Origin: Massilia sp. CF038
Lineage (GTDB): Bacteria > Pseudomonadota > Gammaproteobacteria > Burkholderiales > Burkholderiaceae_D
Assembly: GCF_900129765.1 (NCBI RefSeq)
Contig: NZ_FQWU01000001.1
Location: forward strand, 496,001 to 560,000
Direction of reading: 5' to 3'
Length of the DNA stretch: 64,000 nucleotides
The notes under the pieces are model-generated. The model searched no databases. It was not told the DNA's origin and worked only from the letters and a program-made list of their open reading frames with translations. Made by a program: the position numbers and the translations under genes. Every line of letters starts with the position of its first letter. The first letter of the stretch is position 1. Shown here piece after piece: positions 1 to 64,000 of the stretch.

Positions 1-365
1 CCGCCATTGTTGAAACCCATGCGGTTGATGATGGCGTTCTTCGACGGCAGGCGGAACATGCGCGGCTTGGGGTTGCCCGGCTGCGGGCGCGGGGTCACGG
101 TGCCCACTTCGATGGAACCGAATCCCAGTGCGGCCAGGCCGTCGATGTAGGCGCCATCCTTGTCCAGTCCTGCTGCCAGCCCGACCGGATTGGGGAAGTT
201 CAAACCCATGACGGTGCGCGGATCGGCGGCCGGCTTGCGCACGGTTTTGGTCCAACCCATGGTTTCGGCCTTACGCAAGGCAGGCAGGGTCAGGTTGTGC
301 GCCGCTTCCGGGTTGAGCGAAAACAGCAGGGGGCGGGTCAGGGCGTACAGCAATTTGTCGGACAT
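1..365 (-). CDS. pyrD: Dihydroorotate dehydrogenase (quinone), N-terminal part, cut by window edge
   Basis: Only the first ~121 codons are inside the window; the gene continues past position 1. The product begins [15 protein letters not shown], an amphipathic N-terminal stretch typical of the membrane-associated class 2 enzymes that pass electrons to quinone. The barrel follows with [13 protein letters not shown] and [15 protein letters not shown], both characteristic of PyrD, and the visible part ends at [10 protein letters not shown]. The family oxidises dihydroorotate to orotate in pyrimidine synthesis. It is transcribed leftward, 54 bp beyond the bpt stop, so it may be the last gene of the aat-bpt direction. 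No frameshift is visible in the part that can be read. Confidence 0.93.
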
Positions 366-419
366 GGGCAGCTTAAAGAATGCAGGTGCGGCATTTTACC
401 GTGCGCGCGGCCCGGCCGC

Positions 420-1148
420 CTATTTTTGCAGCACGCTCCAAATGCCGTTCATGCGTGCTTCGAGTGGCCTGAAATTGATCTTGTAGGCCATTTTGGGACT
501 TTGCTCGATCCAGTAGCCCAGATACACGAAGGGCAGTCCCAGTTCCTGCGCCTGTGCGATTTGCCACAAGATGTTGTAGGTGCCAAAGGAGGCGCCTGGC
601 ACGTCCGGGTCGAAGAAGGTGTAGACCGACGACAGACCGTCGGACAGCACGTCGATGATGGAGATCATGCGCAGTACGCCCTCGGTATCGCGAAACTCGA
701 CCAGGCGCGTGTTGACCCGGCTTTGCAGCAGAAACTGGGCATACTGGTCGCGGCTGTCCTGGTCCATGCCGCCGCCCACGTGGCGCGTGGTCTGGTAGCG
801 CAGGTAGAGCGCGTAATGTTCGTCCGAGAAGCTCAGGTTGGCGACATTGGCCACCAAGCCGGCATGGCGCGTCCAGGCGCGGCGCTGACCGCGGCTGGGC
901 TGAAATTCGTCCGTCCGCACGCGTACCGGAATGCAGGCCTGACAGCCGTCGCAATAAGGGCGGTAGGTGAAGATACCGCTGCGCCGGAACCCGTTTTTGA
1001 CGAGTTCGGAATAGACGTCGGCGTTGATCAGGTGCGAAGGGGTGGCCACTTGCGAGCGGGCCTGGCGCGCGTCCAGGTAGCTGCAGGGGTAGGGCGCTGT
1101 GGTGTAGAACTGCAGCGTCGAGAAGGGCAAGTCATTTAGGTGCGCCAT
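420..1148 (-). CDS. bpt: Aspartate/glutamate leucyltransferase (N-degron pathway)
   Basis: 242 residues, the usual length for Bpt. The N-terminal ATE-type domain contains the cysteine cluster [12 protein letters not shown] (Cys66, Cys69, Cys72) after YRPY, and the C-terminal GNAT-like half includes [14 protein letters not shown] and [17 protein letters not shown]. Bacterial Bpt transfers leucine from Leu-tRNA to proteins starting with Asp or Glu, marking them for ClpS/ClpAP. It lies 63 bp downstream of aat, which does the same chemistry on basic N-termini, so both bacterial N-degron ligases are side by side. The closest alternative is an arginyl-transferase name (ate), but betaproteobacterial members are of the Bpt type. 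Confidence 0.93.
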
Positions 1149-1211
1149 GCATGGTCTTTCGATGCGACGTTATGTGCTTCCTTGGCTTTCATTGTAACGA
1201 AACTGGGCGCC

Positions 1212-1940
1212 TTAGTGGGTGCCGCGCAAACGTGGCGGCAAACCCCAGCCGCTGACTGGCGGCTCGCCAATGGCGCTGCGTAAATGTTCCAGGAAAACCT
1301 CGCGCGACACCGGGGCCGCTCCCAGCGAGGCCAGGTGCGCTGTCTCTTGCTGGCAATCGATCATGCGCACGCCCTGGCTGCGCAGAAAATCGACCAGGAA
1401 GCTCAGGGCGATTTTGGAGCCATCGGTGACGCGGGCAAACATGGATTCGCCGTAAAACATGCGGCCAATACACACGCCGTAGGCGCCACCCACCAGCTCG
1501 CCGTCGCGCCACAGTTCGGATGAATGGGCATAGCCAAGAGCATGCAGGCCGGTGTAACCGTCAATGATTTCGTCGGAAATCCAGGTGCCCGGGCCATCCT
1601 TGCGGGGCGCGGCGCAGGCACGCATGACTTGTTCGAACGCACTGTCGAAGCGCACTTCCCACGGGCCGCCTTCTTGCATGCTGCGTTCCACCTTGCGCAG
1701 CGCCTTGCGCAGGCTGTCGCTGACGCGGAACTGCTCGGTCATGAGGACCATGCGCGGATCGGTGCTCCACCAGAGAATGGGTTGGCCTTCTGAAAACCAG
1801 GGGAAGATGCCGCGCTGGTAAGCAGCGAGCAGCCGTTGCGGCGACAAATCGGCCCCGGCAGCCAGCAAACCCGGCGCGTCCAGCGTCAAGGCCTCGGACA
1901 CGTCGGGAAACGGGGAGTGGGTCTCAAGCCAGGGGATCAT
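1212..1940 (-). CDS. aat: Leucyl/phenylalanyl-tRNA--protein transferase
   Basis: 242 residues. It starts [14 protein letters not shown] and shows the family hallmarks [72 protein letters not shown] and [16 protein letters not shown]. The enzyme adds Leu or Phe from aminoacyl-tRNA to proteins beginning with Arg or Lys, producing N-degrons read by ClpS. Its ATG (1938-1940) overlaps the stop of the upstream Nudix gene in an ATGA arrangement, so the two are probably translationally coupled. bpt follows 63 bp downstream. Full length, no anomaly seen. Confidence 0.95.
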
Positions 1941-2527
1941 GAGTCGTTGGATGGGCTCGATATACGCATGGGGCGCAAGATGTCGTGCGAGTGGAAACCG
2001 AAGCGGCCGCCTGTCTCCCGTACTTTGACGCTATCGGCAAAGAACAGTTCCAGCGTCTTGCGAATGGTCGGGAACGCCAGCTCTTCCCACGGGATTTCAT
2101 GCTCGGCGAACAGCTTGACGTCCAGGCTTTCGATGCCTGGCGCAAAGTCCAGGTCTTTCAGCCGGGCCAGGTAAAACAGGTGCACCTGGTGAACTTGGGC
2201 AACATTTAGCAAACTGAACAGCTCGCCGATTTCGACATTGGCGCCAGCTTCCTCTTCAGTTTCGCGCACTGCTGCTTCGGCGGTGGTCTCGGCGTTTTCC
2301 ATGAAGCCTGCGGGCAAGGTCCAATAACCGTGGCGCGGTTCGATGGCCCGCTTGCAAAGCAGAATGCGCAATTCGCCGTCCACATCCCAGACCGGGATGG
2401 AGCCGACAACCAGCTTGGGATTGTGATAATGGATGGTGGCGCATTGTCCGCACACATAGCGGGGACGGTTATCGCCTTCGGGAATCTGGAGCGTCACCGG
2501 GTAGGCGCACTCGGAACAAAATTTCAT
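1937..2527 (-). CDS. Nudix hydrolase with N-terminal zinc ribbon
   Basis: 196 residues from the ATG at 2527 ([11 protein letters not shown]). A TTG nine codons upstream would extend it, but the ATG fits the family better. Two CxxC pairs (CSEC near residue 4 and CGQC near residue 27) form a small zinc ribbon like that of NudC-related proteins. The Nudix box follows: G-FMENA-E, then RETEEEAG. The family cleaves nucleoside diphosphates linked to another moiety, such as NADH, ADP-ribose or FAD; the substrate here cannot be told. Its stop overlaps the aat start by 4 bp. Confidence 0.85.
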
Positions 2528-2659
2528 AGGAGACCGTTGGATGGGATTTTTCAACTACTTTACACCGATTGTGCCCAATGTGGCGGTTCAGAAAAGCGGC
2601 GCCTGTACGGGGCAAAGCAATTATTGCTACTGCTATCGCACATCTTAGTTGGATTAACA

Positions 2660-2688
2660 TTGCCTAAATTGGGAAAGCGCCGTATAAT
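2660..2688 (+). promoter_or_regulatory. Sigma-70 promoter of the initiator tRNA gene
   Basis: TTGCCT (2660-2665) and a perfect TATAAT (2683-2688) are separated by 17 bp. Transcription would begin near 2695, a few bases before the mature 5' end of the tRNA at 2701. Confidence 0.8.
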
Positions 2689-2700
2689 GATTGCATCAGA

Positions 2701-2777
2701 CGCGGGGTGGAGCAGTCTGGCAGCTCGTCGGGCTCATAACCCGAAGGTCACAGGTTCAAATCCTGTCCCCGCAACCA
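2701..2777 (+). tRNA. Initiator tRNA-fMet (CAT anticodon)
   Basis: 77 nt with encoded CCA end. The acceptor arms are CGCGGGG and CCCCGCA, leaving C1 unpaired with A72, which is the initiator hallmark. The anticodon stem has three consecutive G:C pairs (TCGGG / CCCGA) around CTCATAA, another initiator feature. The T arm is CAGGTTCAAATCCTG. It stands alone with its own promoter just upstream and a terminator just downstream. Confidence 0.97.
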
Positions 2778-2784
2778 GAATTGG

Positions 2785-2822
2785 AAAAGCCGTTGATCTT
2801 GTTAAAGGATCAACGGCTTTTT
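2785..2822 (+). terminator. Rho-independent terminator after tRNA-fMet
   Basis: Perfect 10-bp stem (2789-2798 GCCGTTGATC with 2808-2817), 9-nt loop, then a run of five T on the + strand. Four A precede the stem, so it may also serve the leftward protease gene to some extent. Confidence 0.9.
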
Positions 2823-2864
2823 GTCATCTGCAGCGCTCAGGCATGCTGCACTGCCGCATCGCGC

Positions 2865-4028
2865 TTAGTTGCAATTGCCGGCCCGCGCGCAAATCGAATT
2901 CCAGATCTGGACCCAGCGATCATCCGGGATCGACGCGCCTTGCACTTTCGGGGCTTCGCTCACATAGCCATACGAGGTCACGGCCACCACCCGGTTTTGT
3001 CCGGTGTTGTTGCCGGTGCCGCCACCGGTGGCCAGCTGGGCAAAGTTCTGCACCCATGGCCCGCCACTGGAGCCGCCCCGTGCATCGGACCCGTATTCCA
3101 CGTTATTCGGGGCCGTGGTGCGGTAGCTGGTGCTGGTGACGTTCTGCATGCGCTGGCAACTGTCCAGATTGCAAGGGTAGCCCAGCTTGGAGGTGTGGTT
3201 GTTGTTCAGGCTGAGGGTTTGCCAGCCCAGCCAGCCTGTCACATTGCCCAGTTTGGTCAGGGGGCCGCCCGCGTACATGGACTGGTCGCCAAATTCAATC
3301 ATGGCGTAGTCAGCTGCGTTCGGCACGCCGCCCCCGCCGCTGGCCCAGGTGCCCGTCACGATGGCATAGCGCCAGTTCCATTGCTTGAGCGGCGCCGTGC
3401 CGTCGCGGAAGGCGGGCACGAATACCCAGTTGCTGTGGAAGCCGGCAGCCGTGCCGCTGTGCACGCAGTGGCCGGCAGTGACCACCACGCGGCGCTGGAT
3501 CACCGAGGCCGAGCACACATAGGGCGAGCCGCCAATGGTGAAGAACAGCTTGCCAACCGTGATGTAGGGATAGGCGCGGTCGGCCGAATAGCCTGCACTG
3601 GCGCCGGCAAACAGGGGGAACACGCGGGTGCTGGTGAACGGCGTGTTGAAGGTGCCGCTGGCATCGGGTTCGACATCGGACATGGCGCTCTTGTGCGGTG
3701 CTGCCTGCTCCGGCGTGTACAGCTTCTCGGGTGCCACCTTGCCGTTCGTTGAGGGTGGCTTGCCTTCGCTGCTTTGCACATGGCCCGTGGGGGCGGCGCG
3801 CAAGGCTTCTTCGCGGATGGCGTCGGCGCGCACGGCCGGCATGGGCAAGGGTTTGGCAGCCTTGAAGCGCTCCGGTGTCCAGTAAGCCGATGCGCTTGCC
3901 TTGGTATCGTTGTTCTGCACGCTGACCGGTTGATCGGCGTCCGGCGGGGTGGCTGACAGGACCGGCATCGCAACAAACAGACAGGCGGCGCCAAGGCCCG
4001 CAGATAGCGCTGGTAGTGGATGTTTCAT
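2865..4028 (-). CDS. Secreted trypsin/V8-like serine endopeptidase
   Basis: 387 residues from the ATG at 4028. Reading from a further upstream start would add about 76 residues of non-protein-like sequence, so the later ATG, followed by a clean signal peptide (MKHPLPALSAGLGAACLF, cleavage after VLSA), was chosen. The chymotrypsin-fold triad is visible: His in VVVTAGHCVHSG, Asp in NAADYAMIEFG, Ser in DARGGSSGGPWVQN. The oxyanion motif is GSSGGP rather than GDSGGP, as in V8/glutamyl-endopeptidase relatives. A region of ~120 residues between signal peptide and catalytic domain is probably a propeptide. It is expected to be exported through Sec as an extracellular or periplasmic protease. It is a single gene convergent with the tRNA; cleavage preference is unknown. 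Confidence 0.85.
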   Translation of the reverse strand: MKHPLPALSAGLGAACLFVAMPVLSATPPDADQPVSVQNNDTKASASAYWTPERFKAAKPLPMPAVRADAIREEALRAAPTGHVQSSEGKPPSTNGKVAPEKLYTPEQAAPHKSAMSDVEPDASGTFNTPFTSTRVFPLFAGASAGYSADRAYPYITVGKLFFTIGGSPYVCSASVIQRRVVVTAGHCVHSGTAAGFHSNWVFVPAFRDGTAPLKQWNWRYAIVTGTWASGGGGVPNAADYAMIEFGDQSMYAGGPLTKLGNVTGWLGWQTLSLNNNHTSKLGYPCNLDSCQRMQNVTSTSYRTTAPNNVEYGSDARGGSSGGPWVQNFAQLATGGGTGNNTGQNRVVAVTSYGYVSEAPKVQGASIPDDRWVQIWNSICARAGNCN

Positions 4029-4095
4029 TTTTATTCTCGCATGGTGAGCAGAATAGCGGTTTCCCCGGCGGAACCGCGCCGGGACGGAGCGTACC

Positions 4096-4111
4096 GGTCT
4101 CGATCGAGACC
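4096..4111. promoter_or_regulatory. Perfect 16-bp palindrome upstream of the secreted protease
   Basis: GGTCTCGATCGAGACC is fully self-complementary and lies 68 bp upstream of the protease ATG, in the 258-bp gap between it and alkA. That position suits an operator for a dimeric regulator. No regulator gene is adjacent, so this is a candidate only. The rest of the gap has no gene I can support. Confidence 0.3.
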
Positions 4112-4286
4112 AAATGTAGCGCAAGCTACCCGACGATTGTAGGCACGGTGGCGGCGAAGCGGCCCCGGTAAAGCTGTTGGAACTGACCGGCGTCAAAGAA
4201 AATGCGGGAACAATCAGGTACGCCATGCATAGACGAAATTGTCTTTGCTTTGACATGCATACCTGTTGCGATTCGAGAAACGGATC

Positions 4287-5159
4287 TCAGTCGTTCAAGC
4301 TTGCCCACAGGTGGGCGGCCGCCATGGTGCGATGGGGTTTGTAGTGTTCGAGCAGGGCCGCAGTGCGTGCCATGTCGGGCTTGCTTTCTTCGCCCAGCAG
4401 ACGCTGCAAGGCGGCGCGGATGGCCACGTCGCCATGCAGCGAACAGTCGGCGTAACCGTAGCCGCGCAGTAGCGCGTAGTTGACGGTCCAGGGGCCGATG
4501 CCTTTGACGGCCAGCAAGGCAGCGCAGGTCTCGTCCAGCTTGGCGCTCCGATCCAGCGCCAGGGCGCCGCTGTCGACCAGGGTGGCCAGGCGCAGCAGCG
4601 TGTCCGCTTTCGCGCGCGAAAATTTGCGGCTGGTCAGTTGCTCTGGTGTCAGGCGAGCCACGTCGGCCGCTTCTGGATAGCACCACAGGCCGCTGCTGTG
4701 CGCGCGCCCGGCCTGGGCAATGAAGGTGCGCCGCAGCGCGATGGCGAAGGTCAGATTGATCTGCTGGCCAATGATGGCCCAGGTCAGCGCTTCGAAAACT
4801 GTGGCGGACTGCACGATGCGCAAGCCGGGCTGGCGCCGCGCCACGGGACCTAGCAAGGCGTCCTTGCGTACAGCCTTGAGAAACGGGGCCGGATCGATGC
4901 GCAGCGCCAGGATGTTGAGCAGGGCATCGTCCACCAGGGCGCGCGCTGTCGCCGACAGCTTGCCATCGGCCTGGACGACGCACTGGGCGGCATCGGCGTC
5001 AAAGCGCACATCGAGCAGCACCGGCACGCCTTCGATCAGCACACCTTTGCGAATGCGGTCTGCTTGCACTTGTTCGGCTAGACCTTCTGCATCGCGCCCG
5101 TGAAAGCTCAGGATGTCGGCCACGCGGTAATCGGCGGGCAGCGCGATCGAGCGCTTCAT
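4287..5159 (-). CDS. alkA: DNA-3-methyladenine glycosylase II (AlkA type)
   Basis: 290 residues from the ATG at 5159; a longer reading adds ~40 residues of frame shadow from the neighbour. The N-terminal AlkA_N-like half is followed by the HhH-GPD fold. QSATVFEALTWAIIGQQINL precedes the helix-hairpin-helix LLAVKGIGPWTVNYALLRGY, and the catalytic Asp is in CSLHGDVAIRAAL. The family removes alkylated purines to start base excision repair. Its ATG overlaps the stop of the EamA transporter gene (ATGA), so the two are likely co-translated. There is no Ada or other alkylation-response gene next to it, so adaptive control cannot be inferred. Confidence 0.88.
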   Translation of the reverse strand: MKRSIALPADYRVADILSFHGRDAEGLAEQVQADRIRKGVLIEGVPVLLDVRFDADAAQCVVQADGKLSATARALVDDALLNILALRIDPAPFLKAVRKDALLGPVARRQPGLRIVQSATVFEALTWAIIGQQINLTFAIALRRTFIAQAGRAHSSGLWCYPEAADVARLTPEQLTSRKFSRAKADTLLRLATLVDSGALALDRSAKLDETCAALLAVKGIGPWTVNYALLRGYGYADCSLHGDVAIRAALQRLLGEESKPDMARTAALLEHYKPHRTMAAAHLWASLND

Positions 5160-6034
5160 GCGGTGCGCCGTCCAAAGCGTGGTGCGAAGCCCGTCACCAG
5201 CGCCGTGCCTGAAATGACGATGGCGGCACCGGCAATGGTGTACCAGCCCACCACTTCGCCCAGGAACAGCGCGCCCCACAGAATGCCGAACAGGGGATTG
5301 AGGAAAGTGACGGTGAGCGCCGAGGTGGTGCCCACATCTTCAATCAGCTTGAAGTACAGGATGTAGGCCACGCCGGTACACAGAATGCCCAGTGCCAGCG
5401 CCGCGCCCATGATGCCGATGGTGGCGGTGCCGCGCATCGGGAACAGCAGCAGCGCCGGTATTACCATGATGGTGGCGGCCCACATGCTGCCGTGCGCATT
5501 GGCAAACGGTTCAACGCTTTTCGCTTGCTTGGCGTAGGCGCTGGCGACGCTGTAGCTGATTGCCGCCACCAGCGCAGCGCCAATCGCCAGCCCGGCGCCC
5601 GGTCGCGTTGTGACGGCATCAAAACCCACCAGCAGCGCCACGCCGCACGTGCCCAGCACCAGGCCGACGATTGTTTTGGGGGCGATGGCCTGGCGCGACC
5701 ACAGCGCGCCGATCAATGCGCCCCACATTGGCGCGGTGGCGTTCAGTACCGACAGCACCGAAGCGGTGAGTGTGCTGGCAGCATAGGCAAACAGCAGGAA
5801 CGGGAAAGCGGAGTTAAAAAAGCCCAGGATGCAGTAGTGCTTCCAGTGTTCGGCCAGGTGGAGCTTCTTCTTGAGGACCAGGCCCACCAGGAACAGGAAC
5901 AGGGCGGCGAAGGCGACGCGGCACTCGATCAGAACGCCAGGGCCCAGCACCGGCGCGCTGATGCGCATGAACAGGAAGGAGCTGCCCCAGATCGCCGCCA
6001 GCAGGACCAGGCGCAGCATATTGGCTGTATTCAT
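5156..6034 (-). CDS. EamA/DMT-family inner-membrane transporter
   Basis: 292 residues with about ten predicted membrane helices in two tandem EamA repeats. The first repeat opens MLRLVLLAAIWGSSFLFMR and the second contains AIGAALVAAISYSVASAYA. AAIWGSSF and the closing LNPLFGILWGALFLGE are typical of the drug/metabolite transporter superfamily. Members export amino acids, drugs or nucleobase-like metabolites; the substrate cannot be predicted from this sequence. It is coupled to alkA by a 4-bp overlap. Confidence 0.88.
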   Translation of the reverse strand: MNTANMLRLVLLAAIWGSSFLFMRISAPVLGPGVLIECRVAFAALFLFLVGLVLKKKLHLAEHWKHYCILGFFNSAFPFLLFAYAASTLTASVLSVLNATAPMWGALIGALWSRQAIAPKTIVGLVLGTCGVALLVGFDAVTTRPGAGLAIGAALVAAISYSVASAYAKQAKSVEPFANAHGSMWAATIMVIPALLLFPMRGTATIGIMGAALALGILCTGVAYILYFKLIEDVGTTSALTVTFLNPLFGILWGALFLGEVVGWYTIAGAAIVISGTALVTGFAPRFGRRTA

Positions 6035-6113
6035 ATTGGCGGCTTCGAAAATGATGAAAATCGTAGTGTGGCGCGCATCGTCATCGGCGGCCAGCTTGTT
6101 CTTGCTATTGAAT

Positions 6114-7097
6114 TCAAGCGTCGAGCGCGGCGGCGTGCTGCACCTGCAGCGCCTCGGGTACGCCGTTCTTGACGGCGGTCAGCTCGGCCAGAATCGAAAT
6201 GGCGATTTCGGACGGCGTCTTGCTGCCGATGTACAGGCCGATCGGGGCATGCAAGCGTGCCAGCTGGGCGTCGTTCAAGTCGAACAGCTTGAGCCGCTCG
6301 CGCCGCTTGGCATTGTTCACACGCGAGCCGATCGCGCCCACATAGAAGGCGTCGGACTTGAGCGCTTCCATCAGCGCCAGATCGTCCAGTTTGGGGTCGT
6401 GCGTAAGGGCCACCACGGCGCTGCGGTGATCAAGCTTGGCGTCGATCACCAGGTCGTCCGGCATGGCATGCACCAGCTGCACCCCTGGCAGCTGCCAGCC
6501 AGCGCGGTATTCTTCGCGCGGGTCGCACACGGTGACGTAGTAATCCATGGCGCTGGCGATTTGCGCCAGAAAGCGCGACAGCTGGCCGGCGCCAATGATG
6601 AACAGACGCCAGCGCGGGCCATGAATGGTGGTCAGCACGCCGTCGGCCAGGACTTGCACCGCGCCGGCGGCGGCCGGTTCCAGGGTCACGCGCCCGCTGG
6701 CCAGTTCAAGGCGGCGCGCCAGCAGTTCGTGCCGGTCCAGACGTGCAAGCAATTCGCTGATGCCGCTGGCGGCAGTGAGCGGTTCCAGGGCCAGTTCGAT
6801 GGTGCCGCCGCAGGGCAGGCCGAAGCGATGCGCTTCTTCGGCGCTGATGCCGTAGCTGACCACTTCGGGCACGGTGCGCGTGATGCCTTGCTGTCGCACG
6901 CGCTCGATCAAGTCGTCTTCAATGCAACCGCCCGATACCGAGCCCACTACGCGGCCGTCGTCGCAGATGGCGAGCAGGGCGCCAATGGGGCGCGGGCTCG
7001 AGCCCCAGGTGCGGATCACGGTCACCAGTTCGCAGGCGTGGCCCGCGGCGATCCAGCTGTCGGCGGTCTTGAGTACTTCAAGGTCAATGCTGTCCAT
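6114..7097 (-). CDS. XdhC/CoxI-family protein (molybdenum-enzyme maturation factor)
   Basis: 327 residues from the ATG at 7097. The N-terminal XdhC_CoxI domain reads ELVTVIRTWGSSPRPIGALL then VGSVSGGCIEDDL with its conserved cysteine. The C-terminal Rossmann domain carries LFIIGAGQLSRFLAQ. XdhC-type proteins bind molybdenum cofactor, promote its sulfuration and insert it into xanthine dehydrogenase-like enzymes. No xdhA/xdhB or coxL gene is within reach, so the client enzyme must be encoded elsewhere. It starts 47 bp from the divergent 44-residue membrane protein gene. The window also has moaA, mobA and moeA some 32 kb away. Confidence 0.85.
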   Translation of the reverse strand: MDSIDLEVLKTADSWIAAGHACELVTVIRTWGSSPRPIGALLAICDDGRVVGSVSGGCIEDDLIERVRQQGITRTVPEVVSYGISAEEAHRFGLPCGGTIELALEPLTAASGISELLARLDRHELLARRLELASGRVTLEPAAAGAVQVLADGVLTTIHGPRWRLFIIGAGQLSRFLAQIASAMDYYVTVCDPREEYRAGWQLPGVQLVHAMPDDLVIDAKLDHRSAVVALTHDPKLDDLALMEALKSDAFYVGAIGSRVNNAKRRERLKLFDLNDAQLARLHAPIGLYIGSKTPSEIAISILAELTAVKNGVPEALQVQHAAALDA

Positions 7098-7144
7098 GGG
7101 ATCGAATATACTGGCGTTCCTGATGAACGCGCACGGTGGGAAGA

Positions 7145-7279
7145 ATGAGCAATGATACAAAAAAAGACGACGGTTCGCCGAAGTTCGGCCGTTTGCTCCT
7201 GGCCTTGTTCGGCGCCGTCGTCTTTTGCGGCGTGCTGACTTTTGTGATGGCCAGGTTTTTCCCGGATTTTCCTAGCTGA
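7145..7279 (+). CDS. Small single-span membrane protein, 44 residues
   Basis: The ORF starts at the ATG at 7145 with GGTGGGAAG just upstream as a plausible ribosome site. The product has a charged N-terminus (MSNDTKKDDGSPK), then one hydrophobic helix (LLLALFGAVVFCGVLTFVMA, residues ~17-36), and ends RFFPDFPS. The organisation is that of an N-in small inner-membrane protein. No family is recognised. It is divergent from the XdhC gene and followed by a REP-like inverted repeat. Codon use matches the neighbours, which favours a real gene. Confidence 0.55.
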   Translation: MSNDTKKDDGSPKFGRLLLALFGAVVFCGVLTFVMARFFPDFPS

Positions 7280-7285
7280 CCAACT

Positions 7286-7382
7286 CCACTACATCGTCCT
7301 CGCGAAGGCGGGGACCCATAGCACGCTGAACAACTTCGGTCCCGTGGAATAGGTCCCCGCCTTCGCGAGGACGATGTGGTGG
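7286..7382. repeat. REP-like inverted repeat, copy 1
   Basis: 31-bp arms (7286-7316 and 7352-7382) pair with a single mismatch around a 35-bp centre. The core CATCGTCCTCGCG-AAGGCGGGGACC recurs, also as an inverted pair, at 43519-43619. Both copies are intergenic. This one fills the gap between the small membrane protein gene and the 3' end of the M48-like gene, so it could also act as a bidirectional transcript end. Confidence 0.85.
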
Positions 7383-7388
7383 TGTGGG

Positions 7389-8480
7389 TTAGGGCGTTAG
7401 CGGCTTCTTGCCAGCCACTTTCGACTTCACATCCGCCTGCGCCGCTGCCAGCGCCGTCAGCCTGGCTGCCGTGGCCGGGTGATTGGCCACATACCCATTG
7501 AGCACAGTGGCTGGATACGATTTGTCCAGCCGCTTCCAGAACGGCGCCGCCGCGTCGATGTTGTAACCGGCACGCGCAAGCAAATACAGGCTGAGCGTGT
7601 CCGCTGCGCCATCAAGTTCGGCCGTCATCGGGCGAATCCCGGCGCTGCCGATCAGCAGCGAGGTATCGGGCCGCACATTGGCCAAATTGGTGATCACGCT
7701 GCCGATCGTGGCGGTGCTGTTGGTGGTCGCCGCATGCCCCAGAATATTGTGCGCCATGCCTTTGGCCAGCAGGACGGCCAGTTCGTCGTCGGACTGAGCG
7801 AAGTGCACCATGCCGCGCGTGACCATGACGCGCTGGCCGTCGGCATACGAGTTGACGTTGTCGGAATTACCCAGCTCGATCGCAAAGCCGCAGGCGCGCG
7901 TGACGGGAATGGTCAGCTGGCGGTTCTTGTCGTCGCGCTCGATGACCATCGGCAGGGACGCGGAGGAGGCAACTAGTGGACCAAACACGGCGCCGGCTGA
8001 ACCGGACGCGTTAGGCCCCGTTGGCAGCGCCTTGCCGCCGGCGGAAATGAGTTCGTCACCACGGCGCAAGCCGGCGCGCGCGGCACCACTGCCTGCCAAT
8101 ACGCCAGTCACCTTGAGGCGTTCGCCCATGCCGAAGGCCACTTGCGACCCCTCGTTATAGTCGCCCGGATACCAGTAGCGGTTACGTGCGGTGAAACCGA
8201 GCAGGTTGCGCGCCTGGCCCTTGCACAATTCAGCGTTGTTGATCAGGAGGGGCGCTGCAATCCGGTACAGGCGCTCCTGCATGGACGCCATTTTGGTCAG
8301 CGCTTCGGCCGCTGCCGCCACGCGCGGCGAAATGACTGGTGCGACAGGTACCGGGGTGGTGGGCAGGGCTTCGGTGGCCGCAGTGCCGGTGGTGGCCGGG
8401 GGCAGGGTTTCACAGGCCGACAGCAGCAGGCCGGTGAACAGTGCCGGCGCAAGGACGCGCAGGCCGGTGAAACGGGTCAT
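7389..8480 (-). CDS. PDZ-containing lipoprotein related to M48 peptidases, active site apparently lost
   Basis: 363 residues from the ATG at 8480, chosen because GGAGAAG lies just upstream. A lipoprotein signal ends in LLLSAC (lipid-modified Cys23). A PDZ-like segment (RLKVTGVLAGSGAARAGLRR, ~121-140, then GDELISAGG) precedes an M48-like C-terminal domain. Where M48 enzymes have HExxH, this protein reads AKGMAHNILGH: the first His is Lys240 and the catalytic Glu is Gly241. His244 and the later E..D region (AELDGAADTLS) remain. I infer a membrane-anchored pseudopeptidase, perhaps a scaffold. It sits 16 bp after dut as the last gene of the ribF-ileS-lspA-coaBC-dut run. Confidence 0.75.
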   Translation of the reverse strand: MTRFTGLRVLAPALFTGLLLSACETLPPATTGTAATEALPTTPVPVAPVISPRVAAAAEALTKMASMQERLYRIAAPLLINNAELCKGQARNLLGFTARNRYWYPGDYNEGSQVAFGMGERLKVTGVLAGSGAARAGLRRGDELISAGGKALPTGPNASGSAGAVFGPLVASSASLPMVIERDDKNRQLTIPVTRACGFAIELGNSDNVNSYADGQRVMVTRGMVHFAQSDDELAVLLAKGMAHNILGHAATTNSTATIGSVITNLANVRPDTSLLIGSAGIRPMTAELDGAADTLSLYLLARAGYNIDAAAPFWKRLDKSYPATVLNGYVANHPATAARLTALAAAQADVKSKVAGKKPLTP

Positions 8481-8496
8481 AGACTTCTCCATATTT

Positions 8497-8946
8497 TTAT
8501 TGTTTGCCGGTGCTGCCAAAACCTCCTGCACCGCGCTCGCTCGTGTCGAACTCGTCGACGACATTGAATCCGACCTGCAGAACAGGCACCACGATCAGTT
8601 GCGCCAGCCTTTCCATGGGGTTCAGGGTAAAGGCGGCCTGGCCGCGGTTCCAGGTCGATACCATCAGCTGTCCCTGATAGTCGGAATCGATCAAGCCTAC
8701 CAGATTCCCCAAAACGATGCCGTTCTTGTGACCCATGCCACTGCGCGGCAGGATCATGGCAGCGTAGCCCGGGTCGCCCAGATGAATGGCCAGGCCGGTG
8801 GGAATGAGCACGGTGGCACCGGCTTCAATGGTGATGGGCGCGTCGATGCAGGCGCGCAGGTCCAGGCCGGCGCTGCCTTCGGTGGCGTAGGCCGGCAGCT
8901 GGTCTTTCATGCGCGGGTCGAGAATCTTGATGTCGATGGTCTTCAT
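8497..8946 (-). CDS. dut: Deoxyuridine 5'-triphosphate nucleotidohydrolase (dUTPase)
   Basis: 149 residues, the standard length of trimeric dUTPases. The conserved motifs are in order: [57 protein letters not shown] and the flexible C-terminal [10 protein letters not shown] that closes over the substrate. The enzyme hydrolyses dUTP to dUMP, keeping uracil out of DNA. It starts 12 bp after the coaBC stop, in an arrangement common in proteobacteria. Confidence 0.97.
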
Positions 8947-8958
8947 GGTCTTCTTGTT

Positions 8959-10182
8959 TTATTTGAGGAGAGAGCGCTGTTCGAGCCGCTTGCCAATCTC
9001 GGAAATGAGCTGGCGCGCCAGGGTCAGTTTGTCTGCGCGGGGCAGTACGGTGTGGCCGTGGTCATCGAACAGCACGATGGTATTGTCGTCCTGGCCGAAA
9101 GTGTGATGGCCGATATTGCCCACCAATAGAGGAATGCCTTTTTTCTCGCGCTTGACGGCCCCATATTCCAGCAGGTTTTCCGACTCCGCCGCAAACCCGA
9201 CACAGTAAGGCCAGCCCGAGAGCGAGGTGGTGGCTGCTACCGAAGCGAGGATGTCGGCGTTTTGTTCGAACTGCAGGCTGGGGGTGGCGCCGTCCTGTTT
9301 TTTCATTTTCTGGTCACTGGCATTGACCACGCGCCAGTCGGCCACGGCGGCCACACCAATAAAGACGTGCTGGCCGCCGACCGCGTTCATCACGGCGTCG
9401 TGCATCTGCTGGGCGCTTTGCACATCGGTGCGGCGCACGCCGTGGGGCGTGGGCAGGGTAGTAGGGCCCGACACCAGGGTCACGTCGGCGCCCGCTTCAC
9501 GCGCGGCGCGGGCAATCGCGTACCCCATTTTGCCGGACGACAGATTGGTAATGCCGCGCACCGGGTCGATTGCTTCAAACGTGGGGCCAGCCGTGATCAG
9601 TACGCGTTTGCCCTTGAGGACCTTGGGCTGGAATGAGGCCACAAGTTCATCGAGCAGGTCGGCCGGTTCGAGCATGCGGCCCAAGCCTGTTTCGCCACAA
9701 GCCTGATCGCCTGCGGCCGGTCCCAGGATGCGGATGCCATCGGCGCGCAGCTGGGCGGCATTGCGGCGCGTGGCCGGGTTCTGCCACATTTCCACGTTCA
9801 TGGCCGGTGCCACCAGCAGGGGCATCAGGTGCGGGCGCGCCAGGCACAGGGTCGAGAGCAGATCGTCGCACACGCCGTGCGCCAGCTTGCGCATGAAGTC
9901 GGCCGAGCAGGGCGCAATCAGCACCGCGTCGGCGCCGCGGGTCAGGTCGATATGGGCCATGTTGTTGGCAATGCGCGGATCCCACTGGTCAGTATGGACC
10001 GTGTTCCCCGACAGCGCCTGCATGGTGACGGTGGTGATGAAGTGGGTCGCCGCTTCGGTCATGACAACCTGCACCGAGGCCCCCGCCTTGATCAGGGCGC
10101 GGCACAATTCAGCGGCCTTGTAGCACGCCACCCCGCCGGACAGGCCGAGGACGATTTTCTTATCCTTCAAATCCATGGGCAT
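8959..10182 (-). CDS. coaBC: Bifunctional phosphopantothenoylcysteine decarboxylase/synthetase
   Basis: 407 residues. The N-terminal flavin-dependent CoaC domain starts KKIVLGLSGGVACYKAAEL and carries the PAMNVEMW motif and the substrate-flap cysteine in GDQACGETGLGRML. The C-terminal CoaB domain has VLITAGPTFEAIDPVRGITN and SSGKMGYAIARAA. Together they convert 4'-phosphopantothenate to 4'-phosphopantetheine in CoA synthesis. The first ATG (10182) is preferred because GGAG lies 7-8 bases before it. lspA ends 15 bp upstream and dut begins 12 bp downstream. Confidence 0.97.
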   Translation of the reverse strand: MPMDLKDKKIVLGLSGGVACYKAAELCRALIKAGASVQVVMTEAATHFITTVTMQALSGNTVHTDQWDPRIANNMAHIDLTRGADAVLIAPCSADFMRKLAHGVCDDLLSTLCLARPHLMPLLVAPAMNVEMWQNPATRRNAAQLRADGIRILGPAAGDQACGETGLGRMLEPADLLDELVASFQPKVLKGKRVLITAGPTFEAIDPVRGITNLSSGKMGYAIARAAREAGADVTLVSGPTTLPTPHGVRRTDVQSAQQMHDAVMNAVGGQHVFIGVAAVADWRVVNASDQKMKKQDGATPSLQFEQNADILASVAATTSLSGWPYCVGFAAESENLLEYGAVKREKKGIPLLVGNIGHHTFGQDDNTIVLFDDHGHTVLPRADKLTLARQLISEIGKRLEQRSLLK

Positions 10183-10197
10183 GTCAGCTTCTCCGTT

Positions 10198-10710
10198 TTA
10201 CTGTTTTTTCACGCGCCGCAGCTCGTCGATGATGAACAGACCGACGCCCAGACAGATCGCGCTGTCTGCCAGATTAAAGGCAGGGAAGGCGCTGCCGCTC
10301 CAATGGAAGCTGAGGAAGTCGACCACCTTGCCGTGAACAATACGGTCGATGACGTTGCCGATCGCGCCACCCATGATCAGTGCCAGGGCCCAGCAGAACA
10401 GGCGCTGTCCGGCGTGCTGGCGCAGCAGGTACAGGATGAACAGCACCGCGCCCACGGCAATGGCCGTGAACAGGTAGCGCTGCCAGCCGCCGGCGTCGCC
10501 CAGGAAGCTGAACGCCGCGCCCGGGTTATACACCAGTACCAGGTTGAAGAAGGAGGTGACGTGCTTCGATTCGTGCTCGGCGAAGGTGCGCAAGATGACG
10601 ATCTTGGACAACTGGTCGAGCAGGATGACGATAAAGGCCACGCCCAGCCACGGCATCATGCTGGCGCTGCTGGATTTGGAACTGGAGAACAGCTGTTTTT
10701 TGGTTGCCAT
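10198..10710 (-). CDS. lspA: Lipoprotein signal peptidase (signal peptidase II)
   Basis: 170 residues from MATKKQLF at 10710; an extension further upstream is an artefact of the ileS end. Four membrane helices carry the family signatures: [34 protein letters not shown] and [11 protein letters not shown], the last two holding the catalytic aspartates. It cleaves the signal peptide of lipid-modified prolipoproteins in the inner membrane. It follows ileS by 17 bp, the classical ribF-ileS-lspA order. Confidence 0.97.
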
Positions 10711-10727
10711 GTCGGTGCTTGGTCTGG

Positions 10728-13634
10728 TTATGCGAAGGCGCGTTTTTCGCCGCTGCCGAACAGATTGCTGTAGCAGCGGCCGCACAGGCCTGCGTGCTCG
10801 GCGTGGGTGCCGACGTCGGCGCGATAGTGCCAGCAGCGTTCGCACTTGGGTGCGCTCGACGCCGTCACTGTGATGGTTTCCTCAGCTTCGCTTGGCACCT
10901 CGATGGCCTTGGCCTGCGAGGTGATGAAGACGAACTTGAGATCGTCGTCCAGGCTGGCCAGCAGCTGGTACTTGGCGCCGGCTGCCTTGATGGCCAGTTC
11001 TGCCTGCAGGGACGAGCCGATCGCGCCGGACACGCGCAGTTCTTCCAGTTCCTTGGTGACGGCGGCGCGCACTTCGCGCAGGGCCGTGTATTTTTCCACC
11101 AGGGCGGCAGCATCGGCCACTTCCGGCAAGGTCCAGAAAGTCTGGGTGAAGATGGTTTCGTCGCTGGCGGCAAACGCTTCCGGGCTGGCAAAGACAGCCC
11201 ATGCTTCTTCGGCCGTGAACGAGAGCATCGGGGCCATCACGCGCAGCAGACTTTGGGTGATGTGCCACAGCGCGGTCTGTGCCGAGCGGCGCGCTGGCGA
11301 ATCAACGGCCGACGTGTACAAGCGGTCCTTGAGGATGTCCAGGTAGAAGCCGCCCAGGTCTTCGGAGCAGTAGTTCTGCAGGCGCGAGACGACCGGATGG
11401 AATTCGTAGCGCTCGTAGTGGCCGGCGATATCGCGCTGCAGGGCAGCCATGTCGGCGATTGCGTAACGGTCGATTTCGAGCAGATCGGCGATGGGCAGCG
11501 CGTGCTTGGCGTGGTCGAAGTCCGAGGTGTTGGCCAGCAGGAAGCGCAGCGTGTTACGGATGCGGCGGTACGATTCGGTTACGCGCTTGAGGATCTCTTC
11601 GGAGATCGACAGTTCGCCCGTGTAATCGGTGGACGCGACCCACAGGCGCAGGATGTCGGCGCCCAGCGAATCGGAGATCTTTTGCGGCGCCATCGTGTTA
11701 CCGAGCGACTTGGACATCTTCTTGCCCTCCGCGTCGACCGTGAAGCCGTGCGTGAGCAGGGCCTTGTACGGCGGACGGCCGTTGAGCATGGAGGACGTCA
11801 GCAGCGAGGAATGGAACCAGCCGCGGTGCTGGTCCGAGCCTTCCAGGTACAGGTCGGCCGGGAACTGCGACTGGGCCGCGTGCGAGCCGCGCAGTACGGT
11901 CTGGTGGGTGCAGCCGGAATCGAACCAGACGTCCAGCGTGTCCTTGTTCTTGACGTACATGGCGGCGTCGTCGCCCAGCAGGTCGGCCGGCTCGATCGCG
12001 AGCCAGGCATCGATGCCTTTTTCTTCAAACAGCTTGGCCACTTGTTCCAGCAGCTCCGGCGTGCGCGGATGCAGCTGGCCAGTTTCCTTGTGCAGGAAGA
12101 AGGCCATTGGCACGCCCCACTGGCGCTGACGCGACAGGGTCCAGTCCGGACGGTTTTCGATCATGCCGTGCAGGCGAGCCTGGCCCCAGTCCGGGAAGAA
12201 CTTGGTGTCTTCGATGCCTTTGAGTGCGGTCTGGCGCAGCGACGGGCCGCCGTCTTTCGGCGTGTTGTCCATGCTGGCGAACCACTGCGAGGTGGCGCGG
12301 TAGACGATCGGGGTCTTGTGGCGCCAGCAGTGCATATAGCTGTGGTCGAACATCTTCAGCTCGAACAGGGCGCCTGCTTCACGCAGGGCGCCGCAGATCG
12401 GCTTGGACGCTTCCCAGATCGTCATGCCGCCAAACAGCGGCAGGGTGGAAGCAAAGCGGCCGTCGCCCATCACGGGGGTGAGGATTTCATCGTCCTTCAT
12501 GCCGTGCGCTTTGCACGAAATGAAGTCGTCCTGACCGTAGGCCGGGGCCGAGTGGACCACGCCGGTACCGCTCTCGGTGGTCACGTAGTCGGCCAGGTAC
12601 ATTGGCGACAGGCGGTCGAAGAAAGGATCGGCCGCGTGCAGCGGGTGCTTGAAGGCGATGCCGTCGAGCGCTTGGCCCAGGCAGGTCGCAACGACCTTGC
12701 CTTCGAGCTTGTAGCGCTGCAGGCAGGCTTCGGCCAGGTCGGCGGCCAGAATCAGCAGCAGCGGCTTGCCGTCACGGCTGGTTTCGACCAGCGCGTACGT
12801 CACTTCCGGGTTCACGTTCAAGGCCTGGTTGGACGGGATGGTCCACGGGGTGGTGGTCCAGATGACGACAAAGCCGTCGCCGGCCGGCAGCGCAGGCAGG
12901 CCGAAGGCGGCCGCCAGCTTGTCGTGCTGGGCAAACGGGAAACCGACGTCGATTGCCGGGTCCTTCTTGTCCTGGTATTCGACTTCCGCTTCCGCCAGCG
13001 CCGAGCCGCAATCGAAGCACCAGTTGACCGGTTTCAGACCGCGATAGACATAGCCTTTTTCCAGCAGCTTGCCGAGGGCACGCAGTTCGTCGGCCTCGTT
13101 CTTGTACGCCATGGTCATGTAGGGGTTGTCCCATTCGCCCAGCACGCCCAGGCGGATGAAGCCGGCGCGCTGGCGGTCAACCTGCTCAAGTGCGTAGGCG
13201 CGCGCCTTCTGCAGCACTTCAGCGGTTGGCAGGTTTTTGCCATACAGTTTTTCGATCTGGATTTCGATCGGCATGCCGTGGCAATCCCAGCCCGGCACGT
13301 AAGGCGCGTCAAAGCCGGCCACGCCGCGCGATTTGACGACCATGTCCTTCAAAATTTTATTGACCGCGTGACCGAGGTGGATGTCGCCATTGGCATACGG
13401 CGGGCCATCATGCAGGATGAACATCGGGCGGCCCTTGGCAGCCTTGCGCACGCGCTCGTAGACTTTTTTGTCCTGCCATTGCTTCACCCAGCCCGGTTCG
13501 CGCTTGGCCAGGTCGCCGCGCATCGGGAACGGGGTATCGGTCATGTTGACCGGATATTTGGAAGCCGGCTTGGCATCCTTTTTCGGGGCTTTCGGTGCCT
13601 GCTGGTTCTGCTCTGGTTTGCTGGTATCGGACAT
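10728..13634 (-). CDS. ileS: Isoleucyl-tRNA synthetase
   Basis: 968 residues from MSDTSKPEQ at 13634; a TTG four codons earlier is less likely. The class I signatures are clear: the HIGH-type motif in [14 protein letters not shown] and the KMSKS loop in [10 protein letters not shown]. The C-terminal zinc site is [12 protein letters not shown]...CGRCYSN. The CP1 editing domain lies between. It charges tRNA-Ile and edits valine. The N-terminus carries a short Pro/Lys/Gln-rich extension before [11 protein letters not shown]. It sits between ribF and lspA. Confidence 0.98.
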
Positions 13635-13706
13635 GTTTTTCTTCAAAGAGGTGTATCTGGAATACGGGAAGGACCTGCGCGTGCGGCCTGTGGCCGCTGG
13701 CGGTCG

Positions 13707-14675
13707 TCAAATTCGGTCGGTGGCGGTCAGGGCGCCGGCGCGCCTGAAGTAGGCGCGTGCGTGTTCGCCGTCGCGGTGGATGGCGGCCGTGAGAGTGGTT
13801 AGGTCGCTGTATTTTTCTTCGTCCCGGATCTTTTCCAGGAATTCGACGCGCACCACTTTGCCATAGCAGGACTGGGCAAAGTCGAAGACATGCACCTCGA
13901 GCAGCTGGCGGCCGCTGTCGTCGACGGTGGGGCGCACGCCAAGGCTGGCCACGGCCGGCAAGGGCTGGTCGGCCAGGCCATGCACCTGCACCACAAAGAT
14001 GCCGGCCAGGGCAGGGCGGTGCGCCACGCGCAAATTAAGGGTAGGGAAGCCCAGCGTGCGGCCCAGCTTCTGGCCGTGGATCACATGGCCGGAAATGGCG
14101 TAACCGTGGCCGAGCAGTTGCTTGGCCTGATTGAAGTCGCCCTGGGCCAGCGCCGCGCGCACAGCCGAGGACGAGACGCGCACGGCGCCCTCCATCACGG
14201 TGTTGAGTGTTTCGACCTGGAAGCCGTGCTGACGGCCTGCTTCGATCAGGGTGGCGACATTGCCGGCGCGGCGGGCGCCGTAGCAAAAATCGTCGCCCAC
14301 CATCAGCCATTTGACGTGCAAGCCGTCCACCAGCACGCGGCCGGTGAAGTCTTCTGGCGGCATGCCGGCAAAGTGGGCGTTGAAGTGTTCGACGATGACG
14401 CGGTCGATACCGGCGTTTTCCAGCGACTCGAGCTTGTCGCGCAAGTTGGCGATGCGGGTCGGCGCACGGCCCGGTTCGCCCGCGCGTTCGGCGAAAAACT
14501 CGCGCGGATGCGGCTCGAACGTCATCACTGCCGCTTCGATGCCCAGGCTGTCGGCGGCCGCGCGCACGCGCGCAAGCAGCGCCTGGTGGCCGCGATGGAC
14601 ACCGTCGAAGTTGCCGATCGTGAGAGCGCAAGGCGCGCGCGCGCGATCGTTGGGAAGTCCGCGAAATACCTTCAT
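13707..14675 (-). CDS. ribF: Bifunctional riboflavin kinase / FAD synthetase
   Basis: 322 residues from MKVFRGLPNDR at 14675. The N-terminal nucleotidyltransferase domain has LTIGNFDGVHRGHQALLAR and the later SSSAVRAALAQGDF; the C-terminal flavokinase domain has LGFPTLNLRVAHRPALAGIF (PTxN motif) and LLEVHVFDF. It makes FMN and FAD from riboflavin. It is first in the leftward ribF-ileS-lspA-coaBC-dut series, with 72 bp before ileS. No FMN riboswitch is apparent upstream. Confidence 0.97.
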   Translation of the reverse strand: MKVFRGLPNDRARAPCALTIGNFDGVHRGHQALLARVRAAADSLGIEAAVMTFEPHPREFFAERAGEPGRAPTRIANLRDKLESLENAGIDRVIVEHFNAHFAGMPPEDFTGRVLVDGLHVKWLMVGDDFCYGARRAGNVATLIEAGRQHGFQVETLNTVMEGAVRVSSSAVRAALAQGDFNQAKQLLGHGYAISGHVIHGQKLGRTLGFPTLNLRVAHRPALAGIFVVQVHGLADQPLPAVASLGVRPTVDDSGRQLLEVHVFDFAQSCYGKVVRVEFLEKIRDEEKYSDLTTLTAAIHRDGEHARAYFRRAGALTATDRI

Positions 14676-14735
14676 GGGCTGGGGTGACGTAAGCTGTTGT
14701 GAAACACTGGAAATAGAGATTATACGGTCAAAGCG

Positions 14736-14771
14736 AAAAAGCGCTGCCTGCAAGATGCAGGCAGCGCTTTT
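14736..14771 (-). terminator. Rho-independent terminator after the TPR gene
   Basis: An 11-12 bp GC-rich stem (GCGCTGCCTGC pairing with GCAGGCAGCGC) with a short loop is flanked by AAAAA on the left and TTTT on the right. For leftward transcription it ends in five U. It lies 27 bp after the TPR gene stop and insulates ribF from the TonB operon. Confidence 0.85.
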
Positions 14772-14797
14772 CGGGAGCTGCTAGAGCAGAGGGACAA

Positions 14798-16042
14798 TCA
14801 AGACATTGGATGGTTGATGGCCATGATCCAGTAACGTGCCAGTTCAGCCGTACCATCTTTGCCGCCGACCGTTTTCAGGGTCGAAATGGCTTGCTGTTTC
14901 TTGCCAGCGGCAGCGAACGCTTCACCCAGACGCAGTTTGGCGTCTTCAGGATTGCGCAGGCCGTCAGCCTTGATGGCTTCTTCCATCATCTTCAGGCCCT
15001 TGTCGGCCTGGCCTGCCTGTACCAGGGCGTAACCCAGGTTCAGCAAACCATTGTTGTCGCCGGCCTTGACCAGTGCAGCTTCGTTGGTGGCAAGATTTTT
15101 GGTGTTGTCAGCCAGGGTCTTGTCCGCCAGGTCTTTCAGGCGCTGGTGGCGGCCCGCGTCGGCGCCGGTGCCCAGAATGCCAGCCTTGTAGCCTTTTTCG
15201 ATGATTTTGACCGCTTCGGCAGCCGCGCCATCACGCAGAACCAGCTGAGCCAGTTCCATGTAGTCGGACGGCTTTTTCAGCAGGTTGTTGGCCAGTTTCA
15301 GGCGCAGCACGTCGATGTTCAGGCGCGAGGAGAAGCCAGGCTTGCTGACTACGCGGTTGAGCAAGTCTTCCCAGTAGGTGCGCTGTGGGTAGTGCTGGGC
15401 CAGCTTTTCGATGGTGCCAACGTAGTTCTGCTTGTCGCCGCTCATGTTTTGCAGATTGGCCAGCATTTTCAGCTGGTCTTCCTGCGGCGCGCGGCCGGCT
15501 TTTTCAGCAGCGCGCAGGTCGTTGTTGAGCAGCTTCATCGCTTCGTTGATGTTACCCATCGAAACGTAGTTCTGGATCAGGTAGCCGCGCAGCTGCGGGC
15601 TGTCGCCCTTGGCCAGTGCCTTGTTGATGGCAGCGTTGGCTTTGCCGTATTCCTTGCCGCGCATGTAGATGCCGACCAGGCCTTCGGAGAACTTGGCGCT
15701 TTCAGCGGCGGACAGCTTGCCCGAGTTGATCAGGTTTTCAAACGATTTTGCTGCCGTGTCGTAGTCGCCGGCGGACGAAGCCGCGGCAGCGCGCACGCGC
15801 TCGATCAGATAGGATTCATTGGCGGTCTTGTTGCCGACATTGTCGAGCTTGCGCAGCTCGGCCAGGGCGCCTTTGGCGTTACCCGAGCTCATCATTTTCT
15901 GGGCAGCCTGCAATGGGCCGCCGATTTCTGCGCGCACCGTTTCGGCGGCGTAGGCGGTCGACAGACCGATAACTGGGGTTACTGCGGTGAAACCAAGTGC
16001 GGCCATTGCGAGGCCAAGGTGGGCGAGGCGAGATTTGATCAT
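14798..16042 (-). CDS. Exported TPR-repeat protein of the TonB operon
   Basis: 414 residues from MIKSRLAHLGLAM at 16042 with a signal peptide cleaved near AYA-AETVRAEI. The remainder is helical, with repeats resembling tetratricopeptides: DYDTAAKSFENLI, EYGKANAAINKALAKG, NINEAMKLLNNDL and ADKGLKMMEEAIKADG. It is therefore a predicted periplasmic protein-interaction scaffold. It lies 65 bp after the second exbD, with a hairpin between, and is the last gene of the tonB-exbB-exbD-exbD run. I infer a role connected with TonB-dependent uptake; no enzymatic motif is seen. Confidence 0.8.
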   Translation of the reverse strand: MIKSRLAHLGLAMAALGFTAVTPVIGLSTAYAAETVRAEIGGPLQAAQKMMSSGNAKGALAELRKLDNVGNKTANESYLIERVRAAAASSAGDYDTAAKSFENLINSGKLSAAESAKFSEGLVGIYMRGKEYGKANAAINKALAKGDSPQLRGYLIQNYVSMGNINEAMKLLNNDLRAAEKAGRAPQEDQLKMLANLQNMSGDKQNYVGTIEKLAQHYPQRTYWEDLLNRVVSKPGFSSRLNIDVLRLKLANNLLKKPSDYMELAQLVLRDGAAAEAVKIIEKGYKAGILGTGADAGRHQRLKDLADKTLADNTKNLATNEAALVKAGDNNGLLNLGYALVQAGQADKGLKMMEEAIKADGLRNPEDAKLRLGEAFAAAGKKQQAISTLKTVGGKDGTAELARYWIMAINHPMS

Positions 16043-16064
16043 TATGAATCTTTCAATCAAAAGC

Positions 16065-16089
16065 AAACGGCAGGGTGACCCTGCCGTTT
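16065..16089 (-). terminator. Hairpin between exbD2 and the TPR gene (attenuator or terminator)
   Basis: An 11-bp perfect stem (16065-16075 with 16079-16089) has a 3-nt loop. On the minus strand it is followed by TTTGCTTTT, an imperfect U tract. Lying inside the run of co-directed genes, it may only partly reduce readthrough from exbD2 into the TPR gene. Confidence 0.55.
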
Positions 16090-16107
16090 GTCTATTAGCA
16101 ATAGCGC

Positions 16108-16536
16108 TTATTGGAACTGCTCGTTACCGACCATGCCGATCTTGGTCACGCCAAGACGCTGGGCACTGGCCATCACGCCAGCAACATATTTGTAGGAAAC
16201 CAGTTTGTTCGGACGCAGGTGAACTTCAGGCTGATCCGGCATTGCTGCCACGCTCATCAGCTTGTTGTCGAGTGCCTTGCGGTTCGGAACAACTTCGTTA
16301 TCCCACAGAATGGTGCCGTCGAAATCGACGTCGATCGTGATGACAACAGGTTCAACCGGGTTGGCCGGTGGATTGCCCGTTGGCATATTCAGATTGACCG
16401 AGTGGTTCTGCTTCGGAATCGTGATAATCAACATGATAATCAAGACCAACATTACGTCGATCAAGGGAGTCATGTTCATTTCCATCATTGGTTCCGGGTC
16501 TGCCCCTGGGGCAGTTGCACCGACGCTCATACTCAT
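16108..16536 (-). CDS. exbD: ExbD-family biopolymer transport protein (second copy)
   Basis: 142 residues. The single N-terminal membrane helix contains the proton-path aspartate in NMTPLIDVMLVLIIMLII (Asp27), followed by a periplasmic ExbD/TolR domain (PEVHLRPNKLVSYKYVAGVM). It differs clearly from the preceding exbD and carries the longer leader MSMSVGATAPGADPEPMMEM. ExbD works with ExbB to couple the proton gradient to TonB. Tandem divergent exbD genes after exbB are known from Xanthomonas, where the second one is needed for some but not all TonB functions; whether that holds here is unknown. Confidence 0.93.
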   Translation of the reverse strand: MSMSVGATAPGADPEPMMEMNMTPLIDVMLVLIIMLIITIPKQNHSVNLNMPTGNPPANPVEPVVITIDVDFDGTILWDNEVVPNRKALDNKLMSVAAMPDQPEVHLRPNKLVSYKYVAGVMASAQRLGVTKIGMVGNEQFQ

Positions 16537-16608
16537 GGTGTTTCCTTTCTAATGTTGGGACCCGTCGCAGCCAGCGGGCGAACCCGCCGCTGCGACTGAA
16601 GGGGCTAA

Positions 16609-17046
16609 TTACTTACCGGCAGTTTTATCTGGCGGTTCAGTAATAAAGCCGACCTTCTGGATACCAGCACGTTGAGCCGTAAAGATCACCTTGCCAACGA
16701 ATTCGTAGCGTGTTTCTTGGTCGCCACGAACGTGTACCTCAGGTTGCGGCAGCTTGACCGATTCCTTTTTCAGGAATTCGAACAATTCGTTCGTGTCGGT
16801 CAGGCGCTTCTGGTTCCAGTACATGTCGCCATCTTTGTTGACAACGATGTTGACCGTGGTTGGCTTAGGCTTCAATGCCTGGTTGGTCTCCGAAGGCAGG
16901 TTAATCTTCTGCAGCTTCAGAACAACCGGGCTCGTAATCAGGAAGATGATCAGCAGAACCAACATGATGTCGACCAGCGGCGTCGTGTTGATTTCTGACA
17001 TGACGGCATCTTCTGCTCCGTTATCGGAGCCGACGCTCATGCCCAT
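16609..17046 (-). CDS. exbD: ExbD-family biopolymer transport protein (first copy)
   Basis: 145 residues, beginning MGMSVGSDNGAEDAVMSEIN. The membrane helix holds the conserved aspartate in TTPLVDIMLVLLIIF (Asp26), and the periplasmic domain contains PQPEVHVRGDQETRYEFVGK. It is a proton-channel subunit of the TonB-ExbB-ExbD motor in the inner membrane. It starts 5 bp after the exbB stop, so co-translation with exbB is likely, and is followed after 72 bp by the second exbD. Confidence 0.95.
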   Translation of the reverse strand: MGMSVGSDNGAEDAVMSEINTTPLVDIMLVLLIIFLITSPVVLKLQKINLPSETNQALKPKPTTVNIVVNKDGDMYWNQKRLTDTNELFEFLKKESVKLPQPEVHVRGDQETRYEFVGKVIFTAQRAGIQKVGFITEPPDKTAGK

Positions 17047-17051
17047 GGTAA

Positions 17052-17984
17052 TTATCCGATCTTTTTAGCGCCGGCAGCGCGGCCAGCTTCGCTGGTCGAC
17101 ATTGCGCCGGAGATCAGTACCGAGTGAACGTCGGCGCTGAACGAGCGAACATCTTCCATTGCGGTCTTGTTACGACGAACCAGCCAGTTGTAACCCAGAA
17201 CGGCAGGAACTGCGACCACCAGACCGAATGCGGTCATGATCAGCGCTTCACCCACTGGACCTGCTACTTTGTCGATCGATGCGTTACCCGACATACCGAT
17301 GGCGGTCAGCGCGTTGTAAATACCCCAAACGGTACCCAGCAGACCGATGAACGGTGCGGTCGAACCAACGGTTGCCAGGAACGACAGACCATCTTGCAGA
17401 CGCGATTGCACTTTATCGACAGCGCGCTGGATCGACATCGTCACCCAGGTCGACAGATCGATTTGTTCGAGCAGGGCGCCATCGTGGTGGACAGTGGCTT
17501 TGGTGCCGGTTTCAGCGATGAAGCGGAATGGGCTGCCTTCTTTCAGAGCGGCCGAACCAGCTGCGATCGACGAAGCTTTCCAGAACTTGGCCTGGGTTTC
17601 TTTCGATTGCTTCATGATCTTCATCTGATCGATCAGCTTGGTGATGATGATGTACCACGAACCCATCGACATCAGGCCCAGGATGATGGCGGTGCCTTTG
17701 GTGACGAAGTCGCCTTCGTTCCACATTGCGCCGATACCGTATGGGTTGTGTACTTCTTCTTTGGCGCCTGGCGCAACTGCTGGGGCATCGGCAGCTGGAG
17801 CGGCTGCTTCGGTAGCCGCTGGTGCTGGGGCTGCGTCGGCAGCAGGTGCTGCGTCAGCTGCAGGTGCGGTTGCCGCTGGAGCAGGAGCGTCAGCGAATGC
17901 TGGAGCCGAAACCAGTGCCGACATTGCCGACACCGAGAACAGGACAGCCGCCAGGACAGCGGACAAACGGGTATTCTTAAACAT
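17052..17984 (-). CDS. exbB: ExbB-family proton channel protein with cleavable leader and Ala/Pro linker
   Basis: 310 residues, longer than the minimal ExbB. A signal-like segment (residues 8-31, ending SAPAFADA) is followed by an Ala/Pro-rich linker (~32-75). The MotA/TolQ/ExbB core follows, with helices near 97-116, 200-225 and 248-270; LATVGSTAPFIGLLGTVWGI is the family signature. The extended N-terminus is found in ExbB proteins that carry a periplasmic extension. It lies between tonB (86 bp upstream) and exbD (5 bp downstream). Confidence 0.95.
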   Translation of the reverse strand: MFKNTRLSAVLAAVLFSVSAMSALVSAPAFADAPAPAATAPAADAAPAADAAPAPAATEAAAPAADAPAVAPGAKEEVHNPYGIGAMWNEGDFVTKGTAIILGLMSMGSWYIIITKLIDQMKIMKQSKETQAKFWKASSIAAGSAALKEGSPFRFIAETGTKATVHHDGALLEQIDLSTWVTMSIQRAVDKVQSRLQDGLSFLATVGSTAPFIGLLGTVWGIYNALTAIGMSGNASIDKVAGPVGEALIMTAFGLVVAVPAVLGYNWLVRRNKTAMEDVRSFSADVHSVLISGAMSTSEAGRAAGAKKIG

Positions 17985-18070
17985 GCTTCCTCCAAATATA
18001 TAAAATAATCAGTTCGCTGAACAGAATGACAACGAAAATCATGGGGTGAGGCTGTACATCACCTCGGTTT

Positions 18071-18727
18071 TTATTCCAGCGTCCAGACGTACTGCATTTG
18101 CATCCACGCTTGTTCAGGCTTGCCGTCAACCATACCTGGCTTGAAGCGGCACTTGCCAATACCGGTCAGGGCTGCCCGGTCGAGATCGCGGAAGCCGCTC
18201 GACTTGGTGACCTTCGAATCAGCAACACGACCATCGGTACCAATCAGGAACGACAAGGTGACCGTTCCGGTTTCTTCGTTGCGCAGCGAGGCTTTCGGCC
18301 ACTCTGGCTTGGCGCAGGTGTTGAAGTCTGCAACCGCTGCAACGCGAACCGAACCAGTTGACGGCGGCGCGACGGTGGTCGGGCCTGGCGGCGTTTTGAC
18401 CAGATCGTTGGTTGCCGGCTTGGCCGTCGACACGTTCGCGATCGGCGTTTGCACTGGTGGTGGCTGCTGCACGTTCACTTCAACCGGCGGGATGAATGGC
18501 GGCGGAGGTGCCTTCATTTCCGGCGGCGGCGGTGGCGGCGGCACTTCTTTTGGTGGAGGAGGCTTGACTTCCTCAATGATCTTGGTTTCCACCGCATCTG
18601 CCATCTTGGTGACCATGCGCGTACCCAGGCCGCTGACGAGGCCCCAGATGACCAACGCGTGGATCAAGACGACTACCGCAATGCCAGTGAAATTCTTCCC
18701 GGTTTGCTTCTCGTGCGAAAAATTCAT
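18071..18727 (-). CDS. tonB: TonB-family energy transducer
   Basis: 218 residues from MNFSHEKQTGKNF at 18727, chosen because GGAGAAAG lies upstream. One membrane helix contains the functionally important His (VVVLIHALVIWG, His23). A proline-rich spacer (PPPPKEVPPPPPPPEMKAPP) spans the periplasm, and the C-terminal TonB domain includes GTVTLSFLIGTDGRVADSKV and FRDLDRAALTGIGKCRF. It transmits force from ExbB/ExbD to outer-membrane receptors for siderophores, vitamin B12 or sugars. It is the first gene of the operon and has a good sigma-70 promoter upstream. Confidence 0.94.
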   Translation of the reverse strand: MNFSHEKQTGKNFTGIAVVVLIHALVIWGLVSGLGTRMVTKMADAVETKIIEEVKPPPPKEVPPPPPPPEMKAPPPPFIPPVEVNVQQPPPVQTPIANVSTAKPATNDLVKTPPGPTTVAPPSTGSVRVAAVADFNTCAKPEWPKASLRNEETGTVTLSFLIGTDGRVADSKVTKSSGFRDLDRAALTGIGKCRFKPGMVDGKPEQAWMQMQYVWTLE

Positions 18728-19408
18728 GCCTGCTTTCTCCAATACCAACTCTTCTTGTAGCAACTAAACCCACAAAACACGACGAAGCCTAGAGACGTGT
18801 CCGGGACGTCGGCGAATTATACCTACGTATGCGTTTTTTACCATCCCCTTTTTGATGCCAAAAAGCTGGCCCGAAACGGGGTGAAAAGCCGGTTTGAAAC
18901 CGTTTCCAAAAAGACCACCTGCATCTTCTAGCAATAAAAGCAATACGCGGTGCATTTACCGTGTGGAGTATTTCCTCTACCACCCAATATTAGGAAATAT
19001 TGAAGGTTTTGTCGACGCTTCTTTAGCGCCTAGCCTCAAACACCAAATAAAGTTTGCATGTGCCGTGGCGATAATGCTAACTATATCGAGTTTTTGTCAT
19101 GCAGGGCGTTCTATTGAAAGTCCGGATTTGCAGTCTTTGGCAGGGGGTTCCGTCAGGCCGCGCAAACAGGGTTTGCGGGTGCTTCCGGGACGCCGCCAGA
19201 GGCCGCGCGACGCACCCTGCTATACGCAGGGGAAATGACCGTCATCACGGTAGCAATATAGCATATTGATGTGCCATGCCTAGCGTTTTTTGCGCGGACA
19301 TGGCAAATGGTGTTGCGTGATGGTGGCAGGCGGGGAAGGAGTTGGAAGAAACGTTGTTGCGATGCCATGTCGACAGCGCGCCGCCCCGCGAGCGCGCCGT
19401 CGTCTTGT
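18728..19408. other. Intergenic region between tonB and spoVR, relatively AT-rich
   Basis: 680 bp without a gene I can support. It carries the tonB promoter on the minus strand (18816-18844). A + strand reading at about 19042-19238 starts like a secreted peptide (FACAVAIMLTISSFCHAGRS) but has no convincing start or ribosome site and ends in Arg/Pro-rich sequence, so it may be a decayed gene. The stretch 18950-19100 is visibly richer in A+T than the surrounding genes. No clear terminator for spoVR was found. Confidence 0.4.
18816..18844 (-). promoter_or_regulatory. Sigma-70 promoter of the tonB operon
   Basis: On the minus strand a perfect TATAAT (18816-18821) follows ATGGTA (18839-18844) with a 17-bp spacer. 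Start of transcription would be near 18809, leaving a leader of ~80 nt before tonB. No clear Fur box overlaps it. Confidence 0.55.
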
Positions 19409-20935
19409 TCAGTTACGGTTGCGCTTCTCGCGCTTGCACTCAAGACTGCTCACCACATTCCCCTCCGGGTCAACGGTATCGAGCCGGACATCGAAGCCCC
19501 ACAGACGCGCCACATGCTTGAGCACTTCCTGGGCATGCTGGTTCAGCGGGCGACGCTGGTACTGGCTGTGGCGCAAGGTGAGAGCGCGGTCATCGCGCGT
19601 GTTGACTTGCCACACCTGGATGTTTGGCTCGCGGTTGCCCAGGTTGTACTGGTCCGCCAGTTTCTGGCGCACTTCGCGGTAGCCCCGCTCGTCATGAATG
19701 GCCGAGATGGTCAGCTTCTCGTTATTGTCGTCGTCGAGCACGGCAAAGAAGTGGAAGTCGCGAATCAGCTTGGGCGAGAGGTACTGGGCAATGAAACTTT
19801 CATCCTTGAAGTTGCGCATGGCGAAGTCGAGCGTCTTGCGCCAGTCGCTCCCGGCAATGTCGGGGAACCATTCGCGGTCTTCGGGGGTGGGATCTTCGCA
19901 GATGCGGCGGATGTCGCTCATCATGGCGAAGCCCAGCGCGTACGGGTTGATGCCGCTGTAGTACTGGCTGGTGGCGGGCGGCTGATACACGACATTGGTG
20001 TGGCTCTGCAAAAATTCGAGCATGAAGCCATCGCCGACCACGCCTTCTTTATAGAGCTCCTGCAAAATGGTGTAGTGCCAGAAGGTGGCCCAACCCTCAT
20101 TCATCACCTGGGTCTGGCGCTGCGGGTAGAAGTATTGGGAAATCTTGCGCGTGATGCGGACCATTTCGCGCTGCCAGGGTTCCAGCAGCGGCGCATACTT
20201 TTCAATGAAGTACAGCAGATTTTCTTCGGGCTCGGGCGGAAAGCGCGGCGGTGGCGCGTCGGCCGCCTCTTCATCGCGGCGCGGCACCGTGCGCCACAGG
20301 GCATTTACTTGCGACTGGGCGTATTCTTCGCGCTCCTTCTGGCGTGCATTTTCCTGCGCCATCGACAGCTTGGCCGGGCGCTTGTAGCGATCCACCCCAT
20401 AGTTCTGCAGGGCGTGGCAAGAGTCGAGCAGCAACTCCACCGCGTCGATGCCATGGCGCTGCTCGCACTCGGCGATATAGTTTTTGGCGAACACCATATA
20501 GTCAACGATGGCGTCAGCGTCGGTCCAGGTGCGGAATAAATAGTTTCCTTTGAAAAATGAATTGTGCCCGTAAGCAGCATGCGCGATCACCAGTGCCTGC
20601 ATGGTCAAGCTGTTCTCTTCCATCAGATAGGCGATGCAGGGATTCGAATTGATGACGATTTCGTAGGCCAGGCCCATCTGCCCGCGCTTGTAGCTTTTCT
20701 CGGTCGACAGGAAGTGCTTGCCGAACGACCAGTGGTTGTACGACACCGGCATGCCCACCGAGGTGTAGGCATCCATCATCTGCTCGGCGGTGATGATTTC
20801 CAGCTGGTTGGGATAGGTGTCGAGGCCAAAGCTCTTCGCCACCCGGCGGATCTCTTCGTGCGCGTGCTCGATCAGGTCGAAAGTCCATTCCGACTGTTCG
20901 GGCAGGGCGCGCGGATGTTTGGGGTCTCTGGGCAT
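19409..20935 (-). CDS. SpoVR-family protein (YcgB-like)
   Basis: 508 residues, the usual length. The N-terminal region includes VGMPVSYNHWSFGKHFL and GLAYEIVINSNPCIAYLMEE, and the middle has MNEGWATFWHYTILQELY, all typical of the SpoVR/YcgB family. The biochemical function is not established; in Bacillus a relative affects spore cortex formation. It is the third gene of prkA-yeaH-spoVR, 24 bp after yeaH. In enterobacteria the homologues yeaG/yeaH and ycgB respond to starvation and stationary phase, so a stress role is inferred. Confidence 0.9.
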   Translation of the reverse strand: MPRDPKHPRALPEQSEWTFDLIEHAHEEIRRVAKSFGLDTYPNQLEIITAEQMMDAYTSVGMPVSYNHWSFGKHFLSTEKSYKRGQMGLAYEIVINSNPCIAYLMEENSLTMQALVIAHAAYGHNSFFKGNYLFRTWTDADAIVDYMVFAKNYIAECEQRHGIDAVELLLDSCHALQNYGVDRYKRPAKLSMAQENARQKEREEYAQSQVNALWRTVPRRDEEAADAPPPRFPPEPEENLLYFIEKYAPLLEPWQREMVRITRKISQYFYPQRQTQVMNEGWATFWHYTILQELYKEGVVGDGFMLEFLQSHTNVVYQPPATSQYYSGINPYALGFAMMSDIRRICEDPTPEDREWFPDIAGSDWRKTLDFAMRNFKDESFIAQYLSPKLIRDFHFFAVLDDDNNEKLTISAIHDERGYREVRQKLADQYNLGNREPNIQVWQVNTRDDRALTLRHSQYQRRPLNQHAQEVLKHVARLWGFDVRLDTVDPEGNVVSSLECKREKRNRN

Positions 20936-20959
20936 GCAAGCTCCTTGCTGCGGGTTCGG

Positions 20960-22228
20960 CTATTTGGGCTGCTTTTTAAACAGCTCGCGGAACACGGGGT
21001 AGATGTCGGCCGGCGTGACGATCTTTTGCATCGCAAAGTTCTGATGGTGATCGGACACTTCGGCATACTGGTCCCACAGGTTTTGTGGCGGCCCGTCGGT
21101 GATTTCGACATAGGTGTAATACTGGACGGCAGGCATGATGGTGTTGATCAAGAGCTGCTTGCACAGCACCGAATCGTTGTCCCAGTTGTCGCCGTCCGAG
21201 GCCTGGGCCACGTAGCTGTTCCATGCGCCGCTGCCGTAGCGCTCGCCAATGATCTTGGTCAGCAAGTGCAGGGCCGAAGACACCACGGTGCCACCCGATT
21301 CGCGCGAATGGAAAAATTCTTCCTCGCCCACTTCGGCCGCGGCCGTGTGATGGCGGATGAACACGACCTCGATCTTGTCGTAAGCGCGCTTGAGGAACAG
21401 GTACAGCAAAATAAAGAAGCGCTTGGCAGTATCCTTGCGCGACTCGTCCATGGAGCCCGAGACATCCATGATGCAGAACATCACGGCCTGGGTCATGGGT
21501 TTGGGCACCTTGATCCGGTTGCTGTAGCGCAGGTCGAACGGATCGATGAAGGGAATCGCCAGCAGCTTGGTATGCAGGTGATGGATCAGATGCTTCAATT
21601 CGAGCACGCGCGGATCGTCCATCTCCACGCCTTCTTCGAGCAGGGCCAGCAGCTCGCGCTCGGCGTGAATCAAGTTCTTGCGTGAACTGCCGCCCACCGC
21701 AATGCGCCGGCCCAGCGCACCGCGCAGCGAGCGCAGCACGTGGATATTCGACGGCGTGCCCGACATATTGTAGCCAGCACGATGGTTCTTGAATTCGGTG
21801 GTGGCGGTCAGCTGGGTCTTGACCATATTTGGCAATTCCAGGTCTTCGAAGAAGTAATTCATGAATTCTTCGCGCGACAGTTCGAAGATGAAATCGTCTT
21901 CCGACGTCTGGTCACTGTTGCCGGCTTTGCCGCGGCCGGCACCGCCGCCGCCGCGCGGCCGGTTGAACTGGTCGCCCTTCTGGTATTCCTTGTTGCCGGG
22001 GTTGATGGTTTCCCACACGCCGCCGTGGGCGTGGCCGAAATTCGGTTCGTTGACGTCCTTGACCGGAATCGAGACTTTTTCGCCGTTCTCGATATCGGTG
22101 ATCGAACGGCCTTTGATGGCGCGCCCGACAGCATCCTTGATCTGGCTCTTGTAACGCCGTAGGAAGCGCTCTCGGTTGATCGCTGACTTGTTCTTGCCCT
22201 GCAAGCGTCGGTCGATGAGATAAGTCAA
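20960..22228 (-). CDS. yeaH: YeaH/YhbH family protein (DUF444) with VWA-like fold
   Basis: 422 residues beginning MTYLIDRRLQGKNKSAINRE. A glycine-rich segment (RPRGGGGAGRGKAGN, ~90-105) is followed by the C-terminal region VMFCIMDVSGSMDESRKDTA, whose DxSGS is a MIDAS-type metal site of von Willebrand A domains. The partner kinase gene prkA is 73 bp upstream and spoVR 24 bp downstream. In Escherichia coli, YeaH and YeaG are expressed together under nutrient limitation. The molecular role is unknown; the VWA-like site suggests a binding partner for the kinase. Confidence 0.93.
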   Translation of the reverse strand: MTYLIDRRLQGKNKSAINRERFLRRYKSQIKDAVGRAIKGRSITDIENGEKVSIPVKDVNEPNFGHAHGGVWETINPGNKEYQKGDQFNRPRGGGGAGRGKAGNSDQTSEDDFIFELSREEFMNYFFEDLELPNMVKTQLTATTEFKNHRAGYNMSGTPSNIHVLRSLRGALGRRIAVGGSSRKNLIHAERELLALLEEGVEMDDPRVLELKHLIHHLHTKLLAIPFIDPFDLRYSNRIKVPKPMTQAVMFCIMDVSGSMDESRKDTAKRFFILLYLFLKRAYDKIEVVFIRHHTAAAEVGEEEFFHSRESGGTVVSSALHLLTKIIGERYGSGAWNSYVAQASDGDNWDNDSVLCKQLLINTIMPAVQYYTYVEITDGPPQNLWDQYAEVSDHHQNFAMQKIVTPADIYPVFRELFKKQPK

Positions 22229-22301
22229 AACGGGCCTCCTGCCTCAATCCTGTTACTTCCCGCGCGCCACCCGCCATGGGGGAGGGTGGCGCGCGGCCGC
22301 G

Positions 22302-24224
22302 TTACGACGACTTGCGTACACGCAGATACCATTCGCACAGCAGGCGCACCTGCTTGGCCGTATAGCCTTTTTCCACCATGCGCGCCACGAAGTCCGCGTG
22401 CTTGTTGGCATCCTCGGCGCTGGCCTTGGCATTAAAGGATATCACCGGCAGCAGTTCCTCTGTGTTCGAGAACATCTTCTTCTCGATCACGGTTCGGAAC
22501 TTCTCGTAACTGGTCCACGCCGGGTTCTTGCCGCCGTTGGTGGCCCGCGCCCGCAAACCGAAATTGACGATCTCGTTGCGGAAGTCCTTCGGGTTGCTGA
22601 TCCCGGCCGGCTTCTCGATCTTTTCGAGTTCGTTGTTGAGCGCATCGCGGTCGAAACTTTCGCCTGTGTCCGGGTCGCGGAATTCCTGATCCTGGATCCA
22701 GAAGTCGGCAAAGGTCACGTAGCGGTCGAAAATGTTCTGGCCGTATTCAGAGTAGCTTTCGAGGTAAGCCGTCTGGATTTCCTTGCCGATGAATTCGACG
22801 TAGCGCTGCGCCAGATGTTCCTTGATATAGGAAAAATACCGCTGTTCGGTTTCGGGCGGGAACTGTTCGCGCTCGATCTGCTGCTCCAGCACATATAAGA
22901 GGTGCACTGGGTTGGCCGCGACTTCAGTGTTATCGAAGTTAAAGACCTTGGACAAGATCTTGAAGGCAAAGCGGGTCGACAGGCCATTCATGCCTTCATC
23001 CACGCCCGCGTAGTCCACGTACTCGTGCATGGACTTCGCCTTGGGATCGGTATCCTTGAGGTTTTCACCGTCGTAGACAAGCATTTTCGAGAAGATGCTG
23101 GAGTTTTCCGGATCTTTCAGGCGCGACAGAATCGCGAACTGGGCCATCATCTTCATGGTGCCGGGCGCGCAAGGCGCAGACTCCAGCGATGAATTGCGAA
23201 TGAGCTTGTCGTAAATCTTGATCTCGTCGGACACGCGCAGGCAGTACGGCACCTTCACGATATAAATCCGGTCCAGGAATGCTTCGTTGTTGCGATTGTT
23301 GCGGAAGGTTTTCCATTCCGACTCATTCGAGTGCGCCAGGATGATGCCGTCGAACGGGATCGCGCCAAAGCCCTCGGTGCCCTTGTAGTTGCCTTCCTGG
23401 GTGGCGGTCAGCAGCGGGTGCAGGACCTTGATGGGCGCCTTGAACATCTCGACAAATTCCATCAACCCCTGGTTGGCCAGGCACAGCCCGCCCGAATAGC
23501 TGTAGGCATCGGGATCATCCTGGGCGTAATCTTCCAGCTTGCGGATATCGACCTTGCCGACCAGCGAAGAAATATCCTGGTTGTTCTCATCGCCCGGTTC
23601 CGTTTTGGAAATGGCGATCTGCTTGAGCACCGATGGGTAGCGCTTGACCACGCGGAACTGGTTGATGTCGCCGTTATATTCGTGCAGGCGCTTGACGGCC
23701 CAGGGGCTGGGAATGGTGCGCAGATAACGGCGTGGAATCCCGTAGTCTTCTTCCAGGATCGTGCCGTCTTCCTCTTCGTTGAACAGGCCAAGCGGCGATT
23801 CATTGACGGGCGAGCCTTTCAGGCAATAGAAGGGCACTTGCTCCATCAACACCTTGAGTTTTTCAGCAATCGACGATTTGCCGCCGCCCACAGGGCCCAG
23901 CAGATACAGGATTTGCTTGCGTTCTTCCAGCCCTTGCGCCGCATGGCGGAAGTAGGAAACAACTTGCTCGATCACTTCCTCGGTGCCGTAGAACTCTTTG
24001 AAGGCGGGGTAAATCTTGATGACCTTGTTGGCGAAGATGCGCGACAGGCGCGTGTCGTTACGCGTATCGACCAGGGTAGGCTCGCCGATTGCCGCCAGCA
24101 TGCGTTCCGGGGCGCTGGCATAGGTCAGTTTGTCCTTTTTGCACAGTGCCAGATATTCGGAGAGGGAGTATTCCTCTTCCCGGGTACGCTCGTAGCGCGC
24201 TGCGTAGTTGTCAAAAATGGTCAT
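22302..24224 (-). CDS. prkA: PrkA-family AAA+/serine protein kinase (YeaG)
   Basis: 640 residues, full length. An N-terminal AAA-type domain has Walker A LLGPVGGGKSSIAEKL (Lys116) followed by a characteristic SPVNESPLGLF. The C-terminal PrkA domain includes YAGVDEGMNGLSTRFAFKIL and VNFGLRARATNGG. PrkA of Bacillus was reported as a Ser kinase and later as an AAA+ protease-like enzyme, so the exact activity is debated. It heads the prkA-yeaH-spoVR operon. AAGGAC is 6 bases before the ATG. I looked for a sigma-54 site upstream and found none. Confidence 0.95.
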   Translation of the reverse strand: MTIFDNYAARYERTREEEYSLSEYLALCKKDKLTYASAPERMLAAIGEPTLVDTRNDTRLSRIFANKVIKIYPAFKEFYGTEEVIEQVVSYFRHAAQGLEERKQILYLLGPVGGGKSSIAEKLKVLMEQVPFYCLKGSPVNESPLGLFNEEEDGTILEEDYGIPRRYLRTIPSPWAVKRLHEYNGDINQFRVVKRYPSVLKQIAISKTEPGDENNQDISSLVGKVDIRKLEDYAQDDPDAYSYSGGLCLANQGLMEFVEMFKAPIKVLHPLLTATQEGNYKGTEGFGAIPFDGIILAHSNESEWKTFRNNRNNEAFLDRIYIVKVPYCLRVSDEIKIYDKLIRNSSLESAPCAPGTMKMMAQFAILSRLKDPENSSIFSKMLVYDGENLKDTDPKAKSMHEYVDYAGVDEGMNGLSTRFAFKILSKVFNFDNTEVAANPVHLLYVLEQQIEREQFPPETEQRYFSYIKEHLAQRYVEFIGKEIQTAYLESYSEYGQNIFDRYVTFADFWIQDQEFRDPDTGESFDRDALNNELEKIEKPAGISNPKDFRNEIVNFGLRARATNGGKNPAWTSYEKFRTVIEKKMFSNTEELLPVISFNAKASAEDANKHADFVARMVEKGYTAKQVRLLCEWYLRVRKSS

Positions 24225-25807
<1,583 letters not shown>

Positions 25808-25813
25808 GACACC

Positions 25814-28345
25814 ATGCTGCTGCAATCGTTCCGCATGACCGCGCGCGACTGGCGCGCCGGTGAACTGCGTTTTCTCCTGATCGCCCTGATCGTGGCGGTA
25901 TCGGCCCTGTCGGCGGTCGGCTTCTTTATTGACCGCATGCGCAGCGGCCTCAACCGTGACGCGCACCAGTTGCTGGGCGCCGATCTGCTGATCAATGCCG
26001 ACAACCCGATCGCGCCCGCCTGGCGCGCCGAAGCCGTGCGGCGTGGTTTGCTTCTGGCCGACACCGTCACCTTCCCCAGCATGGCCCAGAGCGGCGAGGG
26101 CGAGCAGTCCATGGCCCAGCTGGCATCGATCAAGGCGGTCTCGCCCGGCTACCCCCTGCGCGGTCAACTCAAGATCACCAGCGATCCGCTCCAGGCCGGC
26201 GCCGGCCAGGGCAGCAAGACCGAGGCCACGCCGGCACCGGGCACGGTATGGGTCGACCTGAACGTGCTGACGGCCTTGCGCACCAGCGTGGGCAACACCA
26301 TCCAGGTGGGCGACAAGCAGTTCCGCATTGCGCAGCTAATCGCCAGTGAGCCGGATCGCGGACCCTCGTTTGCCAACTTCGCCCCCCGCGTCATGTTTGC
26401 CCTGGAAGATCTGGCGGCAACTGGCCTGGTCGACAACGGTTCGCGCGTGACCTACCGCCTGCAGGTGGCGGCGCCCTCCATCAACGACAACACCAGCGTG
26501 AGCGCCTTCGAAACCTGGATCAAGCAGCAGATCGAGACGGACAAAATCCGTGGCGTGCGGGTCGAGTCGCTTGAAAACGGCCGCCCCGAAATGCGCAATA
26601 CCCTGGACCGGGCCGACCGTTTCCTGTCCCTGGTTGGCCTGCTGTCGGCCATGCTGGCGGCAGTGGCGGTGGCCATGGCGGCGCGCCGCTTCATGCTGCG
26701 CCATCTCGACGCCTGCGCCATGCTGCGCTGCCTTGGCCTGACCCAGAACCAGGTCACGCTGTTATACCTGACCGAGTTTGCCCTGGTGGGTCTGGCCGGC
26801 AGCGTGCTCGGGGTGCTGGTCGGTTTTGGCGGCCATCTGGTGCTGCTGCAGCTGATTGGCTCCCTGCTCACGACCGAGCTGCCGCCGGTGTCGGCACTGC
26901 CGGCCCTGCAAGGCGTGGTCACTGGCATGCTGCTGCTGGTCGGCTTTGCCCTGCCGCCAGTGCTCCAGCTGCGCAATGTGCCGCACAACCGCGTGATCCG
27001 GCGCGAGCAAAGTGCGCCCAAGCCGCTGGCACTGGCCACCTACGGCCTGGGGGTGTGCGTGTTTGCCGGCCTGCTGCTGTGGCAGGCGGGCGACGCCAAA
27101 CTGGCGCTCATGACCGCAGGCGGCTTTTTGGCCGGCTTTGCCTTGTTTGCCGCTGCCGGCTGGCTGGGGCTGAAGGCGCTCAAGTCGCTGCGCGGCGCCG
27201 TCGACAGCCAGGCCTGGCGCTTTGCGGTCACGTCGCTGCAGCGCCGTCCCGGCGCCACCATTGTGCAGGTGGTGTCGCTGGCGCTGGGGCTGATGGCGCT
27301 GCTGCTGCTGACCGTGGTGCGCGGCGACCTGATGACAGCCTGGCGCAGCGCCACCCCGCCCGATGCACCAAACCGCTTTGTCATCAACATCATGCCGGAC
27401 CAGAAGGCCGCCCTGGAGCAGCGCCTGAGCGCGGCCAGCATCAAGGAGGTCACACTGTACCCGATGATCCGCGGCCGCCTGACGGCCGTCAACGGCGATG
27501 CCGTCACCGCCACCACCTACACCGAAGAAAACGCCCAGCGCCTGGCCGACCGCGAATTCAACCTGTCGGCCACCAGGGACATGCCCGAGACGAACGAGAT
27601 CGTGGCCGGCAAATGGTATGACGACAAACCTGGCGTGGCCGAGGCTTCGGTCGAGCAGGGCATTGCCAAGACACTGCGCCTGAAGCTGGGCGACAAGCTG
27701 CGCTTCGATGTGGGCGGCACGCCGGTGGAAGCGACCATCACCAGCTTGCGCAAGCTGGAATGGGGATCGATGCGGGCCAACTTCTTTGTCATCATCAATC
27801 CAGCGGCCATGGCGCAGGCCTCGCAAACCTACATGACGGCCTTCCACCTGCCGCCTGCGGCCGGCGGATTGACCAACGAGCTGGCGCGCAGCTATCCGAA
27901 CCTGACCGTGATCGACGTCAGCGGCATCATCAGCCAGTTGCAGGAAGTGCTGGACCAGGTGGTGACGGCGGTTGAATTCCTGTTTACGTTCACGCTGGCG
28001 TCAGGGGTACTGGTGCTGTACGCGGCGTTGATGGGCTCGCAGGATGAGCGCACCCGCGAATCGGGCCTGCTGCGCGCCCTGGGCGCCACGCGCAAGCAGC
28101 TGTCGCGCGCGCAGTGGATCGAATTTTCGCTGGTGGGCGGCTTGTCGGGCATGCTCGCCGCCTCGGGTGCGGCGGCGCTGGGCTGGGCCCTGGCGACTTA
28201 CCAGTTCAAGTTTGCGTGGACCTTCAGCCCCATGGTGTGGTTGGCCGGCCTGGTGGTCGGGGCCCTGTGCGCCGTGATTGGCGGCTGGCTTGGTTTGCGT
28301 AACGTACTGCGCCAGCCACCGTTGCAAACCCTGCGCGAAGCGTAA
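25814..28345 (+). CDS. Large FtsX/MacB-type ABC transporter permease (YbbP-like)
   Basis: 843 residues. A membrane helix near residues 15-37 (FLLIALIVAVSALSAVGFF) precedes a periplasmic domain, a group of helices (~260-460), a second extracytoplasmic domain and a final helix group (~710-830). Two FtsX domains are visible, in SLVGLLSAMLAAVAVAMAAR and FLFTFTLASGVLVLYAALMG. Relatives (YbbP) pair with an ATPase YbbA and a lipase-like protein TesA and are thought to extract lipids or lipoproteins from the membrane. No ATPase gene is adjacent, which is unusual. It is probably transcribed with the adenine deaminase gene, only 6 bp upstream. Confidence 0.86.
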   Translation: MLLQSFRMTARDWRAGELRFLLIALIVAVSALSAVGFFIDRMRSGLNRDAHQLLGADLLINADNPIAPAWRAEAVRRGLLLADTVTFPSMAQSGEGEQSMAQLASIKAVSPGYPLRGQLKITSDPLQAGAGQGSKTEATPAPGTVWVDLNVLTALRTSVGNTIQVGDKQFRIAQLIASEPDRGPSFANFAPRVMFALEDLAATGLVDNGSRVTYRLQVAAPSINDNTSVSAFETWIKQQIETDKIRGVRVESLENGRPEMRNTLDRADRFLSLVGLLSAMLAAVAVAMAARRFMLRHLDACAMLRCLGLTQNQVTLLYLTEFALVGLAGSVLGVLVGFGGHLVLLQLIGSLLTTELPPVSALPALQGVVTGMLLLVGFALPPVLQLRNVPHNRVIRREQSAPKPLALATYGLGVCVFAGLLLWQAGDAKLALMTAGGFLAGFALFAAAGWLGLKALKSLRGAVDSQAWRFAVTSLQRRPGATIVQVVSLALGLMALLLLTVVRGDLMTAWRSATPPDAPNRFVINIMPDQKAALEQRLSAASIKEVTLYPMIRGRLTAVNGDAVTATTYTEENAQRLADREFNLSATRDMPETNEIVAGKWYDDKPGVAEASVEQGIAKTLRLKLGDKLRFDVGGTPVEATITSLRKLEWGSMRANFFVIINPAAMAQASQTYMTAFHLPPAAGGLTNELARSYPNLTVIDVSGIISQLQEVLDQVVTAVEFLFTFTLASGVLVLYAALMGSQDERTRESGLLRALGATRKQLSRAQWIEFSLVGGLSGMLAASGAAALGWALATYQFKFAWTFSPMVWLAGLVVGALCAVIGGWLGLRNVLRQPPLQTLREA

Positions 28346-28355
28346 GTGAGGTAAT

Positions 28356-29351
28356 TTACGCCAGTTCGCGGGTGCGCAAAAAGTCGGCAAACGAGGCGGC
28401 CGGCTCGGTCAGTTCGCCCGGTGCAAGCGGGAACAAGGCCCAGTAGAAGTTCTGGCTCCCGCGGCACAGGCGCGCCGGTTGCACATGCTTGTGCCAGCTG
28501 CTGGCAAAGCTTTTGGCGTACAGGCCATCGCCACCGCGGAACCAGGCCACAATGCAGCGCTCGCGCAAGGCCGTCAGCAGCGAATCAGGGGCATCGTTGT
28601 CGCAGGCCACCTCAAAGTGCGAATCCATGCTCGCTTCGGTTTCCACCACCAGCAGCTGCGCATTGCCCTCATGGTCGTACATGAGGATACCGGGCGGGTT
28701 CGAATACACATAGTGTTCGACAATGCCGTGTTCGCGCAGCAGTGCCCGCACCACCGCGGCAAAGGCCGGGTCGCTGACAAAGGCGTAATTGTGCAGGGCC
28801 AGCATGTCGCGCAGGGAGTCCGAGCGCGCCACAAAAAACTCGCGCTGCAGGGCGACGATTTCCGCTTCCAGCTTGTCGAGCGCGGCTTCGTCGCTTTTTT
28901 TGATGTAGCGGTCAATCAGGCCGCGGTTGAACGCGTCGACTGCCACTTTTTCATCCGCCACCCCGGTGAAGAGAATTTTTTTGCAGGGCAGATGGCGCAG
29001 GGCCTCGCACACCTGAACCCCGTTCATCTGCGGCATGGAATAGTCCACCACCAGGACCGAGGGCGTGGCAAAGCGCTGGCGGTGAAAGCTGATGCGATGA
29101 ATCTGATCGATGTCGAAAGCGACGTTGCACTGCTCGTGCGCGTTGGGGTAAGTGTCATAACTGGCATGCAGCGCGTCGCTGTACTGCCCCTCGCCGTCCT
29201 GCTGGCCAAGCCAGTCAATGGCGCTGCGCGTGTCGTGGAAGGATTTGCTGGCCAGAGCGGGATCGAGCTGGAACGACAGGCTTTTCAGGAAGCTGTCGCT
29301 ATCATCAATCAATACAGTCAGGCTGGGGTGCTGGTAAATCGGCAGGGACAT
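28356..29351 (-). CDS. jqsR: Response regulator of the alpha-hydroxyketone quorum-sensing system (JqsR/LqsR-like)
   Basis: 331 residues. The receiver domain has the acidic pocket in LTVLIDDSDSFLK (Asp16, Asp17), the phosphoacceptor in VLVVDYSMPQMNG (Asp103) and the lysine region ILFTG...YIKKSD. The pocket and phosphoacceptor are ~87 residues apart instead of ~45, so about 40 residues are inserted in the receiver fold (~42-95). The output half has no DNA-binding or GGDEF/EAL motif. Such an output resembles LqsR of Legionella and JqsR of Janthinobacterium; the identification rests mainly on its place 13 bp after the sensor kinase gene and next to jqsA. Confidence 0.8.
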   Translation of the reverse strand: MSLPIYQHPSLTVLIDDSDSFLKSLSFQLDPALASKSFHDTRSAIDWLGQQDGEGQYSDALHASYDTYPNAHEQCNVAFDIDQIHRISFHRQRFATPSVLVVDYSMPQMNGVQVCEALRHLPCKKILFTGVADEKVAVDAFNRGLIDRYIKKSDEAALDKLEAEIVALQREFFVARSDSLRDMLALHNYAFVSDPAFAAVVRALLREHGIVEHYVYSNPPGILMYDHEGNAQLLVVETEASMDSHFEVACDNDAPDSLLTALRERCIVAWFRGGDGLYAKSFASSWHKHVQPARLCRGSQNFYWALFPLAPGELTEPAASFADFLRTRELA

Positions 29352-29364
29352 GGCACGCTCTCAA

Positions 29365-30669
29365 TCAATTCGGGTTGGCCTGCAGCCGCGCGGGCTGGCC
29401 GGGAAATTCAAGGACGAAGATGGTATAGGCCCACTCGCGCGACACGCAGCGGATGCTGGCGCGCCAGGCGTCGATGATCTCCTTGCACAGAGCCAGGCCG
29501 ATGCCGGAGCCGGAGTTGGGCGGGTAGGAATAAAAGCGCTTGAAGATCAGCGGCAGCTGGGGTGCGGCAATGCCGCAGCCGGTGTCGATGAACAGCAGGC
29601 GTGGTGTGTCGCGGCGGCCGTCGACCACGATGCGGATCCGGCCCTTGCCGGCGCGCTGCAGCGCCTTGAGCGCGTTGCGCAGCAGGTTGAGCAGAATGAC
29701 CACTGACAGTTCGTGCTTGCCCGCAAAGGTGAAGTCGGTCCGGATGTCGACCCGGACCGCGTCGCGCTGCGCCTGCGCCGTGAACGGGTAACGCCGGATG
29801 ACCGATTCGACCACGGCCTGCATTGATACTTCCTCGTCCGCCTCCAGCTGGTCGCGCACCGCGCGCGCAGACAGCAGGAACAGATCGACCATGTGATTCA
29901 TGTGCCGCACTTCATGCTGGATGCGGGCCATGGCTTCGCGCATTTCATGCAGGTCCGCGGCACTTGGTTTGTCCGGGCCGGACAGGCGGCGCGAAATGCC
30001 GCGCACATTGGCGTCGACGCTGACCAGTGGCGTGCGCAGTTCGTGCGATACCGTCGCCAGTCCCTGTGCCATGCCAGCCAGCTTTTCGTTGGCCAGCACG
30101 CGCCGCCCAACCTTGGCAGTGGAGATGACGATAATCGTGAAGGCGTACACCGGCAGATGCGACAGCAGCGCTTCGCTGGTGAGCACGGCCGCGTCACCGA
30201 CCACGGCGAACAAAACACCGGCCACCACGGCGCCTGTGGCAAACGAAGCAAGCGCGAACAAAAACGGGAAGTGAAACAGCACGATCAGCGCGATCAGCAG
30301 CGACTGGCCCCAGATTTCTGAGCCGTGATTCATCAAATACAGGAAGACAAACTGGAAGGGCAGGACGTAGGTCACGCCAATGAACAGATAGGTGCTGCGC
30401 AGGCGCCCGGACAGCAGGCGCGCAGCCCAGGGCGCGGGCAGGCACAGGGCCGCGCCGATCAGGCGCAGCAGCAGGCTGTCGAAATGCTGGGGGAACCAGT
30501 AGGTCCAGATCACGTAGTAAGCCGGCATGCCAATGCAGCCCACCCACGACAGGACGACAAAGCGCCAGGTTTCGCCGTCAAACTGGCGTTCATAACGGTG
30601 GCGCCAGCGCAGCACGGTGTGCTGGAACCGGCACTTGAGTGGTTCGACGATGCTGGTCCAGTTTGCCAT
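29365..30669 (-). CDS. jqsS: Membrane sensor histidine kinase of the autoinducer system (JqsS/CqsS-like)
   Basis: 434 residues from MANWTSIVEP at 30669. Six hydrophobic helices (about 36-58, 64-83, 92-112, 121-140, 143-160 and 171-186) form an input domain without a large periplasmic loop, as in CqsS/LqsS. The dimerisation helix follows with VSHELRTPLVSVDANVRG (phosphoacceptor His209). The ATPase domain has LLNLLRNALKALQRAG (N box), LFIDTGCGIA (G1) and GSGIGLALCKEII (G2). There is no receiver domain on the protein, so phosphate is presumably passed to JqsR encoded next. It is divergent from jqsA. The predicted ligand is the alpha-hydroxyketone made by JqsA. Confidence 0.85.
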   Translation of the reverse strand: MANWTSIVEPLKCRFQHTVLRWRHRYERQFDGETWRFVVLSWVGCIGMPAYYVIWTYWFPQHFDSLLLRLIGAALCLPAPWAARLLSGRLRSTYLFIGVTYVLPFQFVFLYLMNHGSEIWGQSLLIALIVLFHFPFLFALASFATGAVVAGVLFAVVGDAAVLTSEALLSHLPVYAFTIIVISTAKVGRRVLANEKLAGMAQGLATVSHELRTPLVSVDANVRGISRRLSGPDKPSAADLHEMREAMARIQHEVRHMNHMVDLFLLSARAVRDQLEADEEVSMQAVVESVIRRYPFTAQAQRDAVRVDIRTDFTFAGKHELSVVILLNLLRNALKALQRAGKGRIRIVVDGRRDTPRLLFIDTGCGIAAPQLPLIFKRFYSYPPNSGSGIGLALCKEIIDAWRASIRCVSREWAYTIFVLEFPGQPARLQANPN

Positions 30670-30731
30670 TCTGTCGTTTCGTAAGTGCTTGATATATCTC
30701 AATTGCGTTCAATCAAGCTGGATGGTGTCGC

Positions 30732-30751
30732 AAATTGACTAGGTGCAATTT
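30732..30751. promoter_or_regulatory. Small inverted repeat in the jqsS/jqsA intergenic region
   Basis: AAATTG (30732-30737) and CAATTT (30746-30751) are inverted about an 8-bp centre and touch the FNR-type box. With TTGACT at 30735-30740 inside it, this could be an operator over a -35 element; no matching -10 at normal spacing was found. Confidence 0.3.
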
Positions 30752-30763
30752 GATATGGATCAA
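30750..30763. promoter_or_regulatory. FNR/Anr-type binding site between jqsS and jqsA
   Basis: TTGAT-ATGG-ATCAA is a perfect match to the FNR/Anr consensus TTGAT-N4-ATCAA. It ends 72 bp before the jqsA ATG and lies 80 bp from the jqsS ATG, so it could act on either gene. A class II arrangement would place the jqsA start near 30798; no strong -10 is seen there, which fits an activator-dependent promoter. Confidence 0.65.
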
Positions 30764-30835
30764 CAAGGAGGCACGTTGCAGCTGCGCTGAAAAGCCTGGG
30801 CAGAAAATGATCAATTTTTCTTTGGAGAAATCATC

Positions 30836-32080
30836 ATGACATTTGCTGCTAATCAATCGTTTTCCGCCATCCGCGCAGAACTTTGCATGCCCGAATTTGT
30901 CCGTCGCCGTATGGATGCCCATTATGTGACCCGCGTTCAACAACTCTTGGGCGGCGAACATTTGCACGTGTGGAAGCCGGCGGAAGCGGGCGCAGTGATG
31001 TTGGCTAGCAACGACTATCTGAACATCTCGAATCACCCGCACTTGCTGGCGGCGCAGGCACGCAGTCTGCTTGGCAGCCAGTCCGGCATGCTGATGTCGT
31101 CGGTATTTCTGCAGGAGGGCAGCAGCCAGCACCGGCTGGAAGCCAAATTTGCCGCCTACATGGGGGCCGAGGACGGGGTCCTGGCGCAGTCCGGCTGGGC
31201 TGCCAATGTCGGCTTGCTGCAAACGCTGGCCGGACCCGGCGTGCCGGTCTACCTGGATATGATGGCGCACGCCTCGCTGTGGGAAGGCGTGCAGTCGGCA
31301 CAGGCCATCGGGGTGCCCTTCCTGCACAATGATCCGGCGCACCTGGAGCGTCAGGTGGACAAGCAAGGGGCGGGCATCATCGTGGTGGACGCCTTGTACA
31401 GCACCAATGGCAGCGTGGCTCCCTTGCAGCGTGTGGTGGAGATCGCCGAACGCAGCGGCAGCATCCTGATCGTGGACGAATCGCATTCGCTTGGTACCCA
31501 CGGCCCGCGTGGGGCCGGCCTGGTGGCGCAGCTTGGGCTGACCGAGCGCGTGCACTTTCGCACCGCTTCGCTGGCCAAGGCGTTTGCCGGACGTGCCGGC
31601 TTTCTGACCTGTTCGAGCCAGTTCAAGGGTTACTTCCTGTCGGCGTCGCGTCCGGCGATTTTCAGTTCCTGCCTGCTCGAGCATGAACTGGCCTGGTTCG
31701 ATGCGGCGCTCGATTTCATCAGCGCCGCCGACGCACAGCGCGCCGCGCTGCGCGATGTGACCACCCAGGTGCGCGAAGGCTTGCGTGGCCTGGGCTACAA
31801 CATCGACGATGGCAGCGAACAAATCGTGGCGCTGGAGGCGGGGCCGGAACCGAAAACGCTGGTGCTGCGCAAGGCACTGGAACGGCGCGGCATTTACGGC
31901 GCCGTGTTTTGTGCGCCAGCCACAGCCAAAAACCGTTCCCTCGTGCGGCTCACGCTCAACGCCGGCCTGAGCGCGCAGCAGATTGCGCGCCTGCTCGACG
32001 CCTGCGCCGACATGCGCCACGAAGTCGATCTGGAAGGCTGGTCCTCGTCCAAACGCCAGCACCGTCTGACGCTGGTATGA
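30836..32080 (+). CDS. jqsA: Alpha-hydroxyketone-type quorum-sensing autoinducer synthase (JqsA/CqsA/LqsA)
   Basis: 414 residues from the ATG at 30836, with GGAG 8 bases upstream. It is a PLP-dependent alpha-oxoamine synthase. The substrate region reads VMLASNDYLNISNHP; the cofactor pocket holds LIVDESHSLGTHGP (Asp214, His217) and the Schiff-base lysine is in TASLAKAFAGRAGF (Lys248). The wording of these motifs, SGWAANVGLLQTLAGPG and the ending KNRSLVRLTLNAGLS resemble CqsA (Vibrio), LqsA (Legionella) and JqsA (Janthinobacterium) rather than BioF or Kbl. These enzymes join an acyl-CoA to an amino-acid-derived unit to give CAI-1/LAI-1-like signals. The divergent kinase and regulator genes support the call. 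The exact signal made is unknown. Confidence 0.9.
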   Translation: MTFAANQSFSAIRAELCMPEFVRRRMDAHYVTRVQQLLGGEHLHVWKPAEAGAVMLASNDYLNISNHPHLLAAQARSLLGSQSGMLMSSVFLQEGSSQHRLEAKFAAYMGAEDGVLAQSGWAANVGLLQTLAGPGVPVYLDMMAHASLWEGVQSAQAIGVPFLHNDPAHLERQVDKQGAGIIVVDALYSTNGSVAPLQRVVEIAERSGSILIVDESHSLGTHGPRGAGLVAQLGLTERVHFRTASLAKAFAGRAGFLTCSSQFKGYFLSASRPAIFSSCLLEHELAWFDAALDFISAADAQRAALRDVTTQVREGLRGLGYNIDDGSEQIVALEAGPEPKTLVLRKALERRGIYGAVFCAPATAKNRSLVRLTLNAGLSAQQIARLLDACADMRHEVDLEGWSSSKRQHRLTLV

Positions 32081-32099
32081 CAGGAGCCGCCGGAGTATC

Positions 32100-32498
32100 A
32101 TGGCGGCCATGGATGAACCACAAACCTTATACAGTGTAATTGGCGGCGAGGCGCGCGTGCGCGAGCTGGTTGACCGTTTCTACGATCTGATGGAACTCGA
32201 ACCCGAGTTCGCGGGCATTCGCGCCCTGCACCCGGGTTCGATGGACGGTTCGCGCGACAAGCTGTTCATGTTCCTGTCCGGCTGGATGGGCGGGCCCGAC
32301 CTGTTCGTGGAACAGTTCGGGCACCCGCGCCTGCGCGCGCGCCACCTGCCGTTTGCCATCGGCAGCAGCGAGCGCGATCAATGGCTGCGCGCCATGGCCT
32401 GCGCCATGGAAGACATCGGCATTGACGAAGCGCTGCGCCTGCGTCTGATGGAATCGTTTTATCAGACTGCCGACTGGATGCGCAACAAAGCCGACTAG
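32100..32498 (+). CDS. Group II truncated haemoglobin
   Basis: 132 residues. The globin fold is of the 2-on-2 group II type: LYSVIGGEARVRELVDRFYD (B10 Tyr), then FLSGWMGGPDLFVEQFG, the proximal His in RARHLPFAIGSSERDQWL, and the conserved G8 Trp in the same segment. Group II proteins bind oxygen or nitric oxide and help detoxify NO or peroxide or deliver oxygen. The ATG at 32100 has GGAG 4 bases before it; the ATG at 32109 is an alternative. It lies 19 bp after jqsA and is probably on the same transcript. rmuC starts directly after its stop. Confidence 0.92.
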   Translation: MAAMDEPQTLYSVIGGEARVRELVDRFYDLMELEPEFAGIRALHPGSMDGSRDKLFMFLSGWMGGPDLFVEQFGHPRLRARHLPFAIGSSERDQWLRAMACAMEDIGIDEALRLRLMESFYQTADWMRNKAD

Positions 32499-33809
32499 AT
32501 GACCGACACTCACTTCTACATTCTGGCCGGCGCGGTGGCGCTGGTCCTGCTGCTGCAACTGGCGGCCTACCTGCACAAGGGCGCCAGCGCGGGGCTGGAA
32601 CGGATCGAGCGCGAACTGCGCCTGGAAACCCAGGCCAGTGCCCAGGCCACGCGCCAGGAGCTGGCCGCCACGCTGGCACAGTATCACGCGGCCACCGTGC
32701 AGCAGCTTGACAGCATGCGCCAGCAGATCAACCTGGGCAGCATCAGCGCGCGCGAAGAGCAGGCCACCACCCTCAAGCGCTTCAGCGACAGCATGACCCA
32801 GAATCTGACCGCGCTGACTGAATCGAACGCACAGCGCCTGCTGGAAGTGCGCGCCACGCTGGAAGTAAAAATCCGCGATCTGCAGACCGACAATGCCACG
32901 CGGCTGGAAGAAATGCGCAAGACGGTCGACGAAAAACTGCATGCCACACTTGAAACGCGCCTGACCGAATCGTTCCGCCAGGTGTCGGAGCGGCTGGAAA
33001 AGGTGCACCAGGGGCTGGGCGAAATGCAGCAGCTGGCCATTGGTGTGGGCGACCTGAAGCGCGTGCTCACCAACGTCAAGACGCGCGGTACCTGGGGTGA
33101 AGTGCAGCTTGAAATGCTGCTCGAGCAGGTGCTCACGGTCGACCAGTACGCCAAGAATGTGGAAACCGTGGCCGGTACCGGGGCGCGGGTGGAGTTTGCC
33201 ATCAAGCTGCCGGGGCAGACTGAGGGCGGGGCGCCGGTGTGGCTGCCGATCGACGCCAAATTCCCGAAAGAGCAATACGAACGCCTGGTGGAAGCTGCCG
33301 AGCGCGCCGATGCCGAAGGCGTGGCGCAGGGGGGGCGCGAGCTGGAACGGGCCGTGCGCCTGGAAGCGAAGACCATCTGCGAAAAATATCTGTCGCCGCC
33401 ACAGACGACCGACTTTGCGATTTTGTTCCTGCCCACCGAAGGCTTGTACGCAGAAGTGATGCGCCGGCCCGGTCTGGCCGACGATTTGCAGCGCACCTTG
33501 CGCGTGTCCATCGCGGGGCCGTCCACCCTGGCGGCGATTTTGAGCAGTTTGCAGATGGGTTTCCGTACGCTGGCGCTGGAAAAGCGCTCGTCCGAGGTGT
33601 GGCAGGTACTGGGCGCGGTCAAAACCGAGTTTGGCAAATTTGGCGATGTCCTCAGTCAAACCCGTCTGACGCTGGAAAAAGCGGCCAAGAATATCGAAAG
33701 CGCCGAAGTGCGCAGCCGTCAGATGGCGCGCAAGCTCAAGTCGGTGGAAGCGCTGCCGAGCGAGGCGGCGCAGCTCATGCTGGGACCGCAAATCGATGAC
33801 GCCGAGTAG
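32499..33809 (+). CDS. rmuC: RmuC-family DNA recombination protein
   Basis: 436 residues. An N-terminal membrane helix (ILAGAVALVLLLQLAAYL) is followed by a long coiled coil (~30-180) and the RmuC domain, with GDLKRVLTNVKTRGTWGEVQ, LPGQTEGGAPVWLPIDAKFP (nuclease-fold acidic and Lys residues), FAILFLPTEGLYAEVM and GPSTLAAILSSLQMGFRT. RmuC limits inversions at short inverted repeats in E. coli and has a predicted restriction-endonuclease-like fold. It begins on the base after the trHb stop codon, indicating translational coupling. No defence genes are near. Confidence 0.92.
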   Translation: MTDTHFYILAGAVALVLLLQLAAYLHKGASAGLERIERELRLETQASAQATRQELAATLAQYHAATVQQLDSMRQQINLGSISAREEQATTLKRFSDSMTQNLTALTESNAQRLLEVRATLEVKIRDLQTDNATRLEEMRKTVDEKLHATLETRLTESFRQVSERLEKVHQGLGEMQQLAIGVGDLKRVLTNVKTRGTWGEVQLEMLLEQVLTVDQYAKNVETVAGTGARVEFAIKLPGQTEGGAPVWLPIDAKFPKEQYERLVEAAERADAEGVAQGGRELERAVRLEAKTICEKYLSPPQTTDFAILFLPTEGLYAEVMRRPGLADDLQRTLRVSIAGPSTLAAILSSLQMGFRTLALEKRSSEVWQVLGAVKTEFGKFGDVLSQTRLTLEKAAKNIESAEVRSRQMARKLKSVEALPSEAAQLMLGPQIDDAE

Positions 33810-33966
33810 CTGAAATATTTCCATAATACCAAGTGACCAAATGGCAATCCCATGCTATCTTTATCTAATTGCATTAGAAAACTGATGGCGTAGTCCGGTC
33901 AATACAGCTGGCAGTCATGGTCCGGGTTCCGCTCTTTGCATCGCGCCCTCACCCTGGAGTGCCGTC

Positions 33967-35124
33967 ATGCCTGGAACCACCGACTTCCCGCAAAAACCCA
34001 TCATCCTGGTGGTGGACGACACGCCGGATAACCTGATGCTGATGAGTAATCTGCTGAAGGACCGCTACCTCGTCAAGGCGGCCAACAACGGCGACAAGGC
34101 CTTGCGCATCGCCGTCCAGTTGCCCCACCCGGACCTGATCCTGCTCGACATCATGATGCCCGGTCTGTCCGGGCACGAGGTGGCGCGCCTGCTCAAGCTG
34201 GACCCGGCCACGCGCGACATTCCCATCATCTTCCTGACTGCGATGGCCAGCAGCGAAGACGAGACGCGCGGCCTGGAACTGGGCGCAGCCGATTACATCA
34301 CCAAGCCAATCAGTCCGCCGGTGGCGCTGGCGCGGGTCGAGACCCAGCTCAAGGTCAAGGCCGCAGCGGATTTTTTACGCGACAAGAACGAGTTCCTGGA
34401 GCAGGAAGTACAGCGCCGCACGCGCGAAGTAGTGGCGATCCAGGATGTCACTATCCACGCCATGGCCTCGCTTGCTGAAACGCGCGACAACGAGACAGGC
34501 AACCATATCCGCCGCACCCAGCACTATGTAAAGGTGCTGGCCAATGCCTTGCGCAGCCACCCGCGCTTTGCGGCCTACCTGGACGATGCGACCATTGCGC
34601 TGCTGTTCAAGTCGGCGCCTTTGCACGATATCGGCAAGATCGGTATTCCCGACCGCATTCTGCTGAAACCTGGCCGCTTCACGCCGGAAGAATTCGAGGT
34701 CATGAGGACCCACACCACGCTGGGACGTGACGCCATTGCCCACGCCGAAGCCCAACTGGGCATGGATGTGGAGTTTCTGCGCCTGGCCAAGGAGATCGCT
34801 TACGGCCACCAGGAAAAGTGGGATGGCAGCGGTTATCCCGAAGGGCTGGCCGGTGACGCGATTCCCATTTCGGCCCGCCTGATGGCAGTGGCCGACGTCT
34901 ACGACGCCCTGATCAGCCGGCGCGTGTACAAGGAGGGCATGCCGCACGCGCAGGCGGTGCAGATCATTCTTGATGGGCGCGGCAGTCACTTCGATCCCGA
35001 TATCTGCGACGCCTTCGAGACTTGCCTGCCGCGGTTCCAGGACATCGCCGCACGGTTTGCCGACAGTGACAACGACATCGCCGAAAAAGCGGTGGCGCTG
35101 GCTCATGCACTGCCATCTGCCTGA
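33967..35124 (+). CDS. Response regulator with HD-GYP c-di-GMP phosphodiesterase domain
   Basis: 385 residues. The N-terminal receiver has VVDDTPDNLMLMSNLL (Asp17, Asp18), LILLDIMMPGLSG (phosphoacceptor Asp61) and GAADYITKPI (Lys). After a helical linker comes an HD-GYP domain: ETGNHIRRTQHYVKVLANAL, the HD pair in APLHDIGKIGIPDRIL (His220-Asp221), GHQEKWDGSGYPEGLAG with the GYP triplet (289-291), and DVYDALISRRVYK. It should hydrolyse c-di-GMP in response to phosphorylation. The hybrid kinase gene starts 6 bp downstream, making that kinase the likely partner. A run of ~157 bp upstream probably holds the operon promoter. Confidence 0.93.
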   Translation: MPGTTDFPQKPIILVVDDTPDNLMLMSNLLKDRYLVKAANNGDKALRIAVQLPHPDLILLDIMMPGLSGHEVARLLKLDPATRDIPIIFLTAMASSEDETRGLELGAADYITKPISPPVALARVETQLKVKAAADFLRDKNEFLEQEVQRRTREVVAIQDVTIHAMASLAETRDNETGNHIRRTQHYVKVLANALRSHPRFAAYLDDATIALLFKSAPLHDIGKIGIPDRILLKPGRFTPEEFEVMRTHTTLGRDAIAHAEAQLGMDVEFLRLAKEIAYGHQEKWDGSGYPEGLAGDAIPISARLMAVADVYDALISRRVYKEGMPHAQAVQIILDGRGSHFDPDICDAFETCLPRFQDIAARFADSDNDIAEKAVALAHALPSA

Positions 35125-35130
35125 TCGATC

Positions 35131-38100
35131 ATGACGACCGTACTCGATTTTCTGGAACGCCTTTCCCTGCAAAAAAAGCTGACGGTGGGATTCAGCGCGT
35201 TACTGTTGCTGGCGCTCGCGCTGGGCCTGCAAAGTCTGGCAGCGCAAAACATTTTACGGCGCGATACCCAGCGTCTGCAGCAGGAAGGCATGGTCGGCAT
35301 TTCGCAGATCAAGGAAGTGCGCATCCACCTGGCACGCCAGGAACTGGCTGTGTACAAGGCCATGAATGCACGTGGTCGGGTGGGGCGCGATGAAGCGACA
35401 CGCCAGCTTGACCTGGCGCGGCTGCAGCTGCATACGGCACTCGATGCGTCGCGCTCGACGCTGTTCTTGCCGGCCAATGTAGTGCGCCTGCGCGAATTCG
35501 AGACCAGCCTGGCGCGCATTGACCGCATCAGTGAAGATGCACTCAAGCTCAGTGGCCAGCAGGACCAGGAGACGGCGCAAGCGTTGATTGACAACGACAG
35601 TTTCCGTCAACTGGCCGACGACGCTGACCAGAAGCTGGCCGAGATCGAGTCGGTCAAGGAGACCACGGTACGCGACACGCTGACCCGCTTCGGCCGGCTG
35701 GCCGACCGCAGCAATATCTTCACCTTTGCCTTGCTGGGCGGCGGGCTGGCATTGGCGCTGATGCTGGCCTGGCTAATCAGCCGTTCGATTCGCATGCCGA
35801 TCCAGCGGGTGCGCAGGGCGGTGGACGAATTGGCCGCTGGGCGCCTGCACGGCAGCATTCCGCACACCGATTTCAAGAACGAGACTGGCGACCTGGCACG
35901 CGCCATTGCCCTTTTGCAGACCGAGGCGCGCCAACTGGAGACCCAACGCTGGGTCAAGTCGCAGGAAGCGACGATCCAGACCGAATTGCAGCAGCTGGCC
36001 ACGCCGCGCGAAGCGGCCCAGCGGTTTCTCAGCCTGGTGGCGCCCTTGCTCAAGGCTGGCCACGGCGTGTTGTACACACATGAAGAAGGCAAGACTGCGC
36101 TGACTTTGGGCGCCAGCCACGCTGTCGACGCCGCGCGGCCGGCACCGGCCGAGCTGATGCCGGGCAGCGGTTTGCTGGGGCAATGCGCGCTGGATTTGCA
36201 GCCGCGTGTATTCAAGCAGGTCCCGTCCGACTACCTGCCGATTGCTTCGCAATTGGGCCAGGCCGCGCCACAGCATGTACAGGTGCAGCCGCTGGTGCAC
36301 GCGGGCCGCCTGATCGGGGTGCTCGAATTGGCCGGCTTCGAGGCCCCGGGCGAAGCCGAGAACATGCTGCTCGAAGCGCTCTTGCCCAAGCTGGCCGTGA
36401 CCATGGAGATCATGGCGCGCAACGAGGCAGTGCAAACCCTGCTTGAGCAAACACGCAGCCAGGCAGCCGACATCGAGGCGCAGGCACGCCGAGTTGAGCA
36501 GCAGGCCGCCGAACTGGAATCGCAACAGGTCGCACTCAAGGCCACCGAGGCCTGGTACCGCGGCATCATCAAGGCCGCACCAGACGGCATGATGGTGGCT
36601 GATGCGGATGGCCGCATCATGCTGAGCAATCCGCAGCTGGACAAACTGTTCGGTTACGCCGACGGCGAGTTGATCGGCCAGCCGATCGAGACGCTGGTGC
36701 CGCGCCCGGCGCGCACTGCGTATATATCGGCGCACAAGGCGCTGATCGAGGCAGGTGGCGCGCGCCAGCTGGGCGGCGTTAATGCCGATCTGTACGGCCT
36801 GCGCAAGGATGGGAGCCTGTTCTCGGTCGAGATTGGCCTGTCACGCCTGCCAGCGGTGGAAGAGCGCGGCGTGTGCGTATGCGCCTCGGTGCGCGACATC
36901 AGCGACCGCAAGCTGGCCGAAGCGGAAGTCGTGCGGGCCAAGGAAATCGCCGAAGAGGCCACGCGCGCCAAGAGCGATTTCCTGGCCAATATGAGCCATG
37001 AAATCCGCACACCGATGAATGCGATCATCGGCATGAGCCATCTCGCGCTGCGCACCGACCTCGATACCAAGCAGCGCAACTACGTGGAGAAAGTACACCG
37101 CTCGGCGGAGAATCTGCTGGGGATCATCAACGATATCCTCGACTTCTCGAAGATCGAAGCAGGCAAGATGACGGTGGAAAAAATCGGCTTCCGGCTCGAA
37201 GATGTGCTGGACAACTTCGCCAGCATGATCGGCATGAAGGCGGAAGAGAAGGGCCTCGAACTGCTGTTTGCCACCGCTGCGGACCTGCCTACCTCGCTGA
37301 TCGGCGACCCGCTGCGCCTGGGCCAGTTGCTGATCAACCTGGGCAACAACGCCGCCAAGTTCACCGAGACGGGCGAGATTGTGGTGGGCGCCGAAGTGGT
37401 GGCGGAGGCGGAAGGCAGAGTCGAACTGCATTTCTGGGTCAAGGACAGCGGCATTGGCATGTCGCCCGAACAATGCGCGCGCATGTTCCAGTCGTTCAGC
37501 CAGGCCGACACGTCCACCACGCGCAAGTATGGCGGGACCGGGCTTGGGCTGGCCATCTCGAAAAAACTGGTGGAACTGATGGATGGCCGGATCTGGGTTG
37601 ACAGTGAGACCGGCAAGGGCTCGACCTTCCACTTCCATGCCTGGTTCGGGGTGCAGGAAGATGTGCAGGCGCGGCGCATGTTCAAGGCCGACGAATTGCT
37701 GGGGATGCGGGTGCTGGTAGTGGATGACAATGCCAGCGCGCGCGAAATCCTGTCCACCATGGCGAGCAGTTTTGGTCTGGAAGTGGACGTGGCGGAAAAC
37801 GGCCACGTGGCTCTGCACCGGATGGCGGAGGCGGAACGGCGCGCATTGCCCTACGATCTGATTCTGCTGGACTGGAAGATGCCGGTCATGGATGGGGTCG
37901 CGGCATTGCGTGAAATGCAGACCGGGACGCTGGCCAAGGTGCCAGCGGTGATCATGTTGACTGCATTTGGACGCGACGAGGCCCAGGAGGAGGCGCAGCG
38001 GCAACAGGTAGCGCTGCCGTCAGTGCTGACCAAGCCAGTGACACCATCGACCCTGCTTGAAGCCATCGGCGAAGTACGGGGTATCGGCCGCATCGGCGCC

Positions 38101-39156
38101 ACGCGCCAGACCGAGCGCCAGGATCAGGGCGCATCGGCCATGGCGCGATTGTCAGGTGCGCGCCTGCTGCTGGTGGAAGACAATGAGATGAACCAGGAAC
38201 TGGCGCGCGATCTTTTGGCCAGCGCTGGCATTGAACTGATCGTCGTTGGCGACGGCCAGCAGGCGCTTGACATGCTGGCCATCGATGCCGCCTTCGACGG
38301 CATTTTGATGGATTGCCAGATGCCGGTCATGGACGGCTATACCGCCACCCGGCTGCTGCGCGAGCAGCCTCGCTTTGCCACCCTGCCGGTGATTGCGATG
38401 ACCGCCAACGCAATGGACGGTGACCGCGACAAGGCGATTGACAGCGGCATGAACGATCACATTTCCAAGCCGCTCAATGTCGATGTCATGTTTGCGACCC
38501 TGGCCAAATGGATCACGCCGATCTGGCAGACGCCGATGCCGCCTGAGTCAGCGCTGGCTCCGCGTAGCGCGGTGCCACCGCTGCCTGCGGGGATCGATGC
38601 CGTAGCTGGCCTGGCCACGTGCATGGGGAGAGAAGAACTGTACCAACGCATGCTTGGCATGTTCCGCGAGACGCATGGCAACTTCATGGCGGACTTTGAA
38701 CAGGCGCTGGGAAGCAGCGACGCGGGCGCTGCTGCCAGAGTCGCGCATACACTGCGCGGCACGGCAGGCAACATCGGTGCGCGCGCGATTGCTGCCGCTG
38801 CCGGAGCGCTGGAACAAGCTTGCCTCGACGGCGACGATCGCGCGCGCCTGCTGTATTTGCAAGGTGAGGTTGAACGCGAGCTGGCGCCCGTGATTGTCGG
38901 ACTTGATGCACTGGACCTGACCCAGAACGCGGCAGCGGTGTCGCCGCAAGCAGATCCTGCCGCGGTGTCAGTCCTGGTGTCCCGGCTCGCAAAGCTACTG
39001 GCAGAGAGCGACACTGCCGCAATGGATGCGCTGATTGAACTGGAAGCTCTGATCGGCGCCCATCCGCTCGCAGCGCGGCTGCGCCAGGTCAGCGAGCGTG
39101 TAGAACGTTTCGATTTTGATGAAGCGCTGGTGCTGCTTGACGAACCTTCGTGGTGA
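35131..39156 (+). CDS. Hybrid sensor histidine kinase with GAF, PAS, two receivers and Hpt
   Basis: 1341 residues. In order: membrane helix ~17-38; a helical periplasmic sensor region (~40-190); helix ~193-215; HAMP ~215-265; GAF-like domain ~290-430; coiled coil; PAS ~475-590 (IIKAAPDGMMVADADGRIML); HisKA with NMSHEIRTPMNAIIGM (His623); HATPase with NLGNNAAKFTETGEI and GGTGLGLAISKKLVEL; receiver 1 (LILLDWKMPVMDG, Asp914); receiver 2 (GILMDCQMPVMDG, Asp1061); Hpt with ARVAHTLRGTAGNIG (His1206). Such an architecture runs an internal His-Asp-His relay and then feeds an external receiver. The HD-GYP regulator gene just upstream is the obvious target. The signal is unknown. Confidence 0.93.
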   Translation: MTTVLDFLERLSLQKKLTVGFSALLLLALALGLQSLAAQNILRRDTQRLQQEGMVGISQIKEVRIHLARQELAVYKAMNARGRVGRDEATRQLDLARLQLHTALDASRSTLFLPANVVRLREFETSLARIDRISEDALKLSGQQDQETAQALIDNDSFRQLADDADQKLAEIESVKETTVRDTLTRFGRLADRSNIFTFALLGGGLALALMLAWLISRSIRMPIQRVRRAVDELAAGRLHGSIPHTDFKNETGDLARAIALLQTEARQLETQRWVKSQEATIQTELQQLATPREAAQRFLSLVAPLLKAGHGVLYTHEEGKTALTLGASHAVDAARPAPAELMPGSGLLGQCALDLQPRVFKQVPSDYLPIASQLGQAAPQHVQVQPLVHAGRLIGVLELAGFEAPGEAENMLLEALLPKLAVTMEIMARNEAVQTLLEQTRSQAADIEAQARRVEQQAAELESQQVALKATEAWYRGIIKAAPDGMMVADADGRIMLSNPQLDKLFGYADGELIGQPIETLVPRPARTAYISAHKALIEAGGARQLGGVNADLYGLRKDGSLFSVEIGLSRLPAVEERGVCVCASVRDISDRKLAEAEVVRAKEIAEEATRAKSDFLANMSHEIRTPMNAIIGMSHLALRTDLDTKQRNYVEKVHRSAENLLGIINDILDFSKIEAGKMTVEKIGFRLEDVLDNFASMIGMKAEEKGLELLFATAADLPTSLIGDPLRLGQLLINLGNNAAKFTETGEIVVGAEVVAEAEGRVELHFWVKDSGIGMSPEQCARMFQSFSQADTSTTRKYGGTGLGLAISKKLVELMDGRIWVDSETGKGSTFHFHAWFGVQEDVQARRMFKADELLGMRVLVVDDNASAREILSTMASSFGLEVDVAENGHVALHRMAEAERRALPYDLILLDWKMPVMDGVAALREMQTGTLAKVPAVIMLTAFGRDEAQEEAQRQQVALPSVLTKPVTPSTLLEAIGEVRGIGRIGATRQTERQDQGASAMARLSGARLLLVEDNEMNQELARDLLASAGIELIVVGDGQQALDMLAIDAAFDGILMDCQMPVMDGYTATRLLREQPRFATLPVIAMTANAMDGDRDKAIDSGMNDHISKPLNVDVMFATLAKWITPIWQTPMPPESALAPRSAVPPLPAGIDAVAGLATCMGREELYQRMLGMFRETHGNFMADFEQALGSSDAGAAARVAHTLRGTAGNIGARAIAAAAGALEQACLDGDDRARLLYLQGEVERELAPVIVGLDALDLTQNAAAVSPQADPAAVSVLVSRLAKLLAESDTAAMDALIELEALIGAHPLAARLRQVSERVERFDFDEALVLLDEPSW

Positions 39157-39183
39157 TTGGCGCAACAGTGACCCGAAGCGGCT

Positions 39184-40467
39184 CTAGACCAGTCCCTCGA
39201 ACAGCAGCACCTCGACCAGGTCGCCGGCAGCGACATTGCCCTGTTCATCATGCAGCACGACCATGCAGTTTGCCTCCACCATCGAGCGCAGAATGCCGGA
39301 GCCTTGCGAACCCGTAATGCGCACCTCTTGCTCGCCATCGGCGCCGCACGTCAGAATGCCGCGCTGGTATTCGGTGCGGCCGGGCTTCTTGCGGATGGCA
39401 GCGGCCGAGCGTACCTTCAACAGCAGCTGCGGTGCTTCCGTCCCCATCATGCGCAACAGCGCCGCGCGCGCGAAGAAGTAGAACGACACCATGACCGCAA
39501 CAGGATTGCCCGGCAAGCCAAACAGGAAGGCGCTCTCGCCATCCGCAGCAATGCGGCCAAAGGCCAGCGGCCGGCCCGGGCGCATGCCGATCTTCCAGAA
39601 CGTGACATCGCCCATTTTGGCCATGATGTCGCGCGTGTAATCAGCCGCGCCAACCGACACGCCGCCGGACGTGACGATGGCGTCGGCGCGCGCGCAGGCG
39701 CTGCGCAAGGCGTCTTCCAGTGCTTGCGGATCGTCGCGCACGATGCCCATGTCGATGACCTCGCAGCCAAGGCGGCTCAGCATGCCGAACAGCGTGTAGC
39801 GATTGCTGTCGTAGACGCAGCCGGCGTCGAGTGGCTGGCCGATGGAGCGCAGTTCGTCGCCGGTCGAAAAGAAGGCGACGCGCAGGCGCCGCCGCACGGG
39901 AACGCTGGCAATGCCGAGTGATGCCAGCAAGCCCAGGTCGGCCGGGCGGATGGTGCGGCCCGCTTTGAGCGCGGCGCTGCCGGCCATCAGGTCTTCGCCT
40001 GCGAAGCGGCGATTGTCGCCGCTGCGGATCACGCCCGCGTCGATGGTGATGCTTTCATCGCTGATGCTGGCCACATGCTCCTGCGGGATGACGCAGTCGC
40101 AGCCGGCCGGCATGACGCCCCCGGTCATGATGCGCACGCATTGTCCTGCCGCAGGAACGGCGTCCGATGGCCGGCCCGCGTAGACAGTGGCGATGACTGC
40201 CAGTGTGGTCGGCGCGGCCGGATCCAGATCGGCCGCGCGCAAGGCATAGCCGTCCATGGCCGAATTGTCGTGGGCGGGCACGCTGATGGGCGAGATGATG
40301 TCATCTGCCAGCACGCGCCCCAGGGCGTCAAGCAGGGTAAGCTGCTCCACTTCGGCGACGGGCGTGACGAAGTTGCCGATGATGCGCTGCGCATCGCGCA
40401 CCGGCAAGGCATCGGGGTCGTAATCGGACAGGCAGCTGGTCACTTGCTGCAGCGTGGGAGCGGTCAT
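39184..40467 (-). CDS. moeA: Molybdopterin molybdenumtransferase
   Basis: 427 residues. The recognisable blocks are PVPAHDNSAMDGYALRA-like SVPAHDNSAMDGYALR, RIMTGGVMPAGCDCVIPQEH, VVRRRLRVAFFSTGDEL-like RRRLRVAFFSTGDELR, DAIVTSGGVSVGAADYT and FLFGLPGNPVAVMVSFY. MoeA inserts molybdate into adenylylated molybdopterin. Its ATG overlaps the mobA stop by 4 bp, so moaA, mobA and moeA are translationally linked. Length is normal for the family. Confidence 0.96.
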   Translation of the reverse strand: MTAPTLQQVTSCLSDYDPDALPVRDAQRIIGNFVTPVAEVEQLTLLDALGRVLADDIISPISVPAHDNSAMDGYALRAADLDPAAPTTLAVIATVYAGRPSDAVPAAGQCVRIMTGGVMPAGCDCVIPQEHVASISDESITIDAGVIRSGDNRRFAGEDLMAGSAALKAGRTIRPADLGLLASLGIASVPVRRRLRVAFFSTGDELRSIGQPLDAGCVYDSNRYTLFGMLSRLGCEVIDMGIVRDDPQALEDALRSACARADAIVTSGGVSVGAADYTRDIMAKMGDVTFWKIGMRPGRPLAFGRIAADGESAFLFGLPGNPVAVMVSFYFFARAALLRMMGTEAPQLLLKVRSAAAIRKKPGRTEYQRGILTCGADGEQEVRITGSQGSGILRSMVEANCMVVLHDEQGNVAAGDLVEVLLFEGLV

Positions 40468-41087
40468 GGCGGATCTTGTTCGAATTGCTGCAGTTCGCGC
40501 AGCGTGTTGATATTGCGGAAGGCGTCGGCGTCGGCAAAGCGCACCCGCGCGACCTTGATGCGCGGATACCAGCCATCCATGCGGCGCCCCCCTTCGGCCA
40601 GATAGGCTGACAGATGCGGCAGCACGCTGGTGCGCATCAGGGCAAACACGGGATGCGGCTGGACACGCGCGGCGCCGTCATCGTCTGGCTCAAGCGTTTC
40701 GGCCAGCGCCAGGTCGGCGCCCTGTCCGGTCATTGCCTGATGCAGCCGCTGCACCAGATCATCGGGCAGGAAGGGCGAGTCGCAAGGGGCGGTGACCAGC
40801 AGGGGAGTGGCGCAGCGGCGCAAGCCGGTTTCCAGTCCCGCCAGGGGACCCTCGAAGCCTTGCAGGTCGTCCGCCCAGACGGGCACGCCGAATTGGGCGT
40901 ACTGGTCCGGATTCTGGTTGGCGTTGATGGCCAGGCTGCCGGTTTGCGCAGCCAATTTACGCATTGCGTGTGCGACCATCGGCTCGCCACGAAATGGCTG
41001 CAAACCCTTGTCCACATGGCCCATGCGGCTGCCACGGCCACCGGCCAGAATTAGTCCAGTGATGTATTGACTGTCCACCTTGATCAA
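40464..41087 (-). CDS. mobA: Molybdenum cofactor guanylyltransferase
   Basis: 207 residues. The nucleotidyltransferase signature [20 protein letters not shown] includes the GTP-binding Lys, and [17 protein letters not shown] is the second conserved block. MobA adds GMP to Mo-molybdopterin to give the bis-MGD cofactor used by the DMSO reductase family (for example nitrate reductase and formate dehydrogenase). It overlaps moaA and moeA by 4 bp on each side. Its presence implies that this organism uses MGD-type molybdoenzymes. Confidence 0.95.
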
Positions 41088-42193
41088 CCGCCGATGTAGG
41101 ACATTTCAACCCGCCTGGCGCCGCGCTCAAGGCCACTGGTGTTGATGGTGCGGGTCTCGGAATAGCGGTCGTCGCGCACACGCCAGAGCTGGGCAATGGC
41201 GCTGGACATTTCAGCATCGCTGCGGCCGGCGCGCAGCAGGGCGCGCAAGTCGTGGCCGCGGGTGGCAAACAGGCAGGTGTAAAGTTTGCCTTCGGTGGAC
41301 AGGCGCGCGCGCGAACAGTCTTTGCAGAAGGCCTGGGTGACGCTGGAGATGACGCCAACTTCGCCGCCCCCGTCTGCATAGCGCCAGCGCGCGGCGGTTT
41401 CGCCTGCATAGTTGGCGCCAATGGGTTCGAGCGGCATTTCGGCGCCAATACGGGCAACGACGTCTGCCGACGGAATCACTTCGGCCAGGTTCCAGCCGTT
41501 GGAGGCGCCCACGTCCATGTATTCGATGAAGCGCAAGATGGCGGGTCGGCCTTTGAAGTAGCGCGCCATGGGCAGGATTTCCTGGTCGTTCATGCCCGCC
41601 TTGACGACCATGTTGACCTTGATGGGGCCGAGTCCGACCGCGTGCGCGGCATCGATCCCCGCCAGCACGTCGGCCACGGCAAAGTCGACATCGTTCATGC
41701 GCTTGAATACAGCGTCGTCCAGCGCGTCGAGCGACACGGTGACGCGGTTGAGGCCAGCGTCTTTGAGGGCACGGGCTTTTTTGGCCAGCAGCGAGCCGTT
41801 GGTGGTCAGCGTCAGGTCCAGCGGCTGACCCGAGGGCGTGCGCAGCTCGCTCAGCATGCCGATCAGGTTTTCCAGATTTTTGCGCAGCAGGGGCTCGCCA
41901 CCTGTGAGGCGGATTTTTTCGACGCCGTGCGCCACGAACAGCCTGGCCATGCGCGTGATTTCTTCGAACGACAGCAGGGCACCTTGCGGCAGGTAAGCGT
42001 AATCCTTGTCGAACACTTCCTTGGGCATGCAATACACGCAGCGGAAATTGCAGCGGTCGGTGACCGAGATGCGCAGGTCGTGCAGGGGACGCGCCAGCGC
42101 GTCGCTGAGCAGCCCGGTGGGCGCTTCCAGCGTGGATGGAACTGCCGGCGGCGGCGACAAAGCGTCGCCCAGCATGATGATTTTTTCAGCCAT
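41084..42193 (-). CDS. moaA: GTP 3',8-cyclase (radical SAM, molybdenum cofactor)
   Basis: 369 residues from [13 protein letters not shown] at 42193. The radical SAM cluster motif is [17 protein letters not shown], and a second C-terminal cluster is formed by [37 protein letters not shown] is the family SAM-binding block. The protein ends YIGG, the double glycine that MoaA needs for activity. Together with MoaC it converts GTP to cyclic pyranopterin phosphate. moaC, moaD and moaE are not in this window. The start overlaps the 3' end of chrA by 8 bp. Confidence 0.96.
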
Positions 42194-43514
42194 GCCAGTA
42201 CGATAGCACGAGCCCCGCAACAGCACAGGCGGCGATCAATTTGATGGTGCCCATCTTAAAGCGGAACAAGGCCACGCAGGCGAGTGCGCTGATGGCGATG
42301 GCCGCCCAGTCAGGCCGTCCGGCCTGCACAAACACATGGCTGCCGAAGAAGACGGCCAGACTCACCACCACGCCCACCACGGCGGCGGAAATGGCAGTCA
42401 GCGGCGCCGTCATGCGCACATTGTCACGAGTCGATTCAATCAGCGGCGCACCAGCCAGAATGAAGATGAAGGAGGGCAGGAACGTGAACCAGGTGGCCAC
42501 GCAGGCACCGGCCACGCCGGCCAGCAGCAGGCTGCCACCAAACAGCTGGTGGGTCCAGCCGCCCACAAAGCCGACAAAGGCCACGATCATGATCAGGGGG
42601 CCCGGCGTGGTTTCGCCGAGCGCCAGGCCGTCGATCATCTGGGTCGCGCTGAGCCAATGGAAATGCTCGACGCCGCCCTGGTACACATACGGCAGTACCG
42701 CGTAGGCGCCGCCAAAGGTCAACATGGCGGCTTTGGTGAAGAACCAGCCCATCTGCGCCAGCGTTGCATCGGCGCCCGTGGCGCGGGCCAGCAGCAGCCA
42801 GACCGCCACGCCCAGCACCACGCCGACGGTGCCGACGCGCGCCAATTTGGCCCATGCAAAGGTGGCGTGCGCCGGGGTGGGCGTGTCGTCGTCAATCAGG
42901 GCCAGGCCATAGGTTGGCCGATTGTTGGGATGCTGACCGCCGATCTGGAACAGCCGTGGCGCCAAGCGTCCACCGGCCAGACCGATTGCCGCTGCAACCA
43001 GAACGATCAGCGGGAATGGCAACTGGAGCACGGTGATGGCGATGAAGGCTGCCGCTGCGATGGCAATCATCGCCGGATTTTTCAGGGTGCGGCTGCCGAT
43101 GCGCCAGGCTGCACCCAGGACCACGGCGACGATGGCCGGCTTGATGCCGTACAGGATACCGGCGACCACGGGCAGAGTGCCATAGGCCAGGTAGATCCAC
43201 GACAGGCCAATCAGCAGCAGCAGCGAGGGCAGGACAAACAGCGCGCCGGCCATGATGCCGCCGCGCGTCTTGTGCATGAGCCAGCCGATGTAGATGGCCA
43301 GCTGGGTCGCTTCGGGGCCGGGCAGCAGCATGCAGTAGTTGAGTGCATGCAGGAAGCGCTGCTCGGAGATCCAGCGCCGGCGTTCGACCAGTTCGGTATG
43401 CATCAGCGCGATCTGGCCAGCAGGGCCGCCGAAGCTGATAAAGCCGAGCTTGAGCCAGTACCAGAAGGCTTCTTGCATGCTGACGGGGGCGGGGCGGGTA
43501 TCCGGTGCAATCAT
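42186..43514 (-). CDS. chrA: Chromate transporter, long-chain CHR family
   Basis: 442 residues, two tandem CHR domains. Typical blocks are [40 protein letters not shown] and the second-half counterparts [20 protein letters not shown] and [20 protein letters not shown]. About ten to twelve helices are expected. ChrA proteins export chromate by proton exchange, though distant members may have other substrates. No chrB regulator is adjacent. The gene overlaps moaA by 8 bp, so chrA-moaA-mobA-moeA seem to form one transcription unit. A REP-like repeat lies immediately before its ATG. Confidence 0.93.
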
Positions 43515-43518
43515 GCTG

Positions 43519-43619
43519 CATCGTCCTCGCGCAGGCGGGGACCCATACCACGCCCGTACATAGAAAGAGGGTTCATTTGCGTTAGCTGTCCATGGGTCCC
43601 CGCTTCCGCGAGGACGATG
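43519..43619. repeat. REP-like inverted repeat, copy 2
   Basis: 27-bp arms (43519-43545 and 43593-43619) pair with two or three mismatches around a 47-bp centre. The sequence of the arms is nearly the same as in the copy at 7286-7382 (CATCGTCCTCGCG...GCGGGGACCCATA). It separates the rne terminator from the chrA start, beginning 4 bp before the chrA ATG, so the chrA promoter must lie within or beyond the repeat. Confidence 0.85.
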
Positions 43620-43628
43620 TTGTGGGCG

Positions 43629-43660
43629 AAAAAAAGGGAAGCACGCGGCTTCCCTTTTTT
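43629..43660 (-). terminator. Rho-independent terminator of rne
   Basis: GGGAAGC pairs with GCTTCCC around a 5-nt loop, extended by A/T pairs on both sides: a run of A on the left becomes a U tract for leftward transcripts, and TTTTTT on the right serves the other direction. It starts 13 bp after the rne stop codon. Confidence 0.88.
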
Positions 43661-43673
43661 ATTTCGTCACCGA

Positions 43674-46673
43674 TTAATGACGGGTGGTGTCCACCTGGAT
43701 CAGCGGCTCGTCCACTTGCGGTGGCAGCGGCTTGCGCTCGCGTGGCACACGCACTGGTGCTGCTGCCTGGGCTGCCGCTTCCTGCGCTGCACGCAGCTTT
43801 TCAGGATTGGTCGCTGCCAGGGTCAGGCCGGCCGAGCTCAGGATCTCGTTCAGGTCCGCAGCTGGCTTGATGACCGGCTGAACGGCAACGGGGGCTGGAG
43901 CAGGTGCAGGTGCTGCCGCAACAGGCGCTGGTGCCGGAGCAGGCGCAGGCGCAGGCGCAGGAACTGGAGCAACTTCAGCCACAGGTTCCGGATCAGGCTG
44001 CGCTTCCGGCGTGAAGATGGTCTGCTCCACGATCGGTGCCGCTGGTGCCGGTACTGCTTCGGCCACTGGCGCTGGTGCAGCAACAGGTGCCGCAACCGGT
44101 GCCACAACTGCCGGAGCAACTTCTGCCACTGGCACTGGCGTGTATTCCGACACTGGCACTGGTGCTGGTGCTGGTGCAGGCGCCGCCACTGGTGCTGGCG
44201 CAACTTCTGCTACCACCGGTGCTGGCACGGCTTCTGCCACAACCGGTGCCGCTTTTACTTCCACTGGCGCAGCTTCGACGGCAACAACGTCATTCTCACC
44301 GGCGTCGTTATCAGCGCTGTCGACGCCTTCGGCGCCCTCAACACCCTCGACACCTTCGCGGTCACGACGGTTGCGGTTGCGGCCACCGCGGCGGCGGCGG
44401 CGGCGTGGCTCATCGCCACCGGCTTCGACTTCGATTTCTTCGCCGTTCGGGCCGATCGTGGTGATCATTTTCGGCACTGGCGCGACTTCAGGCTCGCCAA
44501 CAACACCGGCTTGCACTGCTGCTGCAACCGGCGCTACCGCCAATTCGTCGCTCTTGCTTTCGGCAACCGGGGTACGGTAGTCGGCACGCTCGCGCGGTGG
44601 ACGCGGGGTGCGTTCCGGACGCTCGCCACGCTCTGGGCGCTCGCCGCGTTCGGCACGCGGTGCTGGCGCTGCTGCGGTATCGGCCTGCTCGCGCGGCTCG
44701 CGTGGCTCACGCGGTGGGCGCGGCGGACGCGGCGGACGGGCTGGCTTGTCGGTATCGACTGCCTTGGCGCTGTCTTCCGCACCATTGGCTTTGACCGGCT
44801 CGCGTTCTTCGCGTTCACGGCCACCTTGCTTGCCACCGCGGCTGCGGCCGCGTGGGCCACGGCCGTTGCGGTCGCCGCCATTGCGGTCTTCCTTGGCGGC
44901 TGGCTTGGCTGGCGCGACAGGCGCGACCACCGGTGCTGGTGCTTCTTCCTTGCCGAAGAACAGGTTCTTGAGCTTGGTGAAGAAACCTTCTTCCGCTGGC
45001 GCGGTCAGAACTGGCACAGGTGCAGCAACTGGCTTGGCCACTTCGGTACGGTCCACCACAGGTGCGGGCTGGGCCGGGGTAATGGTCTTGACAACCGCTT
45101 CCTGGCGCGGCTTGGCTTCTTCCTTCTGGCGCTTGCTGTAAGCCATGTCGGTTTCAGCCTGCTCGGCCAGGCTGTAGCTGGCCTGGCTGTCTTCGAGGCG
45201 CGGATCGTCATGCTTGATGCGCTCGAGCTTGTAATGCGGGGTATCCAGGTGCTTGTTCGGGATCAGAATCACGCTGATGCGGTGACGGTTCTCGATCTTC
45301 AGCACTTCGCCACGCTTTTCGTTGAGCAGGAAGGCGGCCACGTCGACCGGTACCTGTACGTGAATGGTGGCCGAGTTTTCCTTCATTGCTTCTTCCTGGA
45401 TGATGCGCAGGACTTGCAATGCGGACGATTCGGTATCGCGGATGTGGCCGGTGCCCGAGCAGCGCGGGCAGGTTACGTGGCTGCCTTCGGACAGCGACGG
45501 ACGCAGGCGCTGGCGCGACAGTTCCATCAGGCCGAAGCGGGAAATCTTGCCCATCTGGACGCGTGCACGGTCGTGGTGCAGGGCGTCTTTCAGGCGCGTT
45601 TCCACCTCGCGCTGGTTCTTGGCCACTTCCATGTCGATGAAGTCGATCACGATCAGGCCGCCCAGGTCGCGCAGGCGCAGCTGGCGGGCCACTTCTTCGG
45701 CCGCTTCGCAGTTGGTATTAAAGGCGGTCGTTTCGATGTCCGAACCGCGCGTGGCGCGGGCCGAGTTGACGTCGACCGAGACCAGCGCTTCAGTATGGTC
45801 GATCACGATGGCGCCGCCCGATGGCAGCGGCACGGTGCGCGCGTAGGCGGTTTCGATCTGGTGTTCGATCTGGAAGCGCGAGAACAGTGGCACATCGTCG
45901 CTGTAACGCTTTACGCGGTGCAGCATGTCCGGCATCACGTGGCTCATGAACTGATGCGCCTGCTCGTAGATGTCGTCGGTATCGATCAGGATTTCGCCGA
46001 TATCAGGCTGGAAGTAGTCGCGAATGGCGCGGATCACCAGCGACGATTCCTGGTAAATCAGGAACGCGCCCGGGGCCGATTTGCCGGCGCCTTCGATGGC
46101 ACGCCACAGTTGCATCAGGTAGTTCAAGTCCCACTGCAGTTCTTCGACATTGCGGCCGATGCCTGCGGTGCGGGCAATCACCGACATGCCTTGCGGCAGA
46201 TCGAGCTTGTCCATGGTTTCGCGCAGTTCCTGGCGCTCTTCGCCTTCCACCCGGCGCGATACACCGCCACCGCGCGGGTTATTTGGCATCAGCACCAGAT
46301 AGCGGCCGGCCAGCGACACGAACGAGGTCAGGGCAGCGCCCTTGTTGCCGCGCTCTTCTTTTTCGACCTGGACCATGATTTCCTGGCCTTCGCGCAGCGC
46401 TTCCTTGACCGACGCATTGCGTACATCGACGCCTTCGCGGAAATAGGTGCGGGCGACTTCCTTGAATGGCAGGAAACCGTGGCGATCTTCACCGTAGCTG
46501 ACGAAGCAGGCTTCGAGCGAAGGCTCGATGCGGGTGATGACACCTTTGTAGATATTCGATTTGCGCTGTTCGCGCCCTGCGGTTTCGATATCGATATCGA
46601 TCAGTTTCTGACCGTCGACAATCGCGACGCGCAATTCTTCCTGCTGCGTCGCGTTAAACAACATGCGTTTCAT
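43674..46673 (-). CDS. rne: Ribonuclease E
   Basis: 999 residues. The catalytic half starts MKRMLFNATQQEELRVAIVD, has an S1 domain (~35-118), and carries the metal-binding aspartates in LVSVDVNSARATRG (Asp301) and GLIVIDFIDMEV (Asp344). The zinc-link CPRCSGTGHIRD holds the tetramer together. The C-terminal ~480 residues are low-complexity: Arg/Gly-rich and Arg/Pro-rich RNA-binding patches, then a long Ala/Pro/Val/Glu-rich tail ending in VDEPLIQVDTTRH. RNase E starts mRNA decay and processes rRNA and tRNA. The tail differs entirely from that of E. coli and would carry any partner-binding sites. The gene is divergent from rluC. Confidence 0.97.
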   Translation of the reverse strand: MKRMLFNATQQEELRVAIVDGQKLIDIDIETAGREQRKSNIYKGVITRIEPSLEACFVSYGEDRHGFLPFKEVARTYFREGVDVRNASVKEALREGQEIMVQVEKEERGNKGAALTSFVSLAGRYLVLMPNNPRGGGVSRRVEGEERQELRETMDKLDLPQGMSVIARTAGIGRNVEELQWDLNYLMQLWRAIEGAGKSAPGAFLIYQESSLVIRAIRDYFQPDIGEILIDTDDIYEQAHQFMSHVMPDMLHRVKRYSDDVPLFSRFQIEHQIETAYARTVPLPSGGAIVIDHTEALVSVDVNSARATRGSDIETTAFNTNCEAAEEVARQLRLRDLGGLIVIDFIDMEVAKNQREVETRLKDALHHDRARVQMGKISRFGLMELSRQRLRPSLSEGSHVTCPRCSGTGHIRDTESSALQVLRIIQEEAMKENSATIHVQVPVDVAAFLLNEKRGEVLKIENRHRISVILIPNKHLDTPHYKLERIKHDDPRLEDSQASYSLAEQAETDMAYSKRQKEEAKPRQEAVVKTITPAQPAPVVDRTEVAKPVAAPVPVLTAPAEEGFFTKLKNLFFGKEEAPAPVVAPVAPAKPAAKEDRNGGDRNGRGPRGRSRGGKQGGREREEREPVKANGAEDSAKAVDTDKPARPPRPPRPPREPREPREQADTAAAPAPRAERGERPERGERPERTPRPPRERADYRTPVAESKSDELAVAPVAAAVQAGVVGEPEVAPVPKMITTIGPNGEEIEVEAGGDEPRRRRRRGGRNRNRRDREGVEGVEGAEGVDSADNDAGENDVVAVEAAPVEVKAAPVVAEAVPAPVVAEVAPAPVAAPAPAPAPVPVSEYTPVPVAEVAPAVVAPVAAPVAAPAPVAEAVPAPAAPIVEQTIFTPEAQPDPEPVAEVAPVPAPAPAPAPAPAPVAAAPAPAPAPVAVQPVIKPAADLNEILSSAGLTLAATNPEKLRAAQEAAAQAAAPVRVPRERKPLPPQVDEPLIQVDTTRH

Positions 46674-47361
46674 TTTTATAAACTCCGTGGCCCGCGGGCC
46701 ATTCTAGTGCCGCTCTTGTCAGGGGCGGCGAAAAGTACAGGGGATGTACGCTAGAAGGGGAGAGCTGGAGGGTGGGTATGCCTTTACGTACGGCGCAGCG
46801 ACGCTAAAGCATCGCGGCCGCAACAGGGCGCAGTGAGGTCGATCGACATGCCGAGTGCACGCATCACCTGCAACTTTACTGTACCTACCAAGTCAGAGAC
46901 CGGGGCGCAGACCGAGCCAGGCGGTGAGCAATTCAGTGAGCCAGACCGTCGCCAGCGAACATACCAAGACTTCGATTCCCAGGCCTATGCTGCAGCCTTT
47001 ATTCTCAAGCCTTCAGTATGAGGCTTACTTCGGGTCGGGCGAAAACGACAAGCGTTATCGACACCAACATCCGGCGAGCTGGAACAACGAGCCAGCTTGC
47101 CAGTACTTATCCTTACAATTCCAGGCAATCCAATTCAGCAGCCATGCGCGCTATCCGATTACAACAACGGTGCAACCTTGACCCGCGCAGAACTGTGCAT
47201 ACACATTTTTTCCATCGAATTTGCAATTTGGCGAGGCCGATGGAGACGCCCCTGTGTAAAATATCGTTTTAATTCTTACACCAGCAGAGGTTTGACCGCC
47301 GCCTGTCGATTATATATTCAAAATGAAGGACTTAGAGAGAATTTCTGGGAAGACAGAGCAA
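46674..47361. other. Divergent rne/rluC intergenic region
   Basis: 688 bp between the two starts. No gene is supported. The side next to rne probably holds a long 5' leader, because in E. coli RNase E controls its own mRNA through such a leader; no specific hairpin homologous to it could be identified by eye. The side next to rluC is AT-rich and holds the candidate rluC promoter. Confidence 0.4.
47292..47318 (+). promoter_or_regulatory. Candidate rluC promoter
   Basis: TTGACC (47292-47297) is followed by the AT-rich TATATATT with TATATT at 47313-47318, a 15-bp spacer that is shorter than usual. A start near 47325 would fit translation from the ATG at 47362 rather than that at 47323. Confidence 0.4.
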
Positions 47362-48369
47362 ATGAAGATGCAAAGCGTTATTCCCCCTTCATCCCCGACG
47401 GCGCATCAACCGGTCCAGCCGCAAGCCACCTTTGTTACCATCGCCGAAGACGATGCGGGACAGAGAATCGATAATTATCTGCTGCGGGTCTGCAAAGGCG
47501 TCCCGAAAAGCCATATTTACCGCATCCTGCGTTCCGGGGAAGTCCGCGTCAACAAGGGCCGGATTGACCAGCTGTATCGCCTGGAACTGGGCGACGTGGT
47601 GCGGATTCCACCAGTCCGTATTGCCGAAAAAGCATCTACAGCACCGGTGCCCGGCGCCGAATTCACGATTTTGCACGAAGATAGCCACATTCTGGTCATC
47701 GACAAGCCTTGCGGCGTGGCGGTCCATGGGGGTTCCGGCGTCTCATACGGGGTCATCGAGCAACTGCGCGCCGCGCGGCCCGATGCCAAGTTCCTGGAAC
47801 TGGTCCATCGCCTCGACCGCGAAACCTCTGGTCTGCTGATGCTGGCAAAAAAGCGTTCGGCGCTCACCAATCTGCATGAACAGATGCGGGACGGCCTGAC
47901 CGACAAGCGCTATCTGACGCTGGTCTACGGTGACTGGAAGAATGCGCGACAGCATGTAAAATTGCCGCTGCATAAATTTACGACGCCGGAAGGGGAGCGC
48001 CGGGTGTGCGTGCAGGCGGGCGGCATGGAGTCGCACACGGTATTCACCTTGCTGCGTAAATTCAGCCAGTTCGCCTTGCTGGAAGCCGAGCTGAAGACTG
48101 GGCGCACGCACCAGATTCGGGTTCATACGGCCTCGTCGGGCTATCCCATCGCTGGTGACGATAAATACGGCGATTTTGCGCTTAACCGCGTGCTGCTGAA
48201 GGCCGATGCCACGCGCGGCGCGCTGAAACGCATGTTCCTGCACGCGCACCAGATTACGTTTACCCATCCCGAAAGCGGTAAGCCGATGACACTCAATGCA
48301 CCGCTGGCCGGTGAATTGGAGCGTTTCTTGCTAAGCTTGGGGAAACCTTTAACGACACCGGCGCGCTGA
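47362..48369 (+). CDS. rluC: 23S rRNA pseudouridine synthase (RluC type)
   Basis: 335 residues from the ATG at 47362; the ATG at 47323 would add 13 residues but has no ribosome site and falls almost at the predicted transcription start. An S4 domain (GQRIDNYLLRVCKGVPKSH) precedes the RluA-type catalytic domain with the active Asp in LVHRLDRETSGLLMLAKK, then RYLTLVYGDW and LKTGRTHQIRVH. RluC modifies positions 955, 2504 and 2580 of E. coli 23S rRNA. Divergent rne/rluC pairing is classical in proteobacteria. It heads a rightward run with the HAD, Rieske and S49 genes. Confidence 0.93.
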   Translation: MKMQSVIPPSSPTAHQPVQPQATFVTIAEDDAGQRIDNYLLRVCKGVPKSHIYRILRSGEVRVNKGRIDQLYRLELGDVVRIPPVRIAEKASTAPVPGAEFTILHEDSHILVIDKPCGVAVHGGSGVSYGVIEQLRAARPDAKFLELVHRLDRETSGLLMLAKKRSALTNLHEQMRDGLTDKRYLTLVYGDWKNARQHVKLPLHKFTTPEGERRVCVQAGGMESHTVFTLLRKFSQFALLEAELKTGRTHQIRVHTASSGYPIAGDDKYGDFALNRVLLKADATRGALKRMFLHAHQITFTHPESGKPMTLNAPLAGELERFLLSLGKPLTTPAR

Positions 48370-48426
48370 CCAGCGTGCGCCGGCCACATCCAGACAGGAG
48401 CCGGCGCGTCACCGCAGCCGGATAAG

Positions 48427-49086
48427 ATGGCAAGAAAGCAATATGATCTGATCGTGTTCGATTGGGATGGGACCTTGATGGACAGCACGTCCACCATCGT
48501 CAAATGCATTCAGGCAGCGGCGCGCGACCTCGGTTTGCCGATTCCCCACGACGACGAAGCCTCGCACGTGATCGGCCTGGGCTTGCACGAAGCCATGCAG
48601 GCGGTGATGCCCAACATCGAACCGGCGCTGTACCCGCGCATGGTGGAGCGCTACCGCTTCCATTACCTGTCCAAGGACCACGAACTGGTGCTGTTTGACG
48701 GCGTGCGCCCGATGCTCAACGAATTGTCCCAGGAAGGCTATTTCCTGGCCGTCGCCACGGGCAAGAGCCGGGTCGGTCTGAACCGCGCTTTGAATGCGGT
48801 GGGCCTGCTATCCCTGTTCGATGCCACCCGTTGCGCCGATGAGACATTCTCCAAGCCGCACCCCGCGATGCTGCAAGAATTGACGCGCGAACTGGGTCAG
48901 GATTTGCGGCGCACCGTCATGATTGGCGACACCACCCACGATTTACTGATGGCAAATAACGCGGGCGCGGCCGGGATTGCGGTCCAGTATGGCGCCCATC
49001 CGCACGAACAACTGCACGCGTGCAATCCTGTGTATTCCGCCGAAACCGTGGCCCAGCTGCATCAGTGGCTGAGCGAGAACGCTTGA
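48427..49086 (+). CDS. HAD-family phosphatase (phosphoglycolate phosphatase-like)
   Basis: 219 residues. HAD motif I is DLIVFDWDGTLMDS, motif II is in LAVATGKSRVGL, and motifs III/IV lie in FSKPHPAMLQEL and VMIGDTTHDLLMANNAGAAG. A cap domain of the Gph/PGMB type lies between I and II. It probably dephosphorylates a small sugar phosphate or nucleotide; the substrate is not predictable. It follows rluC by 57 bp and its stop overlaps the ATG of the Rieske gene (TGATG). Confidence 0.9.
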   Translation: MARKQYDLIVFDWDGTLMDSTSTIVKCIQAAARDLGLPIPHDDEASHVIGLGLHEAMQAVMPNIEPALYPRMVERYRFHYLSKDHELVLFDGVRPMLNELSQEGYFLAVATGKSRVGLNRALNAVGLLSLFDATRCADETFSKPHPAMLQELTRELGQDLRRTVMIGDTTHDLLMANNAGAAGIAVQYGAHPHEQLHACNPVYSAETVAQLHQWLSENA

Positions 49087-49466
49087 TGGCCGAGGCCAGC
49101 GACAGCGCGCAGCTGATCTGCCCTTCCGAGCAAGTGCTCGAAGGCGGCAAGGGCGTGCGCTTTGCCGTCAGCGCCTTTGGCGACAAGGCCACCGGCTTCG
49201 TGGTGCGCTACGGCGGTCAGGTGTACGCCTATCTGAACCGCTGCGCCCACGTACCGATCGAACTGGATTGGGCCGAAGGCGAATTCTTCGAGTCGAGCGG
49301 GCTGTATCTGATGTGCGCGACCCACGGCGCCATTTACGTTCCCGACAGCGGGTTTTGCGCTGGCGGACCGTGCAAAGGCGGCCGCTTGCGTCCCATCCAG
49401 GTACGCGAAGAACACGGTAATGTGTACTGGACGCCGGATGAATTTATCAAAGCACTGGCACAATAA
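49086..49466 (+). CDS. Rieske [2Fe-2S] domain protein
   Basis: 126 residues from the ATG at 49086. The Rieske ligands are Cys and His in LNRCAHVPIELD and the second pair in LMCATHGAIYVP, the CxH...CxxH pattern of ferredoxin-like Rieske proteins, with GFCAGGPCKGGRLRPI after it. It is a small soluble protein without an oxygenase catalytic domain, so it is likely an electron carrier or assembly factor. In related genomes it accompanies the same HAD and S49 protease genes. The partner is not evident. Confidence 0.9.
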   Translation: MAEASDSAQLICPSEQVLEGGKGVRFAVSAFGDKATGFVVRYGGQVYAYLNRCAHVPIELDWAEGEFFESSGLYLMCATHGAIYVPDSGFCAGGPCKGGRLRPIQVREEHGNVYWTPDEFIKALAQ

Positions 49467-49493
49467 CAGGCAAGACCTTTAACAAAGCACACT

Positions 49494-50498
49494 ATGAGCG
49501 ATACACCCGGCAATCAACCGCAGGCACCAGCGCCTGCCAGCATTCCCGCACCCGTCCAGGGCAGCTGGGAACGCGAGACGCTGGAAAAACTGGTGTTCGC
49601 CACCGTCAAGGAGCAGCGCGCCGCGCGGCGCTGGGGCATTTTCTTCAAGATGAGCTTTCTGCTGCTGGCCTTCTTTGCGCTGTGGTCGCTGTACGATTTC
49701 AACTTCACCGGTGCCGATGGCGAACTGCTGGGCAAGCACACGGCGCTCATTGAAATCAACGGCACCATCGAAGATGAAGGCAGCGGCTCGGCCGATGCCG
49801 TCATCCCTGCGCTGAACAAGGCATTTACCGATGTGGAATCGGTTGCGGTGGTCCTGCGCATCAACAGTCCTGGCGGCAGTCCCGTGCAGGCCGGCGCCAT
49901 TGTCGACGAGATCAATCGGCTCAAGCGCAGCTTCCCGACCAAGCCGGTGTACGTGGTGGTCGATGAAATATGTGCTTCAGGCGGGTATTACATTGCGGCC
50001 GCCGCCGACCAGATTTTTGTCAACAAGGCCAGCATCGTCGGCTCGGTGGGTGTGCTGATGGACGGCTTCGGTTTTACTGGCACCATGGAAAAACTCGGGG
50101 TCGAACGGCGCCTGCTCACGGCAGGCGAAAACAAGGGTTTCCTGGACCCGTTCAGCCCCCAGTCCGACAAGCACAAGGCGCATGCGCAAGCCATGCTCAA
50201 CGAAATTCACCAGCAGTTCATTGCAGTCGTGCGCGCTGGCCGTGGGAAGCGCCTGAAGGAAACACCTGAAACGTTTTCGGGCTTGTTCTGGAGTGGCGCG
50301 CGCGCCGTGGACATGGGACTGGCTGACGGCTTCGGCACGGTGGAAAGTGTGGCCCGCGATGTGATCAAGGTCGAGAATCTGGTCGACTATACAGCCCACG
50401 AAGGCTTGCCGGAACGGGTGCTGAAAAAGTTCGGCGCATCGGTCGGGCAGGGTGCGGTCAAATCGCTGTACCACGGCAGCAAACCGGCCCTGCGGTGA
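49494..50498 (+). CDS. sppA: S49-family signal peptide peptidase (SppA-like)
   Basis: 334 residues with one N-terminal membrane helix (~48-66, MSFLLLAFFALWSLYDF). The protease domain follows: VVLRINSPGGSPVQAGAI, the nucleophile in DEICASGGYYIAAAAD (Ser162), GSVGVLMDGFGFTGTMEKLG, and the general-base lysine in LLTAGENKGFLDPF (Lys214). It is the short form, half the length of E. coli SppA, and would act as an oligomer on signal peptides left in the membrane. It starts 27 bp after the Rieske gene and is the last coding gene of the run from rluC. Confidence 0.92.
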   Translation: MSDTPGNQPQAPAPASIPAPVQGSWERETLEKLVFATVKEQRAARRWGIFFKMSFLLLAFFALWSLYDFNFTGADGELLGKHTALIEINGTIEDEGSGSADAVIPALNKAFTDVESVAVVLRINSPGGSPVQAGAIVDEINRLKRSFPTKPVYVVVDEICASGGYYIAAAADQIFVNKASIVGSVGVLMDGFGFTGTMEKLGVERRLLTAGENKGFLDPFSPQSDKHKAHAQAMLNEIHQQFIAVVRAGRGKRLKETPETFSGLFWSGARAVDMGLADGFGTVESVARDVIKVENLVDYTAHEGLPERVLKKFGASVGQGAVKSLYHGSKPALR

Positions 50499-50519
50499 TC
50501 GATTGCGTCAATATTCTCC

Positions 50520-50547
50520 TTGAAAGTTCAGGCAGGTGTTCTATATT
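50520..50547 (+). promoter_or_regulatory. Sigma-70 promoter of the candidate small RNA
   Basis: TTGAAA (50520-50525), 16 bp, TATATT (50542-50547). It is 22 bp after the sppA stop and points to a start near 50554, with no gene downstream before the terminator at 50694-50730. Confidence 0.5.
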
Positions 50548-50553
50548 GGACCT

Positions 50554-50730
50554 GTAGTTCTTTCCAAGGGGGGCCGATATAAAAAGTAAATTGAGTGTTG
50601 GCAGCAATTTGTTCGAAATGAACTACTAACCGCATCATGGATGCGGCATAGAGAGAATTGATATTCCTCGCAAGTGTCTTCGCAAGAAGACGTGAAAACG
50701 ACGGTGCAATGCCGTCGTTTTCATTTTTGT
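50554..50730 (+). ncRNA. Candidate small RNA, ~177 nt
   Basis: The stretch runs from a promoter-like pair to a strong intrinsic terminator and encodes no credible protein. It contains two short hairpins before the terminator: CCGCATC-atg-GATGCGG at about 50630-50647 and GTCTTC-gcaa-GAAGAC at about 50676-50691. AAGGGGGG near 50567 resembles a ribosome site but is not followed by a start codon at useful distance. It could also be the 3' untranslated end of the sppA transcript. No known RNA family is recognised. Confidence 0.4.
50694..50730 (+). terminator. Rho-independent terminator downstream of sppA
   Basis: Perfect 11-bp stem GAAAACGACGG (50694-50704) with CCGTCGTTTTC (50712-50722), 7-nt loop, followed by ATTTTTGT. 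Confidence 0.88.
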
Positions 50731-51253
50731 GGAAGGGAAATGGCTCGGCGCGCGGCGCGTTCTGTTCAGCGTGCGCAGCTGCTGGCGCAGGGCAGGCAGG
50801 GTGCGCTGTCCCATGCGGACCAGCCGCATGCCGCAGGCGCGCAAGCGTTGCCTTCCTGCGCAAAGCCACCCATTGCCATCCATGCTGCCAGATCGCGCTG
50901 GGCGCGCGCCAGGTGGCGTGCCTGCGGCGACACCCGGGTCTGATCGCGCGGCAAGCTCGCTGCCGGCGCGCTACCACGCCAGCGCGCAATCGCGGCCCGG
51001 GTCAGTTGCAATGCAGATAATTCGGCACTTCGGGCTTGCGCCTGGGCCATCGTGCTGGCGTTGCTTGTCATGTTGCCATCCTCGCTCTGAGTCACCGCAT
51101 ATTCTGGGAAAAGCCTAGGGAATCGTGAGAGGTGCGTTAGGCCGATTCCTAATGATGCTTCAGTGTATCGACGGGAATACGGGTGCGTTTGATCTTTGTC
51201 AAAGGCCCTGTGCTTTGCTTCCTGAAATCCTACCCCTAAGGAAAACTCCTACC

Positions 51254-51283
51254 CTGTCAGGCCAGAGCAGCATCTGGTACAGT
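51254..51283 (+). promoter_or_regulatory. Extended -10 promoter immediately before rsuA
   Basis: CTGTCA (51254-51259), 18 bp, TACAGT (51278-51283), preceded by TGG as an extended -10. The start of transcription would fall within about two bases of the rsuA ATG at 51292, implying a leaderless message; no ribosome site is visible upstream of that ATG. Confidence 0.5.
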
Positions 51284-51291
51284 CTCGCCTT

Positions 51292-52038
51292 ATGAGTAAA
51301 TTATCCTTAGACCGGATCTTGCAATCGCAAGGCTTCGGTACCCGCAAATATTGCCGCGCCCTGGTCGACGATGGCGAGGTCGCCATTGGCGGCGTGGTGC
51401 AGACCAGCTACAAGGCCAGCATCGATACCGACGGCCTGGTGCTGACCGTGTTCGACGAAGAATGGGTCTACCGCGAGCATGTATATATCGCGCTGCACAA
51501 GCCGGCCAATTTCGAGTGTTCGCGCAAGCCCAGCCACCACCCCGGCGTGCTGACCCTGCTTCCAGAACAATTTACCTGGCGCGAAGTGCAGCCCGTCGGG
51601 CGGCTCGATCACGATACCACCGGCATGCTGCTCATGTCCGACGACGGGCCCTTCATCCACGCGCAATCGTCGCCCAAACGGCACGTGCCGAAAATTTATC
51701 AGGCCACCACCGAGGCGCCCGTCCGTGCCGAACTGGTGAGCGCGCTGCTGGCCGGCGTCAAGCTGCACGACGAGCCCGCGCCGCTGGCCGCGCTGACCTG
51801 CATCGAGCGCGGCCCGCACCAGCTCGAGATCGTGCTGGAACAAGGCAAGTACCACCAGGTCAAGCGCATGCTGGCTGCCGCCGGCAACCATTGCACGGCG
51901 CTGCACCGTTCGGCCATTGGTGGCCTGACACTCGATTCGCTTGGCATTGCCGAGGGCGAGTGGTGTTATCTGACGGCAGCACAACTGGCGCTGCTCGCGC
52001 CTGGCATGCCGGCAACGGAAGCCACGGATCCGACATGA
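51292..52038 (+). CDS. rsuA: 16S rRNA pseudouridine(516) synthase family protein
   Basis: 248 residues. An S4 domain (LDRILQSQGFGTRKYCRALV) precedes the catalytic domain with Asp in PVGRLDHDTTGMLLMSDDG, then HVPKIYQATTEAPV and EQGKYHQVKRMLAAAGNHC, characteristic of RsuA. The enzyme modifies U516 of 16S rRNA. RluB/E/F family members are the main alternative, but the sequence around GKYHQVKRM favours RsuA. Its stop overlaps the ATG of the FAH-family gene (ATGA). The ATG seems to lie at the 5' end of its own mRNA. Confidence 0.9.
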   Translation: MSKLSLDRILQSQGFGTRKYCRALVDDGEVAIGGVVQTSYKASIDTDGLVLTVFDEEWVYREHVYIALHKPANFECSRKPSHHPGVLTLLPEQFTWREVQPVGRLDHDTTGMLLMSDDGPFIHAQSSPKRHVPKIYQATTEAPVRAELVSALLAGVKLHDEPAPLAALTCIERGPHQLEIVLEQGKYHQVKRMLAAAGNHCTALHRSAIGGLTLDSLGIAEGEWCYLTAAQLALLAPGMPATEATDPT

Positions 52039-53042
52039 AATTAGCGACCATCAACGATGGCACCCGGGACGGCCAGTTGGCCGTGGTCGCGCGTGACCTG
52101 AAAGCGGCCCACCTGGCCGACGGCATTGCACCGACGCTGCAAGCGGCACTGGACGACTGGAGCTTCATTGCGCCACAGCTGGCCGAGCTGTCCCAGATGC
52201 TCAACAGCGGGCGCGCGCCCAAAACGTTTGACTTCGATCCGGCGCGCTGCATGGCACCTTTGCCGCGCGCGTTTCAATGGGCCGATGGTTCGGCCTATGT
52301 GAACCACGTGGAGCTGGTGCGCAAGGCGCGCAACGCCGAGATGCCGGCCTCGTTCTGGGAAGACCCCTTGATGTATCAGGGCGGCAGCGACGATTTCCTC
52401 GGACCGATGGACGACATACTGCTGGCGCACGAAGAGTGGGGCATCGATTTCGAAGCGGAAGTGGCCGTGATCACGGACGATGTGCCGATGGGTTGCACGC
52501 CAGACCAGGCGCAGCAGCACATTCGCCTGCTGATGCTGGTCAACGATGTCTCGCTGCGCAACCTGATTCCGCCGGAACTGGCCAAGGGCTTCGGCTTTTT
52601 GCAGTCCAAGCCGGCCAGCAGTTTTTCGCCGGTGGCGGTCACGCCGGATGAACTGGGCGAGAGCTGGAAAGATGGCAAGGTGCATCTGCCGCTGCGCTCG
52701 ACCTGGAACGGCAAGCTGGTGGGCCAGCCGCACGCAGGGGTGGACATGGTGTTCAACTTCCCGCAACTGGTGGCGCACTTGTGCAAGTCACGCAATGCGC
52801 GCGCCGGCACGATTGTGGGTTCGGGTACGGTGTCGAACAAGGATGAAAAACGGGGCTACTCCTGCATCGCTGAAAAGCGCTGCCTGGAAATGATTGCGGA
52901 CGGCGTGGCCAGCACGCCCTTCATGCTGTTTGGCGACACCATCCGTATCGAGATGCTCGACGGCGCCGGCAAGTCCGTGTTTGGCGCGATCGACCAGACG
53001 CTCAAGCAGTACACGGCCGCGCCCGTGGGCAAGCGCGGCTAG
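52035..53042 (+). CDS. Fumarylacetoacetate hydrolase family protein
   Basis: 335 residues from the ATG at 52035, overlapping rsuA by 4 bp. The C-terminal FAH fold shows the metal ligands in WGIDFEAEVAVITDDV and LLMLVNDVSLRNLIP, and the late block AGTIVGSGTVSNKDEKRGYS then FGDTIRIEML. Such proteins are two-domain FAH relatives that hydrolyse fumarylacetoacetate (tyrosine breakdown) or other beta-diketones and oxo-acids. No homogentisate dioxygenase or maleylacetoacetate isomerase gene is adjacent, so the substrate is uncertain. Confidence 0.9.
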   Translation: MKLATINDGTRDGQLAVVARDLKAAHLADGIAPTLQAALDDWSFIAPQLAELSQMLNSGRAPKTFDFDPARCMAPLPRAFQWADGSAYVNHVELVRKARNAEMPASFWEDPLMYQGGSDDFLGPMDDILLAHEEWGIDFEAEVAVITDDVPMGCTPDQAQQHIRLLMLVNDVSLRNLIPPELAKGFGFLQSKPASSFSPVAVTPDELGESWKDGKVHLPLRSTWNGKLVGQPHAGVDMVFNFPQLVAHLCKSRNARAGTIVGSGTVSNKDEKRGYSCIAEKRCLEMIADGVASTPFMLFGDTIRIEMLDGAGKSVFGAIDQTLKQYTAAPVGKRG

Positions 53043-53527
53043 AAGTCGTGCTTGTGCTTGAGGTAAAGCGGTAGGACCCACCACACGGCCGCAATCAGCA
53101 CGGCCGTGGCGCTGCCGGCAAGCATGCCGGCGCCATGCCCGAACACTTCCGAAATGACCAGGTTGGCGCCCAGGACGAAGGCGCAGCCCAGTGCCAGCGA
53201 GCCAGCCACAATCTGGCGTGTGGCCAGGCGCTTGAAGCGGGCGCGGTTGCAAAGCGGACGCATCAGGCGGTGCTGGATGGCTGGCGCGCTCAGCAGCACC
53301 AGGCTGCTCAGGGCGCAGAAAAAGGTGGCCAGAAATGCGATGCGGCCATTCTGGATAATCTGGCGCGCGCCGGCATTGAACGGCAGGATGATCAGGAAGG
53401 CAGTGAGCATTTGCGCGCCCGGCAGGAGGATGCGCAGCTCGCTGAGCAGGTCGGACAGGTCGCCGATGTCGCGCTGATCGCTGTCGAACGGCGCGGCCAG
53501 TGGCACCACAGGCGCATTCTTGGACAC
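53039..53527 (-). CDS. DUF6328-like four-helix membrane protein
   Basis: 162 residues from a GTG at 53527 with CGGAG 8-9 bases upstream; the open frame extends further but the extra part is Arg/Pro/Cys-rich and not protein-like. The start region LSDLLSELRILLPGAQMLTA followed by FLIILPFNAGA and three more hydrophobic helices resembles the DUF6328 family, sometimes listed as sodium:proton antiporter relatives. The function is unknown. It is convergent with the FAH-family gene, the two overlapping by 4 bp at their stops. Confidence 0.75.
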   Translation of the reverse strand: MSKNAPVVPLAAPFDSDQRDIGDLSDLLSELRILLPGAQMLTAFLIILPFNAGARQIIQNGRIAFLATFFCALSSLVLLSAPAIQHRLMRPLCNRARFKRLATRQIVAGSLALGCAFVLGANLVISEVFGHGAGMLAGSATAVLIAAVWWVLPLYLKHKHDF

Positions 53528-53764
53528 GGTCAATTCTCCGGTAAAGGGTCGGCCACAGGGGGCGGGCAAGGTGCACGCGCGCTGACGCATTGGGAAAATT
53601 ATCGTTCTTGACTGCAATCCCAACTTTGCGATTTCACAGCACACCGGTGCTCTGTCGTGGCCCCAGATTCCCCGTGGTAGCGCTGTGTCGAATCAAGCTG
53701 TATTGATCCGGCACAAACAAAGCGCGTTAGAATAGCGGCAGCCCCGCTTTTCTAATTGATATAA

Positions 53765-54325
53765 ATGAAACGATTGCTTGATATCTGCCTGTGCCTGATC
53801 GCCGCGATGGTGTTCATCGTGCCGTTTTGCGTGCTCGCGCTGATTGTCAAACTGACCTCGCCGGGGCCGGTCCTGTACTGGTCCGAACGGGTCGGCAAGG
53901 ACAACCGCTTGTTTGCCATGCCCAAGCTGCGCACCATGCGCATCGACACGCCCGTCGTCGCGACCCATTTGCTAACCGATCCCGACCAGTTCCTGACCCC
54001 GGTCGGCAGCTTCCTGCGCAAGTCCAGCCTCGATGAGCTGCCACAGCTGTGGTGCATTTTGCGTGGCGACATGAGCCTGGTGGGTCCGCGTCCGGCGCTG
54101 TTCAACCAGCAAAACCTGATCGAGATGCGCACCGATTGCGGCGTGCATACCGTGCGCCCCGGTCTGACTGGCTGGGCACAGGTGAATGGCCGTGATGAAC
54201 TGCCGCTGGAGGTGAAAGTGCGCTTCGATGCCGATTATCTGCGCCAGCAATCCCTGGCCTTCGACCTCAAAGTGATCGCGCTGACCGTACTGAAAGTGAC
54301 GCGGCGCGAGGGTGTGGCCCACTAG
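53765..54325 (+). CDS. Monotopic sugar-1-phosphate transferase (PglC-like)
   Basis: 186 residues. One N-terminal re-entrant helix (MKRLLDICLCLIAAMVFIVP) is followed by TSPGPVLYWSERVGKDNRLF, KLRTMRID, the catalytic Asp-Glu in SLDELPQLWCILRGDMSLVG, then PRPAL and HTVRPGLTGWAQVNGRDE. It transfers a sugar-1-phosphate from a nucleotide sugar to undecaprenyl phosphate, the first membrane step of an O-antigen, exopolysaccharide or glycoprotein glycan. It is the short (PglC) form without the N-terminal membrane domain of WbaP. It is convergent with a sugar dehydratase gene that could supply its substrate. Confidence 0.9.
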   Translation: MKRLLDICLCLIAAMVFIVPFCVLALIVKLTSPGPVLYWSERVGKDNRLFAMPKLRTMRIDTPVVATHLLTDPDQFLTPVGSFLRKSSLDELPQLWCILRGDMSLVGPRPALFNQQNLIEMRTDCGVHTVRPGLTGWAQVNGRDELPLEVKVRFDADYLRQQSLAFDLKVIALTVLKVTRREGVAH

Positions 54326-54398
54326 GCTGCGCCGGCTGGCCACCCGGCTGGCGGCCCGAATTCCATTCGAAATGAAACCGGCAAGGACATTGCGCGGC

Positions 54399-56393
54399 CT
54401 AAGCCGTCATCTTGCTCAATGCGGGCACTTGCAGGAGCGGAACGACCGTGCCCTGTGGCAGCGCGTGTTCGGCGTCGGCCTGGACGCCTGGCTGGCCAGG
54501 CAGACCGCCCTGGCTCCACAGATGGTCGACGATATCGGAAGAAGGCGCGTATTCACGCACCAGCTTTTGCATCAGCAGACGAATGGCACTGTGGTCAAAA
54601 CGGGCACAGGCATCCTCGAGCTGCTGCAGCATTTGATTGAGCAGCGGCCATTCCAGTTCGGCTTCGCGGGCGCGCTGAATCAGCGGATGCTCGGTGTGGG
54701 TGACGTTGTTACCGATCAGCAGTTCCTCGTACAACTTTTCGCCCGGGCGCAAACCAATGTAGTGGATCTCGATGGTGCCGTTGGGGGTGGCCTCGGTGCG
54801 CACCATCTGGCCCGACAAGTGCACCATCCGTTCGGCCAGATCGGCAATCCGCACCGGCTTGCCCATGTCGAGCACGAACACGTCGCCGCCTTTGCCCATG
54901 GCGCCGGCCTGGATCACCAGTTGCGCCGCTTCGGGGATGGTCATGAAGTAGCGCGTAATGTCGGGGTGGGTCAGGGTGAGCGGACCGCCAGCGGCGATCT
55001 GCTTGCGAAACAGCGGCACCACCGAGCCCGATGAACCAAGCACGTTCCCGAATCGCACCATGCAAAAGCGGGTGCCCGAACCACGCCGGGCAAAGGCTTG
55101 CAAAATCAGCTCGGCCAGGCGCTTGGTGGCGCCCATCATATTGGTTGGCCGCACCGCCTTATCGGTGGAGATGAGCACAAAATACTTGACGTTGGCAGCA
55201 GCAGCAGCTTCGGCCAGGCTGAGCGTGCCAAACGCATTGTTGCGGATGCCTTCGATGGGATTATGTTCCACCAGCGGCACATGCTTGTAGGCCGCCGCGT
55301 GGTACACGGTTTCGACGCCGAAGGTGGTCATCAGGCGCTTGCATTTTTCCTTTTCCAGCACCGAGCCGAGGCAGGCAACCAGGTCGAATTGCACGCCGTA
55401 GCGCGTCATCATTTCGCGCAGTTCCTGCTCGATGGTGTACAGGGCGTATTCGGAGCTGTCGACCAGCAGCAGGCGCGACGGCTGCAAATGAATGATCTGA
55501 CGGCACAATTCGGAGCCGATCGAGCCGCCAGCGCCGCTGACCATGATCGATTTGCCGCGCACGCAATACGACAGCAAGGCTTCGTCGGGGGCAACCACGT
55601 CGCGGCTAAGCAAGTCTTCGATCTGGATCTGGCGCACATCCTGCACCTTGGCCTTGCCGGTGACGATGCTGCTCACAGGCGGGGTGACCTTGATGATCAG
55701 CGACAAGCGTGCCAGGGAATCGAGCAGGGTGCGCTGCTGCGGGCGCGTGAGCGAAGGCATGGCCAGCAGCACGGTGGTGATCTGGAAGCGCTTGGCCAGA
55801 TGCTCGAGCGCACTGGCGGGGTAGACGCGAATGCCGCCGATGGTGGTGTTGACGCGCTGAGGGTTGTCGTCGACAAACAGCACTGCTTCATATTCGTTGC
55901 CAGGCATGATGGCGCGCGCCAGCAAGCTGCCGGCCTCGCCGGCGCCGTAGATGGCAACCCGCACTTTTTCGTTGAGGTGGCCGCGCGAATGCAGCCAGCG
56001 CCGCGCTGCAAAGCGGCTGGCCAGAATGTACAGAATGCTCGAGGCCCAGAAAATCAGAAAGGGCGTCACCGACAGCGGATGTGGATCGGTCACCATGTGC
56101 AGCGCCGCCAGCAGCACCGACGCCAGCGTGGCGCAATTGACTGCCGCAATCGCAATTTCGGAACGAATATAGCGGATCACCGCGCGGTACATGCCAAGAC
56201 GCACGAAGACCGGCAGCGCCGTCAGGCCCGCGCCCAGGGCAAGCATGGCGTAGTTGCTGAACATGCCATAGGGAATGCCGTCGAAGTGCAGAATCAGCGA
56301 GAAATACAGCAGGACGGGGAGGCAGGCGAAATCGAAACTGGCAGCGACCAGCTGCTTGTGAAAGCGAGGCAAATCTAGAAAGCGTGTAGTCAT
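54399..56393 (-). CDS. Membrane-bound UDP-sugar 4,6-dehydratase (PglF/WbpM/CapD-like)
   Basis: 664 residues from MTTRFLDLPRFHK at 56393. Four N-terminal helices (~10-140) precede a CoA-binding-like domain (VAIYGAGEAGSLLARAIM), and the C-terminal short-chain dehydrogenase-like domain has IMVSGAGGSIGSELCRQII for NAD, VYHAAAYKHVPLVEHN and the catalytic region FVLISTDKAVRPTNMMGATK. The altered YxxxK (MMGATK) is typical of this group. It makes UDP-4-keto-6-deoxy sugars such as the bacillosamine precursor. It faces the PglC-like transferase gene, which suggests a joint glycan pathway. Confidence 0.9.
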   Translation of the reverse strand: MTTRFLDLPRFHKQLVAASFDFACLPVLLYFSLILHFDGIPYGMFSNYAMLALGAGLTALPVFVRLGMYRAVIRYIRSEIAIAAVNCATLASVLLAALHMVTDPHPLSVTPFLIFWASSILYILASRFAARRWLHSRGHLNEKVRVAIYGAGEAGSLLARAIMPGNEYEAVLFVDDNPQRVNTTIGGIRVYPASALEHLAKRFQITTVLLAMPSLTRPQQRTLLDSLARLSLIIKVTPPVSSIVTGKAKVQDVRQIQIEDLLSRDVVAPDEALLSYCVRGKSIMVSGAGGSIGSELCRQIIHLQPSRLLLVDSSEYALYTIEQELREMMTRYGVQFDLVACLGSVLEKEKCKRLMTTFGVETVYHAAAYKHVPLVEHNPIEGIRNNAFGTLSLAEAAAAANVKYFVLISTDKAVRPTNMMGATKRLAELILQAFARRGSGTRFCMVRFGNVLGSSGSVVPLFRKQIAAGGPLTLTHPDITRYFMTIPEAAQLVIQAGAMGKGGDVFVLDMGKPVRIADLAERMVHLSGQMVRTEATPNGTIEIHYIGLRPGEKLYEELLIGNNVTHTEHPLIQRAREAELEWPLLNQMLQQLEDACARFDHSAIRLLMQKLVREYAPSSDIVDHLWSQGGLPGQPGVQADAEHALPQGTVVPLLQVPALSKMTA

Positions 56394-56793
56394 AACATTC
56401 CGGTTTTGGCAAGTGCACACAAAAATCTGACGGGGCAGGCGACTCGACGCAGAAGGCGGAGCGGCACGGCAGGGTCAGCTAACCAGCAAGGGATGAAATG
56501 CGCATGCGGTTAATTTTTACGGCGCCAAGCGATGCACTATGCAAAATTATCTTGATAGCACCCCGCTACTATAGCTTATTTCACCATGGGACGGCCATTG
56601 GCAATGCCCCGTCCCCTTTTCACAACGATAAGTTACGCTCTATTTACGTCTCTAAATAGTGCGCATATGTCAGTTTTGTGTAGCGTGCAACACGCCTCAG
56701 TCGCCCGGTAACAGGGGCATTCCCGCCCCTGTTCCGGAGATAGCCCGGGAGCAATATCGCGAATAATGGCAGCTGTTCCATAGAGGCCGCCCC
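56394..56793. other. Divergent region between the dehydratase and flhB
   Basis: 400 bp without a supported gene. It is rather AT-rich at 56510-56690 and has a GC hairpin (AACAGGGGC with GCCCCTGTT, about 56709-56732) 60-85 bp before flhB. Promoters for both flanking genes must lie here, but none could be placed with confidence; no sigma-54 or sigma-28 consensus was found. Confidence 0.35.
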
Positions 56794-57969
56794 ATGTCCG
56801 ACGACAGCGACGCAGAAAAAACCGAATCAGCCAGTCCCAAGCGGCTGGAAGATGCCCGCAAGGAGGGCGACGTCCCCCGTTCGCGCGAACTGGCGACGTT
56901 TTCGGTGCTGATGACGGCAGGTTGCGGCTTGTGGTTCACCGGTGGCGGCCTGGTGCGCGAGCTGAACCGGGTGATGGTGTCGGGTCTGTCGCTCACGCGC
57001 GACCAGGTATTTGACGCCAATGTCCTGATTTTGCGGGTAGGCAGCGATATTGCCCAGGTGATGCTGGCGTGCCTGCCGCTGGCGCTGGCGATCATGTTTG
57101 TGGCCGTTGCCTCGCCGCTGGTGATTGGCGGCTTCCTGTTTTCGTCCAAGGCATTCATGCCGAAGTTTTCCAAGCTCAATCCCGCTGCCGGCCTGTCGAA
57201 CATGGTGTCGACCAATGCGCTGGTGGAATTGCTCAAGGCAATTGCGAAAACCATCGTGGTGGGCACCGTGGCCTGGCTGGTCGTGATGAGCCAGAAAGAA
57301 GAAGTGATGACGCTGGCCTCCGAGCCGCTGCGCAACGGCATGGCGCACATGGTGTCGATGATGGCTTATGCGTTTCTGTACATTGTTGGCGGTCTGGGTG
57401 TGGTGGCCGCGATCGACGCGCCTTACCAGATCTGGCATTACGCCAACAAGCTGAAGATGACGCGCCAGGAAGTGATCCAGGAATCGAAGGAATCGGACGG
57501 CAATCCCCAGATCAAGGGCAAGATCCGCCAGCTGCAGCGCGAGATGGCCAAGCGCCGCATGATGGCCGACGTGCCCACCGCCGACGTGGTGGTGACCAAC
57601 CCGACCCACTACGCGGTGGCGCTGAAGTACGCCGACGGCCAGGGCGGGGCGCCGCGCGTGGTGGCCAAGGGTAGCGACGAAGTGGCCGCCAAGATTCGCG
57701 AGTTGGCCAAGGAACACAAGGTGGCCCTGCTGGAAGCACCGGCCCTGGCCCGTGCGCTGCACAAGCACACAGAGATTGGCGACGAAATCCCGGAAGCGCT
57801 GTACTCGGCCGTGGCCGAAGTGCTGGCCTATGTATTCCAGCTGCGCGCCTTCAACAAGGGCGGCGGCAAGTATCCGGAGCGGCCAGGGCGCCTGCCGGTG
57901 CCGCCGGAACTCGATCCGCACGATCCAGCTTCACAGAAAAAACCTGATCCGACCAAGGGAGCACATTAA
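56794..57969 (+). CDS. flhB: Flagellar type III export switch protein
   Basis: 391 residues. It starts MSDDSDAEKTESASPKRLED, has four membrane helices (~35-215), and a cytoplasmic domain with the autocleavage site VVVTNPTHYAVALKY (Asn269-Pro270-Thr271-His272). Cleavage between Asn and Pro switches export from hook to filament proteins. It is longer than usual at the C-terminus owing to a Pro-rich tail (PERPGRLPVPPELDPHDP). Its last base is shared with the flhA start (TAATG). Confidence 0.97.
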   Translation: MSDDSDAEKTESASPKRLEDARKEGDVPRSRELATFSVLMTAGCGLWFTGGGLVRELNRVMVSGLSLTRDQVFDANVLILRVGSDIAQVMLACLPLALAIMFVAVASPLVIGGFLFSSKAFMPKFSKLNPAAGLSNMVSTNALVELLKAIAKTIVVGTVAWLVVMSQKEEVMTLASEPLRNGMAHMVSMMAYAFLYIVGGLGVVAAIDAPYQIWHYANKLKMTRQEVIQESKESDGNPQIKGKIRQLQREMAKRRMMADVPTADVVVTNPTHYAVALKYADGQGGAPRVVAKGSDEVAAKIRELAKEHKVALLEAPALARALHKHTEIGDEIPEALYSAVAEVLAYVFQLRAFNKGGGKYPERPGRLPVPPELDPHDPASQKKPDPTKGAH

Positions 57970-60059
57970 TGAACAGCATCAAGTTACCAGCATGGATGAC
58001 CGGCATGAAGGGCGGCGGCAGCGCACTGGCCGCCCCGATCATCATCGTGCTGCTGCTGTCGATGATGATCCTGCCCCTGCCGGCCTTTATCCTCGACGTG
58101 TTCTTCAGCTTCAATATCGCGCTGGCCGTGATCGTGCTGCTGACCAGCCTGTACACGGTCAAGCCGCTCGACTTCATGGCCTTCCCGACCATTTTGCTGG
58201 TCTCGACCATGTTGCGTCTGTCGCTCAACGTGGCATCGACCCGCGTGGTGCTGACCGAAGGCCATACCGGCGGCGCGGCCGCCGGTAAAGTCATTGAAGC
58301 GTTCGGCCACTTCCTGATTGGTGGCAACTACACGGTCGGTCTGATCGTGTTTATCATTTTGACCATCATCAACTTTACCGTGGTCACCAAGGGCGCGGGC
58401 CGTATCGCCGAAGTGGGCGCGCGCTTTGCCCTGGACGCCATGCCAGGCAAGCAGATGGCCATTGACGCCGACCTCAACGCCGGCCTGATCGGCGAAGACG
58501 AAGCGCGCCGGCGCCGCCTGGAAGTAGGCCAGGAAGCCGAGTTCTACGGCGCCATGGACGGTGCCTCCAAGTACGTGCGCGGCGATGCCGTGGCCGGTAT
58601 CATGGTCACCGTGATCAACGTGATTGGCGGCTTGCTGGTTGGTATCCTCCAGCACGACTTGCCATTCGGTAAAGCACTGCAGACCTACACCCTGCTGGCC
58701 ATTGGTGACGGCCTGGTGGCGCAGATTCCCTCGCTGATCATCTCGGTGGCCGCTGGTATCGTCGTCTCGCGCGTGGCCAGCGACCAGGACATCGGCACCC
58801 AGCTCGTGGGGCAACTGTTTGCCAAGCCGGAAGTGCTGTTCATTACGGGCGCCATCATTGGCGGTCTGGGCTTGATTCCTGGCATGCCAAACATGGTGTT
58901 CCTGCTGCTTGCTGGCAGCCTGATTGGTGCTGGCTACATGGTACGGCGCCGCCTGAAAGCGCCAAAGGCTGTGGAGGAAGCGGCGCCCGTGGCAGCGGCC
59001 GCGCCGGCCGAGAATGAAGAAGCGACCTGGCAAGATATCCTGCCGGTCGACACGCTGGGCCTGGAAGTGGGCTACCGCCTGATTCCGCTGGTGGACAAGA
59101 CCCAGGGCGGCGAGCTGCTCAAGCGCATCAAAGGTATTCGCAAGAAGTTCGCCCAGGAAGTTGGTTTCCTGGCGCCGCCCGTGCACATCCGCGACAACCT
59201 GGAATTGAAGCCCTCGGCTTACCGCATCACGCTCAAGGGCGTGGAAGTGGGGCAGGGCGAAGCCTTGTCCGGCCAGTTCCTGGCCATCAATCCGGGCATG
59301 GCCAGCGGCACCTTGCCGGGCCTGGTGACCACCGATCCGGCGTTTGGCCTGCCTGCCATCTGGATCGAGAGCGGTCTGAAGGATGACGCCCAGAACATGG
59401 GTTACACGGTCGTGGACGCCGGCACCGTGGTCGCCACGCACCTGAACCACGTGATCACCACGCACGCCTCGGAGCTTCTGGGCCGCACTGAAGTGCAGGC
59501 GCTGCTGGATCATCTGGCGAAAGAATCGCCGAAGCTGGTGGAAGACCTGGTGCCGAAGCTGGTATCGCTGTCGACCTTGCAGAAAGTGTTGCAGAACCTG
59601 CTAGTCGAAGGCGTGCACATCCGCGACATGCGCAGCGTGATTGAAACGCTGGCCGAATATGCGCCGCAAACGCAGGACCCGAACGAACTGACCGCTGTAG
59701 TGAGGGTGGCGCTGGGCCGCGCCATCGTGCAGCAGCTGTTCCCGGGTACCAACGAGCTGTCCGTCATGACCCTGGACAACCGCCTGGAGCGTTTGCTGAT
59801 GCAAGCGCTGGGTGCCGGTGGTGACGGTGCCGGCATCGAGCCTGGCCTGGCTGACACCATCGCCCAGCAAGCCGGTCACGCCGCCAACCAGCAAGAGCAG
59901 ATGGGGCTGACGCCGGTGCTGCTGGTGCCGGGTCCGTTGCGCGTCATGCTGTCGCGTTTCCTGCGCCGTGCCCTGCCACAGCTGAAAGTACTGTCGCACA
60001 ACGAAATCCCCGAAACCAAGACCATCCGCGTCACCAGCCTGGTCGGCGCCGCCATGTAA
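57969..60059 (+). CDS. flhA: Flagellar type III export gate protein
   Basis: 696 residues. Eight N-terminal membrane helices carry the FHIPEP region (VLLTSLYTVKPLDFMAFPTI and GGNYTVGLIVFIILTIINF); the cytoplasmic part includes AMPGKQMAIDADLNAGLI and the C-terminal nonameric ring domain with VIRDNLELKPSAYRI-like VHIRDNLELKPSAYRITLKG. FlhA uses the proton gradient and docks chaperone-substrate complexes. It overlaps flhB by one base. A cluster of palindromic repeats separates it from flhF. Confidence 0.97.
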   Translation: MNSIKLPAWMTGMKGGGSALAAPIIIVLLLSMMILPLPAFILDVFFSFNIALAVIVLLTSLYTVKPLDFMAFPTILLVSTMLRLSLNVASTRVVLTEGHTGGAAAGKVIEAFGHFLIGGNYTVGLIVFIILTIINFTVVTKGAGRIAEVGARFALDAMPGKQMAIDADLNAGLIGEDEARRRRLEVGQEAEFYGAMDGASKYVRGDAVAGIMVTVINVIGGLLVGILQHDLPFGKALQTYTLLAIGDGLVAQIPSLIISVAAGIVVSRVASDQDIGTQLVGQLFAKPEVLFITGAIIGGLGLIPGMPNMVFLLLAGSLIGAGYMVRRRLKAPKAVEEAAPVAAAAPAENEEATWQDILPVDTLGLEVGYRLIPLVDKTQGGELLKRIKGIRKKFAQEVGFLAPPVHIRDNLELKPSAYRITLKGVEVGQGEALSGQFLAINPGMASGTLPGLVTTDPAFGLPAIWIESGLKDDAQNMGYTVVDAGTVVATHLNHVITTHASELLGRTEVQALLDHLAKESPKLVEDLVPKLVSLSTLQKVLQNLLVEGVHIRDMRSVIETLAEYAPQTQDPNELTAVVRVALGRAIVQQLFPGTNELSVMTLDNRLERLLMQALGAGGDGAGIEPGLADTIAQQAGHAANQQEQMGLTPVLLVPGPLRVMLSRFLRRALPQLKVLSHNEIPETKTIRVTSLVGAAM

Positions 60060-60102
60060 GCGCCGGTAACGCATCGCAGCGCCACCAGCGGCGACAACGA
60101 GT

Positions 60103-60169
60103 TGCAAAATCGGGGTCAGACCTCAATACTGCAATTGTTTCAGTATTGAGGTCTGACCCCGATTTTGCA
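60103..60169. repeat. Perfect 29-bp inverted repeat downstream of flhA
   Basis: 60103-60131 is the exact reverse complement of 60141-60169, with a 9-bp loop. Each arm holds the core GAGGTCTGACCCCGATTTTG (right arm 60148-60167; left arm 60105-60124 in reverse). It starts 44 bp after the flhA stop. Transcribed, it would form a very stable hairpin. Confidence 0.95.
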
Positions 60170-60287
60170 CGTGTTTGTAAGGGCGCGCTAAGAGGGAAAT
60201 GCGGCTGGATTCGCTTCCTTGCCTCTACAGTAGTGTGGCATTGATGATACGAAGCGCAAGACGTCGAAGTCGTTCGCAGCGAAAATC

Positions 60288-60343
60288 GAGGTCTGACCCC
60301 GATTTTGCAATTGTTTCAGTATTGAGGTCTGACCCCGATTTTG
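60288..60343. repeat. Two direct copies of the same 20-bp core before flhF
   Basis: The core GAGGTCTGACCCCGATTTTG occurs at 60288-60307 and again at 60324-60343, both in the orientation of the right arm of the 60103-60169 palindrome. The 38 bases 60306-60343 are identical to 60130-60167, including the loop. So one half-unit has been duplicated without its partner. Confidence 0.95.
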
Positions 60344-60501
60344 GAATACATTGCCGGGTTGGGGAGCGGTCGGGAAATGAGGGCTTTTCCCCCGCCTTCT
60401 CAAACGATGGTTTCTCTTGTGCATCGTCAATAATGATTCCTGTGTTATCGGTATGGCGCCCATGTGGGCCCGCCGGTCAAAGAAATTCCACGGAGTCGGC
60501 G

Positions 60502-61806
60502 ATGAATGTCAAAAAATTTACTGCAACCACGTCCCGCGAAGCGCTGCGCAAGGTGCGCGAGGCGCTCGGGCCGGATGCTGTGATCCTGTCGAATCGTCCG
60601 GTCGATGGCGTCGTCGAGATCCTGGCTCTGGCCAGCGATGATGTGGCGTCCATCTCGTCCCCCGCCCACGAAACCGAAATGGCGCAGCCGCGCCCTAGCT
60701 TGTCGATGCCGCCAGAGGGGTACGCCAACCGCCGTGCGCCTGCCAGCGCACCGGTCCCGGAAGCGTTTGATATGTCGCTCATGACGTCGCAGATGGCGTC
60801 GATGATGCAGCAGGCCCTGGCTCATGCGAAGGACAGCGCCGCCGCTGAGATGAGCGGCATGATGAATGAAATACGCGCCATGCGCGGTCAGATGGAAACC
60901 CAGCTGGCCGAAATCGCCTGGGGCGCCACCGCCCGCCGCGAACCGCAAAAAACCGGCGTGCTGCGCGATATGCTCGCTGCCGGTTTTTCGGCCAGCCTGG
61001 CCCGCTATCTGGTCGAGAAGCTCCCGGCCGGCAAAGATGAAGCGGCCAGCCTGGCCTGGATCAAGACGGTGTTGGCGCGCAATCTGACCACCATCAGCAA
61101 TGAAGATGAAATCCTGGAGAAGGGCGGCGTGTTCGCTCTGGTCGGCCCCACCGGCGTGGGCAAGACCACCAGTACCGCCAAGCTGGCCGCGCGTTGCGTG
61201 ATGCGCCACGGTCCGGAAAAGCTGGCCCTGATCACCACCGACGCTTACCGTATCGGCGGCCACGAGCAGCTGCGCATCTACGGCAAAATTCTCGGCGTGA
61301 TGGTGCACTCGGTGAAAGACGAAGCCGACCTGCGCATCGCACTCAAGGAACTGCGCAACAAGCACACGGTGCTGATCGATACGGTCGGTGTGTCGCAGCG
61401 CGACCACAATGTGGCCGAACAGGTGGCCATGCTGGCGGGCAGCGGTGCCGACGTCAAGCGCTTGCTGTGCCTGAACTCGACGTCGACCAATGAAACGCTC
61501 AATGAAGTGGTGCGCGCTTATCAGGGCAGTGGCCTGGCCGGCTGCATCATGACCAAGCTCGATGAAGCAGCCTCGCTTGGCAATGTGCTGGACGTGGTGA
61601 TCCGCCAGAAGCTGAACCTGTTCTACATTTCGAACGGCCAGCGCGTGCCGGAAGACTTGCATCTGGCCGATCCGGCCATGCTGATCGACCGCGCCTTCCG
61701 CCTCAAGCGCGGCGACGCCGCCACCCAGTTTGCCGACGCCGAACTGCCGCTGCTGATGTCGGCCGCCGCCAATGAACGCAACCTGGGCGAGGTCTCCCTT
61801 GGCTAA
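60502..61806 (+). CDS. flhF: Flagellar biosynthesis SRP-type GTPase
   Basis: 434 residues from the ATG at 60502 with CGGAG upstream; the open frame extends back through the repeats, but that part is not protein-like. The N-terminal B domain starts MNVKKFTATTSREALRKVRE; the NG domain has the P-loop GPTGVGKTTS (Gly215-, Lys221), LITTDAYRIGGHEQLRIYGK, VLIDTVGVSQRD and IMTKLDEAASLGNVLD. FlhF fixes the site of polar flagella together with FlhG. It is followed by flhG, overlapping by 8 bp. Confidence 0.96.
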   Translation: MNVKKFTATTSREALRKVREALGPDAVILSNRPVDGVVEILALASDDVASISSPAHETEMAQPRPSLSMPPEGYANRRAPASAPVPEAFDMSLMTSQMASMMQQALAHAKDSAAAEMSGMMNEIRAMRGQMETQLAEIAWGATARREPQKTGVLRDMLAAGFSASLARYLVEKLPAGKDEAASLAWIKTVLARNLTTISNEDEILEKGGVFALVGPTGVGKTTSTAKLAARCVMRHGPEKLALITTDAYRIGGHEQLRIYGKILGVMVHSVKDEADLRIALKELRNKHTVLIDTVGVSQRDHNVAEQVAMLAGSGADVKRLLCLNSTSTNETLNEVVRAYQGSGLAGCIMTKLDEAASLGNVLDVVIRQKLNLFYISNGQRVPEDLHLADPAMLIDRAFRLKRGDAATQFADAELPLLMSAAANERNLGEVSLG

Positions 61807-62632
61807 TTTCGATTTTGATCAGGCCGAAGGCCTGCGCCGGATGCTGGCGGGGCCCAAGCCCCGCATCGTGACCTTTCTTGCCGCTTGCCCCGCCGATGAC
61901 AAGGGTGCCATGCTGGTCAACCTGGGCGCCTCGCTGGCCCGCGCCGGCAATGATGTGATTCTGGTCGACGCCTGCAGCGAAGAATATGGCGTGGCCCAGC
62001 GCCTCGGTGTCGAGCGCAGCGCCAGTCTGCTGGCGGTCGCACGCCAGGAGGCGGGTTTGAATCAGGCGGTGCGTCAGGTGCCGCAGGGTTTTGGTGTGGT
62101 CAGCATGGCTGGCAAACGCGTCTCGAAAGCAGGCGTGGAAGAGGCGCGGCGCTTGGCCAAGGCCTTCGATGTGCTGGTCGAACAGGCCGGCATGGTGCTG
62201 GTCGATGGTGAATTCGGCAACGATGACAGCTTCCCGGTGCCGCTCATGGCCAGCGCCGAGATTGTGATCCAGGTCGGCACCAGCGCTGCCTCGATCACCG
62301 CCGCCTACGCCCTCATCAAGCGGCTTTCGCAACATCTGGGCCGCCGCCCGTTCGGAATTTTGGTCACCGGGGCTTCCGAAGCCGAAGCGAAGGTGGTATA
62401 CGATAATATGTCTGCAGCAGCAAGCCGCTACCTTGCGGTACAGTTGACCTCCATGGGGTCGGTGCCGGCAGATGAATACCTGCAGCGCGCCGCGCGCCTG
62501 GGCCGGGCAGTGGTCGATGCCTTCCCGCTGGCCGGGGCTTCGGTGGCGTTTCGCCAGCTGGCGGGGCGCTTTGCGATGTCGGGCATGCCGCAGCGTGGGC
62601 GCGCAGGAGGATCGACGCATTTGGGCTTATAA
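61799..62632 (+). CDS. flhG: FlhG/FleN-like MinD-family protein with degenerate P-loop
   Basis: 277 residues from the TTG at 61799, which has GAGG six bases upstream; an ATG at 61772 within flhF is an alternative. The start MANFDFDQAEGLRRML holds the DQAxxLR helix (residues 7-13) with which FlhG stimulates FlhF GTPase. The MinD-like fold follows, but where KGGVGKT is expected the protein reads ACPADDKGAM (~30-39), lacking both P-loop lysines. VDACSEEYG and VLVDGEFGNDDSF correspond to the switch regions. It may thus regulate FlhF without ordinary ATP cycling. It overlaps flhF by 8 bp and is followed by fliA. Confidence 0.88.
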   Translation: MANFDFDQAEGLRRMLAGPKPRIVTFLAACPADDKGAMLVNLGASLARAGNDVILVDACSEEYGVAQRLGVERSASLLAVARQEAGLNQAVRQVPQGFGVVSMAGKRVSKAGVEEARRLAKAFDVLVEQAGMVLVDGEFGNDDSFPVPLMASAEIVIQVGTSAASITAAYALIKRLSQHLGRRPFGILVTGASEAEAKVVYDNMSAAASRYLAVQLTSMGSVPADEYLQRAARLGRAVVDAFPLAGASVAFRQLAGRFAMSGMPQRGRAGGSTHLGL

Positions 62633-62647
62633 AACACAACGGTGAAC

Positions 62648-63376
62648 ATGTACACGGTCAAAGGCAAAGCGGACAAAAACGACTTACTGACGGAGCACAT
62701 GCCGTTGGTGAAACGTCTCGCCCACCACATGAAGGCCAAGCTGCCCCCGAGCGTGGAAGTCGATGACCTGGTCCAGGCCGGGATGATCGGCCTGCTCGAT
62801 GCCATCACCCGCTACGAAGAAACCCAGGGTGCCCAGTTCGAAACCTATGCCGTGCTGCGCATCCGCGGCGCCATGCTTGATGAACTGCGCAACAGCGACT
62901 GGCTGCCACGCTCGATGCGCCAGAACATGCGCAAGATCGAAGCGGCCATGAGCGCGCTCCAGCAAAAGCTGGGCCATCCACCGACCGAGTCGGAAGTGGC
63001 CAAGTCGCTCAAGCTGTCGCTGGCCGACTACCAGGACATGCTGTCCGACGGCGGCGGCCACCAGCTGGTGTACTACGAAGATTTTCACGATGCCGAAGGC
63101 AATGACAGCTTCCTCGACCGCTATGCGGTAGACGATGCCGATCCTTTGCGCAGCCTGATGGAAGGCGACTTCCGCCAGGCCGTGATCGATGCCATCGATG
63201 CCTTGCCGCCGCGCGAGAAAATTTTGATGGGCCTGTATTACGAGGAAGAGCTGAATCTGAAAGAGATCGGGGCTGTCATGGGCGTGTCCGAATCGCGCGT
63301 TTCGCAATTGCATACCCAGGCCGTCTCGCGCCTGCGGGCTAGCTTACGGGAGCAGGCATGGACTGGGCCAGCGTAA
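62648..63376 (+). CDS. fliA: RNA polymerase sigma factor for flagellar genes (sigma-28)
   Basis: 242 residues from the ATG at 62648; a GTG two codons earlier (62642) is equally open, and the ribosome site is weak for both. Region 2 is LVQAGMIGLLDAITRYE then QFETYAVLRIRGAMLDELR; region 3 LPRSMRQNMRKIEAAMSALQ; region 4 LPPREKILMGLYYEEELNL and VSESRVSQLHTQAVSRL, all typical of FliA. It directs transcription of late flagellar and chemotaxis genes. It lies 15 bp after flhG and overlaps the following motor gene by 19 bp. Confidence 0.96.
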   Translation: MYTVKGKADKNDLLTEHMPLVKRLAHHMKAKLPPSVEVDDLVQAGMIGLLDAITRYEETQGAQFETYAVLRIRGAMLDELRNSDWLPRSMRQNMRKIEAAMSALQQKLGHPPTESEVAKSLKLSLADYQDMLSDGGGHQLVYYEDFHDAEGNDSFLDRYAVDDADPLRSLMEGDFRQAVIDAIDALPPREKILMGLYYEEELNLKEIGAVMGVSESRVSQLHTQAVSRLRASLREQAWTGPA

Positions 63377-64000
63377 TCGGGATCCTCCTGGCGCTGGCCG
63401 GGATCCTGCTCGGCCATGGCCTGGAAGGCGGCAAGTTCGCGTCGCTGGTGCAGCCAGCGGCGTTTGCCATTGTGGTGGTCGGCACCTTTGGCGCGGTGCT
63501 GCTGCAGACCGAGTCGCCTACCTTCATGCGCGGTCTGCGCATGCTCAAGTGGGTGTTTCGGCCGCCGCCGTCGCAGCGACCGCGCCTGGCGCGCGATATC
63601 GCAGCCTGGGCCCTGCACGCCAAGCGCGATGGTCTGCTCTCGCTTGAACCCTACATGATGGGCAGTAAAGACAAATTCATTCAGAAGGGCTTGCGCCTGG
63701 TGGTTGACGGTATTGCCCCCGACAAGCTGCGTGGCCTGCTCGAGACGGAAGTGACGGCGTATGAATTCAGCCAGCGCCAGGCTGCCAAGATCTGGGAGTC
63801 CGCTGCCGGCTACTCGCCCACCATCGGCATTATCGGCGCCGTACTGGGCTTGATTCACGTGATGGAGAATCTGGGCGACCCGGCCAAGCTGGGTAGCGGC
63901 ATTGCGGTGGCCTTCGTGTCCACCGTGTATGGCGTGGGCCTGGCCAATCTGTTCTACTACCCGGTGGGGAACAAGCTTAAAAATATCGTGGCCGAGAGCG
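63358..64000 (+). CDS. Flagellar motor stator protein (MotA/MotC/PomA family), cut by window edge
   Basis: The first 214 codons are present, starting MDWASVIGILLALAGILLGH. The order of helices and GYSPTIGIIGAVLGLIHVME, plus GSGIAVAFVSTVYGVGLANL, identify the ExbB/MotA stator family. The protein is of the short form that begins with a membrane helix (MotC/PomA-like) and lacks the long MotA N-terminus. A motD/motB partner is expected just beyond the window. It overlaps fliA by 19 bp in another frame. Confidence 0.92.
   Translation, partial: MDWASVIGILLALAGILLGHGLEGGKFASLVQPAAFAIVVVGTFGAVLLQTESPTFMRGLRMLKWVFRPPPSQRPRLARDIAAWALHAKRDGLLSLEPYMMGSKDKFIQKGLRLVVDGIAPDKLRGLLETEVTAYEFSQRQAAKIWESAAGYSPTIGIIGAVLGLIHVMENLGDPAKLGSGIAVAFVSTVYGVGLANLFYYPVGNKLKNIVAES

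Follow-up and report, generated by a model that had tools for sequence, protein, structure and literature searches.

The 64,000-nucleotide stretch of Massilia sp. CF038 DNA analyzed here (the window) contains, at positions 28356–32080, an alpha-hydroxyketone (AHK) quorum-sensing locus composed of jqsA, jqsS and jqsR, recognized through open reading frames, profile matches and structure matches (Table 1). A preliminary description had proposed a three-gene AHK locus here, with the synthase gene divergent from those of the kinase and regulator. All three reading frames lie where it placed them, and jqsA is separated from the oppositely oriented jqsS-jqsR by 166 bases. The limits given for jqsS follow from its ATG codon; an alternative TTG start is possible at 30702.

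Table 1. Genes and promoter elements of the jqs locus, in window coordinates.
Feature	Position	Strand	Evidence or placement
jqsR, LqsR-family response regulator, Asp103	28356–29351	-	LqsR 6sy9, Pfam receiver
jqsS, membrane histidine kinase, His209	29365–30669	-	HisKA + HATPase_c, hydropathy, 14 aligned relatives
jqsS/jqsA divergent promoter region	30670–30835		Sequence, comparison with the upstream regions of 93 further jqsA genes
Distal box TTGATATATCTCAA, JAI-1 motif, differing from the FNR consensus at one base	30689–30702		20 bases upstream of jqsS ATG
Proximal box TTGATATGGATCAA, JAI-1 motif and perfect FNR box	30750–30763		First base at -86 from jqsA ATG
jqsA, AHK-type autoinducer synthase, PLP enzyme, Lys248	30836–32080	+	NCBIfam NF005526, CqsA 2wk8, tree
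Bacterial-like (truncated) globin gene	32100–32498	+	Pfam PF01152, 8.9e-40
rmuC, adjoining the globin gene in the same gene string	32499–33809	+	Pfam PF02646, 1.5e-75

Enzymes of the CqsA/LqsA type join an acyl-CoA and an amino-acid-derived donor into an alpha-hydroxyketone-type signal. JqsA, a protein of 414 amino acids, exceeds the cut-off of the NCBIfam AHK synthase model NF005526 (551.5 bits against 428, E 9e-166) and falls below those of the models for bioF (232.6 against 426), Kbl (190.1 against 460), SPT (192.5 against 500) and HemA (154.5 against 338.6 bits). It is homologous to CqsA over residues 18–393, with the CqsA structures 2wk8, 2wk7 and 3hqt matching at E values of about 4e-104 (3.7e-104 for 2wk8). 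Lys248, singled out earlier within SLAKAFAGRAG as one of the CqsA/LqsA-like motifs of a PLP enzyme, is aligned with the SLAK lysine of 2wk8, the PLP-binding position. The tree comparison that the preliminary description had suggested was carried out with BioF and Kbl. In a tree of 33 rows, the BioF (L004) and Kbl (L002) of this genome served as outgroup, both on long branches, and fell outside a 31-row AHK-synthase group that includes JqsA (support 100/100). By family, JqsA is thus assigned as an AHK autoinducer synthase, with an AHK as its candidate product.

JqsS carries HisKA and HATPase_c domains (Pfam), with His209 in the motif SHELRTP, and is conserved among 14 aligned relatives; position and architecture assign it to the LqsS/CqsS type. 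Of its earlier designation as a six-helix histidine kinase, the kinase part stands, while a simple hydropathy scan finds roughly six hydrophobic stretches at the N-terminus, their exact number being uncertain as neighbours merge. Residues 2–302 of the 331 in JqsR match the solved structure of LqsR (6sy9, E 8.4e-46), and the receiver aspartate, Asp103, is invariant in 18 sequences. No DNA-binding domain was found in JqsR, the receiver domain being its sole Pfam match, as the preliminary description had supposed; JqsR must therefore act via a partner. LqsR likewise has no recognizable DNA-binding domain. The likeness to jqs and to the CqsA, LqsA and LqsR families that had been drawn from the letters is upheld by the synthase model, the CqsA structures and the LqsR match.

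A jqsA-linked kinase and LqsR-type regulator were present in all 35 named loci (L009–L043), some of which are cut by contig ends. In 29 of these 35, jqsA is followed on its own strand by a globin gene, which here is probably cotranscribed with it. The next gene, rmuC, is taken simply as a neighbor in this gene string. Because the genome also encodes a LuxI-type synthase, the AHK need not be its sole signal. An AHK synthase over the cut-off was found in each of the 13 genomes sampled from the window's genus and in 45 of 195 of its GTDB family, counts that run against the supposed rarity of the system outside Vibrio, Legionella and Janthinobacterium as far as its own group is concerned, although its occurrence in the phylum is scattered (16 of 398 sampled genomes). 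Taken alone, the locus is very probably a Jqs/Lqs-type quorum-sensing gene module, to judge by its predicted proteins.

The locus itself is a further example of an already published system; the new point is the box in its promoter. The published JAI-1 motif, TTGAN6/7TCAA, is located upstream of jqsA (PMC5080296), and the FNR box is given as TTGATNNNNATCAA in PMC4505428 and PMC7349173. The proximal box of jqsA is intergenic and agrees with TTGATNNNNATCAA at all 10 fixed bases (0 mismatches). All 20 perfect FNR boxes of the genome are intergenic and no more than 350 bases from a predicted start, as compared with 3 of 13 half-site-swapped controls; intergenic or coding status was assigned by a simple ORF picker that uses codon usage learned from ten genes of the window. 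Perfect boxes also precede ccoN (745.5 bits, cut-off 583) and the copper nitrite reductase gene nirK (341.5 bits, cut-off 296), and the box of hemN (588.1 bits, cut-off 325) is TTGAGGTGCATCAA. Box number alone is weak support for the FNR reading: perfect boxes outnumber swapped controls here (20 against 13) and, over a set of 14 genomes, do so in 12, with the order reversed in G205 (27 against 44) and G206 (24 against 45). A read-backwards control (1 against 20 here, 0–1 against 12–97 in 13 relatives) proved too easy and was set aside, so that the FNR argument rests on box location and conservation. The FNR box did not figure in the remarks of the preliminary description.

Conservation was assessed across the jqsA loci after leaving out L044, L045 and L154 (weak matches, in L154 to jqsA) and L119 (a repeat of this genome). 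TTGAN6TCAA lies at -75 to -101, a range picked after the positions were seen, in 62 of 94 upstream regions, or in 47 of 79 distinct ones when each of 15 identical pairs is counted once; as the upstream sequences are related, these counts are not independent events. The N7 spacing occurred in none of the 94 regions and a swapped core in one; the published motif allows N7, and for the most part the JAI-1 targets reported are not genes typical of anaerobic life (PMC5080296). Within 320 bases upstream of jqsA, TTGAN6TCAA was absent from 31 of the 94 regions, and the box-less loci include two of Pseudoduganella (L033, L035), one of Janthinobacterium (L040) and all 10 of genus g28. The FNR reference site named in PMC4505428, TTGATCTAGATCAA, is the form that the box takes in three loci (L009, L042 and L124). 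The L081 box was considered as an upstream element of an exopolysaccharide-export-like gene and rejected, lying downstream of that gene.

Two candidate readers of the box are encoded in the genome. Fnr (L060; 264.6 bits, cut-off 228) has the cluster cysteines and the E-xx-SR recognition helix, while a paralog, L058, keeps the E-xx-SR residues and lacks the cysteines (both judged by eye on the sequence), its Fnr-model score of 153.6 bits lying below that cut-off. All 33 of the box-bearing genomes examined had an Fnr-model match at 1e-30 or better, 32 of them exceeding the cut-off and G113, with 227.4 bits, falling just short of it; such a match was absent from 3 of 10 g28 genomes, which have jqsA and no box. 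A PhcA homologue (LysR-type) was also considered as the motif binder; no paper was found that mentions both JAI-1 and PhcA.

For signal structure, sensing, box binding and the direction of control, we infer a scheme in which JqsA would make a signal of the alpha-hydroxyketone type out of an acyl-CoA and a donor derived from an amino acid. The membrane kinase JqsS would sense the signal and alter the phosphorylation of JqsR, which would act on promoters via its partner, and the FNR-family boxes between jqsA and jqsS-jqsR would set transcription in both directions. An FNR-type protein, either the oxygen-sensing Fnr or the cluster-less paralog, is proposed to bind TTGATATGGATCAA, in which case signal production would follow oxygen plus cell number. 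We consider such FNR-family wiring of the jqs promoter, with hydroxyketone signaling gated by oxygen, reasonably probable, and the whole explanation, combining a Jqs/Lqs module with FNR-family control, somewhat probable. A broader proposal has about an even chance of being right: that the JAI-1 motif, as published for the quorum-sensing regulon of Oxalobacteraceae, represents an FNR-family box, that Fnr and the cluster-less paralog share sites, merging cell density with oxygen (or nitric oxide), and that the globin gene belongs to the circuit.

The box could instead be part of the quorum-sensing pathway, read by a cluster-less FNR-like protein such as L058 that is activated downstream of JqsR, with oxygen irrelevant at jqsA. 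The motif is tied to genes with reduced expression in jqsA mutants (PMC5080296), the residues kept and lost in L058 suit this role, and none of the g28 genomes has a strong L058-type match. However, L058-type proteins occur widely, and with high conservation, in genomes where no AHK synthase exceeds the cut-off (96% identity in G003), G113 has the box and an Fnr match but no L058-type match, and in G087 and G021 jqsA occurs together with an L058-type protein although the box is missing, making this account unlikely. L058 was also rejected as a jqs-specific partner: 151 of 195 genomes match it at E 1e-40 or better, many of them without an AHK synthase, so the paralog is not jqs-specific.

A likeness to FNR sites could also be coincidental, the reader being an unrelated regulator, for example of LysR type, that shares the TTGAN6TCAA palindrome. 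The palindrome is short, both halves are perfect in 7 of the 25 distinct proximal boxes while the other 18 deviate in at least one half, and the published text on the motif does not identify its regulator. Yet at least one TTGAT half is present in 24 of the 25, where a share of about 44% is expected if positions 5 and 10 are free; T at position 7 (22 of 25) also occurs in this genome's boxes at ccoN, nirK and hemN; and Fnr is carried by all box-bearing genomes tested, so that coincidence appears quite improbable. That JqsA is an ordinary BioF/Kbl-type metabolic enzyme in a non-signaling locus is barely credible, for although it shares their fold family, scores 232.6 bits on the bioF model and makes a product not readable from sequence, it is far under the bioF cut-off and over that for AHK synthases, the genome encodes BioF and Kbl separately with a fully supported split in the tree, and the linked kinase and regulator recur throughout the named loci.

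Were the motif to prove an FNR-family site, there would be two named candidates for the missing transcription factor, hydroxyketone quorum sensing would have a link to oxygen, and cells might sense crowding and oxygen jointly. Such a site could explain the unequal effects reported for the vioA promoter, 75–90% lower upon a motif-removing deletion and about two-fold lower upon loss of jqsA (PMC5080296). Literature searches at the level of titles, abstracts and term counts brought up no publication on the control of AHK signaling by FNR. Should the FNR reading be false, the locus would still be a well-supported further case of a known system.

The closest known system is Jqs of Janthinobacterium and Duganella, members of the same bacterial family, described with the same jqsA beside jqsS/jqsR and the JAI-1 motif upstream of jqsA (PMC3566124, PMC5080296). 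This genome differs in encoding a LuxI-type synthase, which strain HH01 is said to lack, and in that its motif is a perfect FNR box, whereas the terms FNR, oxygen and anaerob do not occur in the main text of PMC5080296. Lqs of Legionella pneumophila, as presented in PMC5289986, shares the AHK synthase, receiver-less kinase and LqsR-type regulator, but its order is lqsA-lqsR-hdeD-lqsS, while here jqsA is divergent from jqsS-jqsR with no hdeD between. JqsA is homologous to CqsA of Vibrio, but an LqsR-type regulator is present here, in contrast with the V. cholerae cqs cluster as described in PMC3566124. Compared with the FNR regulons covered in PMC4505428, PMC7349173 and PMC5934665, the jqs box has the consensus sequence and stands among those of ccoN, nirK and hemN; unlike in those regulons, it lies at a quorum-sensing synthase.

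A preliminary description of this DNA had claimed a complete alpha-hydroxyketone (AHK) quorum-sensing locus, and the genes for the synthase, sensor kinase and response regulator were all found where it had placed them. Its assignment of the synthase, JqsA, as CqsA/LqsA-like was borne out by profile and tree: JqsA reaches 551.5 bits with the NCBIfam model for AHK synthases, whose cut-off is 428, and stays under the bioF cut-off of 426 with 232.6 bits; a 33-row tree splits the 31 AHK synthases from the Kbl and BioF of the same genome with support of 100/100. Because both outgroup branches are very long, the curated cut-offs were weighed as much as the tree. Residues 18-393 of JqsA align with V. 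cholerae CqsA (2wk8), the SLAK-motif lysine (Lys248) included. The six-helix histidine kinase of that description is matched by JqsS, with HisKA and HATPase_c domains, His209 and about six N-terminal hydrophobic stretches. A response regulator lacking a DNA-binding motif was likewise recovered, as Pfam gives a receiver alone for JqsR, which resembles LqsR (6sy9) over residues 2-302 of 331 and whose Asp103 is invariant across 18 aligned regulators.

Features of the jqs locus and its neighbours (window positions)
Feature	Position	Strand	Description
YbbP-like ABC permease gene	25814-28345	convergent with jqsR	514.9 bits, under the model's cut-off of 999
jqsR	28356-29351	-	LqsR-type regulator
jqsS	29365-30669	-	sensor kinase
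distal box	30689-30702		upstream of jqsS
proximal box	30750-30763		upstream of jqsA
jqsA	30836-32080	+	AHK synthase
bacterial-like globin gene	32100-32498	+	Pfam PF01152, 8.9e-40
rmuC	32499-33809	+	directly after the globin gene

Divergent jqsA and jqsS-jqsR are separated by 166 bases, and the globin gene starts 20 bases past the end of jqsA. The stretch past rmuC (33967-39156) holds a response regulator that resembles c-di-GMP phosphodiesterase regulators (144.9 bits against a cut-off of 400) and a 1341-residue ORF that looks by eye like a hybrid histidine kinase.

The best named relative is a Massilia sp. (83% identity). In all 35 named loci, some cut by contig ends, jqsS and jqsR lie on the strand opposite jqsA, and 29 of the 35 have a globin gene downstream of jqsA, at a spacing that ranges from about 10 bases up to 2.3 kb or so; most Janthinobacterium loci have about 2.3 kb of other sequence between the two. 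The three genes of Massilia sp. H-1 match in pieces only, as a frameshifted or low-quality sequence would. The AHK cut-off is passed by 45 of 195 sampled genomes of the GTDB family, by 13 of 13 of the genus and by 16 of 398 in a phylum sample that counts the window's genome. This genome (G000) also encodes a LuxI-type acyl-homoserine-lactone synthase (G000:C2:1724905-1725402, 123 bits, cut-off 24), and a second LuxI-type match is marginal (G000:C3:138964-139263, 24.3 bits, same cut-off).

The "JAI-1 motif", TTGAN6/7TCAA, is reported upstream of jqsA, vioA, chiA and most JAI-1-regulated genes (PMC5080296). It occurs five times in the window against 1.17 expected by shuffling, a count reached in none of 100 shuffles, and two of these sites fall in the jqsS-jqsA intergenic region. 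The proximal box, TTGATATGGATCAA, is a perfect FNR box (consensus TTGATNNNNATCAA; PMC7349173, PMC4505428), and the distal box, TTGATATATCTCAA, is one base from that consensus. The main text of PMC5080296 contains none of the terms FNR, oxygen, anaerob and "transcription factor".

Among 94 jqsA upstream regions, TTGAN6TCAA lies at -75 to -101 in 62 (47 of 79 counting distinct sequences), counts that are not independent events because the loci are related. A perfect box lies at -120 in one additional region (L148), and in 31 the core is absent within 320 bases; the core with its half-sites exchanged occurs in one of the 94, and N7 spacing in none. At least one half is TTGAT in 24 of 25 distinct proximal boxes and both are in seven; position 7 is T in 22, and 18 are imperfect, with TTGAG as one half in Janthinobacterium. 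Three loci (L009, L042, L124) carry TTGATCTAGATCAA as their box, which PMC4505428 gives as the FNR reference site. When 47 distinct regions were anchored on the box and viewed ungapped, so that indels would blur the flanks, the sole flanking column with at least 70% identity was a T 14 bases upstream.

Genome-wide, 20 perfect FNR boxes stand against 13 half-site-swapped controls, a count weak by itself. Boxes outnumber controls in 12 of 14 genomes; the other two are those of Pseudoduganella loci whose jqsA has no box. Every one of the 20 boxes is intergenic, with a predicted start within 350 bases, and two share one region; of the controls, 3 of 13 are intergenic. Genes with a perfect box upstream include ccoN (745.5 bits), one for a copper nitrite reductase (341.5 bits), one of the OmpW family and one for a PRC-barrel protein; the box of hemN (588.1 bits) is TTGAGGTGCATCAA. 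In the published JAI-1 regulon, a PRC-barrel gene (JAB4_16300), of the same family as the gene here, carries the motif, and polysaccharide deacetylases are likewise listed (PMC5080296). The same 14 bases as at jqsA, TTGATATGGATCAA, recur 20 bases ahead of a gene for a polysaccharide deacetylase (G000:C2:2054843-2054856). Another perfect box (G000:C2:894042-894055) lies between divergent ORFs, one resembling by eye a KaiC-type ATPase and the other, without a match in a Pfam search, a phage-tail-sheath-like protein.

Besides Fnr (264.6 bits, cut-off 228), the genome encodes a paralog, L058 (G000:C2:817712-818569, minus strand), with 153.6 bits on the same model. By eye, L058 retains the recognition residues E-xx-SR that PMC4505428 names for FNR, and the iron-sulfur cluster cysteines are absent. 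It is very conserved: 151 of 195 genomes of the family have a match of E 1e-40 or better, and some of these matches may be Fnr itself; L058-type proteins are not confined to jqs genomes and are missing from one box-bearing genome (G113). An Fnr-model match is present in all 33 box-bearing genomes tested (32 over the cut-off). In a genus with jqsA and no box, three of ten genomes have no such match and seven have Fnr; two further genomes (G087, G021) have jqsA without a box and also have Fnr. Counting against an FNR reading are the 31 regions without the core, the 18 imperfect boxes, the relatedness of the loci, the distribution of L058-type proteins, the N7 spacing allowed by the published motif, and the published JAI-1 targets, most of which are not typical anaerobic genes (PMC5080296).

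In the working we propose, JqsA would make an AHK-type signal sensed by JqsS, JqsR would relay the state via a partner, and an FNR-family protein, alongside the JqsR route or via its partner, would read the box in the jqsA-jqsS intergenic region. The globin gene that follows jqsA is in keeping with a theme of oxygen or nitric oxide and proves nothing. In Legionella, LAI-1 inhibits kinase autophosphorylation (PMC5289986), and the output domain of LqsR is similar to that of a diguanylate cyclase, with its signature degenerate and no activity detected in vitro (PMC10653808). In literature mostly outside subscription journals, none of the titles and abstracts listed on JAI-1 with PhcA, on hydroxyketones or CqsA with FNR, on Janthinobacterium and violacein with oxygen and FNR, or on jqs (30 of 1,973) equates the JAI-1 motif with an FNR box. 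The locus itself is of an already known type, published as jqs in Janthinobacterium and Duganella (PMC3566124, PMC5080296), with jqs terms present in a Massilia species description (PMC9028926); the reading of its JAI-1 motif as an FNR box, drawn from sequence comparison, is probably new and directly testable.
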